Source: Psychrobacter aquaticus CMS 56 (lineage in GTDB: Bacteria > Pseudomonadota > Gammaproteobacteria > Pseudomonadales > Moraxellaceae). Taken from it: 64,000 nucleotides of DNA. This document shows positions 1-64,000 of the stretch, one piece after another (position 1 is the stretch's first letter; every line of letters starts with the position of its first letter). The translations under genes and the position numbers were made by a program. Below the pieces are notes generated by a model. It was not told where the DNA came from, ran no database searches, and was given only the letters and a program-made list of their open reading frames with translations. The stretch is from NCBI RefSeq assembly GCF_000471625.1, contig NZ_AUSW01000034.1:62001-126000 (forward strand), read 5' to 3'.

Positions 1-1
1 G

Positions 2-1783
<1,782 letters not shown>

Positions 1784-1863
1784 TACCCCTAATATCTCTT
1801 TTTATTAGGTCAAATAGCGCTGGTTAGATATGGTCAGGTGAACATAAAAAATGGTCAGTGAGA

Positions 1864-1927
1864 CTAGGATAAATTTTTTGCAGCATCGAGCTGCGAAGGC
1901 ATAGCAAGCAAGAAAAATTTGTACCAG
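1864..1927. repeat. palindromic intergenic repeat, copy 1
   Basis: Imperfect palindrome. The left arm begins CTAGGATAAATTTTT and the right arm ends AAAAATTTGTACCAG, complementary at 12 of 15 positions. The core contains CATAGCAAGCAAGAAAAATT, shared nearly exactly with copies 2, 4 and (inverted) 5. Similarity to the outer arms of other copies may extend to about 1953. Confidence 0.7.
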
Positions 1928-1986
1928 TTTCGCGTCATAATATTGTGTATCCATTCTATTTAATATCAACTATACAAAACTTACGA

Positions 1987-2017
1987 ACAGCTATCTTTTA
2001 GAAGGTAGCTGTTTTTT
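1987..2017 (+). terminator. Rho-independent terminator
   Basis: Stem ACAGCTATC / GGTAGCTGT (one G-T pair) with an 8-base loop, then a run of seven T. It lies downstream of katG and before the next gene on the same strand. Confidence 0.75.
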
Positions 2018-2222
2018 TGTTTAATGATGTATCCCTATTTCAAAGCATTAGTGAGTATATTTCAAATAAAAGACTCTATATTCCTAAATATTATAAATTG
2101 ATAGCTATTTATTATATACAAGAATAATAGCTTTGTTTTACACTACGCTCTTACAGCATATTCGTACATTTTTACTTTCACATACAGACAGGGTCTGTAT
2201 ACCTATACAATAGGATTAAGTT

Positions 2223-3152
2223 ATGGCAATCGACGTAGTAGTCAATCAGCGGCATTTACAAATTCAGCTTAAACAGCTGGAAACAGTATGGCATACGGTG
2301 ATCAATGGCTATAACTTAAGTCAAGCCGCAACCGTACTACACACCAGTCAATCGAGCTTGTCCAAGCACATTGCTGCCCTCGAAAATCAACTCAAAACCG
2401 AAGTTTTTATTCGTCAAGGCAAACGACTGACGGGTCTTACGACCATGGGTACGGCTCTTATGCCGCATATCGAATCTATCTTCGCTGAAATACGCACCAT
2501 TGAAAACCTTAGCCTCGACTTTAACAACCCAAATATCGGCACGCTGACGATTGCGACCACTCACACACAAGCGCGGTATGTGTTGCCACAAGTGGTGAAA
2601 GAATTTAAAGCGCGTTTTCCTAAGGTCAATTTAATTCTACAACAGGCAGATCCTGAGACTATCGCACAAATGGTGATTCGTGGTCAGGCTGATATCGGTA
2701 TTGCCACTGAGTCCTTACTACACAATAATTATCTCAGATGCTACCGTTATTATGATTGGACGCATCGCGTCATTGTACCCAGCGATCATGAACTTGCGAA
2801 TCAAGAAAGTGTTGACTTGCCAACCCTTGCCAGCTATCCAATTGTCACCTATCACGGCGGCTTTACGGGGCGCGGCGCGATTGATAAAACCTTTGAAGAG
2901 GCAGGTTTAGAGCCTGACATCGTATTGGCCGCGCTTGATGCTGATGTCATCAGTACGTACGTGGGTCTTGGTTTGGGCATTGGTATCATCGCAGAAATGG
3001 CATTTGAGCCGAGTCATTATCAAAACTTAACAGCGATTCCAGTGGATCATTTTGGACGCTTTACCAGTTGGATGGCGGTACGTGATGATGCGGAAATTCG
3101 ACAATACGGTCGTGCCTTTATGGAGCTGTGTCAGAAACAATTTGACAACTAA
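2223..3152 (+). CDS. LysR-family regulator, CysB-like
   Basis: Transcription factor of 309 residues, normal LysR length. A winged helix-turn-helix occupies about residues 30-65 (SQAATVLHTSQSSLSKHI, then FIRQGKRLTG), a spacing and wording typical of the CysB/Cbl branch that controls sulfate and organosulfur assimilation. The periplasmic-binding-like effector domain fills the rest, starting near residue 95 (GTLTIATTHTQARYVLP). The ATG is preceded by AGGATTAAGTT, a good ribosome binding site. No sulfur genes sit beside it, so the regulon cannot be read from context. CysB itself is the best guess, but a Cbl-like paralogue is possible. Confidence 0.85.
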   Translation: MAIDVVVNQRHLQIQLKQLETVWHTVINGYNLSQAATVLHTSQSSLSKHIAALENQLKTEVFIRQGKRLTGLTTMGTALMPHIESIFAEIRTIENLSLDFNNPNIGTLTIATTHTQARYVLPQVVKEFKARFPKVNLILQQADPETIAQMVIRGQADIGIATESLLHNNYLRCYRYYDWTHRVIVPSDHELANQESVDLPTLASYPIVTYHGGFTGRGAIDKTFEEAGLEPDIVLAALDADVISTYVGLGLGIGIIAEMAFEPSHYQNLTAIPVDHFGRFTSWMAVRDDAEIRQYGRAFMELCQKQFDN

Positions 3153-3355
3153 ATAGGGCTGCTAAACCGCTGGCCCTACCTTACCCTACCTTTACCGAGC
3201 TTATGTATAAGTGATAAAATACAATCTAGAACGTTATTCAACGTTTGATTTGTTTTTTATTTATGCATGTATTGCTGGACGCCTAGACAGTTAATTGTTA
3301 CTGGGTGTCGATCACTGCATGTCCATTTGCTTTTATGTAATAGGTTATACCGCTC

Positions 3356-5920
3356 ATGGAAAAACTCGTAGCGATTATTATGGCAGTTTTTGCCGCCCCT
3401 CTGCTTATCGGCGGCGCTTATCTGCTCTCTTTAGGCGGTAGTCCATACTATCTCTTTGCTGGCATCGTCATGCTAGCGACAGCATTTTTATTGTTCAAAA
3501 AACATTGGAGTGCTTACGGGCTCTACGCTATTTTTATAGTAGCGACCATTGTCTGGGCTCTTTGGGAGTCCGGCTTTTATTGGTGGGCGCTAGCACCTCG
3601 TGTTGGCTTCCCACTCATTTTTGGTTTATTGATGCTATTGCCTTGGGTACCTAATAAGATGCGTGGGCAGCGCGCTCAAGTAGCGACAAGCACTGATACT
3701 ACAAGCACTGATACTAATAGTGCAATAACCGCAAACACAGTTAAAAAGAATCCTCTTTATTATTGGGGATTGCTCGCTAGTGTGGTTGTAGGCGCACTCC
3801 TTTCTTTTGGGAGCTTAGCAAACAATGCCACAGACAAGTTAGGCGAACTCGATTTAAGCGCCACTTCAACGGATACTTCTGCAAATCTTGGTGACCCACT
3901 ATCAAATGGTGCACAAACGGCTGATGGTGAGTGGAGCGCATATGGTCGTACTGACTATGGGCAACGCTACTCTCCTCTGACTCAAATCACCACTGACAAC
4001 GTCAAAGATTTAGAGCTGGCTTGGCAAATCCAAACTGGTGATGTTAAAGGCCCTAACGATATTGGTGAGACCACTTATCAGGCAACGCCATTAAAAATCG
4101 GCAACGCTCTTTATATGTGTACGCCTCATAACTGGGCACTGGCACTAGATGCAGACTCTGGCGAGACACTGTGGAAGTTTGATCCTAAAGTTGGGGAAAA
4201 CCTTCAACGTCAGCATCAGACCTGTCGCGGTGTGTCTTATTATGCTGGTCAAGCTGGCACGGATAGTACTTCTCCAGCAGTTAATGATCAGGCAAGCAAT
4301 AATAGCGCCAGTAATGTAGCTGTTGCCAACCAAGCGACTACGACCAGTAATGTGATGGCACAAAAAGTGGCTGGTAATACCTTTGAAAGCGCATCTAAAC
4401 AATGCGATGCTAAAATATTTATCCCAACCTCTGATGCCAAACTATATGCACTCGATCCAAATACTGGACAACGCTGTCAAGATTTTGGTGAAGATGGTTC
4501 GTTAGATTTGATGCACAATATGCCATTTCAACAAGCAGGCTACTACTATTCTACTTCTCCACCGATTGTAGCTGGTGATGTTATTATTGTAGCTGGTTCC
4601 GTTAATGACAATTATGACGTTAACTCTCCTTCTGGTGTTATCCGTGCTTATGATGTCAATACTGGCGAGCTCATGTGGAATTGGGATTCAGGCGATCCTG
4701 ATAATACAGCACCTTTCGATGTCAATGATCCCACTCAAACCTACAAGACCAGCTCCCCAAATTCATGGTCGATAGCCAGTGCTGATGAAGAGCTTGGATT
4801 GGTTTATTTCCCTATGGGCAATCGCACGCCCGATCAATTGGGAAGCTATCGAAACGCAGCTGAAGAAAAATATGCAACCTCTGTTGTCGCGCTAGATCTT
4901 GAAACAGGTGAAGCGCGCTGGGTACAACAGTTTGTCCATCATGATCTTTGGGATATGGATACACCTGCTCAGCCAACGTTGCTTGACTTAGATACCGCTG
5001 ATGGTGTCCAACCTGCTTTGGTTATACCGACCAAACAAGGGGATGTCTATGTCTTGAACCGCGCAACAGGCGAGCCTATTGTGCCAATCAAAGAACGTGA
5101 TGCACCGCAAGGCTATCTCATTGCAGGTGAACACGCCGCACCCACTCAGCCTTATTCTGGTTTGAGTTTTGAGCCACCGATGTTGAAAGAAAAAGACATG
5201 TGGGGTGCCAGCCTGATTGATCAGATGATGTGCCGGATTGAATTTAACCAGCTTAATTATGATGGTCGTTATACACCACCATCAACGAATGGCAGCATAG
5301 TCTATCCTGGTAACTTTGGTACCTTTAACTGGGGCGGAATCGCAGTCGATCCTGAAAATGGCGTGATGTTTGGTATGCCAACTTACCTTGCCTTTACCTC
5401 GAAACTTATTCCCAAAGAAACACTTGGAGATGTTGAAACCAATAAAGGTGAGCAAGGGGTTAATGCCAATGAAGGCGCAGATTATGCGGTAGAAATGGGA
5501 CCGTTTTTATCACCGCTCGGCGTACCTTGTCAGCAGCCACCATGGGGCACGATAGCAGGTGCTGATCTGGCTACAGGCGAGATTGCTTATCAACGCAAAA
5601 ATGGTACCGTACAAGACTTATCTCCTATTCCATTAAAATTGGAGTTGGGTGTCCCTGGTATCGGTGGACCTATCATCACTAAAGGCGGCTTAGCATTCTT
5701 ATCAGCGGCGACCGAAAACAACTTCCGTGCTTATGATTTGAAAAATGGCGATGTGCTATGGAATGTGCGTATTCCAGCAGGTGGTCAAGCCACGCCTATG
5801 ACTTACTTGAACTCTAAAGGCGAGCAGATGGTAGTACTTGTTGCTGGTGGACATGGTTCAGTGGGTACCACCATTGGCGATTATGTCATGGCCTATAAGC
5901 TTAGTGACCAATCTAAATAA
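3356..5920 (+). CDS. gcd: membrane-bound PQQ-dependent glucose dehydrogenase
   Basis: Quinoprotein that oxidises aldoses such as glucose to lactones in the periplasm and passes electrons to ubiquinone. At 854 residues it is longer than E. coli Gcd (about 800). The first 150 residues contain about five transmembrane helices, with a Thr/Ser/Asp-rich loop before the last. The remainder is the eight-bladed PQQ propeller. The motif HHDLWDMD (about 528-535) and the Lys in PTKQGDVYVLNR (about 560) match the catalytic Asp and PQQ-contacting Lys segments of the family. An insertion of about 50 residues rich in Ser/Asn/Thr/Ala (about 298-347) interrupts an early blade. No PQQ biosynthesis genes are in the window. 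A hairpin terminator follows. Confidence 0.93.
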   Translation: MEKLVAIIMAVFAAPLLIGGAYLLSLGGSPYYLFAGIVMLATAFLLFKKHWSAYGLYAIFIVATIVWALWESGFYWWALAPRVGFPLIFGLLMLLPWVPNKMRGQRAQVATSTDTTSTDTNSAITANTVKKNPLYYWGLLASVVVGALLSFGSLANNATDKLGELDLSATSTDTSANLGDPLSNGAQTADGEWSAYGRTDYGQRYSPLTQITTDNVKDLELAWQIQTGDVKGPNDIGETTYQATPLKIGNALYMCTPHNWALALDADSGETLWKFDPKVGENLQRQHQTCRGVSYYAGQAGTDSTSPAVNDQASNNSASNVAVANQATTTSNVMAQKVAGNTFESASKQCDAKIFIPTSDAKLYALDPNTGQRCQDFGEDGSLDLMHNMPFQQAGYYYSTSPPIVAGDVIIVAGSVNDNYDVNSPSGVIRAYDVNTGELMWNWDSGDPDNTAPFDVNDPTQTYKTSSPNSWSIASADEELGLVYFPMGNRTPDQLGSYRNAAEEKYATSVVALDLETGEARWVQQFVHHDLWDMDTPAQPTLLDLDTADGVQPALVIPTKQGDVYVLNRATGEPIVPIKERDAPQGYLIAGEHAAPTQPYSGLSFEPPMLKEKDMWGASLIDQMMCRIEFNQLNYDGRYTPPSTNGSIVYPGNFGTFNWGGIAVDPENGVMFGMPTYLAFTSKLIPKETLGDVETNKGEQGVNANEGADYAVEMGPFLSPLGVPCQQPPWGTIAGADLATGEIAYQRKNGTVQDLSPIPLKLELGVPGIGGPIITKGGLAFLSAATENNFRAYDLKNGDVLWNVRIPAGGQATPMTYLNSKGEQMVVLVAGGHGSVGTTIGDYVMAYKLSDQSK

Positions 5921-5980
5921 AACCATATTGATAAAGCATTAATGATTTGATTCATTGCCGCTTTAGTAATAGCCAATCGA

Positions 5981-6017
5981 AAAAGCAGGTAACTTAGGTT
6001 GCCTGCTTTTTTTATGA
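5981..6017 (+). terminator. Rho-independent terminator of gcd
   Basis: Stem AAAAGCAGGTAAC / GTTGCCTGCTTTT (one G-T pair), 6-base spacer, followed by T residues. It starts about 60 bases after the gcd stop codon. Confidence 0.85.
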
Positions 6018-6177
6018 AATACCAACAATCAACCTCGGTTTTTTTATCCATTAGAGTGCTTAAAAGCAACTCATGCTAATTTGTTATGAATTATTACTAC
6101 TCAGTAACACGACTTGAAATCGATATTGATAATGAGCATATCAAGAGAAAATAATTAATAACTCTATTGGATGCTTT

Positions 6178-7197
6178 ATGAATAACACAATCCCTTTATC
6201 TTTTTTAGACCTCGCCCCTGTTCCTGAAGGCAGAACCATTGCTGAAGGCATTGCCCAAACCGTAGAAACCGCTCAGCAAGCAGAAAAATCTGGCTTAAAC
6301 CGTTATTGGATGGCAGAGCATCATAATATGCCCGGCATCGCTAGCGCAGCAACCTCAGTACTGCTATCGTATATAGGTAGCCAAACCAAGCGCATACGTA
6401 TTGGTGCTGGTGGCGTGATGCTACCCAACCATGCCCCACTTGTCATCGCTGAGCAATTTGGCACATTGCAGGCATTATATGGCGACCGTGTTGATTTGGG
6501 CTTGGGCCGTGCGCCTGGTACGGATGGAGCAACCTTTCAGGCACTACGTCGTCAAATGAAAGATGCTGAGCGTTTTCCACAAGACGTACAAGAGTTAATG
6601 TATTTCTTAGGCAATAACACTGATGATAGCCCTGTACAGGCATTCCCTGGGGCAAAATCAAACATTCCTATTTGGATATTAGGCTCTTCGCTTTTTGGGG
6701 CCACTTTAGCAGCACATTTAGGATTGCCATATGTTTTTGCCTCGCACTTTGCCCCGCAAATGCTTACTCAAGCAATTACTGCCTATCGTGAGCAGTTCAG
6801 ACCATCCGTCTATTTAGACAAGCCTTATGTGATGCTGGCAGCAAACTTGCTACTTGCTGATGACGATGCTACTGCTCATTATCACTTTACTTCCGCTCAA
6901 CAAAGCTTTGTACGTTTGCGCCGTGGTGAAACGGGTCAAATGCCAAAGCCAACTCACGATATGGATAGTATCTGGAGTCAAGCAGAGAAAATGATGGTAG
7001 ACAATGCCTTATCAGTCTCATTTATCGGTTCTGTTGAGACCGTCAAGCCCAGACTGGCTGCATTTCTAGCCACACATGAGCCTGATGAGCTCATCGTTAC
7101 AGCCAATATATATGATCAAACGGCACGTTTACGTTCACTTGAGCTTACATCTCAACTAAACTTATTTACTTTACAACCTCAAACAGAGACCGCATAA
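6178..7197 (+). CDS. LLM-class flavin-dependent oxidoreductase (luciferase-like)
   Basis: Protein of 339 residues in the bacterial luciferase-like monooxygenase family, using reduced flavin (FMN or F420 type) to oxidise a small substrate. Family marks visible are the N-terminal [13 protein letters not shown], the segment [17 protein letters not shown] (about 44-60), [17 protein letters not shown] (about 74-90) and [12 protein letters not shown] (about 106-117). These resemble the MsnO8/YhbW-type subgroup. The substrate cannot be told from sequence. A 50-residue membrane protein follows 30 bases downstream on the same strand, before a shared terminator, so they may be co-transcribed. Confidence 0.88.
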
Positions 7198-7227
7198 TTA
7201 TTGATAAACAACAATGAGAAAAAGGTC

Positions 7228-7380
7228 ATGGAACCCTCTACTTTTATCGGTTCATCGATATTTCTATACATTGCAGCGTTTATCGTCGTGATGGCTATTG
7301 CTGGTTATGTAACATATCGTACTAGCCCAAAGCGCAAACAGCGCCGAGAAGACAAGCGCAATCATGATAATGTAAGATAA
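7228..7380 (+). CDS. 50-residue single-pass membrane protein
   Basis: A short gene. The ATG at 7228 is preceded by GAGAAAAAGGTC, an acceptable ribosome binding site. The product starts MEPSTFIGSS, has one hydrophobic helix (about residues 11-30, FLYIAAFIVVMAIAGYVTY) and ends in a strongly basic tail of Lys/Arg residues, so the C-terminus is predicted to lie in the cytoplasm. A strong terminator begins one base after the stop codon, which supports this being a true gene. The function is unknown; it may be co-transcribed with the upstream oxidoreductase. Confidence 0.65.
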   Translation: MEPSTFIGSSIFLYIAAFIVVMAIAGYVTYRTSPKRKQRREDKRNHDNVR

Positions 7381-7381
7381 T

Positions 7382-7419
7382 AAAAGCCCTCTTCTTCAAT
7401 TGGAGAAAAGGGCTTTTTT
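7382..7419 (+). terminator. Rho-independent terminator
   Basis: Inverted repeat AAAAGCCCT...AGGGCTTTTTT with an inner TTCTTC/GAGAA extension, immediately after the stop of the 50-residue membrane protein. Confidence 0.85.
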
Positions 7420-7494
7420 AGTGCTATAAGAACATGCCGACATTTAATTCTTATATCGAGTTAAAATTATTAAATCACCTTACTAAAACTATTA

Positions 7495-8454
7495 TTACAT
7501 TAAACCAAGCGCCCGCAACGCTGCGGCACCAAACGCCATTCCAAACATCCCTACCACAGTGGTAAATGCTAAAATATTTGCCGCAAGCACGTCATTACCA
7601 CCCATAGCCTTTGCCATGACATAACTGGCTGCTGCGGCTGGTGATGCCACCATCAAGAATAGTACGCCCATATGTACACCTGATAAGCCAAACGCTAACC
7701 CAATCGCAATAGCTACCAATGGTGCAACCACGATACGACCGATACTGGCCTGCATGGACAGCCCTGATGCATTCAACATTGACTTCAAATCAATACTAGC
7801 ACCAGCGCAAATCAGTGCTAAAGGCAACGCTACCGCTGCCAATAAATCACCAGTAGTGTGAATCACACCCGTCAGCGGTGGCAATGGCAGCGCCTTATAG
7901 GCAAATGCTGCTAATAATGCCAGTATGAGCGGGTTTGTAAATACTTTTTTGATAATCATAGTACTGCGACTGACCCAAGTATCATCCGCACTTTTGGATA
8001 CGCGGCTTAGGGTAATGACAGCTAAAATATTAAACAGTATCGTGACTATTCCCATATAGACAGCACCGATACTTAAACCTGCGTCTCCGTAAGCATTGTA
8101 AACGGTCGCTAGACCTATAATAGCCATGTTGCTACGGAAAATACCTTGTACAAAAACCCCTTGGTCAGCAGGTCGTTTGACATAACGCTTGGCATAAAGC
8201 TCTGCCCCAATAAACAGAACGAACGTGACTAAGATACCAACCAAGATTAGTGTGATTTGCTTACCATAGTCGACGTCGCTATCGACCACACTAAAGAATA
8301 GTAAACACGGTAAGCAATAGTTGAATACAAAGCTTGATGACTGATCAATAAAAGTTTGGCTTGCCTCACCGCGCCTCTGCATAAAAAACCCCAACCCCAT
8401 TAAAGCAAGGTTGGGAAATACAATAGTAATGGCAAAAATAATAGCTTCAATCAT
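7495..8454 (-). CDS. AEC-family transporter (auxin efflux carrier-like)
   Basis: Integral membrane protein of 319 residues with about ten hydrophobic helices along its length, of the type named after plant auxin efflux carriers. Bacterial members move small dicarboxylates or other organic acids. Visible family traits are the N-terminal PNLALMGLGFFMQRRG segment, the mid-protein NPLILALLAAFAYKA helix and the C-terminal VASPAAAASYVMAKAMGG segment. The neighbours give no substrate clue. It is transcribed toward the luciferase-like gene. Confidence 0.88.
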   Translation of the reverse strand: MIEAIIFAITIVFPNLALMGLGFFMQRRGEASQTFIDQSSSFVFNYCLPCLLFFSVVDSDVDYGKQITLILVGILVTFVLFIGAELYAKRYVKRPADQGVFVQGIFRSNMAIIGLATVYNAYGDAGLSIGAVYMGIVTILFNILAVITLSRVSKSADDTWVSRSTMIIKKVFTNPLILALLAAFAYKALPLPPLTGVIHTTGDLLAAVALPLALICAGASIDLKSMLNASGLSMQASIGRIVVAPLVAIAIGLAFGLSGVHMGVLFLMVASPAAAASYVMAKAMGGNDVLAANILAFTTVVGMFGMAFGAAALRALGLM

Positions 8455-8636
8455 AAATAAACTCGATTCGGTGACAAGCCCATAATAATATGAGCATCAG
8501 CGAAATAAATTAATAAATAGCAACAAAATTTTCTGACCCAGTATAAAGACAAAGTGACAAGTAAGACAAGGTCGTATGTTATTTTCTTTTGATGAGCGCT
8601 ATCTCTCTTGATAAATATAGTACTCTATCATAAACA

Positions 8637-8668
8637 AAAGCCCGCAACGAGACATCGTTGCGGGCTTT
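8637..8668 (-). terminator. terminator downstream of mnmG
   Basis: Perfect 14-bp stem AAAGCCCGCAACGA / TCGTTGCGGGCTTT with a 4-base loop. Read on the minus strand it ends in TTTTGTTT. It sits about 40 bases past the mnmG stop. Confidence 0.9.
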
Positions 8669-8708
8669 GTTACAGGCTTTTTTATCATAAATCTTTATCA
8701 GTTTGCCA

Positions 8709-10604
8709 TTATGAGTCTAGCGCTGCCTTCGCTTTTTTCTGTTTTTTAACGGTCATCGCTAATAACTGTATCGCAGCAGGCGTCACACCACTGACGCGTC
8801 CTGCTTGCGCGAGCGTGGCTGGACGTACTTGCGTCAGCTTTTGTACAATCTCATTTGATAGCCCAGACACCACGCTATAATCAAAATCCATTGGCAGCGC
8901 CGTGTTTTCTAGACGCTTCATTTGATCAATCTCTTCTTGCTGGCGATCAATGTATCCTGCGTATTTGACAGAAATCTCTATCTGCTCTCCCACTTGTGCA
9001 TCAACTTTTGAGTCAGTGATAGCAGCGATATCAGCAAAATGTATTTGCGGACGCTTTAGCAAATCAAAGGCGGTTGATTCTTTAGAAAGCACCTCGCCAG
9101 TTTGCTCAGTCACTTGCTTTCCTAAGGCATTAACAGGCGTTGCCCACATGTCTTTCAAGCGTGACGTTTCTGTCGTAATCGCATCCATTTTCTCTTGGTA
9201 AGCCTGCCAGCGTACGTCATCCACCAAGCCCAATTTACGACCAGTCTCTGTTAGGCGTTGATCCGCATTGTCTTCACGTAGCAATAGACGATACTCAGCG
9301 CGGCTCGTAAACATACGGTATGGCTCGGTGGTACCATGCGTAATCAAGTCGTCAACAAGCACGCCAAGATACGCTTCATCACGACGCGGTGTCCACGTTT
9401 CAAACTCACTATTGTTAGTAGTGACCAATGCGGCATTGGTACCTGCTAGCAACCCTTGTACACCCGCTTCTTCGTAGCCCGTCGTGCCGTTAATTTGACC
9501 TGCAAAGTACAAACGATCGATAGATTTGGTCTCAAGTGTCGGTTTTAAATTTTGTGGATCAAAGTAATCATACTCAATCGCATAACCTGGACGGGTAATA
9601 TGGGCATTCTCTAACCCTTTCATACTATGGATAAATTCTAGCTGCACATCAAATGGCAAGCTGGTTGAGATACCATTTGGATATAGCTCGTGTGTCGTCA
9701 AGCCTTCTGGCTCGATAAATATCTGATGACTGTCTTTGTCCGCAAAACGATGTATCTTATCTTCAATAGACGGGCAATAACGGGGGCCAACACCTTCGAT
9801 CTTGCCAGAGAACATCGGTGAACGATCAAGATTCTCACGAATAATGTCATGAGTACGCGCATTGGTATGAGTGATATAACAGTTAACTTGCTCTGGATGC
9901 ATGGACACATCACCCATATAGCTCATGACTGGTAGCGGTGTATCACCCGGCTGTACCGCCATCACACTAAAATCCACGCTACGCGCATCGATCCGCGCTG
10001 GCGTACCTGTCTTGAGACGCCCAACTGGCAGCTTAAGCTCACGCAAACGGTCAGCGAGCTTGATAGAGGGCTGATCCCCTGCACGTCCACCATTTGAGTT
10101 TTCAAGACCAATATGAATAACCCCGCCTAAGAAAGTTCCTGAGGTCAACACAACCGTTTCGGTCTTAAAGATAATCCCCGTAGAAGTCACAACTGCCGCG
10201 GCACGTCCATTCTCTACCAAGATATCATCAGCGGCTTGCTGAAATAAATCCAAATTTGGCTGGTTCTCTAACGTATGACGAATAGCCGCTTTATAAAGAA
10301 TGCGATCTGCTTGGGCACGAGTGGCTCGCACTGCCGCCCCTTTACGACTGTTCAAGACACGAAACTGTATACCTGCCTTATCTGTCGCTAATGCCATCGC
10401 ACCGCCTAACGCATCAATCTCACGTACTAAATGTGATTTACCGATGCCACCAATCGCCGGATTACAGCTCATCTGCCCCAGCGTTTCGATGTTATGCGTC
10501 AATAGCAAGGTCTGCGCGCCCATACGTGCAGCAGCCAAAGCCGCTTCTGTGCCAGCATGACCACCACCGATCACTATCACGTCGTAATGTTTTGGGTATT
10601 GCAT
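8709..10604 (-). CDS. mnmG: tRNA U34 carboxymethylaminomethyl-modifying enzyme MnmG (GidA)
   Basis: FAD-binding subunit that, with MnmE, installs carboxymethylaminomethyl at the C5 of wobble uridine 34 in several tRNAs. With the start at 10604 (ATG after GTGAGGCATAC) the protein is 631 residues, almost the length of E. coli MnmG; a longer frame exists upstream but lacks support. The FAD Rossmann motif [14 protein letters not shown] lies at about residues 9-22, followed by the conserved [20 protein letters not shown] segment. The GTPase partner mnmE is not in this window. A strong terminator follows the gene. Confidence 0.97.
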
Positions 10605-10910
10605 GTATGCCTCACTTGACTCATAACGCTGCCGATTCCTATATTCTATTTCAAAGAACATTGCCATCAGCAAATAAACGTCAGTCGAATTTATAAAAAA
10701 GATAACGACCAGATAAGTCGTTCATAGTTGGTTGAATAACTCATCATTATAACAATTTTTTAACGCTTAAAAGACGTTAGGACAAAAACTATTAGAATTA
10801 AGCGAAAAGACACCTACATCAATAACGATAAGTTCGATTAAACCTTAACAGCATTGTTAATTAATGTCGTGCTCGACGCTATTTTAGCCACCATTATCTT
10901 GGTTGCTATT
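10605..10910. other. intergenic region upstream of mnmG
   Basis: About 300 AT-rich bases between two minus-strand genes. It must hold the mnmG promoter region, but no clear -35/-10 pair, repeat or small gene was recognised. Confidence 0.5.
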
Positions 10911-11450
10911 TTAATTATTACGGTTGCCGGGGCTTAGCGGTACGATCTGATCTGAATGACCACTCGTCACCATATGATGACTCCCATAGCCTTCTGGATT
11001 GATCTGTAGATACGCATTCATTTGACCAATCGCATCGCCATCATCACTCGCTAAAATTTGCTCTTTAATCATATCAACTGGCGGTAATGGTAAGTTTTTG
11101 AGCAAGGCCAAACGCTGTTGGTTGTCACCTTTATTGACCACCAACTCAATAAGCTGACGTGCATCAACTGGCAAATCTGGCGTGCTTTGTGCCAGTAATG
11201 CCAAATGATAAGCGCCCGCAGGATCTTGGTCGGCAACAATACGCTGCTCAATCGCAACATAAGTCGCTTCCGTTGCGCCGCCTGCCACACTAAGCTGGTG
11301 AATGCATTTAAGTGCTGAGTTTGCCTCACTGCTTGCAATCTCAATGATACGTAAAGATTCACTTTTTAAGCGCTCACGACGTGTTTCGATAAGCGCTTGC
11401 TCGGCAGCTTGTTTTTGCGCTTTTTGCTGGTCAGATTCTTGAGTATTCAT
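10911..11450 (-). CDS. hypothetical cytoplasmic protein
   Basis: Not recognised. With the ATG at 11450 (preceded by GAGAGTCTT) the product has 179 residues, starts MNTQESDQQKAQKQAAEQ and has a charged, probably helical N-terminal third followed by Leu/Ala-rich helices (HLALLAQSTPDLPVDARQL). The C-terminal 30 residues are rich in Gly, His, Ser and Asn and look disordered. No signal peptide or membrane helix is seen. It lies between grxD and mnmG, all on the minus strand; a terminator-like hairpin separates it from grxD, so it probably has its own promoter. Confidence 0.7.
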   Translation of the reverse strand: MNTQESDQQKAQKQAAEQALIETRRERLKSESLRIIEIASSEANSALKCIHQLSVAGGATEATYVAIEQRIVADQDPAGAYHLALLAQSTPDLPVDARQLIELVVNKGDNQQRLALLKNLPLPPVDMIKEQILASDDGDAIGQMNAYLQINPEGYGSHHMVTSGHSDQIVPLSPGNRNN

Positions 11451-11544
11451 AAGACTCTCTTTTTGATAATTGTACTTATCATTCTGTTTATATTGAACAC
11501 TGTATGGGGTCAAAACCTATAAAAACAATCAAGTATAAAGACCA

Positions 11545-11582
11545 CAAAAAAACCCAAATAGCCAATTAAGACCACTTGGGTT
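11545..11582 (-). terminator. terminator downstream of grxD
   Basis: On the minus strand AACCCAAGTGG pairs with CTATTTGGGTT (11 bp including two G-T pairs) across a 10-base loop and is followed by TTTTTTGTGG. It lies about 80 bases past the grxD stop. Confidence 0.7.
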
Positions 11583-11664
11583 CGTTGTGCGTTAATAGTA
11601 AAACTTATTTATGTATTACTCACTCATTACAACGTCAGAGGAATTCCGAAAACCGTCTTCACTA

Positions 11665-12015
11665 TTAAGCAGCAGGGCTATTGTCTTCGACCAGTGGCTT
11701 TAGCTCACCTGATTGATACATCTGCAAAATAATATCCGATCCACCCATCAATTCACCGTTGATCCATAATTGCGGGAATGTTGGCCAGTTAGCGATTTTT
11801 GGTAACGTTGCACGAATTTCTGGGTTTTCTAAGATGTTTACAAAGGCAAATGGACGACCAATCTGAGTCAACACTTCAATTGAACGTGCAGAAAAACCAC
11901 ACTGCGGAAATTGCGGCGTGCCTTTCATATAGATAATAACTTTATTGTCTTTGATTTGATCACGAATCAGCTGTTCGACATCATTTGCAGCGGTATTTGG
12001 GGTTTGCTCACTCAT
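11665..12015 (-). CDS. grxD: monothiol glutaredoxin Grx4
   Basis: Monothiol glutaredoxin of 116 residues that carries Fe-S clusters with glutathione and hands them to target proteins. The active site CGFS is at residues 39-42, preceded by the conserved KGTPQFPQ segment. The C-terminal glutathione-binding part reads WPTFPQLWINGELMGGSDI, as in family members. Length and motifs match E. coli GrxD (115 residues). Start ATG at 12015 with the upstream sequence AGGAGCTTTT giving an excellent ribosome binding site. It stands alone between ispF and a hypothetical gene. Confidence 0.97.
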   Translation of the reverse strand: MSEQTPNTAANDVEQLIRDQIKDNKVIIYMKGTPQFPQCGFSARSIEVLTQIGRPFAFVNILENPEIRATLPKIANWPTFPQLWINGELMGGSDIILQMYQSGELKPLVEDNSPAA

Positions 12016-12171
12016 AAAAGCTCCTATTAATAATAGCGGTTCGTTAAAATATTATTTGTATTGCAAAATAATTAAGTAAAGATATGACTGATACATGGGG
12101 CAATTGCCACTGTATTACAAGCACTATTTTATATTGTTTTAGCAGACGGCGTCGTAGCGAATCTATTTGGG

Positions 12172-12666
12172 TTAGGCAACATTAGGCACTAATAATACCA
12201 CGGCATTGGCCATGATGCCCTCTTGTCGACCCGTAAATCCCAGTTTTTCCGTCGTGGTGGCTTTAACGCTAATATTACTAACATCCGTTTGTAAGTCACT
12301 AGCGATGTTGTCACGCATGGCCTGACTGTGGGATGCCAATTTTGGACGCTCACACATCACGGTAATATCTGCATTACCTAAACTATAACCCGCTTCTTGT
12401 ACTTTACTATAAACGTAACGTAACAATATCCGCGAGTCCAAACCTGCATGCGCGGCATCTGTGTCAGGGAAATGCTGACCAATATCACCAAGCGCCAGTG
12501 CCCCAAGTAGCGCATCTGCCAGCGCGTGTAGCACCACATCGCCATCTGAATGCGCCAGTAAGCTATGAGTGTGTTCAATAGGCACACCCGCTAATACGAC
12601 ATATTGCTGCTGCTGACCATTATTATGAAAAGCATGAACGTCGATACCTTGACCAATTTTTATCAT
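12172..12666 (-). CDS. ispF: 2-C-methyl-D-erythritol 2,4-cyclodiphosphate synthase
   Basis: Enzyme of the MEP isoprenoid pathway that cyclises CDP-methylerythritol 2-phosphate with release of CMP. The zinc site DVH is at residues 9-11, the GDGD-like stretch [20 protein letters not shown] at about 35-54, and the C-terminal [12 protein letters not shown] motif is intact. I chose the ATG at 12666 (164 residues) because GGA lies six bases ahead of it; the in-frame ATG six bases upstream has the GGA touching it. ispD, often fused or adjacent, is not in the window. Confidence 0.96.
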
Positions 12667-12926
12667 TATCATTCCAAATTAATTAAGCTTGATTAAAATA
12701 ATTCAAAACTACTCTCTGAATTTTTAAAGCAGTTTTGCTTACAGTAAAATGCCATCGGTCGCCACCAGTTTCAATTAACTGGTATAATATGACGCTTATT
12801 TTATCATAATACCAAATCCAAAAGAAAAACGGGAACTGTCAGCTTGCTGAGATTGTCAATTGTCATTGTATTGATTTTCAGAACCATTATAACTTTTGGA
12901 CAAAGTATAAATAGTTGAGCCACTCT

Positions 12927-14138
12927 ATGTCAGCCATCGTACCAAACTCAAATTCTTTTACTGCCCATCGCCCTTTGACACTTGCCGATATCGACAATCC
13001 TAGCGCCAAGCATATGATTGTTGGTATGTCAGGTGGTGTCGATTCTTCTGTATCAGCCGTTTTGCTCCAGCAGGCCGGGTTTAAGGTGGAAGGCCTATTT
13101 ATGAAAAACTGGGAAGAAGATGACGGTACTGAATACTGTACAGCGATGGATGATCTAGCAGACGCACAAGCGGTATGTGACAAAATCGGTATCAAATTGC
13201 ATACAGCCAACTTTGCAATGGAATACTGGGATCGGGTTTTTGAGCACTTCTTGGCCGAATATAAAGCGGGTCGCACCCCCAATCCTGATATTTTGTGCAA
13301 TAAAGAAATTAAGTTTAAGGCATTTTTGGATTATGCTTTGACCCTTGGCGCCGATTATATCGCCACTGGCCACTACACACGCCGCAGCGTAAATTATAAA
13401 AATGAAAATGGCACTGAGGTTGCGCAGTTATTACGCGGCCTTGATAACAATAAAGACCAAAGTTACTTTTTACATGCGGTTGGCGGCGATAAAATTGCTA
13501 AGACGCTATTCCCAGTTGGTGAGCTTGAAAAACCTGTTGTACGTCAAATAGCTGAAGAGCATGATTTGGCTACCGCAAAAAAGAAAGACTCTACCGGCAT
13601 TTGCTTCATTGGTGAGCGCCGTTTTAAAGACTTTTTGCAGCAGTACTTGCCTGCTCAAAAAGGCGATATCGTCACGGATGATAACAACATTATTGGCACT
13701 CATGACGGATTGATGTACTACACATTAGGTCAACGCGGCGGCATTGGTATTGGCGGCGTCAAAGACCGTCCTGAAGAGCCATGGTTTGTACTGGCAAAAG
13801 ACTTAGATAAAAATCGCTTAATCGTCGGTCAAGGGCATGAGCATCCTATGATGATGAGCAACGAGCTAAAAGCTTATAAGCTTGATTGGATAGATGGTTT
13901 GCCACCAAAAGCCATTTTTAGCGATGAAGGTCTACGCTGCATGGCAAAATCTCGCTATCGCCAGCCCGATCAAGCTTGCCATGTGTTTGCGACGAATGCC
14001 AATGGTAGCGAAGTTCGTGTGGTATTTGATGAGCCACAGCGCGCTGTAACCCCAGGTCAATCGGCGGTATTCTATATCGATGAGGTATGTTTGGGCGGTG
14101 GCGTGATTGAGTCTATCGACGCGCCATGTGGATTTTAA
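12927..14138 (+). CDS. mnmA: tRNA-specific 2-thiouridylase MnmA
   Basis: ATP-dependent enzyme that thiolates C2 of uridine 34 in Lys, Glu and Gln tRNAs. The PP-loop GMSGGVDSS is near residue 34. The catalytic Cys pair is present: [12 protein letters not shown] (nucleophile) and [12 protein letters not shown] (persulfide Cys). With the ATG at 12927 the protein has 403 residues; a TTG 12 bases upstream is in frame but unlikely. The N-terminal 25-30 residues before the PP-loop are longer than in E. coli MnmA. mnmG, acting on the same uridine, lies 2.3 kb away on the other strand. Confidence 0.97.
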
Positions 14139-14145
14139 AGATGGT

Positions 14146-14594
14146 TTAGTTTTTGACCGCGGCGGTAGTAGCGGTTACTGCTCCGCTCGTCCTACCGTTA
14201 CTTGGATTGGCATCATCAACGTTATAAATCTGATAAGTCAACTGCGCAACAGGCTGTAGTTCTGATGTAAATTGATAAAATCGAATATCATAGCTACCCT
14301 GCGTCCAACCATCATACGGCTCAAAACTTACCCAGTTTTGATTGCTGTTGGCAACGATGTCTTTTTCTCAAATAACAGCACTTGTCCCGTTTGATTATTA
14401 ACCCACTTAACAAACACATAAGGACTTTCAGGCACTTTGCCGCCTGTGTCCAAGTGAGCATATAACTTTGTATTTTTACTCAAAGTTGAGGTATCAAGTA
14501 ACACTGCAGGCATAACTGCATCTAGTGATAGCTTCACAGTACCTGCCAAAGGCTGGTTGTCGTTTTCCTTATACAGCTCTAAAGTATTTTTACA
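14146..14594 (-). pseudogene. frameshifted, N-terminally truncated gene of unknown function
   Basis: Minus-strand coding sequence broken into two frames. The upstream part runs CKNTLELYKENDNQPLAG... to VNNQTGQVLLFEKK. The downstream part continues DIVANSNQNWVSFEPYDG... to a TAA at 14146-14148, reading like one soluble beta-rich protein. The two halves join if one base is restored in the homopolymer at 14362-14366 (five T on the plus strand). At the 5' end there is a stop just before the Cys codon, and no start or signal peptide, so the N-terminus is also lost or out of frame. I do not recognise the family. A sequencing error at the homopolymer cannot be excluded. Confidence 0.6.
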
Positions 14595-14716
14595 TTAAAA
14601 AACAATACTGTTACAAATATAAATTGCTTATTTTATAAGAAAATTTCAAAAAGTCCTATTGCCTAACGATTCAATGATACCTTGAATACTTCATTTACCT
14701 TATCCCTCATGAGTAA

Positions 14717-16228
<1,512 letters not shown>

Positions 16229-16265
16229 TAGCGAATGAATAAGTAGGTGCTCACAATGCATTGCC

Positions 16266-16898
16266 ATGTATATGTATAGTCGCTTTAATGCTATTACTGT
16301 CAGTACTATCACGATATTCATCGTTATGGTGCTGGCAAGTATTGAGCCTTTAGAGTGGTCAAGCTACCTGCTACATCAGCTCGGCACGTTGCTTTTTTTA
16401 GCGTTGATGCTGAGCGCTTACCACTATCGTTATATTAGTTCGCGCTCTTATGTGTTCGCTTCGTTGTTTTTAATCATTCATGTTATAGGCGCACGGTATT
16501 TATATTCGTATGTGCCTTACGATGATTGGACGCAGCAGCTAGTTGGTGTACGCTTAAATGAGCTATTTGGTTGGCAGCGCAATATGTACGACCGTCTCGT
16601 ACATTTTAGCTACGGGCTTTTGCTATTTATTGCTATGGTTGAAAGCGCAAAATCTATCTTCACCATTCAATCAACAAAGCTGTTGGTAGCTGTCGCACTT
16701 ATGATGAATATGTCGTCAATTCTGCTCTACGAGCTACTTGAATGGGGCATTGCAACAACTTTATCGCCAGAAGCGGCGGAGGCTTATAATGGTCAACAAG
16801 GTGATGTTTGGGATACCCACAAAGACATGGCTTTAGCACTACTCGGTGGGCTGATTGCAGCAGGGATTGTTTTATTTCAGACACGTAAAATTAAATGA
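16266..16898 (+). CDS. DUF2238 (YjdF-like) membrane protein
   Basis: Integral membrane protein of 210 residues with about six hydrophobic helices. It carries the DUF2238 signatures: the IGARYLYSYVPYDDW segment, NMYDRLVHFSYG (about residues 104-115), the YELLEWG segment and GQQGDVWDTHKDMALALLGG near the C-terminus. The biochemical role of the family is unknown. It follows purB by 37 bases on the same strand, without a terminator, and may be read through from it. Two in-frame ATGs (16266 and 16272) are possible starts; neither has a strong ribosome binding site. Confidence 0.85.
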   Translation: MYMYSRFNAITVSTITIFIVMVLASIEPLEWSSYLLHQLGTLLFLALMLSAYHYRYISSRSYVFASLFLIIHVIGARYLYSYVPYDDWTQQLVGVRLNELFGWQRNMYDRLVHFSYGLLLFIAMVESAKSIFTIQSTKLLVAVALMMNMSSILLYELLEWGIATTLSPEAAEAYNGQQGDVWDTHKDMALALLGGLIAAGIVLFQTRKIK

Positions 16899-16913
16899 CA
16901 GTCAAACCATAGA

Positions 16914-17099
16914 TTAGTTGTCTTTTTTATCATCATCACTATCACCCGGTATAATAGCTTTGCCCACAGCGACTGTACCTTTGACCACACCTTTGGTGGT
17001 TTTATAAGCGACTTTAACTGGTACTGTCACGATCTTGTGGACACAGGCTTGTAGTAAAAACATGCTAGCGATAATGACGATAAAATGCAGCTTTTTCAT
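16914..17099 (-). CDS. small lipoprotein, NF038104-like
   Basis: 61-residue predicted lipoprotein. A short basic start (MKKLH), a hydrophobic stretch and the lipobox LLQAC give lipid attachment at Cys19. The mature part is about 42 residues with Lys/Val repeats (VKVAYKTTKGVVKGTVAVGK) and an acidic-basic tail DSDDDKKDN. This pattern fits a small lipoprotein family common in Moraxellaceae (from memory). The ATG follows CTTAGGAAGTTT, a fair ribosome binding site. Function unknown; it converges on the DUF2238 gene. Confidence 0.75.
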   Translation of the reverse strand: MKKLHFIVIIASMFLLQACVHKIVTVPVKVAYKTTKGVVKGTVAVGKAIIPGDSDDDKKDN

Positions 17100-17215
17100 A
17101 AACTTCCTAAGAGTGATTGGATGCTCTGATAGTCATCACATAGGTGATAATCATAAACTATTAAACCCTTCCTATAAAGTATCCATTTTTATTAATCTCA
17201 TACCCATTTCAAAAT

Positions 17216-18400
17216 ATGGATTTATCAATGACTTCTCTACCTCTTTGTTTACCCGATTCCTTGACTCCTGAGCAGTTTTTGGCAGAATATTGGCAAAAAA
17301 AACCCCTACTTATCAAGCAAGGTTTACCGCAATTAATCGATATGTTTGAGCCAGAAGACATGCTTGGTCTGGCACTAGAAGAAGATGCATCAGCGCGCCT
17401 ATTAACCCAAGCAGCAAGTAAGCAAAATGGTCAACCGCAGTGGCAACTTAAAAAAAGTCCATTAACTGAAGCGGACTTTGCTAACCTGCCAGAACAGTGG
17501 ACAGTGCTGGTGCAAAACCTCGAACAATGGTCGCCTGAGCTTGGGCAATTGTGGCAAGCGTTTGATTTTATTCCGCAGTGGCAACGTGATGACATTATGG
17601 TTTCCTATGCGCCTAAAGGTGGCTCGGTTGGCAAGCATTATGACGATTATGATGTATTTTTGGCGCAAGGGTATGGACAACGCCGTTGGCAATTGGGCAA
17701 ATTCTGTGATAAAGACACGGAGTTTGTCGCTGACGAGCCGATTCGGCTTTTTGATGATATGGGTGAGATTATTTTTGATGAGATACTAGAAGCGGGTGAC
17801 GTACTTTATGTACCGCCAAAACTGTCCCACTTTGGTGTTGCACAAGATGATTGCCTAACCTTTTCATTTGGTTGTCGTCGCCCGAACTTAATGCAAATCA
17901 TTGATAGTATGGCTGATATCGCCACCAATGATAGCGATTTGTTTGTCCCAATGCTGCTACCGCAAGCGTTGCAAGCGTCAGGTGAGTTGCAAACAGACAG
18001 TATCGATGCAATTAAAACCCAATTATTACAAATGCTACAGTCTGAGCGTGGTGACCACATTATTCGCCAAGCCGTATCTGAAGTGGTAAGCAAACGTCAA
18101 TACGATGCACTTATGCCAGAAGAGACATTAGATACTGATGAGTTGATGAAAGCCTTGGCAGAAGGTGCAACGCTGCAAGCGGATTATAGTAATCGTCTAC
18201 TCTATAGCAAAACGAGCGATGGTTTTGTGTTATATGCAAATGGTCAGCGCATCGATGGTCTTGATGAAACGGCAATGGCTGTACTGATACGTTTGGCAAA
18301 TGGAGAAAAATTGTACAGCGCAGATGTCAAAGAGATTGATTCAGATGATTTAAGTGAATGGTTAGAAAATGGTTGGGTATGGATTGATTTTGCAGAGTAA
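17216..18400 (+). CDS. roxA: ribosomal protein uL16 arginine 3-hydroxylase (JmjC)
   Basis: 2-oxoglutarate/Fe(II) oxygenase (YcfD/RoxA type) that hydroxylates an arginine of ribosomal protein L16. The iron-binding HxD is in GKHYDDYDVF (His about 141, Asp about 143) and the second His is in PPKLSHFGVAQ. The N-terminal LCLPDSLTPEQFLAEYWQKK matches the family start, and the C-terminal winged-helix-like region is retained. At 394 residues it is near E. coli YcfD (373). It stands alone, preceded by the divergent small lipoprotein and followed by a strong terminator. Confidence 0.94.
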   Translation: MDLSMTSLPLCLPDSLTPEQFLAEYWQKKPLLIKQGLPQLIDMFEPEDMLGLALEEDASARLLTQAASKQNGQPQWQLKKSPLTEADFANLPEQWTVLVQNLEQWSPELGQLWQAFDFIPQWQRDDIMVSYAPKGGSVGKHYDDYDVFLAQGYGQRRWQLGKFCDKDTEFVADEPIRLFDDMGEIIFDEILEAGDVLYVPPKLSHFGVAQDDCLTFSFGCRRPNLMQIIDSMADIATNDSDLFVPMLLPQALQASGELQTDSIDAIKTQLLQMLQSERGDHIIRQAVSEVVSKRQYDALMPEETLDTDELMKALAEGATLQADYSNRLLYSKTSDGFVLYANGQRIDGLDETAMAVLIRLANGEKLYSADVKEIDSDDLSEWLENGWVWIDFAE

Positions 18401-18440
18401 GCGTTAATCCACTTGCTTAAACCAATTTTTCGCACAAACA

Positions 18441-18483
18441 AAAAAACCGATATCTGATTGTTAGTCAGATATCGGTTTTTTTG
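18441..18483 (+). terminator. Rho-independent terminator of roxA
   Basis: Long stem AAAAAACCGATATCTGA / TCAGATATCGGTTTTTT, 7-base loop, T-run. It is A-rich on the 5' side, so it could also work on the minus strand for the putA cluster. Confidence 0.9.
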
Positions 18484-18529
18484 GCTATACTTAAACGCTT
18501 ATATTCGGCATTTATAGTTGAAATACTTT

Positions 18530-18630
18530 AAAGTCGCTACAGTATTGCTGGTGTAAATTTTTTGCAGCCTCTGTCTGCGTAGGCACAGCAAGCAAGAAAA
18601 ATTTGCACCAGCAGTAAGTGTTGTATCGAT
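18530..18630. repeat. palindromic intergenic repeat, copy 2
   Basis: Inner arms CTGGTGTAAATTTTT and AAAAATTTGCACCAG are complementary at 14 of 15 positions. Core AGGCACAGCAAGCAAG. The outer arms AAAGTCGCTACAGT and GTATCGAT resemble the outer arms of copy 4, showing that the unit is about 100 bases or more. Confidence 0.8.
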
Positions 18631-18710
18631 ATTACTTTTCACCGACTATATACTTGTGCCAGATACCACTTAGCTTTTATAAAAACCAAGTGGCACTATA
18701 ATTAAAATAC

Positions 18711-19403
18711 TTACTCCGTACCAAGCTCAAGCAGACTGGCGTTACCACCAATAGCGGTGGTATTGATCGTCTTAACGCGCTCAGTCACAAAGCGATGCAA
18801 ATAATCAGGCGTCAACATCTCTGACAAGCCTTCCATATCAGTCACACTGATAACCTGCGTTAAGATACCATCAGTATTGGCAAGCTCTTGGCTGATGGCT
18901 TGAACTTCGCTACGACTACCAGCGACGGCAACTTGCGCAAGACGGTCAATATACAATAGCGTGATGGTTTGAGAATCATTAGCCACGCTCAACACATCAT
19001 CACTGATTCCTGCTTGATAAAGTATTTTTGCTGCTTCGTTACACATCTCGTCTTGGCTCGGGCAATGTAAGATTACTTCGTTGCCTGTCAATAAGGCAGC
19101 GATCAGTTGCCCTAGTACTGCCATTGCTCTAGCAGACTCACCGCCGATGACCATGGTTTTACCACGGCCTGTGACATACAAATCATTAGATTCGCCAGTC
19201 GCACCAGTCATCCGGTGCACCTCATCCAAGCTAGGCGCAGCACTCAATAAATGATTGAATAGACGCTTTGCTTTATTGGCATCACCTGTAAGCAAAGCCA
19301 GTTTTGCAACGGCTGCCTGTAGATAAGCGGCACGATTGACTGCGCCAAGTAGTCGCCAAGACTCACAAACCTGGGCATGATTTTTTTTGAATTCAGTCGC
19401 CAT
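18711..19403 (-). CDS. PutA C-terminal (non-catalytic ALDH-superfamily) domain as a separate protein
   Basis: 230-residue protein that matches the C-terminal end of long PutA proteins rather than any free-standing enzyme. It has an ALDH-fold-like, non-catalytic region (HRMTGATGESNDLYVTGRG, GNEVILHCPS) and ends with the conserved C-terminal PutA motif TTAIGGNASLLELG. In long PutAs this domain follows the dehydrogenase domain and helps seal the substrate-channelling tunnel. Here it has its own ATG, 11 bases after the putA stop, with GGAG in the spacer, so the two are translationally linked but not fused. There is no catalytic Cys. Assignment is from remembered family motifs. Confidence 0.75.
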   Translation of the reverse strand: MATEFKKNHAQVCESWRLLGAVNRAAYLQAAVAKLALLTGDANKAKRLFNHLLSAAPSLDEVHRMTGATGESNDLYVTGRGKTMVIGGESARAMAVLGQLIAALLTGNEVILHCPSQDEMCNEAAKILYQAGISDDVLSVANDSQTITLLYIDRLAQVAVAGSRSEVQAISQELANTDGILTQVISVTDMEGLSEMLTPDYLHRFVTERVKTINTTAIGGNASLLELGTE

Positions 19404-19414
19404 GTTGCTACTCC

Positions 19415-22400
19415 TTATGCGATTTCTGTTTGGGTGATTGAGGTTGCTGTATTACTATTAATCAGTGTTTGCTCAGTCGCTAACAGCTCATTTACTGATG
19501 ATTCCGTACTTAATTGCATCAGACGTGCAACATAGTGCGGGCCACCTGCTTTTGGACCTGTACCAGACAGACCACAACCACCAAACGGCTGTACATTCAC
19601 AACCGCGCCAATTTGGTTACGGTTGATATAAGTATTACCGACAAAAGCACGACGCTCAATGTGCTCAGCAGTATTTTCGATACGGCTATGAATTCCTAGA
19701 GTCAAACCAAAACCTGTACCATTAATCGCATCAATCAGCTTATCTAAATCGCGGGCTTGATAACGTAGTACATGTAAGATTGGACCAAAATGCTCACCAC
19801 CGATGACTTCAATGCTTTTTACCTCAATTGCGGTTGGCAATACAAAGGTAGACTGCTCTTCACTCACAACCGAGCTTGAGCTCATTGGTGTTTGTGCCAA
19901 AATAGTCGCTGTCGGCTCAACTCTCATGCGCTCGATATGCGCCTCAAGGCCTTGCTTGGCATCGCCATCAATCACTGGCCCCACGTCCGTGGCTGCATAC
20001 AGCGGGTTGCCTACCGATAGTTCAGCCATATTCCCTTGCAACAGTTCAATCAAATCATCAGCCATTTCTTCTTGCACGCATAATATGCGGCAAGCTGAAC
20101 AACGCTGACCCGCTGAACCAAAGGCAGACAATACAGCATCTCTAACCACTTGCTCAGGCAAGGCAGTTGAGTCAACAATCATGGCGTTTTGACCACCAGT
20201 TTCAGCGATAAATACCGGTAGCTCGCCGCTGACTTGTGCATGATCGTTTAGACTTTGATTAATACGTTGCGCGGTCTGGGTTGAACCAGTGAAAATAACA
20301 CCTGCGATATTGTCAGCGGCGGTTAGTGCACCGCCAACGTCCCCTGCTCCAAGCACTAGCTGCAACGCTTCTACTGGTACGCCTGCCTGATACATCAGTT
20401 GTGCCCCAAAATGGGCAATTAAACTGGTTTGTTCGGCAGGTTTGGCTACGACAGTATTTCCAGCTGCCAATGCCGCCATGATTTGACCGGTATAAATGGC
20501 CAATGGAAAGTTCCACGGGCTAATACAAACAAAAGTACCGCGCGCTTTATAAACTTGGCGCGATTGTTTGCCACTTAGATCTGTAAACTCATGCACAGTC
20601 TCATCGAGACGCTCTGCTTCATCAGCATAAAAGCGACAGAAATCAACGGCTTCTTTGATTTCATCGATACTGTCTTGCATGGTTTTACCCGCTTCGACTT
20701 GGCATAGCGCCATCAATTCAGCATAATTTTCTTCAAAAATATCCGCTGTTTTGCGCAATATAGCCGCGCGTTTGGCAACTGGCACTGCTTGCCACATGCT
20801 TTGTCCTGCCACTGCGGCATCGATGGCTTGGCGCGCCAATGCGGCATTGGCGTAGGTGACATCACCTGCGCTAACGTCATGATTCCAAGGCGCACGAACG
20901 GTTTGACTGTCAAGTTGCTGGGTTGCGCCATCAGCCTCATAGTCATTAATTGTTTTACCATTAATAACAGAGGTCGCGGACCATGTTTTGTGCAAATGGC
21001 TGTCAATAGCCGACTTAAACGGAAGCCATTGCGACTCTACAAATATATTGGGACCAAAGCTGGCACGTCTTGCACCATAGATTTCTAATGGCAATGGAAT
21101 ATCTGGATTGTGCAACGTAGCATTGGTCAGCAGCTTGTCATAAGGATGCACCGTCAGTTTATCAATTGGATACGATTTATCTAATAGCTGATGGACAAAT
21201 GAGCTATTGGCACCATTTTCTAGCAAACGGCGTACCAAGTATGGCAGTAAGTCTTTGTGTGCACCCACTGGCGCGTAGATGCGTACAGGAATTTGATAAG
21301 CTTGTAAGATATGATCATAAAGCGCATCACCCATGCCGTGCAGACGCTGAAACTCAAAGTCTCTGTGTTTACTCATGGTCATAATTGACGCAAGTGTGTG
21401 CGCATTATGAGTAGCAAACTGCGGCCAAATCAATCCACGCAAATGGTCTGACAATAAGAAGCGCGCGCACGCCAGATAAGCAGTATCCGTGCCCTCTTTA
21501 CGCGTCCAAACAGGATAACCTGACAAACCTTTTTGCTGGGCAAGCTTAATTTCAGTGTCCCAATACGCGCCTTTTACCAAACGGACTGGAATACGGTCAC
21601 CCACTTCGGTCGCTAAACGAGCAAGCCAAGCCAAAACAGCAATAGCGCGCTTAGAATAACCCTGCACAACGATACCCAAACCGTCCCAGTCAGCCGTCAA
21701 ATTGTCACGGTACAGAGATTCAAATAACTTCAAAGAAATCTCAAGACGGTCGGCTTCTTCCGCATCGATACTGAGATCAACGTTGACTTCACGCGCCGCT
21801 TCGATAAGCAACATGCAGCGTTGACGTAATAACCCCATCACTTGTGCTTCTTGCGTGGCTTCATAACGAGGATGTAGTGCAGATAACTTGATAGATACTG
21901 AAGGCTTCGGCATGCCTTCTTTGACTTTGATGCTGGCAGTAGCTCTAATGGCGTGCAGATAGTCATTGAAATATTTCTCAGCGTCCCTATGGGTAATCGC
22001 TGCCTCGCCTAGCATATCAAACGAATAGGTATAGCCTCTATTACGATATGGCTGGCTGTTTTTATTGGCGTCTTCAATGGTCTCACCCAATACAAACTGA
22101 TGCCCCATGATACGCATGGCTTTTTGCATCGCACTACGAATGACCGGTTCACCCATTTTTTTGGTCATGCGATCCAAGAAGCCTGTCGCGGTGGTGTTAC
22201 TATCAATACTGACGACGCGACCCGTCATCATCATGCCCCACGACGACGCATTGACCATAAAGCCATTGTCATTCTTGATGTGCTTTTTCCAGTCAGCCAC
22301 ACTCATCTTGTCATGAATCAGCGCATCAGCTGTATAATTGTCTGGCACTCGAATCAAAGCTTCTGCCAAACTCATAAGCAAGATACCTTCTTGGGTATCA

Positions 22401-22687
22401 AGGCTGTATTCGAGTAATAATGAGTCAACCATCTTGACCGCTTTGCCATCATTACGCACATGCTCAACCAACTGGCGCGTTTGCTCAGCAGCTGCATTGC
22501 GCTCTTCATTACTGGGTTTGGCAAGTGATAATAATTCAGACAACCAGCTGGTTTCATCGACGCTATACAATGGTGAAATACGCGCGTGCAATGTTTCTGA
22601 CGACTGGGTAATATATTCTGGCGACAACAAATCAACGGGATTAAATAAAATCGGCGTCTTCGGGGTAAACTGATCTACTGGGTTCAT
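19415..22687 (-). CDS. putA: bifunctional proline dehydrogenase / glutamate semialdehyde dehydrogenase
   Basis: Converts proline to glutamate in two channelled steps, passing electrons to FAD and the quinone pool and then to NAD. The ATG at 22687 (GGAG seven bases upstream) gives 1090 residues; the frame is open 29 codons further but without support. Proline dehydrogenase motifs are SIKLSALHPRYEATQ and RLVKGAYWDTEIK. The aldehyde dehydrogenase part has FISPWNFPLAI-type and ETGGQNAMIVD segments and the catalytic Cys in GQRCSACR (about residue 863). It lacks the N-terminal ribbon-helix-helix DNA-binding domain of E. coli PutA, so it should not be autoregulatory, and it lacks the C-terminal domain, which is encoded by the next gene. 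Confidence 0.95.
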   Translation of the reverse strand: MNPVDQFTPKTPILFNPVDLLSPEYITQSSETLHARISPLYSVDETSWLSELLSLAKPSNEERNAAAEQTRQLVEHVRNDGKAVKMVDSLLLEYSLDTQEGILLMSLAEALIRVPDNYTADALIHDKMSVADWKKHIKNDNGFMVNASSWGMMMTGRVVSIDSNTTATGFLDRMTKKMGEPVIRSAMQKAMRIMGHQFVLGETIEDANKNSQPYRNRGYTYSFDMLGEAAITHRDAEKYFNDYLHAIRATASIKVKEGMPKPSVSIKLSALHPRYEATQEAQVMGLLRQRCMLLIEAAREVNVDLSIDAEEADRLEISLKLFESLYRDNLTADWDGLGIVVQGYSKRAIAVLAWLARLATEVGDRIPVRLVKGAYWDTEIKLAQQKGLSGYPVWTRKEGTDTAYLACARFLLSDHLRGLIWPQFATHNAHTLASIMTMSKHRDFEFQRLHGMGDALYDHILQAYQIPVRIYAPVGAHKDLLPYLVRRLLENGANSSFVHQLLDKSYPIDKLTVHPYDKLLTNATLHNPDIPLPLEIYGARRASFGPNIFVESQWLPFKSAIDSHLHKTWSATSVINGKTINDYEADGATQQLDSQTVRAPWNHDVSAGDVTYANAALARQAIDAAVAGQSMWQAVPVAKRAAILRKTADIFEENYAELMALCQVEAGKTMQDSIDEIKEAVDFCRFYADEAERLDETVHEFTDLSGKQSRQVYKARGTFVCISPWNFPLAIYTGQIMAALAAGNTVVAKPAEQTSLIAHFGAQLMYQAGVPVEALQLVLGAGDVGGALTAADNIAGVIFTGSTQTAQRINQSLNDHAQVSGELPVFIAETGGQNAMIVDSTALPEQVVRDAVLSAFGSAGQRCSACRILCVQEEMADDLIELLQGNMAELSVGNPLYAATDVGPVIDGDAKQGLEAHIERMRVEPTATILAQTPMSSSSVVSEEQSTFVLPTAIEVKSIEVIGGEHFGPILHVLRYQARDLDKLIDAINGTGFGLTLGIHSRIENTAEHIERRAFVGNTYINRNQIGAVVNVQPFGGCGLSGTGPKAGGPHYVARLMQLSTESSVNELLATEQTLINSNTATSITQTEIA

Positions 22688-23404
22688 AACAACTCCATAA
22701 CTATCGTTTAAAAACCATAATAAATGGTGCTTTAGGAAGTTTGATCGTTCTGTTTGACCGACTATGACTACCATTATCTGAAATAGTGGTCATGAATGGA
22801 TACTCACAGCAATAATCAAAACGCCAAACAGCGCCATCACAAAACGGGAAAATCCAGCACAGGCTGGAAATCGTTAGATAAATCGTTCGAGTGTTAAACG
22901 GGCTACGTTAACAATACAAAGGCAACAACAAACAGTTAAGCGGCATTAGTGCCTTCTTCTTGTCAGTAGTGAAAGGAGTGAGATGGTCAGATATGTCTAC
23001 CGCTTGATCAAAACAATGCTAATTAAAAAATCATTTTGACTGAGCCTAAATCTGTCATCTTATATAACGCAAATTCACTGTAAGAAAAACCTCTACGGCG
23101 TTGATTGAGGTGATGCGCTTAACTTGGGCATGTTAGCATGAAAAAAATTTTCAAACTAACGATATTTACCATTTTCACAAATTAATATCATTCTAAAAAA
23201 CAACCAGTTATAAGCACTTTATCAACTGTGACGCTATGGTTATATTTTTCTATTTACTACAGCAGATTAATTATTTTTAAATCAAATACTTGAGAAAATC
23301 AGAAGTCATTGAGTCACGCTCTATACCCAAAAAACCCCCTTTATCAGTTCAGAATAAAAGGGGTTAAAAGTAGCAATAACTGCCTAAACAATGACGTTAA
23401 AAGC
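22688..23404. other. intergenic region upstream of putA
   Basis: About 720 bases between putA and the purine permease, both on the minus strand. It holds the permease terminator at its right end (23329-23365) and must hold the putA promoter. A plus-strand 18-codon frame at 22983 with AAAGGAGTGAG before its ATG was noticed but is not supported otherwise. No regulator gene lies beside putA. Confidence 0.5.
23329..23365 (-). terminator. Rho-independent terminator of the purine permease gene
   Basis: On the minus strand AACCCCTTTTAT pairs with ATAAAGGGGGTTTTTT across a loop of about nine bases, ending in a T-run. It lies about 40 bases past the stop codon. Confidence 0.85.
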
Positions 23405-24700
23405 TTACAAAAGCACCAGCTTGGCCAATAAAATAATCGTCAACACCCATACTGGAATGGTAATCTCTGAGAATTTACCAGTCATCAGTTTTACCGCAGT
23501 AAAAGTAATAAAACCAAGCGCAATACCGTCAGCAATAGAATAAGTAAGCGGCGTTAGTAATAGCACCACAGCCACTGGCGCAGCCTCGGTTAAATCTTCC
23601 CAATTGATGTCTTTTAAGGTAAATAGCATTAGTACAGATACATAAAAAATCGCCCCTGCCGTGGCGTAAGCCGGAATCATACCAGCCAACGGTGCGAAGA
23701 AAATACTCAATAAGAACAATATGCCGACCGTCACAGCCATCAGACCCGTGCGGCCACCAGAGGCAACACCAGAAGCACTTTCGATATAGCTGGTCGTCGA
23801 TGATGTACCCAGCATAGCGCCCGTAACCGTGGCCGTTGAGTCAGCCAGTAATGCCTTGTCCATATTGGGAATATTGCCATTTTTATCGATTAGACCTGCT
23901 TTACTAGCAATGCCTACTAGGCTACCCGTCGTATCAAACAAGTCAACGAATAAAAAGGCAAAGATAACGCTGATCATCCCAACGTCGAATGCACCCGCAA
24001 TATCAAGCTGCATTAGCGTTGGTGCGATAGATGGCGGCGCGGACATGATGCCAGCAAATTGGGTATGACCTGTAAACAAGCTAATCAAAGTAATGATTAA
24101 AATACCAATCGTGACAGCACCTGGCACTTTTTTATAAACCAAACCAATGATAATAAAGAAACCCAAAGCGGCCATCATAGGCGCAAATGAGCTCATATCA
24201 CCAAGCATCACCAATGTTGCGTCACGACCAATAATAATGCCAGAGCTTTGCAACGCAATAAATGCTAAGAACGCTCCAATACCTGCCACAATACCCTGCT
24301 TAAGGCTTGTTGGAATAGCATCGATAATCCACTCACGAATCTTAAATAAGCTTAAAATGATAAACAAACAACCTGATAGGAAAACCGCTCCTAGTGCCGT
24401 TTGCCATGCATAACCCATGCCTAGTACAACGCCATAAGTAAAAAAAGCATTCAAACCCATGCCAGGTGCCAACGCCACAGGCAGTCTGGCATAAATACCC
24501 ATGATAAAGCAGCCTATTGCGGCAGCTAAACAGGTGGCAACAAACACTGCCCCTTTATCCATACCAGCTTCAGCCAATACGTTTGGGTTTACAAAGATTA
24601 TATAAACCATGGTCAAAAAGGTGGTAATACCAGCAAGAATTTCCGTTTTGATCGTGGTGTTTTCACCATTAATCCCAAAATAGCGTTCAATTGCATTCAT
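23405..24700 (-). CDS. AzgA-type NCS2 purine permease (guanine/hypoxanthine)
   Basis: Membrane protein of 431 residues with 12-14 hydrophobic segments. The N-terminus (RYFGINGENTTIKTEILAG), the VYIIFVNPNVLAEAGMD loop and APGMGLNAFFTYGVV (about residues 77-91) are typical of the AzgA branch of NCS2 transporters, which import guanine, hypoxanthine or adenine by proton symport, rather than the uracil/xanthine branch. The LFDTTGSLVG motif in the middle is also an AzgA mark. It is a single gene with its own terminator. No purine riboswitch was recognised upstream. Confidence 0.93.
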   Translation of the reverse strand: MNAIERYFGINGENTTIKTEILAGITTFLTMVYIIFVNPNVLAEAGMDKGAVFVATCLAAAIGCFIMGIYARLPVALAPGMGLNAFFTYGVVLGMGYAWQTALGAVFLSGCLFIILSLFKIREWIIDAIPTSLKQGIVAGIGAFLAFIALQSSGIIIGRDATLVMLGDMSSFAPMMAALGFFIIIGLVYKKVPGAVTIGILIITLISLFTGHTQFAGIMSAPPSIAPTLMQLDIAGAFDVGMISVIFAFLFVDLFDTTGSLVGIASKAGLIDKNGNIPNMDKALLADSTATVTGAMLGTSSTTSYIESASGVASGGRTGLMAVTVGILFLLSIFFAPLAGMIPAYATAGAIFYVSVLMLFTLKDINWEDLTEAAPVAVVLLLTPLTYSIADGIALGFITFTAVKLMTGKFSEITIPVWVLTIILLAKLVLL

Positions 24701-25187
24701 AAGTATCGCGCCCAGCTTGCTAGTGAAAGAACAAATTTATTGCTGCCAAAAATAAAGATGACGCCAGCAAAAAATTGCGACGTCATTATCAAACGGCAGG
24801 GGTGACAAAGTGCAACATTCTAGAGAAATTACGGTATAAATTCAATCATTACCAGTGCCGCATGGGTATAAATGTACTATTCATACTGGCTCAATCAATA
24901 TTGGCCTAACGATATCTCAGCGATAGTCGATTCATTGTCACAAAACAGTGATAGTGACTGAATGGTTCTCTTAGTAAACAACTCAGTCAGCGACATACCA
25001 TTAATAACATGAATCGCAAAGATCCTATTTGATATTTAACACTTTAATAAATGATATTTTCTGCATTTAACAGTACACTAAGCGGCTAATATAGATGTGC
25101 TAATTGATGACACGCCCTAGCACAACTCTTATCTGGTTTTTGTGTCGCGCCATACCAGTGATTATCCATTATCCATGAGTCTCATAC
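24701..25187. other. intergenic region between the purine permease and tolQ (divergent)
   Basis: About 490 bases separating divergent genes. Presumably it contains both promoters, but no clear -35/-10 pair, riboswitch fold or small gene was identified. ybgC, which often precedes tolQ, is absent. Confidence 0.5.
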
Positions 25188-25910
25188 ATGCCTGAATCCT
25201 TAAATATTATCGACCTTATTACCCAAGCCAGCCTCTTAGTTCAGATTGTGATGGCATTATTGTTATTGGCTTCCCTGCTGAGCTGGGTGATTATTTTTCG
25301 TATGAGTGCGCGGCTCGGTACGGCCAAAAACTTCGATCAACAGTTTGAGACGTGGTTTTGGTCGGGTGAAGATTTGGCCAAACTGTATCAAGGTGTACAA
25401 GGCTCGCCTGAACGCCAAGGACTTGAGCAAATTTTTTATGTTGGGTTTTCTGAATATTTGAGAATGCATAAAAAACGCCAACCCAAAGATGACATCATCG
25501 ATGGTGTGGAGCGTAAGCTGCGAGTCGGTCTAGGACGTCAGCAGCAATTATTGGAATCAGGACTGACAACACTAGCAAGTATCGGCTCAGTTGCGCCTTA
25601 TATCGGTTTGTTTGGCACCGTGTGGGGCATCATGAATGCTTTTTTGGGACTGTCTCAAACGGAGCAAGCAACGCTGGCCTCTGTCGCTCCGGGTATCGCT
25701 GAAGCCCTAATCGCGACCGCTATGGGTTTGTTTGCCGCTATTCCTGCGGTACTCGCCTATAATCATTTTACAGCCAAGTCGAGTCGCTTATATGATTCAC
25801 GTGCATTGTTTTGCGATGAGATGACAGGCATGCTCCAGCGTGAGACCAGTGCAGAAAACATTATTAACAGAGAAACTCAAGTCAATGCTAATCAGGTTAA
25901 AGGGCTATGA
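25188..25910 (+). CDS. tolQ: Tol-Pal inner-membrane motor protein TolQ
   Basis: TolQ/ExbB/MotA-family subunit of the proton-driven TolQRA motor that drives outer-membrane constriction at division. It has 240 residues and three membrane helices: one at about residues 13-36, then a large cytoplasmic loop, then a pair at about 135-160 and 170-195 (SVAPYIGLFGTVWGIMNAF; APGIAEALIATAMGLFAAI). The GTVWGIM and PGIAEALIATA motifs carry the conserved Thr and Ala/Glu segment lining the proton path. Its stop overlaps the tolR start by four bases (ATGA), so the two are co-translated. Confidence 0.96.
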   Translation: MPESLNIIDLITQASLLVQIVMALLLLASLLSWVIIFRMSARLGTAKNFDQQFETWFWSGEDLAKLYQGVQGSPERQGLEQIFYVGFSEYLRMHKKRQPKDDIIDGVERKLRVGLGRQQQLLESGLTTLASIGSVAPYIGLFGTVWGIMNAFLGLSQTEQATLASVAPGIAEALIATAMGLFAAIPAVLAYNHFTAKSSRLYDSRALFCDEMTGMLQRETSAENIINRETQVNANQVKGL

Positions 25911-26365
25911 AACAAAGTCCCTATCGCCGTGAAAAAAAGGCACTGAATGCGGAGATGAACGTCGTTCCTTATATCGACGTCATGTTGGTATTACTCGTGA
26001 TATTTATGGTCACCGCACCGATGCTGATTACGGGCGTCGATGTTGATTTGCCAAAAGAGCAGACCAATACCATGAGCCAAAGCCAGCTGCCCGTCATCGT
26101 ATCATTAACCGATAGCGGTGATATTTTTATCAGTTATGAAGATAATGTCGACTTGCCAATTAGTGAGCCAGAATTGATTGATACCTTAACCACGCTACAA
26201 AACCAAAGTAGCGATGCGGGTGCGCAGCCTTTACAAGTCATGATTAATGCTGACCAAAACAATCAGTATGGTGCCATCATGACACTTATGGCAACCTTGC
26301 AACAAGCAGGTATTCAAAAGGTCGGCCTATTGACAGGTGCCCCTTTGCCCACACCATCGTTGTAA
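25907..26365 (+). CDS. tolR: Tol-Pal motor protein TolR
   Basis: TolR/ExbD-family partner of TolQ, 152 residues. One membrane helix near the N-terminus (about residues 21-42) carries the proton-binding Asp in NVVPYIDVMLVLLVIFMVT, followed by a periplasmic domain. The start overlaps the tolQ stop by four bases. A gap of 220 bases holding a palindromic repeat copy separates it from tolA, so tolA is less tightly coupled than usual. Confidence 0.96.
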   Translation: MKQSPYRREKKALNAEMNVVPYIDVMLVLLVIFMVTAPMLITGVDVDLPKEQTNTMSQSQLPVIVSLTDSGDIFISYEDNVDLPISEPELIDTLTTLQNQSSDAGAQPLQVMINADQNNQYGAIMTLMATLQQAGIQKVGLLTGAPLPTPSL

Positions 26366-26424
26366 TTAACTCTGTTCCTATAATCAGTTCAGGATAAAAG
26401 AGCGTCAACAGAAATAGCGCTCTG

Positions 26425-26490
26425 CTGGTATAGATTTTCATCGCTTGCTGTGCGCTTCGCACGCCAAAAGCATCGAAAAATCCATCCCAG
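26425..26490. repeat. palindromic intergenic repeat, copy 3 (divergent)
   Basis: Inverted repeat with ends CTGGTATAGATTTTC and GAAAAATCCATCCCAG. The core TTGCTGTGCG corresponds, inverted, to the CACAGCAA core of the other copies, so the element lies in the opposite orientation to copies 1, 2 and 4 and is the most diverged. It lies between tolR and tolA. Confidence 0.6.
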
Positions 26491-26585
26491 CCGTACTGTT
26501 TTCTTTTTAAAGTAAATTTACTATAGTTCTGCTTGTTATAATAGAGTAGAAAATCTGATGAACGTCGTCATTGAGTATCCTTATC

Positions 26586-27587
26586 ATGCATAATGCTCCT
26601 ACCGTCTATGTGCCAACCCAACCTGAAGGTAATGGGCTAACGTTGCCGACGTTACTCAGCTTGCTGGCACACGGCCTTGTGGTTGGGTTACTCGTTTATA
26701 ACTACTATAATAGCGAAACAGAGCCTGTTGGCACTATCGAAACGGTCATGGTCTCACCTGAACAACTTGCTGAAATGCAAGGACAAATCTTGGCCAATCG
26801 TGCAGCGGCTGCCAGTGCCATGCAAGCTGAAAGTAGTGCCAGTAGCTCAACAAGCACGATGCAAGCAGAAACCTTTGATGGTAGCGTTAGTAGCCAAAAC
26901 TCCAGCCAAACAAACTCTCAGCGCGTGCCTGTTTTTACACGTTCTGACGAACCTGCCAGTCGCCCTATGCTCATGAGTGAAGAACAGCATCAGCGCTTGC
27001 TTGAGCAAAATCAAGAATATGAGCAGCGGATGGCTGAATGGGCAGCACAGCTAGATGAATCCGTAACAGAAGAGCATAATCAAATTGAACAGGACAAAAG
27101 AGAGCAGCGCATAGAAGACCAGCAAAGGCTTGGAGATTTCCGTAGCAAACAAAATAACCCTCCTAAGATTACACGTCCTACCGCGAATGATCGTAATATA
27201 GAAATCAATACTGGTAGCTCGGGTAAGAACTTTAGCCTATCAGATGGCCAGTCTAGTATTTCTGGCGACACAGCCACGACTAGCCTCTCTAAAGGCAGCA
27301 GCCGATCTGCTGCAGGTGGCAATCGCGGTGCCAGCAATAGTGAAATCATTGGCTTAATTAAACGCAACTACAATCCGCCTACCGCAGCGAAAGGCTCGAC
27401 TCAAAGCGCCACTTTAACCATTACTGTCAATGCCAGCGGCAATATTGTCAATGTCTCTGCCTCAGGGCCTGATAGTGCCGTCAACGAAGCAGCCAAAAAA
27501 GCCGTGTTAGATACTGGCAGACTACCAATCGATGCTGACGACCCAAAATACCCCACTTTTACCGTACAGTTTAGAGGCAGCAATTAA
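26586..27587 (+). CDS. tolA: Tol-Pal envelope-spanning protein TolA
   Basis: TolA links the TolQR motor to TolB/Pal across the periplasm. From the ATG at 26586 it has 333 residues: a short cytoplasmic start, one membrane helix (about 18-38) with the HGL motif seen in TonB/TolA proteins, then a polar Gln/Glu/Ser-rich middle part (about 45-230) with a helical stretch EEQHQRLLEQNQEYEQRMAE, and a C-terminal TonB-like domain (about 250-333; IIGLIKRNYNPP, then TLTITVNASGNIVNVSASG). The middle domain is shorter and more Ser/Gln-rich than the Ala/Lys helix of E. coli TolA. A TTG 15 bases upstream is in frame but less likely. Confidence 0.9.
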   Translation: MHNAPTVYVPTQPEGNGLTLPTLLSLLAHGLVVGLLVYNYYNSETEPVGTIETVMVSPEQLAEMQGQILANRAAAASAMQAESSASSSTSTMQAETFDGSVSSQNSSQTNSQRVPVFTRSDEPASRPMLMSEEQHQRLLEQNQEYEQRMAEWAAQLDESVTEEHNQIEQDKREQRIEDQQRLGDFRSKQNNPPKITRPTANDRNIEINTGSSGKNFSLSDGQSSISGDTATTSLSKGSSRSAAGGNRGASNSEIIGLIKRNYNPPTAAKGSTQSATLTITVNASGNIVNVSASGPDSAVNEAAKKAVLDTGRLPIDADDPKYPTFTVQFRGSN

Positions 27588-27667
27588 TCAGTTGCTCACG
27601 CCTTATATTATTGATAATGTTATATTAAACGGCTTATATCACACCATTTTAGGAGCTCAATCAACTC

Positions 27668-28960
27668 ATGCATACCCACAAGAAACTATTCCTCTCTTTG
27701 CTTGGTAGTGCCACAGCTCTCCTTGCCTCTCCTAGCTTACTTGCAGCACCTGTTGTCTTAGAACTGGATTATGAAATTCCTGTCCAAAAGAACCAAGTCG
27801 CTTTTGTACCATTCGCTGGTGATTCTGTTTTATCGCCTATAATCTTAAACAATTTAAGCAAAACAGAGCTGACCGTCACCAGCCAAAACCTACCACAGCA
27901 ACCACGTAGTAGCAGTGAGTTGGCAGGCACTCTCCCCGTTTGGCAAAGTATGGGGATTCCTTATCTGGTCGTTGGTAGTACGCGCAGTAATCGCGGCAAA
28001 ATAGTGACCGACTATGAAGTGATTGATGTCAAATCTGGTCGAGTTATCGAAGGTAAGCAAAGCTTGACGGCTGACAATAACAAAGAAAGCATGCGTTACG
28101 CAGGTCATGTCATCTCCGACAAAGTATATGAGCTGATTACAGGTATTCCAGGTGATTTTTCGGGACGTATTGCCTATATAGAAGAAACTGGCGTTGGGAA
28201 AGAAAAAGTATCTCGCTTAAAAGTCATGGATGCTGATGGCGAAAACGCCAAAACCATTACTGAAGTTGCAGGCTCGATATTCTCGCCAACATGGTCACCA
28301 GACGGTAACCGTATTGCCTATTCGGTACAACGCGATAAATCATATCCTGTAATTTATGTACAAAATGTTGGCGGTGGCGGTGCCACATCTTTGACGCCTT
28401 TTGCCGGAAATAACTTGAGCCCTTCATTCTCACCTGATGGCAGCAAAATCCTATTTTCCAGCAGCTTTGAGGGCAGTGCTGATATTTATGAGATGAGCGC
28501 CAGCGGTGGCCAACCTAGAAAAATCACCAGCTGGCCAAGTAGTGAAGTACAGCCAAGCTACGCCCCTGACGGTAAATCCTTTGTGTTCGTCAGTGATCGA
28601 GCAGGATTCAATAAACCGCAAATTTATCGTTACGAGTTTGGCTCAGGACGTACGACCAAGGTATCTAATAGCGGTTATGCCACCAGCCCGCAGTTTAATA
28701 GCGATGGCTCACAAATTGCTTTTTTAAGTGGTCGCTCAGCCGCCATCATGAATAGCAGCGGTGCGGTAACTGCCAATTTAGGCAATACCGGTATTGATGA
28801 AGCACCAAGTTTTTCTCCAAATGGTAAGCGTGTGGTATACGCATCGAAGCAAGGTGGTAAAGGCGTTCTGACCATCAAATCGCTTAATGGTGGCGAATCG
28901 TTCGGTAAATCTGGGCAAGGTGTTATCCGTTCTCCAGTATGGTCTTCGGGTTCTCAATAG
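27668..28960 (+). CDS. tolB: Tol-Pal periplasmic beta-propeller protein TolB
   Basis: Periplasmic protein that bridges TolA and Pal. 430 residues, as in other TolBs. A Sec signal peptide ends near residue 26 (LLASPSLLAAPVV). The N-terminal mixed domain (about 27-160) precedes a six-bladed propeller with repeating WSPDGNRIAY, FSPDGSKILF, YAPDGKSFVF and FSPNGKRVVY blades. It follows tolA by 80 bases. A terminator-like hairpin follows at 29010, so tolB ends its unit; pal is not next. Confidence 0.97.
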   Translation: MHTHKKLFLSLLGSATALLASPSLLAAPVVLELDYEIPVQKNQVAFVPFAGDSVLSPIILNNLSKTELTVTSQNLPQQPRSSSELAGTLPVWQSMGIPYLVVGSTRSNRGKIVTDYEVIDVKSGRVIEGKQSLTADNNKESMRYAGHVISDKVYELITGIPGDFSGRIAYIEETGVGKEKVSRLKVMDADGENAKTITEVAGSIFSPTWSPDGNRIAYSVQRDKSYPVIYVQNVGGGGATSLTPFAGNNLSPSFSPDGSKILFSSSFEGSADIYEMSASGGQPRKITSWPSSEVQPSYAPDGKSFVFVSDRAGFNKPQIYRYEFGSGRTTKVSNSGYATSPQFNSDGSQIAFLSGRSAAIMNSSGAVTANLGNTGIDEAPSFSPNGKRVVYASKQGGKGVLTIKSLNGGESFGKSGQGVIRSPVWSSGSQ

Positions 28961-29009
28961 ACGCTTTATCTTATAAGATTTATAAATGAATAAAACGTCA
29001 GACTGTAAG

Positions 29010-29039
29010 AAGCGTTTGATAAATAGTCAGGCGCTTTTT
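29010..29039 (+). terminator. Rho-independent terminator of the tol cluster
   Basis: Stem AAGCGTTTGA / TCAGGCGCTT (two G-T pairs), 7-base loop, then TTTATTAA. It starts 50 bases after the tolB stop. Confidence 0.7.
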
Positions 29040-29202
29040 ATTAAGGTATGTTTGATATTCACAAATAGGCACTACTGATTGCGAAAACTGTTCCACACAA
29101 GGCGCAATTCAACGATAATGTTAATACCTTAGCGAGACTTGCAATACACCGTTTTTATGATGAACGCTGCTTTAATTTCGCCGACTGTCTCGAGATACCA
29201 CT

Positions 29203-29343
29203 ATGAAGTCATTAACCTTCGTCTATTTACTGACAACAGCACTGTTATCTACAGGTTGTCAATCGTTTCAATTTGTTGAAAGTCCCATTCCTGTTACAGC
29301 CCATCCCGCGCCAATGGTTATCAATCAAAATACCACTCCATAA
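29203..29343 (+). CDS. 46-residue lipoprotein
   Basis: Short gene. ATG at 29203; the product begins MKSLTFVYLLTTALL, has the lipobox LSTGC (lipidated Cys19) and only 27 further residues rich in Pro, Val and Thr. A strong terminator begins about 9 bases past the stop, supporting a real transcript. There is no OmpA-type peptidoglycan-binding domain, so it is not Pal despite lying where pal follows tolB in many gammaproteobacteria. Function unknown. Confidence 0.65.
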   Translation: MKSLTFVYLLTTALLSTGCQSFQFVESPIPVTAHPAPMVINQNTTP

Positions 29344-29351
29344 GACAAACA

Positions 29352-29388
29352 AAAAAACAGACATCAATTTGATGTCTGTTTTTTGGCG
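29352..29388 (+). terminator. bidirectional terminator
   Basis: Perfect stem AAAAAACAGACATCA / TGATGTCTGTTTTTT with a 3-base loop, placed between the lipoprotein gene and the convergent flavodoxin-like gene; it can serve both. Confidence 0.85.
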
Positions 29389-29427
29389 TTCCATAAACAA
29401 TGTTTAGTGATTGAATATCCGCTTATT

Positions 29428-30045
29428 CTAGCTTCTTAACACAGTCGGTTGATGTTTGATGATGGTTTTAGCGAGATGATCCCCAAACCATATGGCCGTA
29501 TCGATATCACCAGATCCTGGCGTTTCTTCAGGTGGCCCATCAAGCGACTGCGTCATCAAACCCAAAAAACTGGATAGACGGTTCAAATCATGTTGCTCAT
29601 GACCCGTTGGCATCAAGGGTAATCCTATCCAGTTCATACCATGCTGCATCGCATATAGAGAAATCTGCTGTAGCACCGCCAGCTTATCACCGCTTAGACC
29701 ACCAGAGTTGGCAAAAGCAGCTGCCCACTTACCTTCCCATGTGCGCTGATACCAACGCTTAGAGGTCTCATCCATAAAGGTCTTAAATTCAGCAGTCACG
29801 CTACCCATGTATACGGCACTACCAAAAACCAACAAGTCGGCCTGATCCAAATATTCCCAATCAACATCGTGAACATCAACAGCTTTGGCCTGTGATTTTG
29901 GAAGTTGCTGATGAGCACCTTGGACGATGGCTTCGGCAACCCGCTTCGTATGACCATAATTGCTATGAAAAATAACGGCAATGGACACATTAGGCATGTT
30001 ATCAGTAAGTGTGGGTGTTAAAGACGATTTGGCAGATATATTCAT
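29428..30045 (-). CDS. flavodoxin-fold NAD(P)H:quinone oxidoreductase-like protein (WrbA-like)
   Basis: FMN-binding flavodoxin-fold protein of 205 residues. The phosphate-binding loop is in VIFHSNYGHTKRVAEAI (about residues 23-39), the aromatic/isoalloxazine loop in LLVFGSAVYMGSVTAEFKTFMDET, and a third FMN loop in WAAAFANSGGLSGDK. The pattern fits the WrbA/NADPH-dependent FMN reductase group; a role in quinone reduction under oxidative stress is inferred. An in-frame ATG at 29997 would remove a 16-residue polar extension and may be the true start. It stands alone. Confidence 0.82.
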   Translation of the reverse strand: MNISAKSSLTPTLTDNMPNVSIAVIFHSNYGHTKRVAEAIVQGAHQQLPKSQAKAVDVHDVDWEYLDQADLLVFGSAVYMGSVTAEFKTFMDETSKRWYQRTWEGKWAAAFANSGGLSGDKLAVLQQISLYAMQHGMNWIGLPLMPTGHEQHDLNRLSSFLGLMTQSLDGPPEETPGSGDIDTAIWFGDHLAKTIIKHQPTVLRS

Positions 30046-30140
30046 ACAAACTCTAATAATGGCTGTAAATGGTTGAATAACGGTAACAAGAATGAAGAAT
30101 GAATCATGTGTGATATTTCCCGCTGGTCGATAGCGAATTC

Positions 30141-31106
30141 TTATGTAGCAGCACCGCGCACGATAACCAGTGCCATGCGCCCTGTTGCTGGCTGCTGCAA
30201 ATGCGTCTGACGCCGATAAGAATAATAATGTTCATCAGCATAACTACAGCTTATGGGTAATGGATTGCCTAACATCACGCCAGCGGCGCTTAACTGGTCT
30301 ACGGCTAATTTCGGTAAGTTTAGCTTAATTTTATCCGAGGTTAATGTAGCACAACTTGATGGTTTATCAACTGTCTTATGTAAATGCTGAGCATTGTCAT
30401 CATGGTTTAGAGGTATATCAGAATCCACTACATACAAGCGATCAAAACTGTCGATACCGTCTGGTGTCAATGATTTATTGTCTATACAACCTTTGAGTAG
30501 TTGGTCGCGAACATGCATGCCAACTTCATAATTGTCTTGACTGATACAAACGCCTATCCAAGCTTTAACAGATCCAGATTGGGTAAAGCGCTGAACAGTC
30601 GATTGTATTACACCACACGCCAGCCCCTGCCAACCTGCATGAATCGCTGCTATCTGACCGCTTGCTGGTTGGTACAAGACAATGGGCACACAATCCGCTG
30701 TCATTATCGCAAGTCCAAGACCGTCTTGTTGACTGATCATCGCATCAGCAGCCATGGGTTTCATATTCAGCGCAGTGATATCAATATCATGAATCTGCTT
30801 ACCGTGAACTTGATTGACCCAATGCAAGCTTTTAATCCATAAAGGCGGTTTACTTTCTGATGACCAGTGTGCTAATTTTTCATTGATGGCAGCCAGCAGA
30901 CGCATGCGGTTGTCCAATACTTTTGCCGGCTCATCATTGACATGCAAGCCCAGATTTAGCGCCCCATAAATGGCCTGACTTTGGGGTTTTATACAGTCAT
31001 GCTTTGCGTCAGGCTCATTAATACTATCACTAATAAAAGCAGCCGTTTGAAAAATAGCCACATCATCAATTTGTGCGAGCAATGTCATAGGAAGCGTGTT
31101 AATCAT
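30141..31106 (-). CDS. pgeF: polyphenol oxidase / purine nucleoside phosphorylase family (YfiH, PgeF)
   Basis: DUF152 protein of 321 residues, longer than E. coli YfiH (243). The conserved core reads WVNQVHGKQIHDID, TADCVPIVLYQPASGQIAA and IHAGWQGLACGVI, with the His/Cys residues that bind zinc. YfiH of E. coli has been linked to editing of peptidoglycan amino acids, and other members to nucleoside cleavage. Extra length comes from polar insertions, for example around residues 215-245. It starts seven bases after the rluD stop, so the two form an operon, the usual arrangement next to bamD. Confidence 0.9.
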   Translation of the reverse strand: MINTLPMTLLAQIDDVAIFQTAAFISDSINEPDAKHDCIKPQSQAIYGALNLGLHVNDEPAKVLDNRMRLLAAINEKLAHWSSESKPPLWIKSLHWVNQVHGKQIHDIDITALNMKPMAADAMISQQDGLGLAIMTADCVPIVLYQPASGQIAAIHAGWQGLACGVIQSTVQRFTQSGSVKAWIGVCISQDNYEVGMHVRDQLLKGCIDNKSLTPDGIDSFDRLYVVDSDIPLNHDDNAQHLHKTVDKPSSCATLTSDKIKLNLPKLAVDQLSAAGVMLGNPLPISCSYADEHYYSYRRQTHLQQPATGRMALVIVRGAAT

Positions 31107-31113
31107 GGCTGAT

Positions 31114-32412
31114 CTACCCTATTAAGGATTCGTCGTCGTAACCGTCACTTAGCACTGCAATTAGTTGCTGCATATCTTCAGGCAGTGGTGTTGTAACTTC
31201 AATGTCTTCGCCAGTCGTTGGATGAACGAAGCCCAATGTATAAGCATGCAAGGCTTGACGCGGAAAGTTACTGATCGCTTGGCGCTGTGCTTCTGTTAGA
31301 CCTGAGCGTAATTGACGACGACCACCATAGATACGGTCACCGACTATCGGATAAGTAATATGGCTTAAATGCACACGGATTTGATGGGTTCGCCCAGTTT
31401 CAAGTCCCACATCTAATAAACAATAATTGCCATTAAGAGGAGTGACATTTAACAAATGCGTGACCGCCTCACGTCCTGCCGTCATGACAGTCATTTTGGT
31501 ACGCTGGGTGCGATGGCGACCAATCGGTGCATCAATGCGGCGATGGCGCATCAAGCTTGCCTGATCGCCTGCCACCACACACTGATAGTGGCGATAGACT
31601 GATTTATCTTTTAGTTGCTCCATCAATGCCATTTGGGCGGGCTTGGTTTTACCAATCAGCAACAGCCCAGAGGTGTCTTTATCAATCCGGTGTACTAGAC
31701 CCGCACGCGGCAGATGGTGCTGCTGTGGATAGTGATACAGTAATGCATTGACCAAAGTGCCTGTCTGATTGCCCGCGCCAGGATGAACCACCATACCCAC
31801 AGGCTTGTTGATGACCAATACTTCATCATCTTCATAAACCACTTCAATCGCTATGTCTTCTGGCTGATCTTCGCTATGCTGTTGCAACGTCGTTGATAAC
31901 TGCAAAACATCATCGGCCTTAACGCGAACTTTTGGTCGTTGCACACTGCCGTTGTAGAGCAAGCTGCCATCGCTGATCCAGCCTTGTAACTGAACCCGCG
32001 AAAAATCCGTGAATATCAATGATGCTAACTTATCGATACGCAGACCTGCCTGATCTTCTGTGACTGTATGCGTCATATCAATAACCACTGGCACTGCTTG
32101 ACCAGCGATGGATACTTCATCATCGTCTATATCAGCAATGTCATCACTATCACCATCATCATCTTCATCGACTGTACTTTCGTCAAACTCATCACTCTCT
32201 TTTAGCATCGCAGCTTTTGACACCGCTTCTTTTGAAAGGACATCGTCATATGCTTGTTCATCGAGCGCTGATTGATTGTCGTCAGGTAATTCATTATTAT
32301 TTAAAACGTCATTTGGCATTGGTGACTCTTGTGCTGATGAATCAGTATCTAGCGATTGATTCGGTGATGAATTGGTGGTCATAGTATTATTATTCATAGC
32401 GGATTTATACAT
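31114..32412 (-). CDS. rluD: 23S rRNA pseudouridine synthase RluD with acidic N-terminal extension
   Basis: Makes pseudouridines in helix 69 of 23S rRNA. The S4 RNA-binding domain lies at about residues 115-175 (GLRIDKLASLIFTDFSR) and the synthase domain follows, with the catalytic Asp in HRIDKDTSGLLLIGK and the RTHQIRVHL motif. From the ATG at 32412 the protein has 432 residues against 326 in E. coli. The extra length is an N-terminal segment of about 108 residues very rich in Asp, Glu, Asn and Ser (DEDDDGDSDDIADIDDDE). The exact start is uncertain within this extension. Divergent from bamD. Confidence 0.93.
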   Translation of the reverse strand: MYKSAMNNNTMTTNSSPNQSLDTDSSAQESPMPNDVLNNNELPDDNQSALDEQAYDDVLSKEAVSKAAMLKESDEFDESTVDEDDDGDSDDIADIDDDEVSIAGQAVPVVIDMTHTVTEDQAGLRIDKLASLIFTDFSRVQLQGWISDGSLLYNGSVQRPKVRVKADDVLQLSTTLQQHSEDQPEDIAIEVVYEDDEVLVINKPVGMVVHPGAGNQTGTLVNALLYHYPQQHHLPRAGLVHRIDKDTSGLLLIGKTKPAQMALMEQLKDKSVYRHYQCVVAGDQASLMRHRRIDAPIGRHRTQRTKMTVMTAGREAVTHLLNVTPLNGNYCLLDVGLETGRTHQIRVHLSHITYPIVGDRIYGGRRQLRSGLTEAQRQAISNFPRQALHAYTLGFVHPTTGEDIEVTTPLPEDMQQLIAVLSDGYDDESLIG

Positions 32413-33106
32413 GGTGAAACTTCTAACAGAATTTTGTAAGGCAGCTCTAAAGGGCAACTTTAAAAAGTAGTATTATAAAAAAGACTGCCGTTCGCTGATT
32501 CATGGCGTATTATAAAATAATCGTCGGCAAAAAACGGAGGCAATATCGCGATAGTGTACCATGCCGAGCGCTTAAGCCCTATAGAAGGTGTCTGTTATCT
32601 GTCGTTTTTTGATGATAAAGCACTGCGCCAAACGTCAAACCCTAACTCTCTAAAACATGACATTGCTGTAATTTACTGTATATTTGCCAATACCAGCGAC
32701 ATTCTGTATCGCTCACAACAGCTGCCCATGCTAAAATGCCAAGCTGAAATAAGTTATTTATGCGTGTTTAACATATCCTAACTACAATATAGATGGCGAA
32801 AAAATAGACGAAGCAAACGTTATTCTATAAAGTATAGCCATATTTTACTGTATGCTATGGCACTACATCTTTAAAATAACTGTATTTTATTAGTATTGGC
32901 CATGGTTTTATTGGTATTAGATGTGATTTTTACTGAATGCCCAAGTAAAGCACAGCGGCATTTGGCAAAGATTATGTTGATGATGAGTCCGCTTATAACG
33001 ATAAGCACACTAGACAGTTACCTGATGCCATAAGCATCATTTTTTATTATTAATATATAGCATAATAGCGCTGCTGCTATTATGCGACTTGTGTCGGAGA
33101 AGAAGT
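32413..33106. other. intergenic region between divergent rluD and bamD
   Basis: About 690 AT-rich bases. A 75-codon plus-strand frame at 32554 has no family features and no ribosome binding site, so I do not call it. A perfect hairpin (33060-33085) sits directly upstream of the bamD ribosome binding site. Confidence 0.5.
33060..33085 (+). promoter_or_regulatory. hairpin in the bamD leader
   Basis: Perfect 10-bp stem GCATAATAGC / GCTATTATGC with loop GCTGCT, ending about 10 bases before the bamD ribosome binding site GGAGAAG. There is no T-run, so it is not a terminator. It could affect translation or mRNA stability; that is inference only. Confidence 0.45.
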
Positions 33107-34306
33107 ATGCAAGCTGTTGGCAATACATTTATCAAACTGTCCTCTATCACCCTACTGGCGCTAAGCATAAACCTAGTGGGCTGTCAGACTTTCAGTAATC
33201 TGACTGGCGGTAAAGATGTCGATGCGGTGGAAACTGCCGAAAAGTCAGAGCAAGGCTATTATAACGACGCCATCGCCCAGATTGATAAAAGTCGCTATAC
33301 ACAAGCCATCGAAGATCTGACCAATCTACGCACTTTTTATCCTACTGGACAGTATGCTGAACAAGCACTGCTCGATATGATGTATGCCCAATACGCCAGT
33401 GGTAAATTTGAAACCGCTGCTGCCAGCGCTGAGCAATTTATTAGCCTCTATCCTTCTAATCCGCAAGTCAGTTACGCCTATTATGTGCGCGGTGTGGCCA
33501 ATATGGAAGGGTCGTCTGAAGGTTTGAAACTGTTTAAGTTAAACCAAGCCGAGCGTGATACAGCCTATTTACGAATTGCCTTTGCCAATTTCCAAGAACT
33601 TATTAATAAATATCCTAACAGCCCTTATACACCCGATGCTGCTCAGCGCATGACTTTTATTTACAATCAGTTTGCTGAAAGCGAGATGAGTGCGGCCAAT
33701 TGGTACATCGAGCGCGAAGCTTATGTTGCCGCTGCAAACCGTGCCAAATGGGTATTTCAGTACTATCCACTTAGCGAATCTATCCCTGATGCTCTCGCCG
33801 TCCTCGCGTATAGCAATGAAAAACTGGGTCTGACGGACTTGGCAAATGAGTATAAAACACTATTGCAGATCAACTATCCAAACATGCTGACCAGTAACGG
33901 TAGCGTAAAACTGAGTACCAAACGTGATAGCTCTTGGCTCAATAGAATCACCTTTGGTAAATTGGGTCGCTCAAGCATGGAAGACACGTCGGTTGCGACT
34001 GGTGAGTACAATGGCGCAACCAAGACACAAATAATTCGCAACGCTGGTCAATTAAGATTGCCTAGCACGAACGCTGCGCCTACAGCCAATAACTTTACCG
34101 CTCCTAATACTGGTGTCAATATCGGTCTAGGCCTGCCTGAAGCTTCAGCGGAAAGAATCACTAGCCAATCGAGCACTGGCTCTACGGCTAGAGAAGCCAA
34201 CGTTGATCCACAAAATATCAACCCAACACGCCGCACGACGCTGCCTGAATCTGACCGTGATAGCATCTTGCTCACACCCTCTGATACCGATATGAATGAT
34301 GATTAA
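33107..34306 (+). CDS. bamD: outer membrane assembly lipoprotein BamD (ComL) with C-terminal extension
   Basis: Essential TPR lipoprotein of the BAM complex that inserts outer membrane proteins. From the ATG at 33107 (GGAGAAGAAGT upstream) it has 399 residues, against about 245 in E. coli. Lipobox LVGC gives Cys26. Five TPR-like repeats follow to about residue 260 (YTQAIEDLTNLRTFYPTGQY; FETAAASAEQFISLYPSNPQ). The last 140 residues are a low-complexity tail rich in Thr, Asn, Ser and Ala. The TTG at 33089 is in frame but has no ribosome binding site. A terminator follows. Confidence 0.93.
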   Translation: MQAVGNTFIKLSSITLLALSINLVGCQTFSNLTGGKDVDAVETAEKSEQGYYNDAIAQIDKSRYTQAIEDLTNLRTFYPTGQYAEQALLDMMYAQYASGKFETAAASAEQFISLYPSNPQVSYAYYVRGVANMEGSSEGLKLFKLNQAERDTAYLRIAFANFQELINKYPNSPYTPDAAQRMTFIYNQFAESEMSAANWYIEREAYVAAANRAKWVFQYYPLSESIPDALAVLAYSNEKLGLTDLANEYKTLLQINYPNMLTSNGSVKLSTKRDSSWLNRITFGKLGRSSMEDTSVATGEYNGATKTQIIRNAGQLRLPSTNAAPTANNFTAPNTGVNIGLGLPEASAERITSQSSTGSTAREANVDPQNINPTRRTTLPESDRDSILLTPSDTDMNDD

Positions 34307-34363
34307 TTAACTCAGATTCAATCACGTTAATGGACTTTACACCGTCTATCGCACGCCATAAAT

Positions 34364-34395
34364 AATAAGGTCAACGCTCTGTTGGCCTTATTTTT
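34364..34395 (+). terminator. Rho-independent terminator of bamD
   Basis: Stem AATAAGGTCAAC / GTTGGCCTTATT (one G-T pair), 5-base loop and T-run, about 58 bases after the stop. Confidence 0.8.
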
Positions 34396-34448
34396 CTGTC
34401 TCTACTTTGTGCCCCAACATAATTGACCTATGGTAAACTGTTTTTTGT

Positions 34449-36614
34449 ATGAGCATCCCCAACCATATCCTCGAGCAATTAAATAGCCAAGCTGATTTAA
34501 TCAGTATTATTGGGCGTCATACCACGCTTAAACGTGCGGGAAATGAGTACAAAGGCTGTTGCCCGTTTCATGGTGAAAAGTCACCATCCTTTTATGTCAA
34601 CCCACAAAAAAACATTTATCATTGTTTTGGCTGTAGTGTCGGTGGCAATGCCATCAGCTTTTTGCGTGACTATGAAAACTTAACGTTTATCGAAGCGGTC
34701 AATGAGCTATCAAAGCAGACTGGTATCGAAGTGCCAAAAGAAGAACAGCAAAACGTCAGTTACCAACGCAGTGCACCCAAACCTGTTGCACCGCCGCCTG
34801 TACCTAGTCCAACTATAGCTCACAGCAATGCAAATCGCAGCAACATAGATCAGCACGAGATACATCAGAATCCGCAAGCGTATGCAGACTCGCCTCCCTA
34901 TAATGACGATAACAGCTATGATAACTATCCACCACTAGACGCTTATGATTCAGCGCCTTATCTAACCGACTCGTATGGCTCAGACTATCAAAACGGCAGT
35001 AACGATAGTAGTAACAGCAATGACAATGGGTATCCGCCCCCGTGGCTGATCAATACTGATGAGAACACAGATTCGCACAGTATGAACAACCATGCTGATG
35101 AAGATGGCAATCTGTACGAGCTATTAGAACAAATACAGCAATTCTATCAACGCAATCTCACCATCCATCCTCACGCCAAGCATTATTTTTTGTCACGCGG
35201 CGTTACTGAAGAGATTTTTGAGACTTTTGGCTTGGGCTATGCGCCTTTTGGCTGGCAGCACCTTGAGCATCAGTTTCCGCAAGATATCGCAGGACTAAAG
35301 GCGCTCGGTTTGGTACGTAGTTCAGAGTCTGGGCGCGATTATGATCTATTGCGTGATCGAGTGATTTTTCCTATTCGAGACAATCAAGGTCGCACTATTG
35401 GTTTTGGTGGTCGGGCGCTTGATGACGAAGTAAAACCCAAGTATATCAACTCGTCCGACTCGCCAGTGTTTCATAAGCAGCATGTATTGTATGGCTATTA
35501 TGAGTCACGCCAGCAGCGCGCCAATAGCTGGCTGGTAGTCGAAGGTTATATGGATGTGATCGCCCTTTATCAAGCGGGCATCTACGGCGCGATTGCTTCT
35601 ATGGGTACTGCGATTAACGAGAGCCAAATATCGCGATTATTGACGCTTAACCCGACTTTGACCTTAAGTTTCGATGGAGATAGTGCGGGACAAAAAGCCG
35701 CTTGGCGTACGCTCGAAGTTGCGCTCCCTGTGCTGGCCGATGATAAAGAGCTGCGGTTTTTGACATTACCAAACAATCATGATCCTGATACATTTATCAA
35801 AAGTCAGGGCAGTGATGCCATGCATGAGCAGATCTCTAATGCCATGCCGCTGTCACAGTATATTTTTGCTTATTTGAGTGAGCGTTATGATCTAAGACTG
35901 GCAGAAGGCAAAGCCAAGCTGATGTCGCAAGTGCGCGCTTTGACCACCGCCTTACCCAAAGGCAGTAGTTTTCGTTATTTGCTCAACAACGACATTTATC
36001 AAAAGCTTGGTGGCAAACGCAGTCAGAACGTTGAGGCCAAAGATGCACTGCTCGATTTTGATGGAGATATGACCATCAGCCAGCAGTTGCAACTTTGTTT
36101 TTTGTTTCAGCCGCGTGCATTGACAGACGATCCGATTGAGTCGATTTGGCGGCAAGCAGGCATCAATGACTTACACTTGCCTGCACATATTAAACAAAAA
36201 GCCGCACCCGACATTTTGCGCCCAGTGGCTTGGGAAGATTTGCAAGACAGCGCCTTGATTGATATTGTTGGCACCATCAAACGTTGCCTCAATTATCTAC
36301 CAAAAGATGCCAACGCCGCGGCACATTTTATATTATCGAATGTCAAACCAATGACCCAAGAAACCCTTAGTCGTAGCTGGGGCGGATTTTATAAAACGTT
36401 GACTGCAAGAAATATTTTGAGCCTTGATGAGATGATTGACAATTTGGTGATGCAACTGCTCAAACTGCATCTACAAAAAAAGATGCAAGAGCTGATAAAA
36501 AACCCCGATCACATTAAACTGGCGATTGTTCGTAAGCAATCCCAGTTATTGAACGATTGGTTACGCGCGCAGCAAGCGGAGCAATCAGCGCAGATGGTCA
36601 CGGTACAATCATAA
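34449..36614 (+). CDS. dnaG: DNA primase DnaG with a low-complexity insertion
   Basis: Synthesises RNA primers for replication. The CHC2 zinc-binding domain is at about residues 35-65 (KGCCPFHGEKSPSF, then YHCFGCSVGG). The catalytic core follows from about 235, with FPIRDNQGRTIGFGGRAL and the TOPRIM motif VVEGYMDVIAL (about 361-375) and the metal site LSFDGDSAGQKAAWR. At 721 residues it is about 140 longer than E. coli DnaG. Most of this is a segment at about residues 100-220, between zinc domain and core, rich in Asn, Ser, Tyr, Asp and Pro. The C-terminal helicase-binding region is present. It precedes rpoD, as in the macromolecular synthesis operon; rpsU is not adjacent here. Confidence 0.97.
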   Translation: MSIPNHILEQLNSQADLISIIGRHTTLKRAGNEYKGCCPFHGEKSPSFYVNPQKNIYHCFGCSVGGNAISFLRDYENLTFIEAVNELSKQTGIEVPKEEQQNVSYQRSAPKPVAPPPVPSPTIAHSNANRSNIDQHEIHQNPQAYADSPPYNDDNSYDNYPPLDAYDSAPYLTDSYGSDYQNGSNDSSNSNDNGYPPPWLINTDENTDSHSMNNHADEDGNLYELLEQIQQFYQRNLTIHPHAKHYFLSRGVTEEIFETFGLGYAPFGWQHLEHQFPQDIAGLKALGLVRSSESGRDYDLLRDRVIFPIRDNQGRTIGFGGRALDDEVKPKYINSSDSPVFHKQHVLYGYYESRQQRANSWLVVEGYMDVIALYQAGIYGAIASMGTAINESQISRLLTLNPTLTLSFDGDSAGQKAAWRTLEVALPVLADDKELRFLTLPNNHDPDTFIKSQGSDAMHEQISNAMPLSQYIFAYLSERYDLRLAEGKAKLMSQVRALTTALPKGSSFRYLLNNDIYQKLGGKRSQNVEAKDALLDFDGDMTISQQLQLCFLFQPRALTDDPIESIWRQAGINDLHLPAHIKQKAAPDILRPVAWEDLQDSALIDIVGTIKRCLNYLPKDANAAAHFILSNVKPMTQETLSRSWGGFYKTLTARNILSLDEMIDNLVMQLLKLHLQKKMQELIKNPDHIKLAIVRKQSQLLNDWLRAQQAEQSAQMVTVQS

Positions 36615-37086
36615 TCTGTGGCCTTGTTTTTTCTTTTGCAGCGCACGCCCTTTAAAAGCATCACTGCTGCCCCCACTATTAATGATTATACCCAGTAGCA
36701 TGAGCTGCTCCTAAATCATTTGACTGACAGCAAATAATCAGTAAAAAATGGTCGGTAGATACTACTACCTCGTGCTTGACGACTGTGGTCTGTGTTAAAC
36801 TGTGTCGCTGTATATTGACAGCACTGCTTGGTGAACGATTGTGAGCATGCATCGTTGAGCACAAATTTTAGGTATTATTTTTACGTATCAGCTTTTAGAT
36901 ACCATTTTGCAGTCTTTTTAGCTTTTCTAATTTTTAGCTGTTTTTTAGCATTGTTATTGTAGTGTTTTGAGCCTTTATTCATATCAACTCATTTTTGATA
37001 TTACTGACGACCTCTACGCCATATTTTGATCAATCGATTGATAAGATCAACGCACCCAGCCAGCGATAGCGAGTCACAATATAAAA
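36615..37086. other. intergenic region dnaG - rpoD
   Basis: About 470 bases. TTGACA- and TTGACG-like hexamers are present (for example in TATATTGACAGC near 36812-36823), but no -10 at a convincing distance was found. No small gene and no terminator-like hairpin was recognised, so rpoD may be partly read through from dnaG. Confidence 0.45.
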
Positions 37087-39027
37087 ATGTCCGATGCAAG
37101 TAAGCGAGTATTTATGAACGATAAGTCAGTTTCCAAGTCCACATCTCAACTGGCCACCTTAATCCAAATGGGTAAAGAGCAAGGGTATCTAACCTATGCT
37201 GAGGTGAATGACCAACTGCCCGACTCTATTACCGAAAGCGATCAGATCGAAGATATTGTGCAAATGCTGACCGACGTTGGTATTAAAATCTTTGAATCAG
37301 CCCCCGATGCCGATGACATCTTGATGAACGACGATTCAAGTGATGACGACATGGCAGCGGATGAGGCAGCGGCCGTACTGGCTTCTGTTGAGACTGAACC
37401 GGGTCGTACCACTGACCCTGTGCGTATGTATATGCGTGAAATGGGTACGGTTGACCTACTTACCCGCGAAGGTGAGATTGCCATTGCCAAGCGTATCGAA
37501 GAAGGTATTCGTGATGTGCAGCATGCGATGTCTTACTGGCCTGGTACGGTACAATTCGTCCTTGATGAGTACCAAAAAGTACAAGATGGCGAAAAGAAAC
37601 TGTCTGATGTCATTACTGGGTTTTTAGATCCTGAAACCGAAGAGGATAAAATCGCGGCGCAAGAAGCCAAAGAAGCCGCGAAAGAAGAAAGAGAGCGAAT
37701 CAAAGAAGAAAAAGAAAATCCGCCGATCATCAAAACAAAAGTCAAAGCGCTGGCGTTAGATGATGATGACGATGAAGACGACGTTGAAGAAGAAGCCGAA
37801 GAAGAAACCAGTGGTATCGATCCAGAAGAAGTCCGCTTGCGTTTAGAAGAGATCGAAAACCTGTTTATCAAAGCCAAGCAAGCTCTATTAGATTATGGCC
37901 GTGGTAGCGTACAAGCTGATGCAGCTTATGCCCTCCTAGCAGAACGATTTATGATGTTGAAGCTCAACAATCGCTTATCAGATCAAGTCATGGCCATCAT
38001 GCATGATGTCTATGATGACGTGCGCAAGCAAGAGCGTCAAATCATGCGTTTGGTCATTCGCCGTGGACGTATGCCGCGTGAAGAATTTCGTAAAACCTTT
38101 CCAAGCAATGAAACCAATGTCGATTGGCTGATTGAACGTATCAAGGGCAAGCCAGCATTTGCTGGTACGCTAGAAAAAGTCACCGACGATGTTATTTTAT
38201 TACAACGCAGAATTCGTGATTACGAGCAACAGCTCGATATGCAAATTCACGATATGAAAGACGTGGCGCGCCGTATGGCGGTCGGTGAAGCAAAAGCACG
38301 CCGCGCAAAGAAAGAAATGGTTGAAGCCAATCTACGTCTGGTTATCTCTATCGCCAAAAAATATACCAACCGTGGCCTACAGTTCTTGGACCTTATCCAA
38401 GAAGGTAACATCGGTCTGATGAAAGCGGTGGATAAATTTGAATATCGCCGTGGTTATAAGTTCTCAACCTATGCCACATGGTGGATTCGTCAGGCGATTA
38501 CTCGTTCTATCGCTGACCAAGCACGTACGATTCGTATCCCTGTGCATATGATTGAGACTATTAATAAAATCAACCGTGTGTCACGTCAGTTACTACAAGA
38601 AATGGGACGCGAGCCAACGCCTGAGGAATTAGGCGAACGTTTAGAAATGGACGAAGTTAAAGTCCGTAAAGTACTAAAAATTGCCAAAGAACCTATCTCT
38701 ATGGAGACGCCCATTGGTGATGATGAAGACTCGCATCTAGGAGACTTCATCGAAGATGGTACTATCTCAAGTCCTGTAGACGATGCAACGGCGGCAGGTC
38801 TGCGTGAGGCGACTCGTGACGTGCTGGGCAATCTAACTGAGCGTGAAGCACGCGTGCTAAAAATGCGTTTCGGTATTGATATGCCAACCGATCATACGTT
38901 GGAAGAAGTCGGTAAGCAGTTCGATGTGACGCGTGAGCGTATTCGTCAGATTGAGGCAAAAGCCTTGCGTAAACTGCGTCATCCTTCACGTTCTGAGCAC
39001 TTGCGCTCTTTTTTAGAGAATGACTAA
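37087..39027 (+). CDS. rpoD: RNA polymerase primary sigma factor RpoD (sigma-70)
   Basis: Housekeeping sigma factor, 646 residues (E. coli 613). Region 1.1 at the start ([24 protein letters not shown]) is followed by an acidic linker. Region 1.2 reads [21 protein letters not shown]. The non-conserved insert contains a strongly acidic patch (about 223-243). Region 2 includes [37 protein letters not shown] and [10 protein letters not shown], and region 4.2 [22 protein letters not shown] second in-frame ATG at 37114 is a possible start. A terminator follows the gene. Confidence 0.98.
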
Positions 39028-39064
39028 GTTTGACAATTTTTGAATACTAGCTGGTAAATACTAT

Positions 39065-39095
39065 AAAAAAGCTGAGCCTGTCTCAGCTTTTTTTG
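39065..39095 (+). terminator. Rho-independent terminator of rpoD
   Basis: Stem AAAAAGCTGAG / CTCAGCTTTTT with a 5-base loop and T-run, about 40 bases past the stop. Confidence 0.88.
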
Positions 39096-39137
39096 TGCGT
39101 GTTGAAGACTATCAGTGATTATAGAAGCGATTTAGCC

Positions 39138-40136
39138 TCATAGTTCAACGATCCTTGCACCAAAATCCTTAAGCAACTTCAAAAATACTTCGGGCTTTAT
39201 TCCCAAACTTTCGGGTGTGTACAATGTCGCTCTATTATCTAATTGCCACTTTTTAATAAGCTCGTTCAGCAATAAGCTTGAACAAAGCCCAGTTAATGAA
39301 GACTGACCCTTATGAAACTCAATGGCTAGTTTGCGAGTACTCTCTGCCCCGCCATGACTCCCCGTTGCCGTTACAATGATTTCGGCAGCAGGCTTATTTT
39401 TTGCTTTTCTAAAAGAAGATATATCACTGGCAATATCAAACCTGATATTTTCTGCACCCGTTACGGCTCGTAAACTTACTGTATCAAGTGAGGCAAAGGA
39501 AGTGCCTGTAACATCTCGACCATCAATCGTAGATATTTTATGATGGATGGCATCTCTAGTTAACCACTTTCTTTTTCCGTTCTCATACGAAAATGCGGAT
39601 GGGACGCCTGCTTGTAATCGTTCCATATCTTCGAAAGCAGCTGGACCATATATATCTTCTGGATCGAGCACCACAGCGATATTAAGTGTAGAGACTGAGT
39701 CAAATTGCTCTGCAAGATGTAGTGCTAAAAATGTAGCAGCACCTGCCGCCCAATGACTGGCTAGCAATACTGGACCTGAGGTGGTCAATGCGTACTCTGC
39801 CAGCTCAGCACCAATCTCAACCATTCCAGTCACGACATTCATATAAGGTATTTTGCGTTTTTGCGCAAGGCGTAAACCATGAGAACCAGAATCTGGAGCA
39901 AGCATCATGACAGCACTGATCTCAACACTATCGTCTATCCCTAAGTTGGGCTGTTCTGCATCGATTGCTAATGATGATGCATTACCAGTTTTGAGAGCGA
40001 TTTCATCAGCGAGTTGAATATTTCTGCCACCAATATAAACTGCTTGTTTAGGATTAATCGTGCGAAACCACTCTATTGCTTGTTGACCAACAATGCCTGT
40101 TGCACCTGCAAATAGTATCGGATTTTTAGTATTCAA
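39138..40136 (-). CDS. saccharopine dehydrogenase-like NAD(P)-binding protein
   Basis: 332 residues with an N-terminal Rossmann motif PILFAGATGIVGQQAIEWF, as in saccharopine-dehydrogenase-like and trans-acting enoyl-reductase-like proteins. The remainder has a mixed fold with segments LLASHWAAGAATFLALHLAEQ and VTATGSHGGAESTRKLAIEF. The true substrate is unknown. I place the start at the TTG at 40136 because AGGAGA lies six bases ahead of it; the ATG at 40154 has no ribosome binding site and places the AGGAG inside the coding region. It lies downstream of the Rid-family gene, 142 bases away on the same strand, and probably shares its TetR-controlled promoter. Confidence 0.75.
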   Translation of the reverse strand: MNTKNPILFAGATGIVGQQAIEWFRTINPKQAVYIGGRNIQLADEIALKTGNASSLAIDAEQPNLGIDDSVEISAVMMLAPDSGSHGLRLAQKRKIPYMNVVTGMVEIGAELAEYALTTSGPVLLASHWAAGAATFLALHLAEQFDSVSTLNIAVVLDPEDIYGPAAFEDMERLQAGVPSAFSYENGKRKWLTRDAIHHKISTIDGRDVTGTSFASLDTVSLRAVTGAENIRFDIASDISSFRKAKNKPAAEIIVTATGSHGGAESTRKLAIEFHKGQSSLTGLCSSLLLNELIKKWQLDNRATLYTPESLGIKPEVFLKLLKDFGARIVEL

Positions 40137-40278
40137 AACTCTTCTCCTTTTCATTGAGAAAGCTTAGGTAAAATTTACTACACTAGGACGTGCCCTCAAT
40201 TCAATCGATAATCATCTAAATGGACTAAAAATGAGGTCACGCCCTAGAAGCTTGCGTTTATTTTTAAGGGCTATCTAT

Positions 40279-40680
40279 TTAGCTCACTTTATTTGGTAAT
40301 CGAGCAATCACTTTTATCTCAAAATCAAACCCAGCAAGCCAGTTGACACCAATCGCGGTCCAAGCCGGATATGGAGACTCATTGAAAATATTATTTTTGA
40401 CTTTCAGAACTGTATCAAGTTGATTTTCAGGATCCGTATGGAAGGTCATAACATCTATAATGTCATCAAACGTACATCCTGCCGCCTCTAATGTATGACG
40501 CAAATTCTCAAAGGCAAGTGTCACTTGCTTTTCAAAATCTGTCTCTACACTGCCATCTTGAAGGCTGCCTACTTGACCTGAAACAAATAGTAAATCTCTT
40601 GATTGAATGGCGGCAGAGTAACCATGCTTCTCATAAAGAGAATGTCTGCCCTCTGGGAATATTGCTTTTCTGTGACTCAT
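40279..40680 (-). CDS. Rid-family (YjgF/YER057c/UK114) protein lacking the catalytic Arg
   Basis: 133-residue member of the RidA family, whose archetypes deaminate reactive enamines and imines from amino-acid metabolism. The fold marks are present: FVSGQVGSLQDGSVETDFEK and LAFENLRHTLEAAGCTFDDI. In archetypal RidA an Arg in the P-x-R segment is needed for deaminase activity; here the aligned segment reads YPAWTAIGV with Trp107 in that place, so imine deaminase activity is doubtful. The ATG at 40680 has GGAG seven bases upstream. Divergent from a TetR regulator, with operator-like palindromes between them. Confidence 0.85.
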   Translation of the reverse strand: MSHRKAIFPEGRHSLYEKHGYSAAIQSRDLLFVSGQVGSLQDGSVETDFEKQVTLAFENLRHTLEAAGCTFDDIIDVMTFHTDPENQLDTVLKVKNNIFNESPYPAWTAIGVNWLAGFDFEIKVIARLPNKVS

Positions 40681-40768
40681 GAAAGTCTCCAACACGTTTA
40701 GATTAATATGGATTGAGCGTTAAGATCGAAACGCATTCAACGCTTTTAATGGTGCTCACTATCATGTA

Positions 40769-40835
40769 ACATACATTACGTATGTGAATTTAACACATAC
40801 GGTACGTATGTCAAGCTAATATACGTGTCGTATGT
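40769..40835. promoter_or_regulatory. three tandem 17-bp palindromic operators (TetR sites)
   Basis: Three similar palindromes: ACATACATTACGTATGT (40769-40785), ACATACGGTACGTATGT (40795-40811) and ATATACGTGTCGTATGT (40819-40835). Centres are 26 and 24 bases apart. They lie between the divergent Rid-family and TetR genes, in the position expected for autoregulated TetR operators controlling both directions. Motif reading only; binding is inferred. Confidence 0.7.
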
Positions 40836-40866
40836 AATTTTAATTTTTAATTTTGAAGACAACACT

Positions 40867-41448
40867 ATGTCAAAACGTGCATTAAAAATGGCTGAAACCA
40901 AACGAAGCATAATCGCTGCCGCCAGAAAATCATTTGCTGAATACGGTTATTCAGATACATCAATGGATAAGCTAACTGCGGATGTAAATCTGACCAGAGG
41001 TGCGCTTTACCACAATTTTGGCGACAAAAAAGGGTTGTTTGCTGCCGTCGTTGAAGAAATAGACTTGGAGATGGTAGAAAAAGCCAAAACCAAAACAGAA
41101 GGATGCGATAACCTTTGGCAAGGATTGATGATTGAGGGACAGACTTATATCGAAAGCGCGCTTGATCCAGAAATTCAGAGAATTATCTTGTTGGATGGCC
41201 CTGCTGTTTTAGGAGATCCCTCTCTTTGGCCCAGTCAAAATCGCTGCTTATTGTCTACCAAGCAGATTGTGACTCAGTTAATCGCAGAAGGAACGATGAA
41301 GGAAGTAGATCCAGAAGCCGCGTCCATGCTTATAAATGGTGCCGCTATGAACGCCTCACTTTGGATTGCCTCCAATCCTAATCCACAAAAAGCATTACCA
41401 AATGCTTTGGCCGCCTTTAATGTCATTCTATCGGGACTTAAATCTTGA
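40867..41448 (+). CDS. TetR-family transcriptional repressor
   Basis: 193-residue regulator. The N-terminal helix-turn-helix is typical: TKRSIIAAARKSFAEYGYSDTSMDKLTADVNLTRGALYHNFGDKKGLF (about residues 10-57). The C-terminal ligand domain (GLMIEGQTYIESALDPEIQRI, DGPAVLGDPSLWP) resembles the group that responds to hydrophobic ligands. The ATG at 40867 is preferred to a GTG at 40825, which lies inside an operator-like palindrome. It probably represses itself and the divergent Rid / saccharopine-dehydrogenase-like pair. Confidence 0.92.
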   Translation: MSKRALKMAETKRSIIAAARKSFAEYGYSDTSMDKLTADVNLTRGALYHNFGDKKGLFAAVVEEIDLEMVEKAKTKTEGCDNLWQGLMIEGQTYIESALDPEIQRIILLDGPAVLGDPSLWPSQNRCLLSTKQIVTQLIAEGTMKEVDPEAASMLINGAAMNASLWIASNPNPQKALPNALAAFNVILSGLKS

Positions 41449-41580
41449 TTTTAAGGTTTTGCGTCACTCGATTTGTATGCAGCACACTTGCCTCTGAGGC
41501 AAATTTATCTCAGCAAGGCGCTATTTAACCTGTCGCTCTTTTATTCTGGATTGGCTATATCTGATCGCTAGGAAACTGAC

Positions 41581-42507
41581 ATGATTGTTCGGCAACAACC
41601 CCACCCTTTCAAAATATTTTTCGCTTTTCGCGGTTCAATCATTCCAAAAATCTATCCGCAAATTTTACTGGTTACCATCCTCAGTACTGTCATCACAATT
41701 ATTCAGCATTGGGTTCCCGACTCCTTCCCTTATTATGGTACGGCAACTTTTACTTTACTAGGGATCGCCTTATCGTTGTTTTTAGGGTTTCGTAACAACG
41801 CGAGCTATCAGCGTTGGTGGGAGGCTCGAGGACTCTGGGGGCAATTGGTATATGACTCCCGCGGCCTAACACGCCAATTACTCTCCTTTATAGATGAAGA
41901 AGACGAAACTGGACATACCGCTCAGAAAAGCATGGTGCACCTGACCATCGCATTTGCTCATGCTGTACGCCATCGTCTGCGTGGTACTGAGCCTTGGCAG
42001 GATATCGAACGCTTCGTAAACCCTATTCATCATGCCAGCATGCGCCAAGCGCACAATTTGCCTGATTACCTGATGCGTTTGCTCGGTAAACAGCTTGGAG
42101 ACATTCGATGTCAGCAACTGACGTCAGAGCACATGGTACAAAACATGGACGAACGTCTGACCTCTATGACCATTGTCTTGGCGGCCTGCGAGCGCATTCA
42201 TAATACACCACTGCCATTTGCCTATATGCTATTGGTGCATCGCACGACCTATCTGTATTGTATTATGTTACCTTTTGGCTTGGTGGCTTCACTAGGCTGG
42301 GCAACGCCGTTAATCTGCGCGGTGATTGCCTATACCTTTTTTGGTCTTGATGCGCTTAGTGAGGAGCTTGAAGAGCCTTTCGGTTTGGCAGCCAATCAAC
42401 TGCCCCTTACGGCATTGTCGCGTACTATCGAGATCAACTTGTTAGAGGCACTGGGAGACACAGACATTCCGTCTGATATCGCACCGATAAAGGGCTACTT
42501 ACCGTAA
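41581..42507 (+). CDS. bestrophin-like chloride channel family protein (UPF0187, YneE-like)
   Basis: Membrane protein of 308 residues with four hydrophobic segments, two near the N-terminus and two around residues 205-250. Bestrophin-family marks are SLFLGFRNNASYQRWWEARGLWGQLVYDSRGLTRQ (about 61-95) and, near the C-terminus, the acidic motif LDALSEELEEPFG followed by NQLPLTALSRTIE. Bacterial homologues form pentameric ion channels. It stands between the TetR cassette and ybeD and has no visible operon partner. Confidence 0.9.
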   Translation: MIVRQQPHPFKIFFAFRGSIIPKIYPQILLVTILSTVITIIQHWVPDSFPYYGTATFTLLGIALSLFLGFRNNASYQRWWEARGLWGQLVYDSRGLTRQLLSFIDEEDETGHTAQKSMVHLTIAFAHAVRHRLRGTEPWQDIERFVNPIHHASMRQAHNLPDYLMRLLGKQLGDIRCQQLTSEHMVQNMDERLTSMTIVLAACERIHNTPLPFAYMLLVHRTTYLYCIMLPFGLVASLGWATPLICAVIAYTFFGLDALSEELEEPFGLAANQLPLTALSRTIEINLLEALGDTDIPSDIAPIKGYLP

Positions 42508-42757
42508 TGGTGTGACTTAACCTCTTTAGCTCTATTAAAAATCTACAGTCGTCACAGCACTTGAATAATCCCTCATATACCACTATAAATAGGAAATAAA
42601 ACGACTACCCTTGATAAAGACAACAATCTGGGCGCTGAGTTCTTAAAAACTGAGCATGTCTAAGCGTTTTGGCTTTATCGAAAACAATGTTAAATTGAAA
42701 GCCATATTAAGAGCGATAGTTTACTAGCTAATATTTTTTAAAAAGTGAGACCACATT

Positions 42758-43138
42758 ATGAGCGATGATCCAAAAGACACCAGCAACCCAGCACAAGCGA
42801 GTAAAAAATCGGTTAACGTGACCGAATTGGCAACCAATAAAAGCGCTTTAAAGGGCAAAAAGACAGACATTCAGAACCCTGAGCTTTGGGACTTTCCAAT
42901 GAACTATCCTTTGAGCATCATTGGTCACGAAGGCGAGTATGAAAGCTTGCTCAATGAAGTAAAGCTTATCTTGGGCAGTCAGTTTCCAGAGTTTGATTTG
43001 GCCTCTATCGAAGTCAAACCGTCTAAAACGGGTCGCTTTCACTCAGCACGAGTCAATTTATATTTAACAGACGCTGAGCAAGTTAATGCACTTTATGCGT
43101 CACTTGATAATGCCAAAACTGTACGCATGGTTTTATAA
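42758..43138 (+). CDS. ybeD: DUF493 family protein YbeD
   Basis: 126 residues; the last 85 match the small UPF0250/YbeD fold (DFPMNYPLSIIGHEGEYE, then GRFHSARVNLYLTDAEQVNALYASL). Family members are thought to be ACT-like regulatory proteins with unclear function; in enterobacteria ybeD lies with lipB. Here a polar N-terminal extension of about 40 residues rich in Lys/Ser/Asn is present, and lipB is not adjacent. AAAAAGTGAGACC precedes the ATG at 42758. A terminator follows. Confidence 0.9.
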   Translation: MSDDPKDTSNPAQASKKSVNVTELATNKSALKGKKTDIQNPELWDFPMNYPLSIIGHEGEYESLLNEVKLILGSQFPEFDLASIEVKPSKTGRFHSARVNLYLTDAEQVNALYASLDNAKTVRMVL

Positions 43139-43165
43139 GTTAAAAAATGGCTTCCTACATTATCC

Positions 43166-43197
43166 AAATCGTCACTCATATGGGTGGCGATTTTTTG
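43166..43197 (+). terminator. Rho-independent terminator of ybeD
   Basis: Stem AAATCGTCAC / GTGGCGATTT (one G-T pair), 8-base loop, run of six T. Confidence 0.8.
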
Positions 43198-43417
43198 TGG
43201 TTTGCTGTACAATCTGCGCCCTTATTATTATCCTCATGACGGCCTCTATCGGTCGATGATTTACCAAAGAATAAAAAGCAAACGACCATCCAATTTTTAC
43301 AAAAAATTTATTATTTTGGTCAATCGCGTCTAACCCTTACCCCATCGTCCTTTGCCAAATTTTGGACAGCCAGCAACATAGTTTCTTCCTAAAATCAATA
43401 TAGTATTTTCAAAATTT

Positions 43418-43465
43418 TCCCGCTATATTGTGCCTACCTACTAACAAACACGCTATATGTAGTAC
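43418..43465 (+). promoter_or_regulatory. pair of NrdR-box-like sites upstream of nrdA
   Basis: Known NrdR consensus is roughly acaCwATATATwGtgt. Box 2 (43450-43465) has the core CTATATGTAG, 9 of 10 matches. Box 1 (43418-43433) has CGCTATATTG, 8 of 10. Their centres are 32 bases apart, close to the usual spacing of paired NrdR boxes of about three helical turns. NrdR is the general repressor of ribonucleotide reductase genes. Reading by eye only. Confidence 0.6.
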
Positions 43466-43612
43466 TCAGTGATTTGAACCATCACTATGAGTAGCGGTAG
43501 CTTTTTGCCTAAAAAATCATCTACCGTGACCGAATGTTATAGCGTTATAAAGAATGCTTGCCGAGTATGACCCGTGCAGCATCATTATAAGTAATCCACT
43601 TAAGAGGGCAAC

Positions 43613-45889
43613 ATGACACATATTGATAAAATCCAAGTAACCAAACGTGATGGACGTTTAGAGCCTATTGATTTAGATAAAATTCATAAGGTCATAGCGT
43701 GGGCAGCTCACGGTTTGGATAACGTGTCTGTGTCGCAAGTTGAGCTAAAATCGCACATTCAGTTTTATGAAGGCATTAAGACGCGCGATATCCATGAGAC
43801 GATTATTAAGTCAGCAGCTGACCTTATTTCTGAAACGACGCCTGATTATCAGTATCTAGCGGCACGTTTGGCGATCTTCCATCTGCGTAAAATTGCTTAC
43901 AATAGATTCACGCCACCGCACCTTTATGATCATGTCAAAAAACTGACCGACGCTGGCAAATATGATGAGCATATCTTGGCCGATTATAGCCGTGCCGAAT
44001 TTGACGAGCTAGAAGCATACCTTGACCACTGGCGCGATATGAATTTGGCGTATGCTGCCGTTGAGCAAATGGCGGGTAAATACCTCGTTCAAGATCGTGT
44101 GAGCAAGACTGTCTATGAAAGCCCGCAGTTCTTGTACATGCTGGTCGGTATGTGCTTGTTTAGCCAGTATGACAAGTCAGATCGCCTAGACTATGTCAAA
44201 CGCTTCTATGATGCGACGTCTCAGTTCAAAATCTCACTACCAACGCCCATCATGTCAGGTGTACGTACACCATCACGCCAGTTTAGCTCGTGTGTATTGA
44301 TCGAATGTGGTGATAGCCTAGACTCAATCAACGCGACCACCAGTGCCATCGTACGCTATGTGTCACAGCGTGCTGGTATCGGCATCAACGCTGGTCGTAT
44401 CCGCGCCCTTGGTAGCCCTATCCGTGGCGGTGAAGCACAGCATACAGGTTGTATCCCATTCTACAAACTGTTCCAAACCGCGGTGAAATGCTGCTCACAA
44501 GGCGGCGTCCGTGGCGGTGCTGCGACATTGTTCTATCCACTATGGCATCTAGAAGTTGAGTCATTACTGGTACTCAAAAACAATCGCGGCGTCGAAGACA
44601 ACCGTGTCCGTCATATGGATTACGGCGTCCAGTTAAACAAAACGATGTACACTCGCCTCATCAAAGGTCAAGACATCTCGCTATTCTCACCAGGTGACAC
44701 CCCTGGCTTGTATGATGCGTTCTTTGAAGATCAAGACAAGTTCGAAGAGTTATACACCAAGTATGAGAATGACCCTGCTATTCGTAGCCGCCAAATTCCA
44801 GCCGCAGACTTGTTTAGTCTGATGATGCAAGAGCGCGCCAGTACGGGTCGTATCTATATCCAAAATGTCGATCATTGCAACACGCATAGCCCATTTGACC
44901 CGACGGTTGCGCCAATTCGCCAGTCAAACCTATGTATGGAAATTGCTCTACCGACCAAACCGATGGATAACATCAATGACGAAGAAGGCGAAATCGCCCT
45001 GTGTACGCTGTCAGCGGTCAACTTGGGTAAAGTCGAAAACGTTAGCGACATTGAAGAGCCAGCCGAGCTAATCGTGCGTGCGCTTGATGCCCTGCTCGAC
45101 TATCAAGACTATCCAGTCAAAGCCGCTCAAAACGGCAGTATGCGTCGTCGTACGCTTGGTGTGGGCGTGATTAACTATGCGTATTACCTTGCCAAAAATG
45201 GCGTACGCTATTCAGACGACAGCGCGCTTGGTCTAACGCATCAAACGTTTGAAGCATTGCAATTCTATCTCTTGAAAGCGTCAAACAAATTGGCAAAAGA
45301 GCAAGGTGCGTGCCCTGCCTTTAATGAGACCACGTATTCGCAAGGTATCTTGCCGATTGATACGTACAAAGCCGACTTGGATAAAATCTGCCAAGAGCCG
45401 CTACACCTCGATTGGGAAACGCTACGTGGCGAGATCACGGAGCACGGTCTACGCAACTCGACCCTAACCGCCTTGATGCCGTCTGAGACCTCTAGTCAGA
45501 TTGCCAACGCGACCAATGGTATCGAGCCACCACGTGGTCTGGTCTCTATCAAAGCGTCAAAAGATGGCATCCTAAAGCAAGTCGTGCCTGAGATTGACAA
45601 ACTAAAAGATCAGTATGAGCTACTATGGCAAATGCCAAACAATGACGGTTACCTAAAGCTGGTCGCTGTCATGCAAAAGTTCGTCGATCAAAGTATCTCT
45701 GCCAATACCAACTACGATCCGGTTCGTTATGAAGGCGGCCGTGTCCCGATGAAGATATTGCTAAAAGACTTGCTAAACGCTTATAAAATGGGTGTGAAGA
45801 CGTTGTACTACCATAATACTCGTGATGGTGCGAACGATGCCCAAGCAGATATGGAAGATGATTGTGCTGGCGGGGCTTGTAAGATTTAA
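43613..45889 (+). CDS. nrdA: class Ia ribonucleotide reductase alpha subunit NrdA
   Basis: Reduces ribonucleoside diphosphates to deoxy forms with NrdB. 758 residues (E. coli 761). The N-terminal ATP-cone that senses ATP/dATP is present (TKRDGRLEPIDLDKIHKVI). Active-site Cys and helper residues are in FSSCVLIECGDS, NLCMEIALPTKP and CTLSAVNLG, and the C-terminal shuttle Cys pair is in DDCAGGACKI. AAGAGGGCAAC precedes the ATG. Two NrdR-box-like sites lie upstream. Unusually, nrdB is not next: about 3.1 kb of accessory DNA intervenes. Confidence 0.98.
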   Translation: MTHIDKIQVTKRDGRLEPIDLDKIHKVIAWAAHGLDNVSVSQVELKSHIQFYEGIKTRDIHETIIKSAADLISETTPDYQYLAARLAIFHLRKIAYNRFTPPHLYDHVKKLTDAGKYDEHILADYSRAEFDELEAYLDHWRDMNLAYAAVEQMAGKYLVQDRVSKTVYESPQFLYMLVGMCLFSQYDKSDRLDYVKRFYDATSQFKISLPTPIMSGVRTPSRQFSSCVLIECGDSLDSINATTSAIVRYVSQRAGIGINAGRIRALGSPIRGGEAQHTGCIPFYKLFQTAVKCCSQGGVRGGAATLFYPLWHLEVESLLVLKNNRGVEDNRVRHMDYGVQLNKTMYTRLIKGQDISLFSPGDTPGLYDAFFEDQDKFEELYTKYENDPAIRSRQIPAADLFSLMMQERASTGRIYIQNVDHCNTHSPFDPTVAPIRQSNLCMEIALPTKPMDNINDEEGEIALCTLSAVNLGKVENVSDIEEPAELIVRALDALLDYQDYPVKAAQNGSMRRRTLGVGVINYAYYLAKNGVRYSDDSALGLTHQTFEALQFYLLKASNKLAKEQGACPAFNETTYSQGILPIDTYKADLDKICQEPLHLDWETLRGEITEHGLRNSTLTALMPSETSSQIANATNGIEPPRGLVSIKASKDGILKQVVPEIDKLKDQYELLWQMPNNDGYLKLVAVMQKFVDQSISANTNYDPVRYEGGRVPMKILLKDLLNAYKMGVKTLYYHNTRDGANDAQADMEDDCAGGACKI

Positions 45890-46016
45890 GCTATTGATAG
45901 GCGGCGGGTTTGGCTCTTGGGTTAAGTCCGCTGTTTAGTGCTATGAAACTTTCTAGGGAATGGACGTAGTGGAGTTACGCTACATGAACTATTACTTATA
46001 ATTGGTAATAATTATT

Positions 46017-47657
46017 ATGGAAAATATAACAATAAGACCTAATATGAAAATAGGTCAACTAGATGCTGAAAATGATACTAAATTCTTATCAGAATGTTAT
46101 GTTGATAACAATATTATTGAAATATTAGTAGATACAAGCTCTAGCGAAGCACTAATTTTAGGAAGACCTGGAGCAGGTAAAACAGCATCATTAATAACCG
46201 TAAATAACTCGATAGATAAAGAACACTCAAAACTACTTGATCTAGAAGGTGTGTTTTTAAGATATATTGACAATTCAAATATAATAAAATTTTTGACAGA
46301 AAACGATGTAAATTTGGATCTGTTTTATAAATATCTTTGGCGTCATATTCTGACTGTTGAGTTTCTCAAACTAAAATACCCCCATATAGAAGATAAAAAT
46401 AAATTTTTTCAATTTATAAATGACTTAAAAGATTTAATACGCAGACCTGAAGAAAAGACCGCATTAAATTATTTAGAAACTTGGTCTGACAAGTATTGGG
46501 TAGAGACTGTAGAAAACATTGAAGAAATAGTTAAAAGTTTTTCTAGTGATATAAGCGGAGAGTTCGAAGCAGGATTTCTCGAAAATAAGTTATCTTTAGC
46601 AGCAGGACAAAATTTATCTGAAGAACAAAAAATTCAGGTAAAACATAGAGCTCAAAAAATAGTCAATAATCTACAAATATCTCACCTATCTAAAGTTATC
46701 GACTTAATGGACAAACATGTTTTTAACGATAGTAAGAAACCATATTATTTATTGATAGATAGGCTCGATGAAAACTGGGTCTCAATAGAGGTGAAGTACA
46801 GCTTAATTAAAGGTTTGATTGAAGAGATAAGGCAATTTAGAAATATAAAAAATGTAAAAATCTTAGTATCTTTGAGAGTGGATTTATATCAATTAACACT
46901 GGAAAAGACAAGATCTAGTGGATTCCAAGAAGATAAGCTACAGTCAATTATATATAATTTAAAATGGACAGATAAATTATTAAAAGAAGTAGTTAACAAA
47001 CGTATTTCTTTTCTATTTATGCATCAATATACAAATGTAGATATTAAATTTGAACATTTATTCCCTTCAACTAATAGTAGAAACGGTGATGCATGGCAAT
47101 ATCTTCTTAAAAGAACTTTTTGGAGACCTAGAGACATACTACACTTTGTAAACTACTGTTTGAGTGAGTCAGTTGAAAAAAATTTGGTCGAATGGAGTGC
47201 TATTTATCGTGCTGAGAAAGAGTACTCTAAAGATAGACTAAAGGGGTTGTATGAAGAGTGGTATGACATTTATCCATCATTACAGTATATGACACATATA
47301 TTATCAAATTCTGAAGAAGTAATAAGCATAACTAGCTTTCAACGAAATTTATCAGAAGATAATATTCTAAATCTTTATCAAATATTTAAAAAAAATAAAG
47401 TTAATGATGAAGTCACGAGTGTCATTTATAATTTTATAGATGAAGATATATATCAAAAAGATGATGTTACTTTCGAAATATTAAGCTGTTTTTATCGAAC
47501 AGGTATAATTGGCATTTCAGACAATTTGCCTGACAGCTTTGATTGGTCTTTTCGCCACTCCTCTCACAAATCCAGTTTTGAATGTAGTCAATCTAAATGG
47601 ATAAAAATTCACAAAATGTTTCACCAAGCACTACATATTATACAACCAGCGCATTAG
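46017..47657 (+). CDS. orphan P-loop ATPase (Sll1717-like), AT-rich, between nrdA and nrdB
   Basis: Not a housekeeping gene. From the ATG at 46017 the product has 546 residues; a TTG five codons upstream is in frame. Neither start has a strong ribosome binding site. Walker A is GRPGAGKT (about residues 49-56), preceded by GQLDAENDTKFLSECYVDN; Walker B is YYLLIDRLDE (about 243-252). A later FRNIKNVKILVSLRVD strand and a RPRDILHFVNY arginine segment resemble sensor parts of STAND/KAP-like ATPases. From memory the layout fits the poorly known Sll1717-type P-loop ATPases. The C-terminal 150 residues are alpha-rich without recognised motif. Codon use is much more AT-rich than in nrdA and nrdB (many AAA, ATA, TTA codons), suggesting horizontal acquisition. 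Function unknown; a phage-defence or stress role is inference from context. Confidence 0.8.
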   Translation: MENITIRPNMKIGQLDAENDTKFLSECYVDNNIIEILVDTSSSEALILGRPGAGKTASLITVNNSIDKEHSKLLDLEGVFLRYIDNSNIIKFLTENDVNLDLFYKYLWRHILTVEFLKLKYPHIEDKNKFFQFINDLKDLIRRPEEKTALNYLETWSDKYWVETVENIEEIVKSFSSDISGEFEAGFLENKLSLAAGQNLSEEQKIQVKHRAQKIVNNLQISHLSKVIDLMDKHVFNDSKKPYYLLIDRLDENWVSIEVKYSLIKGLIEEIRQFRNIKNVKILVSLRVDLYQLTLEKTRSSGFQEDKLQSIIYNLKWTDKLLKEVVNKRISFLFMHQYTNVDIKFEHLFPSTNSRNGDAWQYLLKRTFWRPRDILHFVNYCLSESVEKNLVEWSAIYRAEKEYSKDRLKGLYEEWYDIYPSLQYMTHILSNSEEVISITSFQRNLSEDNILNLYQIFKKNKVNDEVTSVIYNFIDEDIYQKDDVTFEILSCFYRTGIIGISDNLPDSFDWSFRHSSHKSSFECSQSKWIKIHKMFHQALHIIQPAH

Positions 47658-47658
47658 T

Positions 47659-47725
47659 TGTAGGGTGCGCCCAGCGCACCGATGATATAGAAATTATGTT
47701 TAAAGGTGCGCAAGGCACACCCTAC
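47659..47725. repeat. GTAGGGTGCG-type inverted repeat (REP-like element)
   Basis: Outer arms TGTAGGGTGCGC and GCACACCCTACA are complementary at 11 of 12 positions, with inner CGCACC / GGTGCG arms. The GTAGGGTGCG motif recurs as a dispersed palindrome in many bacterial genomes (established knowledge). It lies directly after the ATPase gene and marks the boundary of the toxin-antitoxin segment. Confidence 0.75.
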
Positions 47726-47770
47726 AAATTACACGCAAAAAGATTAACAAATAAGACCTAATTTTCGTGC

Positions 47771-47803
47771 TAAAATTATCCCTATATTTAGAGCATAATT
47801 TTA
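47771..47803. promoter_or_regulatory. operator-like palindrome of the toxin-antitoxin operon
   Basis: TAAAATTAT (47771-47779) is the exact reverse complement of ATAATTTTA (47795-47803), separated by 15 bases and ending 15 bases before the antitoxin start codon. This is the position where antitoxin-toxin complexes usually repress their own promoter. Binding is inferred. Confidence 0.55.
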
Positions 47804-47817
47804 ACGGAGAATGAATC

Positions 47818-48069
47818 ATGCAACCAATATTTGCGACACAAACAGCCAGTATTTCAGAGCTAAAAAACAATCCTTCGGCATTGATAAAACAGTCAGATGG
47901 TGAATCGATTGCTATTTTAAACCACAACAAACCCGTGGCGTACTTAGTCTCAACCGACGTTTTTGAGCGCATGATGGAAGCGATGGACGATATGGCATTA
48001 AGCCAAACTGTTAGCGCCCGGATGAATGATGGTCAGATACCTGTAAAGGTAACTTTAGATGACTTATAG
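47818..48069 (+). CDS. Phd/YefM-like (StbD-type) antitoxin
   Basis: 83-residue type II antitoxin. The N-terminal DNA-binding part (ATQTASISELKNNPSALIKQ, then SIAILNHNKPVAYLVS) is typical of the Phd/YefM and StbD groups. The C-terminal tail that wraps the toxin ends MNDGQIPVKVTLDDL. The ATG at 47818 follows ACGGAGAATGAATC. Its stop lies inside the toxin gene (11-base overlap), giving translational coupling. An operator-like palindrome precedes it. Confidence 0.9.
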   Translation: MQPIFATQTASISELKNNPSALIKQSDGESIAILNHNKPVAYLVSTDVFERMMEAMDDMALSQTVSARMNDGQIPVKVTLDDL

Positions 48070-48346
48070 TCTTGAGTTTCACCCGTTAGCGTTAAAAGAA
48101 TGGAAAAAGATAGCACCAAATATTCAGCAGCAGTTTAAGAAAAAATTACAGCAACGATTATCAAACCCTCATGTGCCTGCGTCAAAACTCTCAGGACACA
48201 CAGATACTTATAAAATTAAATTACGCACCATAGGTTATCGTCTGGTATATACCGTCAAAGATGACGTGGTGGTCGTTTATGTATTAGCAGTCGGCAAAAG
48301 AGAAAATAACAAAGTATATGACAGTCTAGCGACGCGTCAACCATAA
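48059..48346 (+). CDS. RelE/StbE-family mRNA interferase toxin
   Basis: 95-residue RelE-fold toxin that should cleave mRNA at the ribosome. Family marks: YSLEFHPLALKEWKKI at the start, PASKLSGHTDTYKIKL in the middle, and the C-terminal GYRLVYTVKDD and VYVLAVGKRENNKVY. The basic residues expected in the active site (Lys/Arg and the C-terminal Tyr) are present. It overlaps the antitoxin by 11 bases. The pair resembles plasmid stabilisation modules (StbDE) that are common on chromosomes. Confidence 0.92.
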   Translation: MTYSLEFHPLALKEWKKIAPNIQQQFKKKLQQRLSNPHVPASKLSGHTDTYKIKLRTIGYRLVYTVKDDVVVVYVLAVGKRENNKVYDSLATRQP

Positions 48347-48385
48347 TGAAAACACGTAAACAGCAATAAGAATAACGGAGGTCAT

Positions 48386-48742
48386 GTGCAATATACCGCA
48401 ATCATCAAAGACGGTGGTTTGTTTATCCCAAACGTATTTTCAGACATAAACGATGGTGGCTCGCATATCGTACAAGTCGAGGTTGATATTGCCGACGTGC
48501 GTCAGCAGTTAAGCGCAAGTGTAGAGTTAAAGACAGACGCGCCAAGAGCACCCAAAAAGCAGGTGAAGAAGCAGACCAAAAAAGAAGTACAAAAAACATT
48601 GGAAAACGCTGATGTGAGTACACTGCGCAAGAGCGCACTTGATGAATTAGAAGCATTAGATGATAGTGAGCTGAGCGAGATGTTCAAAGCCTATATGAAT
48701 GATGGACAAGAATCCTCACAGATATCACTAGAGAATCTATAA
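48386..48742 (+). CDS. small protein with antitoxin-like C-terminal tail
   Basis: 118-residue protein of unknown function, 39 bases after the toxin gene. It starts at GTG (48386) with GGAG five bases ahead; an out-of-frame ATG sits two bases upstream. The N-terminus MQYTAIIKDGGLFIPNVF predicts a small beta domain. A Lys/Ala/Pro-rich linker follows (about 52-70), then an acidic helical part. The last 15 residues MNDGQESSQISLENL parallel the antitoxin tail MNDGQIPVKVTLDDL. This suggests a second, orphan antitoxin or immunity-type protein able to engage a RelE toxin. It precedes copy 4 of the palindromic repeat. Confidence 0.65.
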   Translation: MQYTAIIKDGGLFIPNVFSDINDGGSHIVQVEVDIADVRQQLSASVELKTDAPRAPKKQVKKQTKKEVQKTLENADVSTLRKSALDELEALDDSELSEMFKAYMNDGQESSQISLENL

Positions 48743-48759
48743 TATCGTCAATACACTGT

Positions 48760-48888
48760 AAAATCGATACAGTGCTACTGGTATACATGTTTCTAGAATA
48801 AAAGTTTCGTAGCCTCTGTCACGCGCTTGCGAACAGCAAGCAAGAAATATTTATACCAGTAGCACGTCGTTATGCATGTATCGATTTT
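48760..48888. repeat. palindromic intergenic repeat, copy 4 (longest)
   Basis: Outer arms AAAATCGATAC (48760-48770) and GTATCGATTTT (48878-48888) are perfectly complementary. Inner arms CTACTGGTATA and TATACCAGTAG also match perfectly. The core ACAGCAAGCAAGAAATATTT matches copies 1 and 2. It lies between the accessory block and nrdB. Confidence 0.8.
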
Positions 48889-48973
48889 ATTTTGAAATAG
48901 CGATACACAGTATTTTTAAAGCAGCATTTTTAACATTCACATTAATAACCGTATCAATTATAAAGGCAGTCCC

Positions 48974-50107
48974 ATGACTTACTCGATTTTTTCTCAAACG
49001 CCAAACAATGCGCTCAAAGAGCCAATGTTCTTTGGTCAGCCGGTCAATATTGCCCGCTATGACCAACAAAAGCATCCGATCTTTGAGCAATTGATTGAAA
49101 AGCAGCTGTCGTTCTTTTGGCGTCCAGAAGAAGTTGATGTGTCACGTGATCGTATCGATTTTAGCAATCTGTCCTCGCATGAGCAGCACATATTTTTGAG
49201 CAACCTCAAGTACCAGACCCTACTCGACTCTATCCAAGGTCGTAGTCCAAACGTGGTGCTATTGCCGCTAGTGTCTATCCCTGAGCTTGAAACGTGGATT
49301 GAGACATGGTCGTTCTCTGAAACCATTCACTCACGCAGCTATACGCATATCATTCGTAATATCGTCAATGATCCCAATATTATCTTTGATGACATCATGC
49401 AAAATGAGCATATTTTAGGCCGTGCCTCTGATATCGCCCAGTACTATGATGATTTGTACCGCAACTCACAGCTCTATAGCTTGTACGGTGCGGGTACGCA
49501 CAACATCAACGGCGAGCAAGTTACTGTTGATTTGAGATCACTGAAAAAGCAGATGTATCTATGCATCATGGCGGTTAATGTCCTAGAAGCCATTCGCTTT
49601 TATGTGTCATTTGCCTGCTCGTTCGCTTTTGCTGAGCGCAAACTGATGGAAGGCAATGCCAAGATTATTAAATTAATTGCGCGTGACGAAGCGCTGCATT
49701 TGACGGGTACACAGCACATGCTGAACCTCATGCGTAATGGTCGTGACGATCCAGAAATGGTTGAGATTGCCGCAGAGTGCTATGAAGACAGTATCGAAAT
49801 CTTCCGCAAAGCTGCCGAACAAGAAAAAGAGTGGGCAGGCTATCTGTTCAAAGATGGTTCGATGATTGGTTTGAATAAAGACATTCTGTGCCAATATATC
49901 GAATACATCACCAACTTGCGTATGGAAGCGGTCGGCTTGCCAGCGGCGTTCCCGAAATCAAAATCAAACCCGATTCCGTGGATCAATACATGGTTGTCAT
50001 CAGACAACGTGCAAGTTGCGCCGCAAGAGACCGAGATTAGCTCGTACTTGGTGGGTCAGATTGATTCTGATTTATCAGACAGCGATTTTGATGACTTTGA
50101 ACTGTAA
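48974..50107 (+). CDS. nrdB: class Ia ribonucleotide reductase beta subunit NrdB
   Basis: Di-iron tyrosyl-radical subunit of ribonucleotide reductase, 377 residues (E. coli 376). The radical Tyr is in [10 protein letters not shown]; iron ligands lie in [18 protein letters not shown] and [13 protein letters not shown]. The C-terminal tail that docks on NrdA ends [10 protein letters not shown]. The ATG at 48974 has only a weak ribosome binding site (AAAGGCAGTCCC). Because about 3.1 kb and several genes separate it from nrdA, it probably needs its own promoter; none was recognised in the spacer. The ferredoxin gene follows. Confidence 0.98.
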
Positions 50108-50165
50108 CCGTTTTATGCGTTAATAGTAGCGGTAATAGCAAAGACATATCCCAATAGGATCAACT

Positions 50166-50432
50166 ATGACTTGGGTAATGACCAGTAAAAAGCAGTTTTA
50201 CTTGCATGATGACGAAAGTCTGCTAGATGGACTGCTACGCACAGGGCATGATGTAAACTATCAATGCCGCGAGGGCTACTGTGGCAGCTGTCGAGTCAAG
50301 CGCATTGCTAGCTCACATACGGTTGACTATCCATTTGCGCCACTTGCTATGATTGAGGAAGATGAAATCCTCCCTTGCTGCTGCCGTGTCCAAGGGGTGA
50401 TTTATATCAATCATGAACCGCTCGCAAAGTAA
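50166..50432 (+). CDS. yfaE: 2Fe-2S ferredoxin (YfaE-like) linked to NrdB
   Basis: 88-residue plant-type ferredoxin that maintains the di-iron/tyrosyl cofactor of NrdB. Cluster ligands are Cys34, Cys39 and Cys42 in CREGYCGSC and one of Cys71-73 in ILPCCCRVQG. It lies 58 bases after nrdB on the same strand, the same pairing as nrdB-yfaE in E. coli. ATAGGATCAACT precedes the ATG. A strong bidirectional terminator follows. Confidence 0.93.
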   Translation: MTWVMTSKKQFYLHDDESLLDGLLRTGHDVNYQCREGYCGSCRVKRIASSHTVDYPFAPLAMIEEDEILPCCCRVQGVIYINHEPLAK

Positions 50433-50512
50433 TGTGGTTGGTTCAAACAATAAATATTATCCTAGCCGTACGTTGTCATGGTTATATTTCTTTACTTAGA
50501 ATCACCTATAAC

Positions 50513-50550
50513 AAAAAGCGCGCTATCTCAAAAGATAGCGCGCTTTTTTA
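50513..50550. terminator. bidirectional terminator
   Basis: Perfect 16-bp stem AAAAAGCGCGCTATCT / AGATAGCGCGCTTTTT with a 4-base loop and T-run, between the ferredoxin gene and the convergent protease gene. Confidence 0.92.
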
Positions 50551-50577
50551 TTGCTTATAAAAAGCTAAATGTTGTTT

Positions 50578-51903
50578 TTATAAAGGTGCACCATCTCTTT
50601 CAAACAACTTTAATAACTCTTCACGCATGCGGTCACGCTCTGCTTCTGACATCATAGGGACCTCTTCTTGCGGCATACTTTGTAAGCCTTGCTGACCAAT
50701 ACCCTCATCTTCCATCATGACCACTGGACGCTCAATCGATTCTTGTACTGGACGCTCCTCTAACAATATCTCTACTTGCGCATTTTTACCTTGACGCAAT
50801 ATCTGTGCATTCAGCTTGGTATTGGGTGATTTGCGAGCAACATACTGAATCAAAGTGTTAGCATCTGTCATCTCGACACCATCGATTGTCAAAATGATAT
50901 CACCGATGCGCAGTCCACTCTTAGCAGCAGGACCTTCCGGTACGACACTAAGAACCTCTACGCCCGTGGACGTCTCAAGCTGCGTCGGATCGCGCAACTG
51001 TGATTGTATCTCAATACCGAGCCAACCACGACTCACTCTGCCATCTTTAATCAGCGCATTCATGACCTGTTCAACGATAGCAGTAGGAATGGCAAAGCCA
51101 ATACCCATTGAGCCACCAGAACGTGAGAAAATCACTGTGTTAATGCCAACCAACTCACCGCGAGCATCGACCAGCGCTCCGCCCGAATTACCGGGATTGA
51201 TCGCCGCATCGGTTTGAATAAAATCTTCAAACTTGTTTACACCCAGCCCAGTACGACCTGTCGCTGAGATGATACCTTGGGTGACCGTCTGCCCCACACC
51301 AAATGGATTACCAATTGCTAATGCCAAATCGCCTACCCGAATAGGATCTTTACGGAACCCTAATGGTGTCAATCCTGTCATATCAACTTTAATGACAGCC
51401 AAATCACTGTCTGGATCCGTACCAACCACCTTAGCCCGGCTCTTACGACCATCATTAAAGGCAACGGTAATTTCATCTGCTTTTTCGATGACATGAGCAT
51501 TGGTAACGATATACCCATCTTCTGACACAATCACGCCCGAGCCTAAATTGGTATTGCCCTGCTCTTGTGACGGCCCGCCATGATATTCAAAAAACCGGCG
51601 CAAAACCGGATCATCCATATAAGGATGCTCTGCCATCGTTTGTGTGGTATAGATATTGACGACCGACTGCGATGCACGAGCGACTGCATTATGATAAGAG
51701 GAAATAGGTGCTGGGGTATCGGCAACTGGAGCAGACGCTTGCTGTTCAGCAGGTGTCGTCCGTGGTGGCTCCCACGCGTTCTCTGATGTCTTATTCATGC
51801 TCGTAAACAACCAGATAAACGCTGTAATCACTATCAGCAATAAAACCCAAGGTAACCATTTTAGTAAAGACGCCTTGTTACTGGTGTTCCGAGATGACGA
51901 CAT
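50578..51903 (-). CDS. HtrA/DegS-type periplasmic serine protease with one PDZ domain
   Basis: Membrane-anchored protease of 441 residues. One N-terminal helix (about 13-31) acts as anchor. The trypsin-like domain (about 75-285) has the catalytic His in TNAHVIEKADE, Asp in DSDLAVIKVD and Ser in NPGNSGGALVD. A single PDZ domain follows (about 290-395; GWLGIEIQSQLRD). This layout is that of DegS/AlgW regulators of envelope stress, although a DegQ-like role is possible. A tail of about 45 residues rich in Met, Glu and Gln follows the PDZ domain, longer than in DegS. The NIF3-like gene is divergent. Confidence 0.9.
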   Translation of the reverse strand: MSSSRNTSNKASLLKWLPWVLLLIVITAFIWLFTSMNKTSENAWEPPRTTPAEQQASAPVADTPAPISSYHNAVARASQSVVNIYTTQTMAEHPYMDDPVLRRFFEYHGGPSQEQGNTNLGSGVIVSEDGYIVTNAHVIEKADEITVAFNDGRKSRAKVVGTDPDSDLAVIKVDMTGLTPLGFRKDPIRVGDLALAIGNPFGVGQTVTQGIISATGRTGLGVNKFEDFIQTDAAINPGNSGGALVDARGELVGINTVIFSRSGGSMGIGFAIPTAIVEQVMNALIKDGRVSRGWLGIEIQSQLRDPTQLETSTGVEVLSVVPEGPAAKSGLRIGDIILTIDGVEMTDANTLIQYVARKSPNTKLNAQILRQGKNAQVEILLEERPVQESIERPVVMMEDEGIGQQGLQSMPQEEVPMMSEAERDRMREELLKLFERDGAPL

Positions 51904-52218
51904 ATAAAGCCTCTATAAATTTGATACAAACAGACAAAAATAAATTAGATAAAGAAATAATGGTTTACTAAATATAAGTAATCAAGTCCCTCGCGAAAGC
52001 CACACCGTTATATAGCAATTATTGGATAGGCTCACGTAGGTAAATTATAACCGTCAACACCGCCAAATTGTAACGTATCGTGTACCATTTCAGTTATTAG
52101 CCTTATCTACACTCTTACAGCCTCATGTTAAAATGGCCATGACAAAAACTGTTAGATAAAAAATTATCCAAAGTTTATGAGTGCTTATTCTACTGCAATA
52201 ATGATAAGGAAAGAAAAA

Positions 52219-53052
52219 ATGACAGCCAACCATATCGCAACTGACGCGCCGCCTATCACCATTAGCGTACAGGAGTTAACGCAATTTTGTGACGACTACT
52301 TATCGGCAGGCGCTTTTAAAGACTATGCACCCAATGGTTTACAAGTGGACGGTGGACGAGCGGTACAGCGCATTATCACTGGTGTCACCGCTTGTGAAGC
52401 CCTGATTGATGCCGCCATCGCTGCCAATGCGGATACGATTATGGTGCATCATGGGTATTTTTGGAAAGGCGAACCTGCCCCTATCACAGGAATGAAAGGT
52501 CGACGTATCCGTAAACTGATGCAACATGGCATCTCTATGATTGGTTATCATCTGCCTCTTGATGCGCATCCAGTAGTTGGTAACAATGCAAAACTGGCTG
52601 AGATGCTAGATATGAACATCACAGGCGCACTCTATCCTAGCGAATCACATCCTGTTGGTAACATCTCTACTTGTATACCGCAGAATGCTGATAGTCTTAT
52701 TGCTCAGATTACCAAAGCCTTAGGACGCACACCATTACATATCTCTGCCAATTATGCTCATGTTAACAGTAATGCTATTACAAAAGGTAATGACAAGCTC
52801 ATCGAACGCGTTGGCATCTGTACTGGCGGTGCGCAAGATATGATTGAGCAAGCCGCAGTGATGGGCTGTGACGCCTTTATCTCTGGTGAAATATCGGAGC
52901 GTACCACGCATATCGCTCGTGAGCTTGGCATTGATTATTTTGCTTGTGGTCATCATGCGACAGAACGTGGTGGCATTCAAGCATTGGGCGATATCATTGC
53001 TCAGCAGTTTGGGTTACCGGTGACTTTTATTGATATTGACAATCCTGCTTAG
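52219..53052 (+). CDS. NIF3-like dinuclear metal centre protein
   Basis: 277-residue member of the NIF3/YbgI family with a two-metal centre; E. coli YbgI was proposed to be a GTP cyclohydrolase-like or hydrolase enzyme, but the function is unsettled. Metal ligands lie in MVHHGYFWKGE, the Asp of GYHLPLDAHP and the His/Glu of FACGHHATERGG. From the ATG at 52219 (AAGGAAAGAAAAA ahead) the protein begins MTANHIATDAPP. An in-frame ATG at 52177 exists but lacks a ribosome binding site. Confidence 0.92.
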   Translation: MTANHIATDAPPITISVQELTQFCDDYLSAGAFKDYAPNGLQVDGGRAVQRIITGVTACEALIDAAIAANADTIMVHHGYFWKGEPAPITGMKGRRIRKLMQHGISMIGYHLPLDAHPVVGNNAKLAEMLDMNITGALYPSESHPVGNISTCIPQNADSLIAQITKALGRTPLHISANYAHVNSNAITKGNDKLIERVGICTGGAQDMIEQAAVMGCDAFISGEISERTTHIARELGIDYFACGHHATERGGIQALGDIIAQQFGLPVTFIDIDNPA

Positions 53053-53092
53053 CTGATTGGGTCTATAGTCAAGTCAATATAAAAGACATACA

Positions 53093-53150
53093 GCAGGACT
53101 AATACAAATTTTTCTTGCTTGCTGTGCCTGCTATATTTTTCATAAACAGA
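53093..53150. repeat. palindromic intergenic repeat, copy 5 (inverted)
   Basis: AAATTTTTCTTGCTTGCTGT, followed by GCCT, is the exact reverse complement of the copy 2 core, so this copy lies in the opposite orientation. The right arm (ATATTTTTCATAAACAGAC) is poorly conserved. Confidence 0.65.
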
Positions 53151-53533
53151 CACATAACGAGGCTATTTTTAACCGTCTATAGATCGATTGTTAAGTTTTA
53201 TCACTAATTTCTTAACCACACTTGAATAATACAAGAGATATCCGCATATTATCTCTTGTAAGAAAGAACGTCTTGTCATGAGACTTCCCATTATTATAGC
53301 TTCCGGTTATAGCGCTTAAATGACGGTTACTGCCTACAATCTTATTATCTTGTATGATTAATGAGCTTTTAGACTGCGTACCAATTGACGTACGATGTCT
53401 ATCATTTAAGTGTCGCAATAACGGTTTAGCATTATTTGCTTGCCCTTATGGCTGAACAATGAATTATCGTCACTTATATACTTTGTCATAAACAATTTAA
53501 AGGACAAAGGGTGATTGATTTTTGCGTAGTAAC

Positions 53534-53578
53534 GGTTGAACGCGTGTTTAGTATCAGTTACTAATGATGCGTTCGACC
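53534..53578 (+). ncRNA. nested hairpin, possible structured RNA element
   Basis: Outer stem GGTTGAACGC / GCGTTCGACC (9 of 10 plus one G-T pair) encloses an inner stem TTAGTA / TACTAA with a 5-base loop. A hairpin of 45 bases in gene-free DNA, about 400 bases before mltF. No promoter or terminator assigned; could be part of a small RNA or leader, or simply palindromic DNA. Confidence 0.3.
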
Positions 53579-53971
53579 AACTCAATTAGTCTACGATTTT
53601 GTTTTAATAACTTATTCATGACCTTATCTGTGTTTAATCTATAGCTGTTTCGATATTAGCGCTGTTTATCATCGATGAAGGAATCATCTGATCCACATCC
53701 TTCGCGTTGCTGTGTTCAGATTTTGAGAGTGGTGTTATAAACCTCTTAGATTCTATGTCGATAGATAGTTAATTGAGAAACTGTGCCGCTAGTTTTTATA
53801 AAGTATCTAGTAGCATTGTTAGCTGAACCATGATTAAACAAGGTGGCATTGCGTTTGTATCGTTAAAAAGCGCAGTGCCATCTAAAATGTGACATCGATG
53901 TATGCGTGTTTTATGTGCATAACTCGTTAACATTTTAAGGTAAGCAGGATGGCTAAAATCAGGAGACATCC

Positions 53972-55180
53972 ATGCAGCGTATTACTTATCGTGTAAAAGT
54001 ATCTGCGCAAGGGGCGAAACGCCGTATTTCTTATTTATTGCGTCCATCCAAGCAACGACTAAACACTAAAAGTAACATCGTTTCATCCGTTACCCCAACA
54101 GCCTCAGCTCGTTTTGCCAGAACCAAAAAACTGGCTCAAGTCTCTAGTATCGCCCTGCTCTCTTTGCCTGCGCAGAGTCTGACGACGATGGGTGTGCAAA
54201 TACCAGCCTATGACCGTGTTATGTCAGAAGACACTTTAACCATCGCGGCTGTCCCAGGTGACAGCACGTATTTTGCCACCGATGGTTTTCAGCATGGCTT
54301 TGGCTTTGATTTGGTAAATAGTTATGCTGATGAGCTGGGTGTCGATATTGATCTCAGAGCTTATGCCAATGAAGATGCAGCATTAAAAGCGGTAAGATCA
54401 GGTCAAGCAGATATGGCATTGACAACAGCCAGCACTCAGTTAAAAAGCCGGCTTAATTTGTCATCTATCAATGTCAGCTGTGGTTATGATGCCAGTTTGA
54501 CAAAAAATGGTTTGCATCCAAAGGTCAGCTGGACGTTTAGCTCGTCCAATGACCCGTTATCCAAAAAAGCCAGTTACTTTTTGTGTGATAATATCAAACT
54601 ACAAAACACACAAAAACTTGCTGCATTTTATAACCAGAACTTACTCAAAGATGCTTATAGTCAAGACCATTTCAAAAAAACGCTGACAGAGAAGTTGCCT
54701 GATTATCAATCTTCTTTTGAAGAGCAAGCACGCAATTATAATCATGATTGGGAACTGTTAGTGGCGATGGGTTATCAAGAGTCACATCTTGATGCCAATG
54801 CAGTATCACCAACTGGTGTGCGTGGCCTCATGATGCTGACCAATAACACAGCCAAAGCGATGGGCGTCGCAGATCGAGTAGATCCTTATCAAAGTATTGG
54901 CGGCGGCGCACGATACCTAGAGCAAATGAAGGATTCGTTTGCTGATGTACCAAAAACCGACCGTATTTGGTTTGCGCTCGCTGGGTACAATATGGGGCCG
55001 AATGCCGTAAAAAGTATTCAACGTAAACTGAGAGATCAAGGTATTGATGACAAAAATTGGGCAAACGTTTATGCGTATCTGGCTGACAATAAAGCGTCTA
55101 ATAGTCGCTATGGTCAAGCAATGCATTACGTCAGTAACATCAGAAGCTATCTTGAGACGATAAAGACTCAAACTGTTTAA
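53972..55180 (+). CDS. mltF: membrane-bound lytic transglycosylase F-like protein
   Basis: Peptidoglycan lytic transglycosylase of 402 residues. The N-terminal half is a solute-binding (SBP_bac_3-like) domain (about 85-190; LTIAAVPGDSTYFATDG, then LVNSYADELGVDIDLRAY). The C-terminal GH23 lytic domain (about 250-395) has the catalytic Glu in GYQESHLDANAVSPTGVRGLMM. The start of the protein is odd: about 50 basic, polar residues come before a short hydrophobic stretch (SSIALLSLPAQSL), so the export signal is atypical and no lipobox is seen. Domain order is that of MltF. A terminator shared with the convergent gene follows. Confidence 0.85.
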   Translation: MQRITYRVKVSAQGAKRRISYLLRPSKQRLNTKSNIVSSVTPTASARFARTKKLAQVSSIALLSLPAQSLTTMGVQIPAYDRVMSEDTLTIAAVPGDSTYFATDGFQHGFGFDLVNSYADELGVDIDLRAYANEDAALKAVRSGQADMALTTASTQLKSRLNLSSINVSCGYDASLTKNGLHPKVSWTFSSSNDPLSKKASYFLCDNIKLQNTQKLAAFYNQNLLKDAYSQDHFKKTLTEKLPDYQSSFEEQARNYNHDWELLVAMGYQESHLDANAVSPTGVRGLMMLTNNTAKAMGVADRVDPYQSIGGGARYLEQMKDSFADVPKTDRIWFALAGYNMGPNAVKSIQRKLRDQGIDDKNWANVYAYLADNKASNSRYGQAMHYVSNIRSYLETIKTQTV

Positions 55181-55210
55181 TTCACCAACATTGTCAGAGA
55201 TTTATATATA

Positions 55211-55243
55211 AAAAAGCTGCTCTTTATAAGAGCAGCTTTTTTG
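55211..55243. terminator. bidirectional terminator mltF / LysM transglycosylase
   Basis: Perfect 14-bp stem AAAAAGCTGCTCTT / AAGAGCAGCTTTTT with a 3-base loop, between two convergent genes. Confidence 0.9.
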
Positions 55244-55298
55244 TTTGTTAGGGTTTAAATTCGCTGAGCTTATATTTGTTTTAACAATAAATCAGCGA

Positions 55299-58280
55299 TT
55301 AGCGATTGGGTACGGTCAGACGCTGACCACGCTGTAGCATAGTATTCGCGGCGATATTGTTCATCTCAGCCAGCTCTTGCGTAGATATACCATATTTACG
55401 TGCTAAGGCAATTAAGCTATCACCTGATCCGACGGTATAGCTTACCGTGACCTTTGGTACTTTAAGGGTTTGGCCACGCTGCAGCTGAGCATTGGTTGCC
55501 AAGTCATTGGTCACTGCCAAATCCTCTACTGACACACCAAATTGACGTGCTAGAGCAATCAAACCATCGCCTGACTTAACTTTATAGCTCTCAGTGTTGC
55601 CCAGTTTTTTGCCACTACTGCTTGCAGTGCTAGCCGAACTGCTACTACTTTGCTTAGTGCTATTAGAAGCGCTAGCAGTTGTGACACTGCCGCTGGCTGG
55701 AATAGTAATCGTACGCCCAAGTATAAGATTAGCGTTGGTTTTTAGATTGTTGGCGGCGGCTAAATCACTTATCTCAATATTGTAGCGTTGCGCCACCCCT
55801 GTCAAAGTATCCCCTGACTTCACTCTATAACTGACTTGTTTGTCATTTAGCTGACGATCTACCAATTCTTTAGACACTGGCACTTTGATGGTTTGTCCAC
55901 GTTGCAAGCGTGCTTTGGCATCAAAGTTACTATTCACGGCAGCCAGCTCTGCTGGACTAATTCTTACGCTATTAGCGATGCCGATTAAAGTGTCGCCTGA
56001 TTTGACTTTATAATTAGTGGTAGCTACAGAAATTGAGCTGCTTGCGCTACTAGAGGTCGTAACAGCTGAATTAAAGTCAACGCTGGCGGGTACTTTTAGG
56101 GTTTGTCCGACGTATAGCGAGTCTGTTGAGCCCATACCATTAAGAGTAGCCAAAGTATTAGTTGGGATATTGAACTGACGTGCTAAGGCAATCAAGCCAT
56201 CACCCGCTTTTACTCGATAGTTTTTGGTAGCAGTATTTGATTGTTTTGGTTTGGTTGCAGGTGCAGCAGGTGTCGTCGCAGGCGCGGTGACTTTACCCGG
56301 TATTAACCATAGCTTTTGACCTCTAAGTAGGTCAGCACGGCTGCTAAGGTTATTATAGCTGGCAAGCTGTGTGACTGATAAACCAAAGCGATTGGCCGTA
56401 CCAATCAAGGTATCGCCACTTTGTACCACGTAGCTTTCAGGCTGACTGGCTGCGGTATTGCTAGCCGTACTTAACGGCTGGATGGTTTTAGCATTGTATA
56501 AATACAAGGTGCTACCAGATAACAGCTTAGCGCTGGCGTCTATTTGGTTCCATTCTGCAATATCACGCCAGTTCACACCAGCACGACTGGCAATATTAGA
56601 CAACGTATCACCACGCTTGACGGTATAGGTGGTACGTGCGCCTTGGGGTTTTGGTTTACTTACTGAAGTCTGCGCAAAGCTAAGTTTTTTCTCTCCACCA
56701 CTGGCTTCTAAAATAGACTGCTGTGTCTGTACTGCCGATAGATTGATATTACCATCAGCATTGATGACATTGGTTTCAGGCGTATTACTTCGAATTTGAT
56801 TGGCAATAAAGTCACGTTCTTCTTTGCTTAGCGGCGGTTCTTGGACAATCGTGTTGTTCCGTGTAATTTGAGCAGAGGTCGTCGGTAGACTGTTACTGTT
56901 TTTAAGCTCAGTGTTGATCTTGTTTGTTTCAGCAGTGGTTAATGGTGGCTCAGTACGAACTGACGCACTACCGCTATAAACAGAACTGCTGGTTGGCTGA
57001 ACAGATGGCGAAATGTAGCTTGTCGTTTGCTGAGGCACACTAGCACTGGCTGCATAATCAGCCAAGGCACTACCAGTAGAGGGCAGTGATGACGATGTGT
57101 ATGGTTTGCTATTATAATCTGGCGTGGTTGTGGTCGGGGTACTTGTGTTATTGGCGGCTGCCAATACATTACCCGTACCATTACCTCTCAACGAGCTTAA
57201 TTTAGCATCGGTATTCAGGTTTACATCATTGGGGATGATGATACGCTGCGGGCCCGAAGAATCAACACGCCCTGAAGTCAGTGCTGTATTCAAGCGCTGT
57301 AGCTCATCATAATTCACCCCTGTCAACTGTGACACTTCAGCCAGACTGACGCCATAATTTACTGGCACGCTACGGAAATGCTGACGATTAGCAATAGCAG
57401 GTAGATAGACACCATACTGCTCAGGCTTGGCAACGATTTCGGCTACTGCCAAAAAGCGTGGCACATAATTCATGGTTTCAGTAGGCAATTGGAGTGACCA
57501 ATAATCAGTGGGCAATCCACGCGCGGCATTGGCATCAATTGCCTTTTGCACACGACCAGGACCTGCATTATAAGCGGCTAATGCCAACTCCCAACTACCA
57601 AACTGATTGTGTAGTGCCGTCAAAAAGTCATAAGCGGCACGCGTCGATTCGATAACATCACGGCGACCATCATAGGTGCTGCTTTGATTCAAACCATAAA
57701 TTCGGCCCGTACTTGGAATAAACTGCCACAAACCGGCTGCAGCTGCACTACTGGTACCACTTGGATCATAGGAGCTCTCGATCACTGGTAGTAAAGCCAG
57801 CTCGGTCGGAATATTACGACGCTCAGCCTCTCTTACCGTATGGTAGATATAGCGACTGGCACGCGCAGTCAGACGGTTTAGATAATCTTGGCGACTGGTA
57901 AACCAACTCTTTTGTCCCTCAATACGCTGATTATAAATCGGCTGACCACCATTCATGCGATAACCAGCACGCAGACGATTCCATAAATCACCGTATTGCT
58001 GAATGGCAAGTTTATTGCCTTCTACCATTGTCATATCAGTAGCTTCTAGCAAATCGGCCAACTCATCCAAACTCTCCGCATCCAAATAGGCGGTTGAATA
58101 ATCAGTACTACTTGTTGCAGGCGCTTGCGTAGCGGGACGTTTGGTAATGACAGACGTGCTATTGGTCGCACCCTGTTTTACCGTTGACGTATTACTACAA
58201 GCGCTGATAAGTAAAGTGGATACCGCAAGCGTCAATGGCAACGCAAAAAATGAGCGAGAGTTTGATAGTACAGTAGACAT
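55299..58280 (-). CDS. MltD-like lytic transglycosylase with seven LysM domains
   Basis: 993-residue lipoprotein-type transglycosylase. Signal with lipobox-like LLISACS (Cys about 28). The SLT/GH23 domain lies at about residues 150-290, with Glu in ELALLPVIESSYDPSGTSSAAAAGLW and AYNAGPGRVQKAI. A weak LysM-like region follows (VPVNYGVSLAEVSQLTG). After a low-complexity Thr/Ser linker come seven LysM repeats, beginning YTVKRGDTLSNIA, YVVQSGDTLIGTA, YRVKAGDGLIALA, YKVKSGDTLIGIA, YRVKSGDTLTGVA, YKVKSGDGLIALA and YTVGSGDSLIALA. E. coli MltD (452 residues) has two or three. It cleaves the glycan strands during growth or division. The symbol mltD is not assigned because of the size difference. Confidence 0.92.
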   Translation of the reverse strand: MSTVLSNSRSFFALPLTLAVSTLLISACSNTSTVKQGATNSTSVITKRPATQAPATSSTDYSTAYLDAESLDELADLLEATDMTMVEGNKLAIQQYGDLWNRLRAGYRMNGGQPIYNQRIEGQKSWFTSRQDYLNRLTARASRYIYHTVREAERRNIPTELALLPVIESSYDPSGTSSAAAAGLWQFIPSTGRIYGLNQSSTYDGRRDVIESTRAAYDFLTALHNQFGSWELALAAYNAGPGRVQKAIDANAARGLPTDYWSLQLPTETMNYVPRFLAVAEIVAKPEQYGVYLPAIANRQHFRSVPVNYGVSLAEVSQLTGVNYDELQRLNTALTSGRVDSSGPQRIIIPNDVNLNTDAKLSSLRGNGTGNVLAAANNTSTPTTTTPDYNSKPYTSSSLPSTGSALADYAASASVPQQTTSYISPSVQPTSSSVYSGSASVRTEPPLTTAETNKINTELKNSNSLPTTSAQITRNNTIVQEPPLSKEERDFIANQIRSNTPETNVINADGNINLSAVQTQQSILEASGGEKKLSFAQTSVSKPKPQGARTTYTVKRGDTLSNIASRAGVNWRDIAEWNQIDASAKLLSGSTLYLYNAKTIQPLSTASNTAASQPESYVVQSGDTLIGTANRFGLSVTQLASYNNLSSRADLLRGQKLWLIPGKVTAPATTPAAPATKPKQSNTATKNYRVKAGDGLIALARQFNIPTNTLATLNGMGSTDSLYVGQTLKVPASVDFNSAVTTSSSASSSISVATTNYKVKSGDTLIGIANSVRISPAELAAVNSNFDAKARLQRGQTIKVPVSKELVDRQLNDKQVSYRVKSGDTLTGVAQRYNIEISDLAAANNLKTNANLILGRTITIPASGSVTTASASNSTKQSSSSSASTASSSGKKLGNTESYKVKSGDGLIALARQFGVSVEDLAVTNDLATNAQLQRGQTLKVPKVTVSYTVGSGDSLIALARKYGISTQELAEMNNIAANTMLQRGQRLTVPNR

Positions 58281-58436
58281 GATATTAAAATTTTCCTAAC
58301 GACAAGAAATAATAAGAGAAAGTTGCTTGGTAGTATAGTACGCAATGTAAAGCAAAGACCACGCTAATGTAGTCAATCCATCATAAAACAGATAATGTTT
58401 CGTTGATTGCCAGCCAGTTACTTAATTACTAGCTAT

Positions 58437-58931
58437 TTAATTAATGGTTACTTGTGATACTGCACGTAATAGCACCGCATTACCCGTTGCCACCGTTAAG
58501 GTCACTCTTGAGTTTGTAACAAACGAAACTTGTTGACCATCTTTTATCCAGCTTTCATTGGTCGTAACATTGGCTTTGGCTTGCGAGCCTGTAATCACGA
58601 TGTTGTCTACAGCAATATCATAGCGATAATTAGAAGTATCACTCCAACTGCTTTGTAGCAATCGTAAATAAGCGTCTTTATCTAAGCTAGTAGACTTACC
58701 TTTTCGAGATAAAGAAATCAGTGCGTCATCTGATACAAGACGAGCAACTTGATTGACATCTCGACTATTTGCTGATGACTTCATTGCTGCTACATAGTTT
58801 TGTACCAACGCTTCTGTCATGGTTGCCGCTTGCGCACTGACACTCACAGCACTTGCCACTGCAACGATAGCCGCCACACCAGCACCTTTCATCAATAGCG
58901 CCAAAAGCCTCTTTCCCAATAATTGTTTCAT
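58437..58931 (-). CDS. secreted small protein, NTF2/SnoaL-like fold suspected
   Basis: 164 residues from the ATG at 58931 (AAGGATTATC ahead); the frame is open 12 codons further. A Sec signal peptide is clear: basic start MKQLLGKRLLALLMK, hydrophobic core, cleavage after VSAQA near residue 36. The mature part (ALVQNYVAAMKSSANSRDV..., then DDALISLSRKG, then a beta-strand-rich end NIVITGSQAKANVTTNESW and VSFVTNSRVTLTVATG) has the helix-plus-curved-sheet layout of NTF2/SnoaL-like proteins. No catalytic residues identified. Function unknown. Confidence 0.7.
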   Translation of the reverse strand: MKQLLGKRLLALLMKGAGVAAIVAVASAVSVSAQAATMTEALVQNYVAAMKSSANSRDVNQVARLVSDDALISLSRKGKSTSLDKDAYLRLLQSSWSDTSNYRYDIAVDNIVITGSQAKANVTTNESWIKDGQQVSFVTNSRVTLTVATGNAVLLRAVSQVTIN

Positions 58932-59268
58932 GATAATCCTTAGCGATACGGTTTTCGTTGTTGTCATACAGTGATGATTAACGTTCTTCTATCACTTAAT
59001 AAAAGACAGTTATTTGGTTATAAACTGATCCGAGGCTTTTACTCTATGTCTTTCATTTTGATGTCTGTATTCTTAGTCGATATATTTAATACTCATAACA
59101 GCACATTTGTATCATAGTGTGAGACTATCATTTAATTCTCACAGCTATGTGACACCCTGTGTAATTATTGCGAATAACAAACTACCCAGCACATGACACC
59201 GCTATTTTTGAAATAACGATGACCTTATACTTTTCTCACCCAGATGAAGACCTATTTAACAATCTATC
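58932..59268. other. intergenic region
   Basis: About 340 AT-rich bases between two minus-strand genes. It should hold the promoter of the secreted protein gene. No terminator, repeat or small gene recognised. Confidence 0.45.
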
Positions 59269-60567
59269 TTAAAACTTGGTTTCTGTACCGTTGTCTTCAT
59301 ATTGTTCATCGTCACTAAGCTTCATGCCCAGACGCTCTACTCGTCTGTCCATCATCTGCCGAGCCAGTGCCTGCATGTCTTCGACACGGTCTATTTCATC
59401 CACAATCTCAAGACCCAATAAGGTCTCAAACACATCTTCTAAAGTAACCAAGCCTTTGACTTCGCCGTACTCACCAACCGTAATTGCAATATGAATACGG
59501 TTTTTTAGCATGAGCTCTAATAAATCAAACAGTTTCATTTTGGAGAATACAAACGTAATGTCTCTTTTAAACTGAGTCAACGGCTTATGCATCGCATGAT
59601 TGACTTTTGCCAATAACATATCTGTTTTTAATACAAAACCCGTAATATTATCTAGGTCACCATCATAAATTGGCAATCGTGAAAATGTGAGTTTTGGCCG
59701 ATCAACCAGCAGTTCAGCAACGGTCTTATTCTCTTCAAATGCTAGCATCACAGAACGCGGGGTCATAATATCTTCGACCTTGATAGCACCAAATGCCAAT
59801 AAGTTACGAATAATGCGCGACTCTAGCGGATCAATTTGTCCTGACTCTTCACCGATACTGGCAAGCGCAGCAAACTCACGACGGCTAAATGCTTGCGGTT
59901 CTTTGCCACGTACAAGCATTTTCGTCAGCCGTTCTGAAATCCAAATAAGTGGATAGAGTAGCAATATAATGCCGCGTACAAAGTAAGCGACTAGACCACT
60001 TAGCTGACGCCAGTATACGGTTCCGAGTGTTTTTGGAATAATTTCAGATAAAAATAAGATGGCTAAGGTCATCAATGCAGAAAACAGCCCAAACCAAGCA
60101 CTACCAAACACAATCGTAGCCTGAGCACCTGCGCCGATGGAACCTAACGTATGAGCCACTGTATTCAAGGTCAAAATAGCAGCCAACGATTGATCGATAT
60201 TATCAACCTTCAAGCGTCTTAGCATATTTGCTTTTTTTGGATTGTGTTCTTGAACATCCGCAATATAGGATGGTGTCATGCTCAGCAGTGCCGCCTCTGA
60301 TAAAGAGCACACAAACGAGATACCAATGGCAACGACCACAAAAAATATCAGTAATAGTACACTCATAGCAGTTGGCTCTGCTAAGGCCTCTGTCGCTACT
60401 GCTGCCCCCGCTGCTAAAGCAGAATAAGGCAATAGCATCATAGGCATCGCTATTAACGCTGACAGCCCAAAAACTGATTTAGTGCGATTAAAATCGCGTC
60501 TTGTCGGAGGAGGTTTACCAGACGCTTCTTTATAAGCGCGCGGACGACATAAACGAGGTGCAAACAT
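59269..60567 (-). CDS. CNNM/CorC-family (DUF21-CBS) transporter
   Basis: Membrane protein of 432 residues. The DUF21 transmembrane domain (about 60-230) has three to four helices starting MSVLLLIFFVVVAIGIS, with SLSEAALLSMTPSYI and LSEIIPKTLGTVYWR. Two CBS domains follow (about 260-385; MTPRSVMLAFEENKTVAEL, EYGEVKGLVTLEDVFETLLG). The CorC_HlyC C-terminal domain is absent or very short. Family members transport or regulate Mg2+/Co2+ efflux. The N-terminal part of about 55 residues before the first conserved helix is basic and unusual; the true start may be further in, for example at the MSVLL Met. Confidence 0.88.
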   Translation of the reverse strand: MFAPRLCRPRAYKEASGKPPPTRRDFNRTKSVFGLSALIAMPMMLLPYSALAAGAAVATEALAEPTAMSVLLLIFFVVVAIGISFVCSLSEAALLSMTPSYIADVQEHNPKKANMLRRLKVDNIDQSLAAILTLNTVAHTLGSIGAGAQATIVFGSAWFGLFSALMTLAILFLSEIIPKTLGTVYWRQLSGLVAYFVRGIILLLYPLIWISERLTKMLVRGKEPQAFSRREFAALASIGEESGQIDPLESRIIRNLLAFGAIKVEDIMTPRSVMLAFEENKTVAELLVDRPKLTFSRLPIYDGDLDNITGFVLKTDMLLAKVNHAMHKPLTQFKRDITFVFSKMKLFDLLELMLKNRIHIAITVGEYGEVKGLVTLEDVFETLLGLEIVDEIDRVEDMQALARQMMDRRVERLGMKLSDDEQYEDNGTETKF

Positions 60568-61097
60568 AAGAGTGGGGAACAAGTTGGGTAACCTAAATAG
60601 AAAAAGGAAAAGGGATCATAATATAATAAGCAAACAACATGACAAAAGCAGATTTTAAAACAAATAAAGACATCTACAAAAATCATGAAAAATATTTGTT
60701 TTACACTGACTTAGTAACTTACATTAGACTTTATTATGTCCCAAGAGACGATCTGCTAAATGCAAGGAATTGCCATCATTTTATAGTAGCATTGATAATG
60801 CTATTTCACAATAAGTCACTATTTTTAAGGCTTTATTTTTTGATACGCTTTATTACGCCACCATTGCCTAACATCCATTATATAGTTAAGATTGCTATAC
60901 TCTGAGCACTTTGGGCTTATTTATGTGATTTGGTAAAAATGGTTTGGTAAAACAGTTCTCACGACAATTACTGGCTACTTGTATCTCATGGCTTCAAGAA
61001 AAACATACTCAGCCTATCATTAACAGTTACCAAGTCTGGGATTTTTTGCTACTATGCGTCTAAATTTATTTTTATCTATAACTTGTTGAGAGAAACT
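60568..61097. other. intergenic region upstream of yajC
   Basis: About 530 AT-rich bases between divergent genes. An 88-codon plus-strand frame at 60639-60905 was seen but lacks a ribosome binding site and family features. queA/tgt, often upstream of yajC, are not in the window. No promoter assigned with confidence. Confidence 0.45.
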
Positions 61098-61424
61098 ATG
61101 TTGTTATTTATCCAAGCTGCTCATGCTGCTGAAACTGCTGGTGCGGCATCACTGTTCGGTCAAATCTTATTGCCTGTCGCTTTTTTTGCGATTTTTTACT
61201 TTTTGGTGATTCGTCCGCAGTCTAAACGTACCAAAGAACACCGTGCAATGGTTAATTCATTAACGGTTGGTAGTGAAATTATCTTTGCTGGTGGCTTGAT
61301 GGGTCGCATCAAAGACTTAGAAGGCGATTATGCTGTTGTGAGCTTAAATAATAATACTGATGTGAAAGTACAACGTGCTTCTGTTATTTCAGTATTGCCT
61401 GCTGGTACGATCGAAAGCGTTTAA
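61098..61424 (+). CDS. yajC: Sec translocon accessory subunit YajC
   Basis: 108-residue membrane protein of the SecDF-YajC complex. One helix at about residues 17-40 (GQILLPVAFFAIFYFLVIRPQ) ends in the characteristic RPQSKRTKEHRAM, followed by a small cytoplasmic domain (VGSEIIFAGGLMGRI). The ATG at 61098 follows TTGAGAGAAACT; a TTG at 61083 is in frame but less likely. A terminator-like hairpin lies between it and secD. Confidence 0.95.
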   Translation: MLLFIQAAHAAETAGAASLFGQILLPVAFFAIFYFLVIRPQSKRTKEHRAMVNSLTVGSEIIFAGGLMGRIKDLEGDYAVVSLNNNTDVKVQRASVISVLPAGTIESV

Positions 61425-61485
61425 GCAGTAATAGCACCTTACTGATGACCATTCATTGGTTGTATCATGAGTAAGCGTGATGAAT

Positions 61486-61519
61486 AAAAATGACCGTACA
61501 TTATTTGCGGTCATTTTTC
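61486..61519 (+). terminator. terminator-like hairpin after yajC
   Basis: Stem AAAAATGACCG / CGGTCATTTTT with an 11-base loop ending in T residues. It may attenuate rather than stop transcription into secD. Confidence 0.7.
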
Positions 61520-61698
61520 ACTAGTATAGTTCTGTATTACCTGCTCTACTGTTTTACGCTTTACTATCACCGCGGATGATCGCAATGGTGAATAACAACG
61601 AGTGCCAAACATAGCACTCGACCATTACTATCGCTAACTTCCCATCTGCTAACTTGTGGCTTACGTCGCCAGTCGTTTATCAACTTAAAGAAGTGATT

Positions 61699-63576
61699 AT
61701 GCAATATCCCGCTTGGAAATACTTACTCATTGCCGTCGTGCTAATCATTGCCGGTCTGTATGCCGCCCCTAACCTTTACCCTGACGAACCTGCCGTGCAG
61801 ATTACAAGCGCAGCAGCAGGTACACAGCTGTCTGAAGATATCCTAACCCAGTCGCAAAGCTTACTTGAAGAAGCGGGTCTTGAAAATCATGATGGTACGT
61901 TTGAGGGCAACAGTGCATTGGTACGCCTTAACAATCCAGTCGACCAACTAAAAGCTCAAGAAGTGTTGCGTCAGAATTTGGGCGAAAACTATGTGGTTGC
62001 GCTTAACTTGGCGCAAACGACACCGCAGTGGCTACGTGATATCGGTGCGAAACCGATGAAACTGGGTCTTGATTTACGTGGTGGTGTGCGTTTTGTGCTA
62101 GAAGTCGATATGGACAAGGCACTTGAGCAGCGTTTGACCAGTGCCAGTCGTGATATGCGTCGTGACCTACGTGCTGAGCGCATTGCGATTAAGGGTATTA
62201 AGACGGAAGATCGGAGCGTGGTCTTACACTTTGCTGATACAGATGCGCGCAACCGTGCACAAAACATCCTACAAGGCTCAATGGGTAACACGTTTAGTTT
62301 ACAATCTTCTATTGATAATCAAGGTCCGGCATTAATTTTAGCGTACAACGATGCCACGCTCGATGAGATTAATAGCTATGCGGTCAATCAGAACTTAACT
62401 ACCCTACGTAATCGTATTGCCGAGCTTGGTGTTACTGAAGCCTTAGTACAATCACAAGGTGCCAGTCGTATCGTCGTTGAGCTACCTGGTGTACAAGACA
62501 CAGCCGAAGCAAAACGTGTTCTTGGACGTACGGCGAACCTAGAGTTCCGGATGGTTGCTGAAGACAGTGAAAACTATGTGGGCGGCATTCCTCCAGCGGG
62601 TACTGAAGCTTTCCCATTTGAAACCCTAGATGGCCCACCTGTATTGCTCGAGCGTCAAGCAATCGTCACTGGTGATAAAGTGACCAATGCGCAAACTGGC
62701 GTTGATGAAAGCGGCTCTCCTGAAGTCAGTATTACACTAGATAGTGCTGGCGGCAAGCTGATGCAAAATGCTACCCGTACGGCTGTTGGTAAACAGATGG
62801 CTGTATTGTTCATCGAGAACAAGCAAAGAATTACTTATGAAGAAGACCCAGCGACGGGTGAAACTGTCGAAGTAAGAACGCCTTATGCTGAAACGAAAGT
62901 CATCAACCGCGCCAACATCCAAGCCGTACTTGGTTCATCTTTCCGTATTACTGGTCTTGATAGTAGCGCCGAAGCAGCCGAGCTTGCCCTTTTATTACGT
63001 TCAGGCGCACTTGCGGCACCGATGTATTTTGTAGAAGAACGCACCATTGGCCCATCATTGGGACAAGAAAATATTGATAAAGGTCTGTTCTCAACTCAGG
63101 TTGGTTATCTGTTAGTCTTTGCGTTTATGATTATTTTCTATCGTCTGTTTGGCGTTATCGCTAACTTGGCGCTGGCCGTGAACGTTATTATTATCATCGC
63201 TATTATGTCAATCTTAGGCTCCTCACTTACCCTACCTGGTATTGCGGGTATCGTCTTGACCATCGGTATGGCAGTCGATGCCAACGTGCTGATTTTTGAG
63301 CGGATACGTGAAGAGATTGCTAACGGGGTACGGCCAAAGTCCGCCATTGTGGCAGGTTTTGATCGAGCTTTTAGCAGTATTTTCGATGCCAACATTACAA
63401 CCTTATTGGTCGCATTTATCCTATTTGCGATTGGGACCGGTCCGATTAAAGGCTTTGCGATTACGCTAGCTATTGGTATTGTCAGTTCGCTATTTACTGC
63501 CATTTTGGTAACGCGCGCGCTGGTACAAATTGCTTATGGTAAGCGTAAATCTATCAAACGTCTGAGCATCGGTTAG
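61699..63576 (+). CDS. secD: protein translocase subunit SecD
   Basis: Proton-driven RND-type subunit that pulls exported proteins through SecYEG. 625 residues from the ATG at 61699. One N-terminal helix (AWKYLLIAVVLIIAGLYAAPNLYP), a large periplasmic P1 domain with the signature LGLDLRGGVRFVLEVDMDKA, then five C-terminal helices with the GIVLTIGMAVDANVLIFERIREE motif holding the conserved Asp. It is 9 bases ahead of secF, so the two are translationally coupled. Confidence 0.97.
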   Translation: MQYPAWKYLLIAVVLIIAGLYAAPNLYPDEPAVQITSAAAGTQLSEDILTQSQSLLEEAGLENHDGTFEGNSALVRLNNPVDQLKAQEVLRQNLGENYVVALNLAQTTPQWLRDIGAKPMKLGLDLRGGVRFVLEVDMDKALEQRLTSASRDMRRDLRAERIAIKGIKTEDRSVVLHFADTDARNRAQNILQGSMGNTFSLQSSIDNQGPALILAYNDATLDEINSYAVNQNLTTLRNRIAELGVTEALVQSQGASRIVVELPGVQDTAEAKRVLGRTANLEFRMVAEDSENYVGGIPPAGTEAFPFETLDGPPVLLERQAIVTGDKVTNAQTGVDESGSPEVSITLDSAGGKLMQNATRTAVGKQMAVLFIENKQRITYEEDPATGETVEVRTPYAETKVINRANIQAVLGSSFRITGLDSSAEAAELALLLRSGALAAPMYFVEERTIGPSLGQENIDKGLFSTQVGYLLVFAFMIIFYRLFGVIANLALAVNVIIIIAIMSILGSSLTLPGIAGIVLTIGMAVDANVLIFERIREEIANGVRPKSAIVAGFDRAFSSIFDANITTLLVAFILFAIGTGPIKGFAITLAIGIVSSLFTAILVTRALVQIAYGKRKSIKRLSIG

Positions 63577-63585
63577 GAGAACATT

Positions 63586-64000
63586 ATGGCGATCGATAAG
63601 AATAATCCTTTAGAACAGCAGAATACCCCAGATCGAAATGGCTCAGGTGGCACAAACAGTGATGCAGCTAATGCAAGCACGCGCCGCCGCAAAAAACCAC
63701 GCCGTGATGGCAAAGGCAGCAACACCCAAACCAATAATCCCACGACTACAGCATCAAGTAAAAACAAAACTCGTCGTGGTGGTAAAGGCAGCGAACAAGA
63801 CAGTCAAGCATTGGCTACTCAAACGCGTCGTGTGACCACCGCTATTGACCCTGATTTAGCGTTGGGCGATGCCGCTGATGACGCAGCAGCACAAGCTGAA
63901 GGTGGTATCAAAGCGGTTAGCAACCAACGTATTATTCCGTTTATGAAGATAGAAAAGCCAATGGCACTTTTATCTTTATTCATGGTCATCGGTAGCATCA
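63586..64000 (+). CDS. secF: protein translocase subunit SecF, 3'-truncated by window edge, with N-terminal extension
   Basis: Starts at the ATG at 63586 (TTAGGAGAACATT ahead), nine bases after secD. The first 138 codons are visible. Residues 1-115 are a low-complexity, largely hydrophilic extension rich in Asn, Thr, Arg, Lys and Gly (STRRRKKPRRDGKG, KTRRGGKGSEQDSQ). The normal SecF start then appears: IIPFMKIEKPMALLSLFMVIGSI, the first membrane helix. Most of the protein lies beyond the window. Assigned by position and this start. Confidence 0.9.
   Translation, partial: MAIDKNNPLEQQNTPDRNGSGGTNSDAANASTRRRKKPRRDGKGSNTQTNNPTTTASSKNKTRRGGKGSEQDSQALATQTRRVTTAIDPDLALGDAADDAAAQAEGGIKAVSNQRIIPFMKIEKPMALLSLFMVIGSI

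Follow-up and report, generated by a model that had tools for sequence, protein, structure and literature searches.

The class Ia ribonucleotide reductase genes of Psychrobacter aquaticus CMS 56 are separated by a gene for a P-loop ATPase, which raises the question of what this protein does and how its gene came to lie inside the nrdAB unit. The locus was analysed within a window of 64,000 nucleotides (contig NZ_AUSW01000034.1, positions 62,001 to 126,000), and the features of the nrdA-nrdB interval are given in Table 1. The location named in a preliminary description of this DNA held up, with matches to PDB sequences identifying NrdA and NrdB, as did the REP-like repeat and toxin-antitoxin pair that it had placed beside the ATPase gene. 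A near-perfect palindrome starts 2 bases past the ATPase stop codon and is followed by Phd/YefM-type and ParE/RelE-type genes; the 81-base stretch containing this palindrome folds at -41.7 kcal/mol (z -7.9). The hairpin next to the nrdA stop codon has a z of only -1.5, with 12 of 200 shuffled sequences folding equally well, and of the 75 main-clade loci (defined below), 41 have a match to a crude motif for its 5' arm no further than ~110 nt from the nrdA stop. The 118-aa protein gave nothing over the cut-off in Pfam or NCBIfam, and promoter and terminator scans gave counts near those of shuffled sequence, with no excess.

Table 1. Features of the nrdA-nrdB interval, in positions of the window.
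Feature	Coordinates	Strand	Evidence
nrdA, class Ia ribonucleotide reductase alpha, left wall	43613..45889	+	PDB matches to R1 subunit over 7-758
Hairpin just 3' of nrdA stop, possible attenuator or terminator, recurring leader	45898..45937	+	MFE stem
Sll1717-family P-loop ATPase cargo, single gene, 546 aa	46017..47657	+	NF047389, Walker A/B, GC3
REP-like palindrome, 66 bases, right boundary of cargo	47660..47725	.	Fold z -7.9
Phd/YefM-type antitoxin	47818..48069	+	PF02604 1.6e-13
ParE/RelE-type toxin	48059..48346	+	PF05016 5.2e-15
118-aa protein, recurring neighbour upstream of nrdB	48386..48742	+	Cluster recurrence
nrdB, class Ia ribonucleotide reductase beta, right wall	48974..50107	+	PDB matches to R2 subunit, full length

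The ATPase reading frame starts at an ATG that gives a protein of 546 aa, and a TTG upstream at 46002 would give 551 aa; in the alignment the position of the ATG is conserved in homologues from three other genomes of the genus (G029, G023 and G025). The Walker A (GRPGAGKT) and Walker B (YYLLIDRLDE) motifs are both intact, as had been described, and the key residues G49, G52, G54, K55, D248 and D251 do not vary in either of two alignments (9 and 17 sequences). The AT-richness of the gene relative to its neighbours was likewise borne out. Measured in 500-base steps, the GC content of the ATPase gene is 0.27-0.31 compared to 0.46-0.51 for steps wholly within nrdA and 0.45 within nrdB, and the GC3 of 0.216 compares with 0.417 ± 0.049 (minimum 0.313) for 20 hand-picked ORFs of the window. 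Comparison with the G029 homologue gave a dN of 0.12 and a dS of 2.1, the latter near saturation; with the other two homologues, synonymous divergence was beyond the range in which dS can be estimated. The ATPase gene is under purifying selection, as judged from the G029 comparison with its near-saturated dS.

The gap between nrdA and nrdB was compared across 105 genomes of the genus. Each of the two genes was found in 103 genomes and 90 intervals were fetched; the 15 genomes without an interval had nrdA and nrdB on different contigs (7), had one gene that was not found (4), or were of low completeness with broken or cut genes (G048, G050, G080 and G095). Three further stretches stand outside the counts, namely a second nrdA-linked region in G056 (L130), a longer G009 stretch (L131) and the off-site G025 locus (L129). 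The main clade was defined as 75 loci (L039-L112 and L128), and the 15 loci L113-L127, which have more divergent nrdA and nrdB, were left out of it. Clusters 0, 1, 3, 6, 11, 12 and 15, which contain the toxin-antitoxin genes, the 118-aa gene with its reverse frames and recurrent small or minus-strand ORFs, were dropped before cargo was counted. Among these neighbours, the ParE cluster is present in 34 of the 90 loci and the cluster of the 118-aa protein, with members of at least 110 aa, in 67.

The length of the interval ranges from 206 to 9454 bases over the 90 loci, with a median of 2418, and from 1427 to 5219 bases within the main clade. The largest cargo proteins of the 75 main-clade loci fall into 36 clusters, 19 of which were seen once and the commonest of which occurs in 10 loci. 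Main-clade cargo ORFs of at least 90 aa are co-directional with nrdAB in 117 of 118 cases, and the cargo has a GC content of 0.319 (maximum 0.370) compared to 0.449 for the flanks. When pairs of loci with at least 97% identity in both 200-base flanks were compared, the cargo differed in 47 of 48 pairs, and in one case (L064 and L065) identical flanks enclose unrelated cargo. The genome whose nrdA and nrdB are closest to those of the P. aquaticus genome (G104) loses similarity to it at the nrdA stop and regains that similarity at the palindrome, save for a further gap before nrdB. No main-clade locus has an empty slot, and what fills it is AT-rich, co-directional and different from one close relative to the next. 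The gap between nrdB and the ferredoxin gene served as a control in the 30 genomes with the most similar nrdB, where it measures 34-328 bases in 29 genomes (in the 30th nrdB lies at a contig end) and is empty of cargo, compared to an nrdA-nrdB interval of 1681-5119 bases in 27 of the same genomes.

Comparison with 81 genomes outside the genus, excluding those whose NrdA is 28-32% identical and of another RNR type, led us to reject the idea that all genera of the family have this slot. Two genera, g277 and g280, have nrdA and nrdB on separate contigs or at a distance of at least tens of kb, and in G484 the two genes are adjacent with a gap of ~270 bases and no cargo.

Defence genes among the other cargo were sought with profile scans. 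The bulk scans were run on 65 of 87 cluster representatives; those set aside were the ATPase, one short ORF and the proteins of four unusual intervals (L115, L120, L122 and L124). For PADLOC, 30 kinds chosen by hand were also scanned singly, with one protein each, a non-random set that left out, for example, clusters 2, 10, 13, 14 and 16. At a threshold of 1e-8, PADLOC matched 12 of the 30 kinds: AriAB (PARIS, 2e-193), CD-NTase (3e-146), DRT8 (2e-138), PDC-S15 (6e-105), PDC-S20 (3e-91, the same kind also matching PifA at 5e-21), a kinase (mad6/PD-T4-6, 6e-35), AbiU (4e-25), PDC-S31 (7e-21), PifA (6e-15), PDC-S66 (4e-13), a caspase (4e-11) and, marginally, PDC-S12 (9.7e-9). These kinds cover 25 of the 90 loci. 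A small control made up of ordinary chromosomal genes gave no PADLOC match for any of 10 window proteins. The bulk Pfam scan of the 65 representatives gave, among the 25 of 56 families listed, SMODS, KAP_NTPase (2 of the 65 proteins), Cap15, S_4TM, SLATT_6, TIR, FRG, DUF4238 and DUF4062, the last of which is described in the available part of PMC13174449 as a family of antiphage NADases. Judged by these profile matches, genes of the CBASS, PARIS, DRT8, AbiU, PifA/KAP, FRG and caspase/TIR types occur in the slot. PADLOC left 18 of the 30 kinds unmatched at 1e-8, so an exclusive role of the slot in defence is not proved; since these kinds occupy the same place as CBASS, PARIS and DRT8 genes, the slot (1.4-5.2 kb in the main clade) is an efficient place to seek new anti-phage genes.

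The nrdA-nrdB slot is certainly a variable, defence-rich locus. The accessory hotspot suggested by the preliminary description was strongly confirmed, as the cargo at this exact site changes between close relatives and includes many recognised defence genes; the ATPase occupies the site in 4 of the 105 genomes and unrelated cargo fills it in the other loci read. No paper on an nrdA-nrdB hotspot in Psychrobacter was found in the open-licence PubMed Central literature. The slot is a variant of the known "defence hotspot" kind: hotspots of E. coli (PMC10121019) and Pseudomonas (PMC12629846), as portrayed in the accessible portions of those reports, likewise have fixed neighbours and interchangeable defence systems. 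Differences from the hotspots in those portions are that the Psychrobacter units are mostly of one or a few genes, are nearly always co-directional, often end in a palindrome and lie between two ribonucleotide reductase genes.

The boundaries of the cargo were located in the same comparisons. On the left, 33 of the 47 differing pairs lose homology no more than 5 bases from where the nrdA stop codon ends. The other 14 share a leader and break 6-103 bases past that point, so the left boundary is not a single exact base. On the right side, homology to the window restarts exactly at the palindrome in 30 of 89 loci, and in others further right, at the toxin-antitoxin pair or the 118-aa gene. A strict copy of the palindrome is present in 27 of the 75 main-clade loci and a looser copy of the same type in 34, and in 43 a palindrome arm lies between -60 and +200 bases from the last cargo stop. 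The strict palindrome occurs once in the 3.2-Mb P. aquaticus genome, at the nrdA-nrdB site. Across the genus there are 0-14 strict copies per genome, with at least one in 47 of the 105 genomes and none in 58. Counted by hand over genomes G000-G080, 22 of 74 strict copies lie within the nrdA-nrdB interval, and in 13 genomes the copy in the interval is the only one.

Such an arrangement could be read as integron-like, with a site-specific recombinase, in place of ordinary homologous recombination, targeting the slot and each ORF with its palindrome forming a cassette. The frequent position of a palindrome arm near the last cargo stop, the concentration of strict copies in the slot, and the interval of G039, where each of three cargo units in a row has one or more palindromes after it, all point in this direction. 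Against this stand the distribution of the enzymes and of the palindromes themselves. An integron was rejected, as an integron integrase (TIGR02249, E≤1e-30) was detected in just 2 of 105 genomes and is absent from the P. aquaticus genome, which also has no REP-associated Y1 transposase. The palindromes are found outside the slot as well and therefore look like REP elements, more than half of the genomes have no strict copy, and the slot copies have a common spacer, so that many may be inherited and not independent. The scatter of the left breaks also argues against a recombinase acting at one base, and we regard site-specific targeting of the slot as quite improbable.

With neither an integron integrase nor a Y1 transposase in the P. 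aquaticus genome, homologous exchange through the shared walls is the simplest reading. DNA would be taken up and the cassette then swapped by homologous recombination, with the nrdA 3' end as the left wall and the palindrome, toxin-antitoxin pair, 118-aa gene and nrdB as the right wall. One interval, that of G009, contains a 127-base remnant of an nrdA 3' end between two cargo genes, 90.6% identical to that of G023 and the only such remnant in 90 intervals; from its sequence it looks as if new cargo came in along with a fresh nrdA end. The slot is also a place where chromosomal defence-gene swapping without a recombinase of its own can be tested in an ordinary environmental genus.

A more far-reaching proposal, which we consider doubtful, is that the nrdA-nrdB gap is a dedicated integrase-free platform, in which units of one or more defence ORFs plus palindrome are stacked and exchanged, in the stretch from the nrdA 3' end to the palindrome, through an undescribed form of recombination. 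The ribonucleotide reductase operon would then be used on purpose, so that a loss of dNTPs to phage replication or DNA damage would raise the defence genes along with nrdAB. The cargo is located inside the nrdAB unit, and in the DNA-damage transcriptome of Acinetobacter baylyi, in the part of that report available (PMC3978071), nrdAB rises 5-7 fold. Whether the ribonucleotide reductase operon lends inducible expression to defence genes is a second question that the slot makes testable. If the platform proposal were true, the unmatched kinds of cargo, the ATPase included, would be a ready list of new anti-phage systems.

The preliminary description had called the ATPase an orphan, which is wrong since a curated family exists. 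The protein is a full-length member of the NCBIfam family NF047389 (P-loop ATPase, Sll1717 family), matching model positions 1-454 of 454 at 3.7e-58 with 197.8 bits against a cut-off of 75. It differs from the model in that 528 residues cover the 454 model positions, leaving ~74 extra residues that would lie in the helices separating the two Walker motifs. Of the families and defence models against which the protein had been proposed to be profiled, Sll1717 was therefore positive, KAP membership was rejected as there was no PF07693 match at E≤1 in Pfam, and PADLOC gave nothing better than 0.005. Pfam as a whole gave nothing convincing, a sequence search of the PDB gave zero matches, and a profile search of the PDB gave a best value of 0.02, with nearly all matches to P-loop stretches. 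No function for the Sll1717 family was found in the open-licence PubMed Central literature, and no housekeeping role turned up in family, structure-database or literature searches.

The family, of which the ATPase is one more member, has a distant relative that was tested against phage. The system DS-41 is a validated anti-phage system according to the excerpted text of PMC13092281, and the NCBIfam model NF053860 (DS41_1 antiphage) presumably represents it, the two being linked by name only. Membership of DS-41 was rejected for the ATPase, for which no NF053860 match was listed at E≤1. Its homologues from G025, from plasmids and from the F plasmid do match this model, all far below the cut-off; the G025 homologue, 58% identical to the ATPase, matches positions 10-407 of 448 at 5.6e-18, and the best relative reaches 65 bits compared to an equivalog cut-off of 370. 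Other domains appeared on relatives under the cut-off, namely nSTAND Pfam matches of 1.5e-5 and weaker in plasmid relatives and a weak nucleoside-deoxyribosyltransferase-like N-terminal domain (7e-5 to 0.027) on three relatives of ~770 aa.

The predicted model of the ATPase has a pLDDT of 81.6 and a pTM of 0.80. VIA-align placed the NB-ARC region of the plant TIR-NLR WRR4A first with a Z of 11.2 (residues 22-541, 302 aligned, rmsd 6.4), followed by Cdc6 (10.8), NRC4 (10.7) and RdrA (10.0), rows that are of low identity (9-16%) and of which many are tied with general AAA+ proteins, including Cdc6/ORC. Foldseek gave BrxC first (8e-4), then RdrA (2e-3) and Cdc6, all weak scores, with TM-scores of 0.2-0.4 and large rmsd in the top rows; a BFVD fold search gave no match under 0.001. 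The likeness to BrxC of BREX and RdrA of RADAR is one of fold, among the top Foldseek matches, and at 9-13% identity and low TM-score a kinship beyond fold resemblance was not kept. No BREX or RADAR partner genes were recognised within the nrdA-nrdB interval of the window. The sequence and model stop at residue 546, shortly past the part aligned with winged-helix regions, and neither a Pfam repeat match that would indicate a C-terminal repeat sensor nor an effector domain was recognised in the protein. Our reading of the predicted model is that the ATPase is a putative switch of the ORC/Cdc6-STAND type, in which helices are inserted between the two Walker motifs and the C-terminal part resembles a winged helix.

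Homologues of the ATPase are found in 5 of the 105 genus genomes, so the gene is not shared by all relatives, and its codon use is atypical. Four of the five lie between nrdA and nrdB, in the P. aquaticus genome (G000), G029 (79%), G023 (73%) and G021, where an internal stop and a frame change interrupt the gene; the fifth, in G025, is off-site on a contig other than that of nrdAB. In the class-level scan 11 of 369 genomes were above the family cut-off, and in those of their loci that were read, with ~1.5 kb per side, the ATPase gene is mostly alone. Relatives on plasmids amount to 276 records, mainly from Enterobacteriaceae, some of which carry the annotation "DNA repair protein". In most of the 7 plasmid stretches that were read the gene is near replication or partition genes, a resolvase or integrase, or toxin-antitoxin genes; one, on a large plasmid, has none of these close by. 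At least 31 relatives are on viral contigs. Three of these (L180, L181 and L184) have the gene flanked by gpA (phrog_91) and a P2-type portal gene (phrog_68), and in a fourth (L179) gpA (phrog_91) is on one side and an ORF that is portal-like by sequence likeness only is on the other. In the phage collection only 2 relatives were found, at 18.8%, in 110 kb records named Klebsiella phages.

The position next to gpA recalls the defence hotspot of P2-type prophages between gpA and gpQ, described in the available section of PMC9122126. That hotspot also has conserved walls and variable defence cargo, and Sll1717 ATPases are located there in three viral contigs and probably a fourth. As far as that section goes, the P2 hotspot differs in being within a phage, near cos, compared to the chromosomal nrdA-nrdB position of the Psychrobacter slot.

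Taken with the company that the gene keeps, the ATPase is probably a single-gene anti-phage cassette, likely of the abortive-infection kind, in a genus-specific nrdA-nrdB defence slot. The hotspot placement in the earlier proposal of a single-gene ATPase defence module stands, and the defence role is supported by association. Protection against phage is likely, and is suggested by the alternative cargo of the slot, by relatives in the P2 hotspot, on plasmids and next to transposon resolvases, and by the distant DS-41 link. The protein would act as an ORC/Cdc6-STAND-type AAA+ switch, composed of a nucleotide-binding domain, helical insert and winged helix, that is kept inactive by bound nucleotide. 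It would sense an infection cue and, once activated, may stop phage replication or host metabolism.

The location on the same strand between nrdA and nrdB could instead be functional, with the ATPase as an nrdAB-linked accessory factor in dNTP supply, DNA repair or replication stress and not in defence. The "DNA repair protein" annotation of some plasmid homologues, the ORC/Cdc6/RFC-like fold and the DNA-damage induction of nrdAB in A. baylyi (accessible part of PMC3978071) are consistent with such a role. However, an accessory factor of nrdAB would not be expected from a gene present at the site in so few genomes, with unrelated cargo in the same place in the other loci read, nor from relatives on plasmids and viral contigs, where no nrd gene is annotated in the plasmid neighbourhoods read. 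A role tied to nrdAB is in our view very doubtful. The plasmid relatives bear on a further alternative, in which the ATPase gene would be selfish or serve plasmid competition, with other mobile elements and not phage as its true target. Adjoining plasmid replication or partition genes and resolvases would suit such a target, as would the two 110 kb records named Klebsiella phages. The slot company nevertheless includes phage-exclusion types, and DS-41, a distant relative, has been validated against phage (PMC13092281, in the text available), which makes a target other than phage unlikely.

A single-gene anti-phage cassette of this family would also bear on a relative on the F plasmid. There, a 698-aa ORF adjoins a resolvase and a Tn3-type transposase. 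We take this ORF to be TnpX of Tn1000 (gamma-delta; PMC6340991). It belongs to the same Sll1717 family (1e-86), and it differs from the ATPase in being 21% identical and in having ~220 residues past the family model at its C-terminus. The family link would give a probable role to this unexplained passenger ORF.

The family to which the 546-aa ATPase belongs extends to the F plasmid, where a 698-aa ORF adjoined by a resolvase and a Tn3-type transposase is presumably TnpX of Tn1000 (PMC6340991). Profile searches matched this ORF to the antiphage model NF053860 (DS41_1) at 1.2e-14, in addition to the Sll1717-family model. This passenger ORF may be a phage-exclusion gene. The ~770-aa members carry ~290 additional N-terminal residues with a weak likeness to nucleoside 2-deoxyribosyltransferase (7e-5 to 0.027, under the cut-off), and these proteins may be the ATPase fused to a nucleotide-acting effector.

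Coordinates of the ORFs and family members discussed
Feature	Location	Strand	Assignment
118-aa ORF	window 48386-48742	+	ORF cluster 0
698-aa ORF, F plasmid	L164:4303-6399	-	Sll1717-family ATPase, NF047389 1e-86
~770-aa members	L132:631-2937; L133:616-2964; L134:1486-3807		Sll1717 family; top scorers, class-wide search

The same-site homologue in Psychrobacter immobilis 1617 (stretches L066 and L161) contains both an internal stop and a frame change, which disrupt the gene, a decay that perhaps followed loss of the threat or reflects a cost of carriage. Many plasmid copies of the ATPase match in two or three pieces.

In the nrdA-nrdB interval of genome G039 (L126) the cargo forms three units with one or more near-identical palindromes after each of them, an arrangement that resembles a small cassette array. 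A 127-base leftover of a second nrdA 3' end (L068 of genome G009, ~674-800; 90.6% to G023) sits between two cargo genes and looks like the trace left where DNA was inserted at the end of nrdA.

Directly upstream of nrdB, a cluster-0 protein of 110-153 aa was found in 67 of the 90 loci; its C-terminus resembles that of the neighbouring Phd antitoxin.

The G056 assembly contains two nrdA/nrdB sets (contigs C5, C14 and C30), representing either a genuine second locus or a mixed assembly. One set (85% NrdA) has an nrdA 3' fragment ~2.2 kb downstream.
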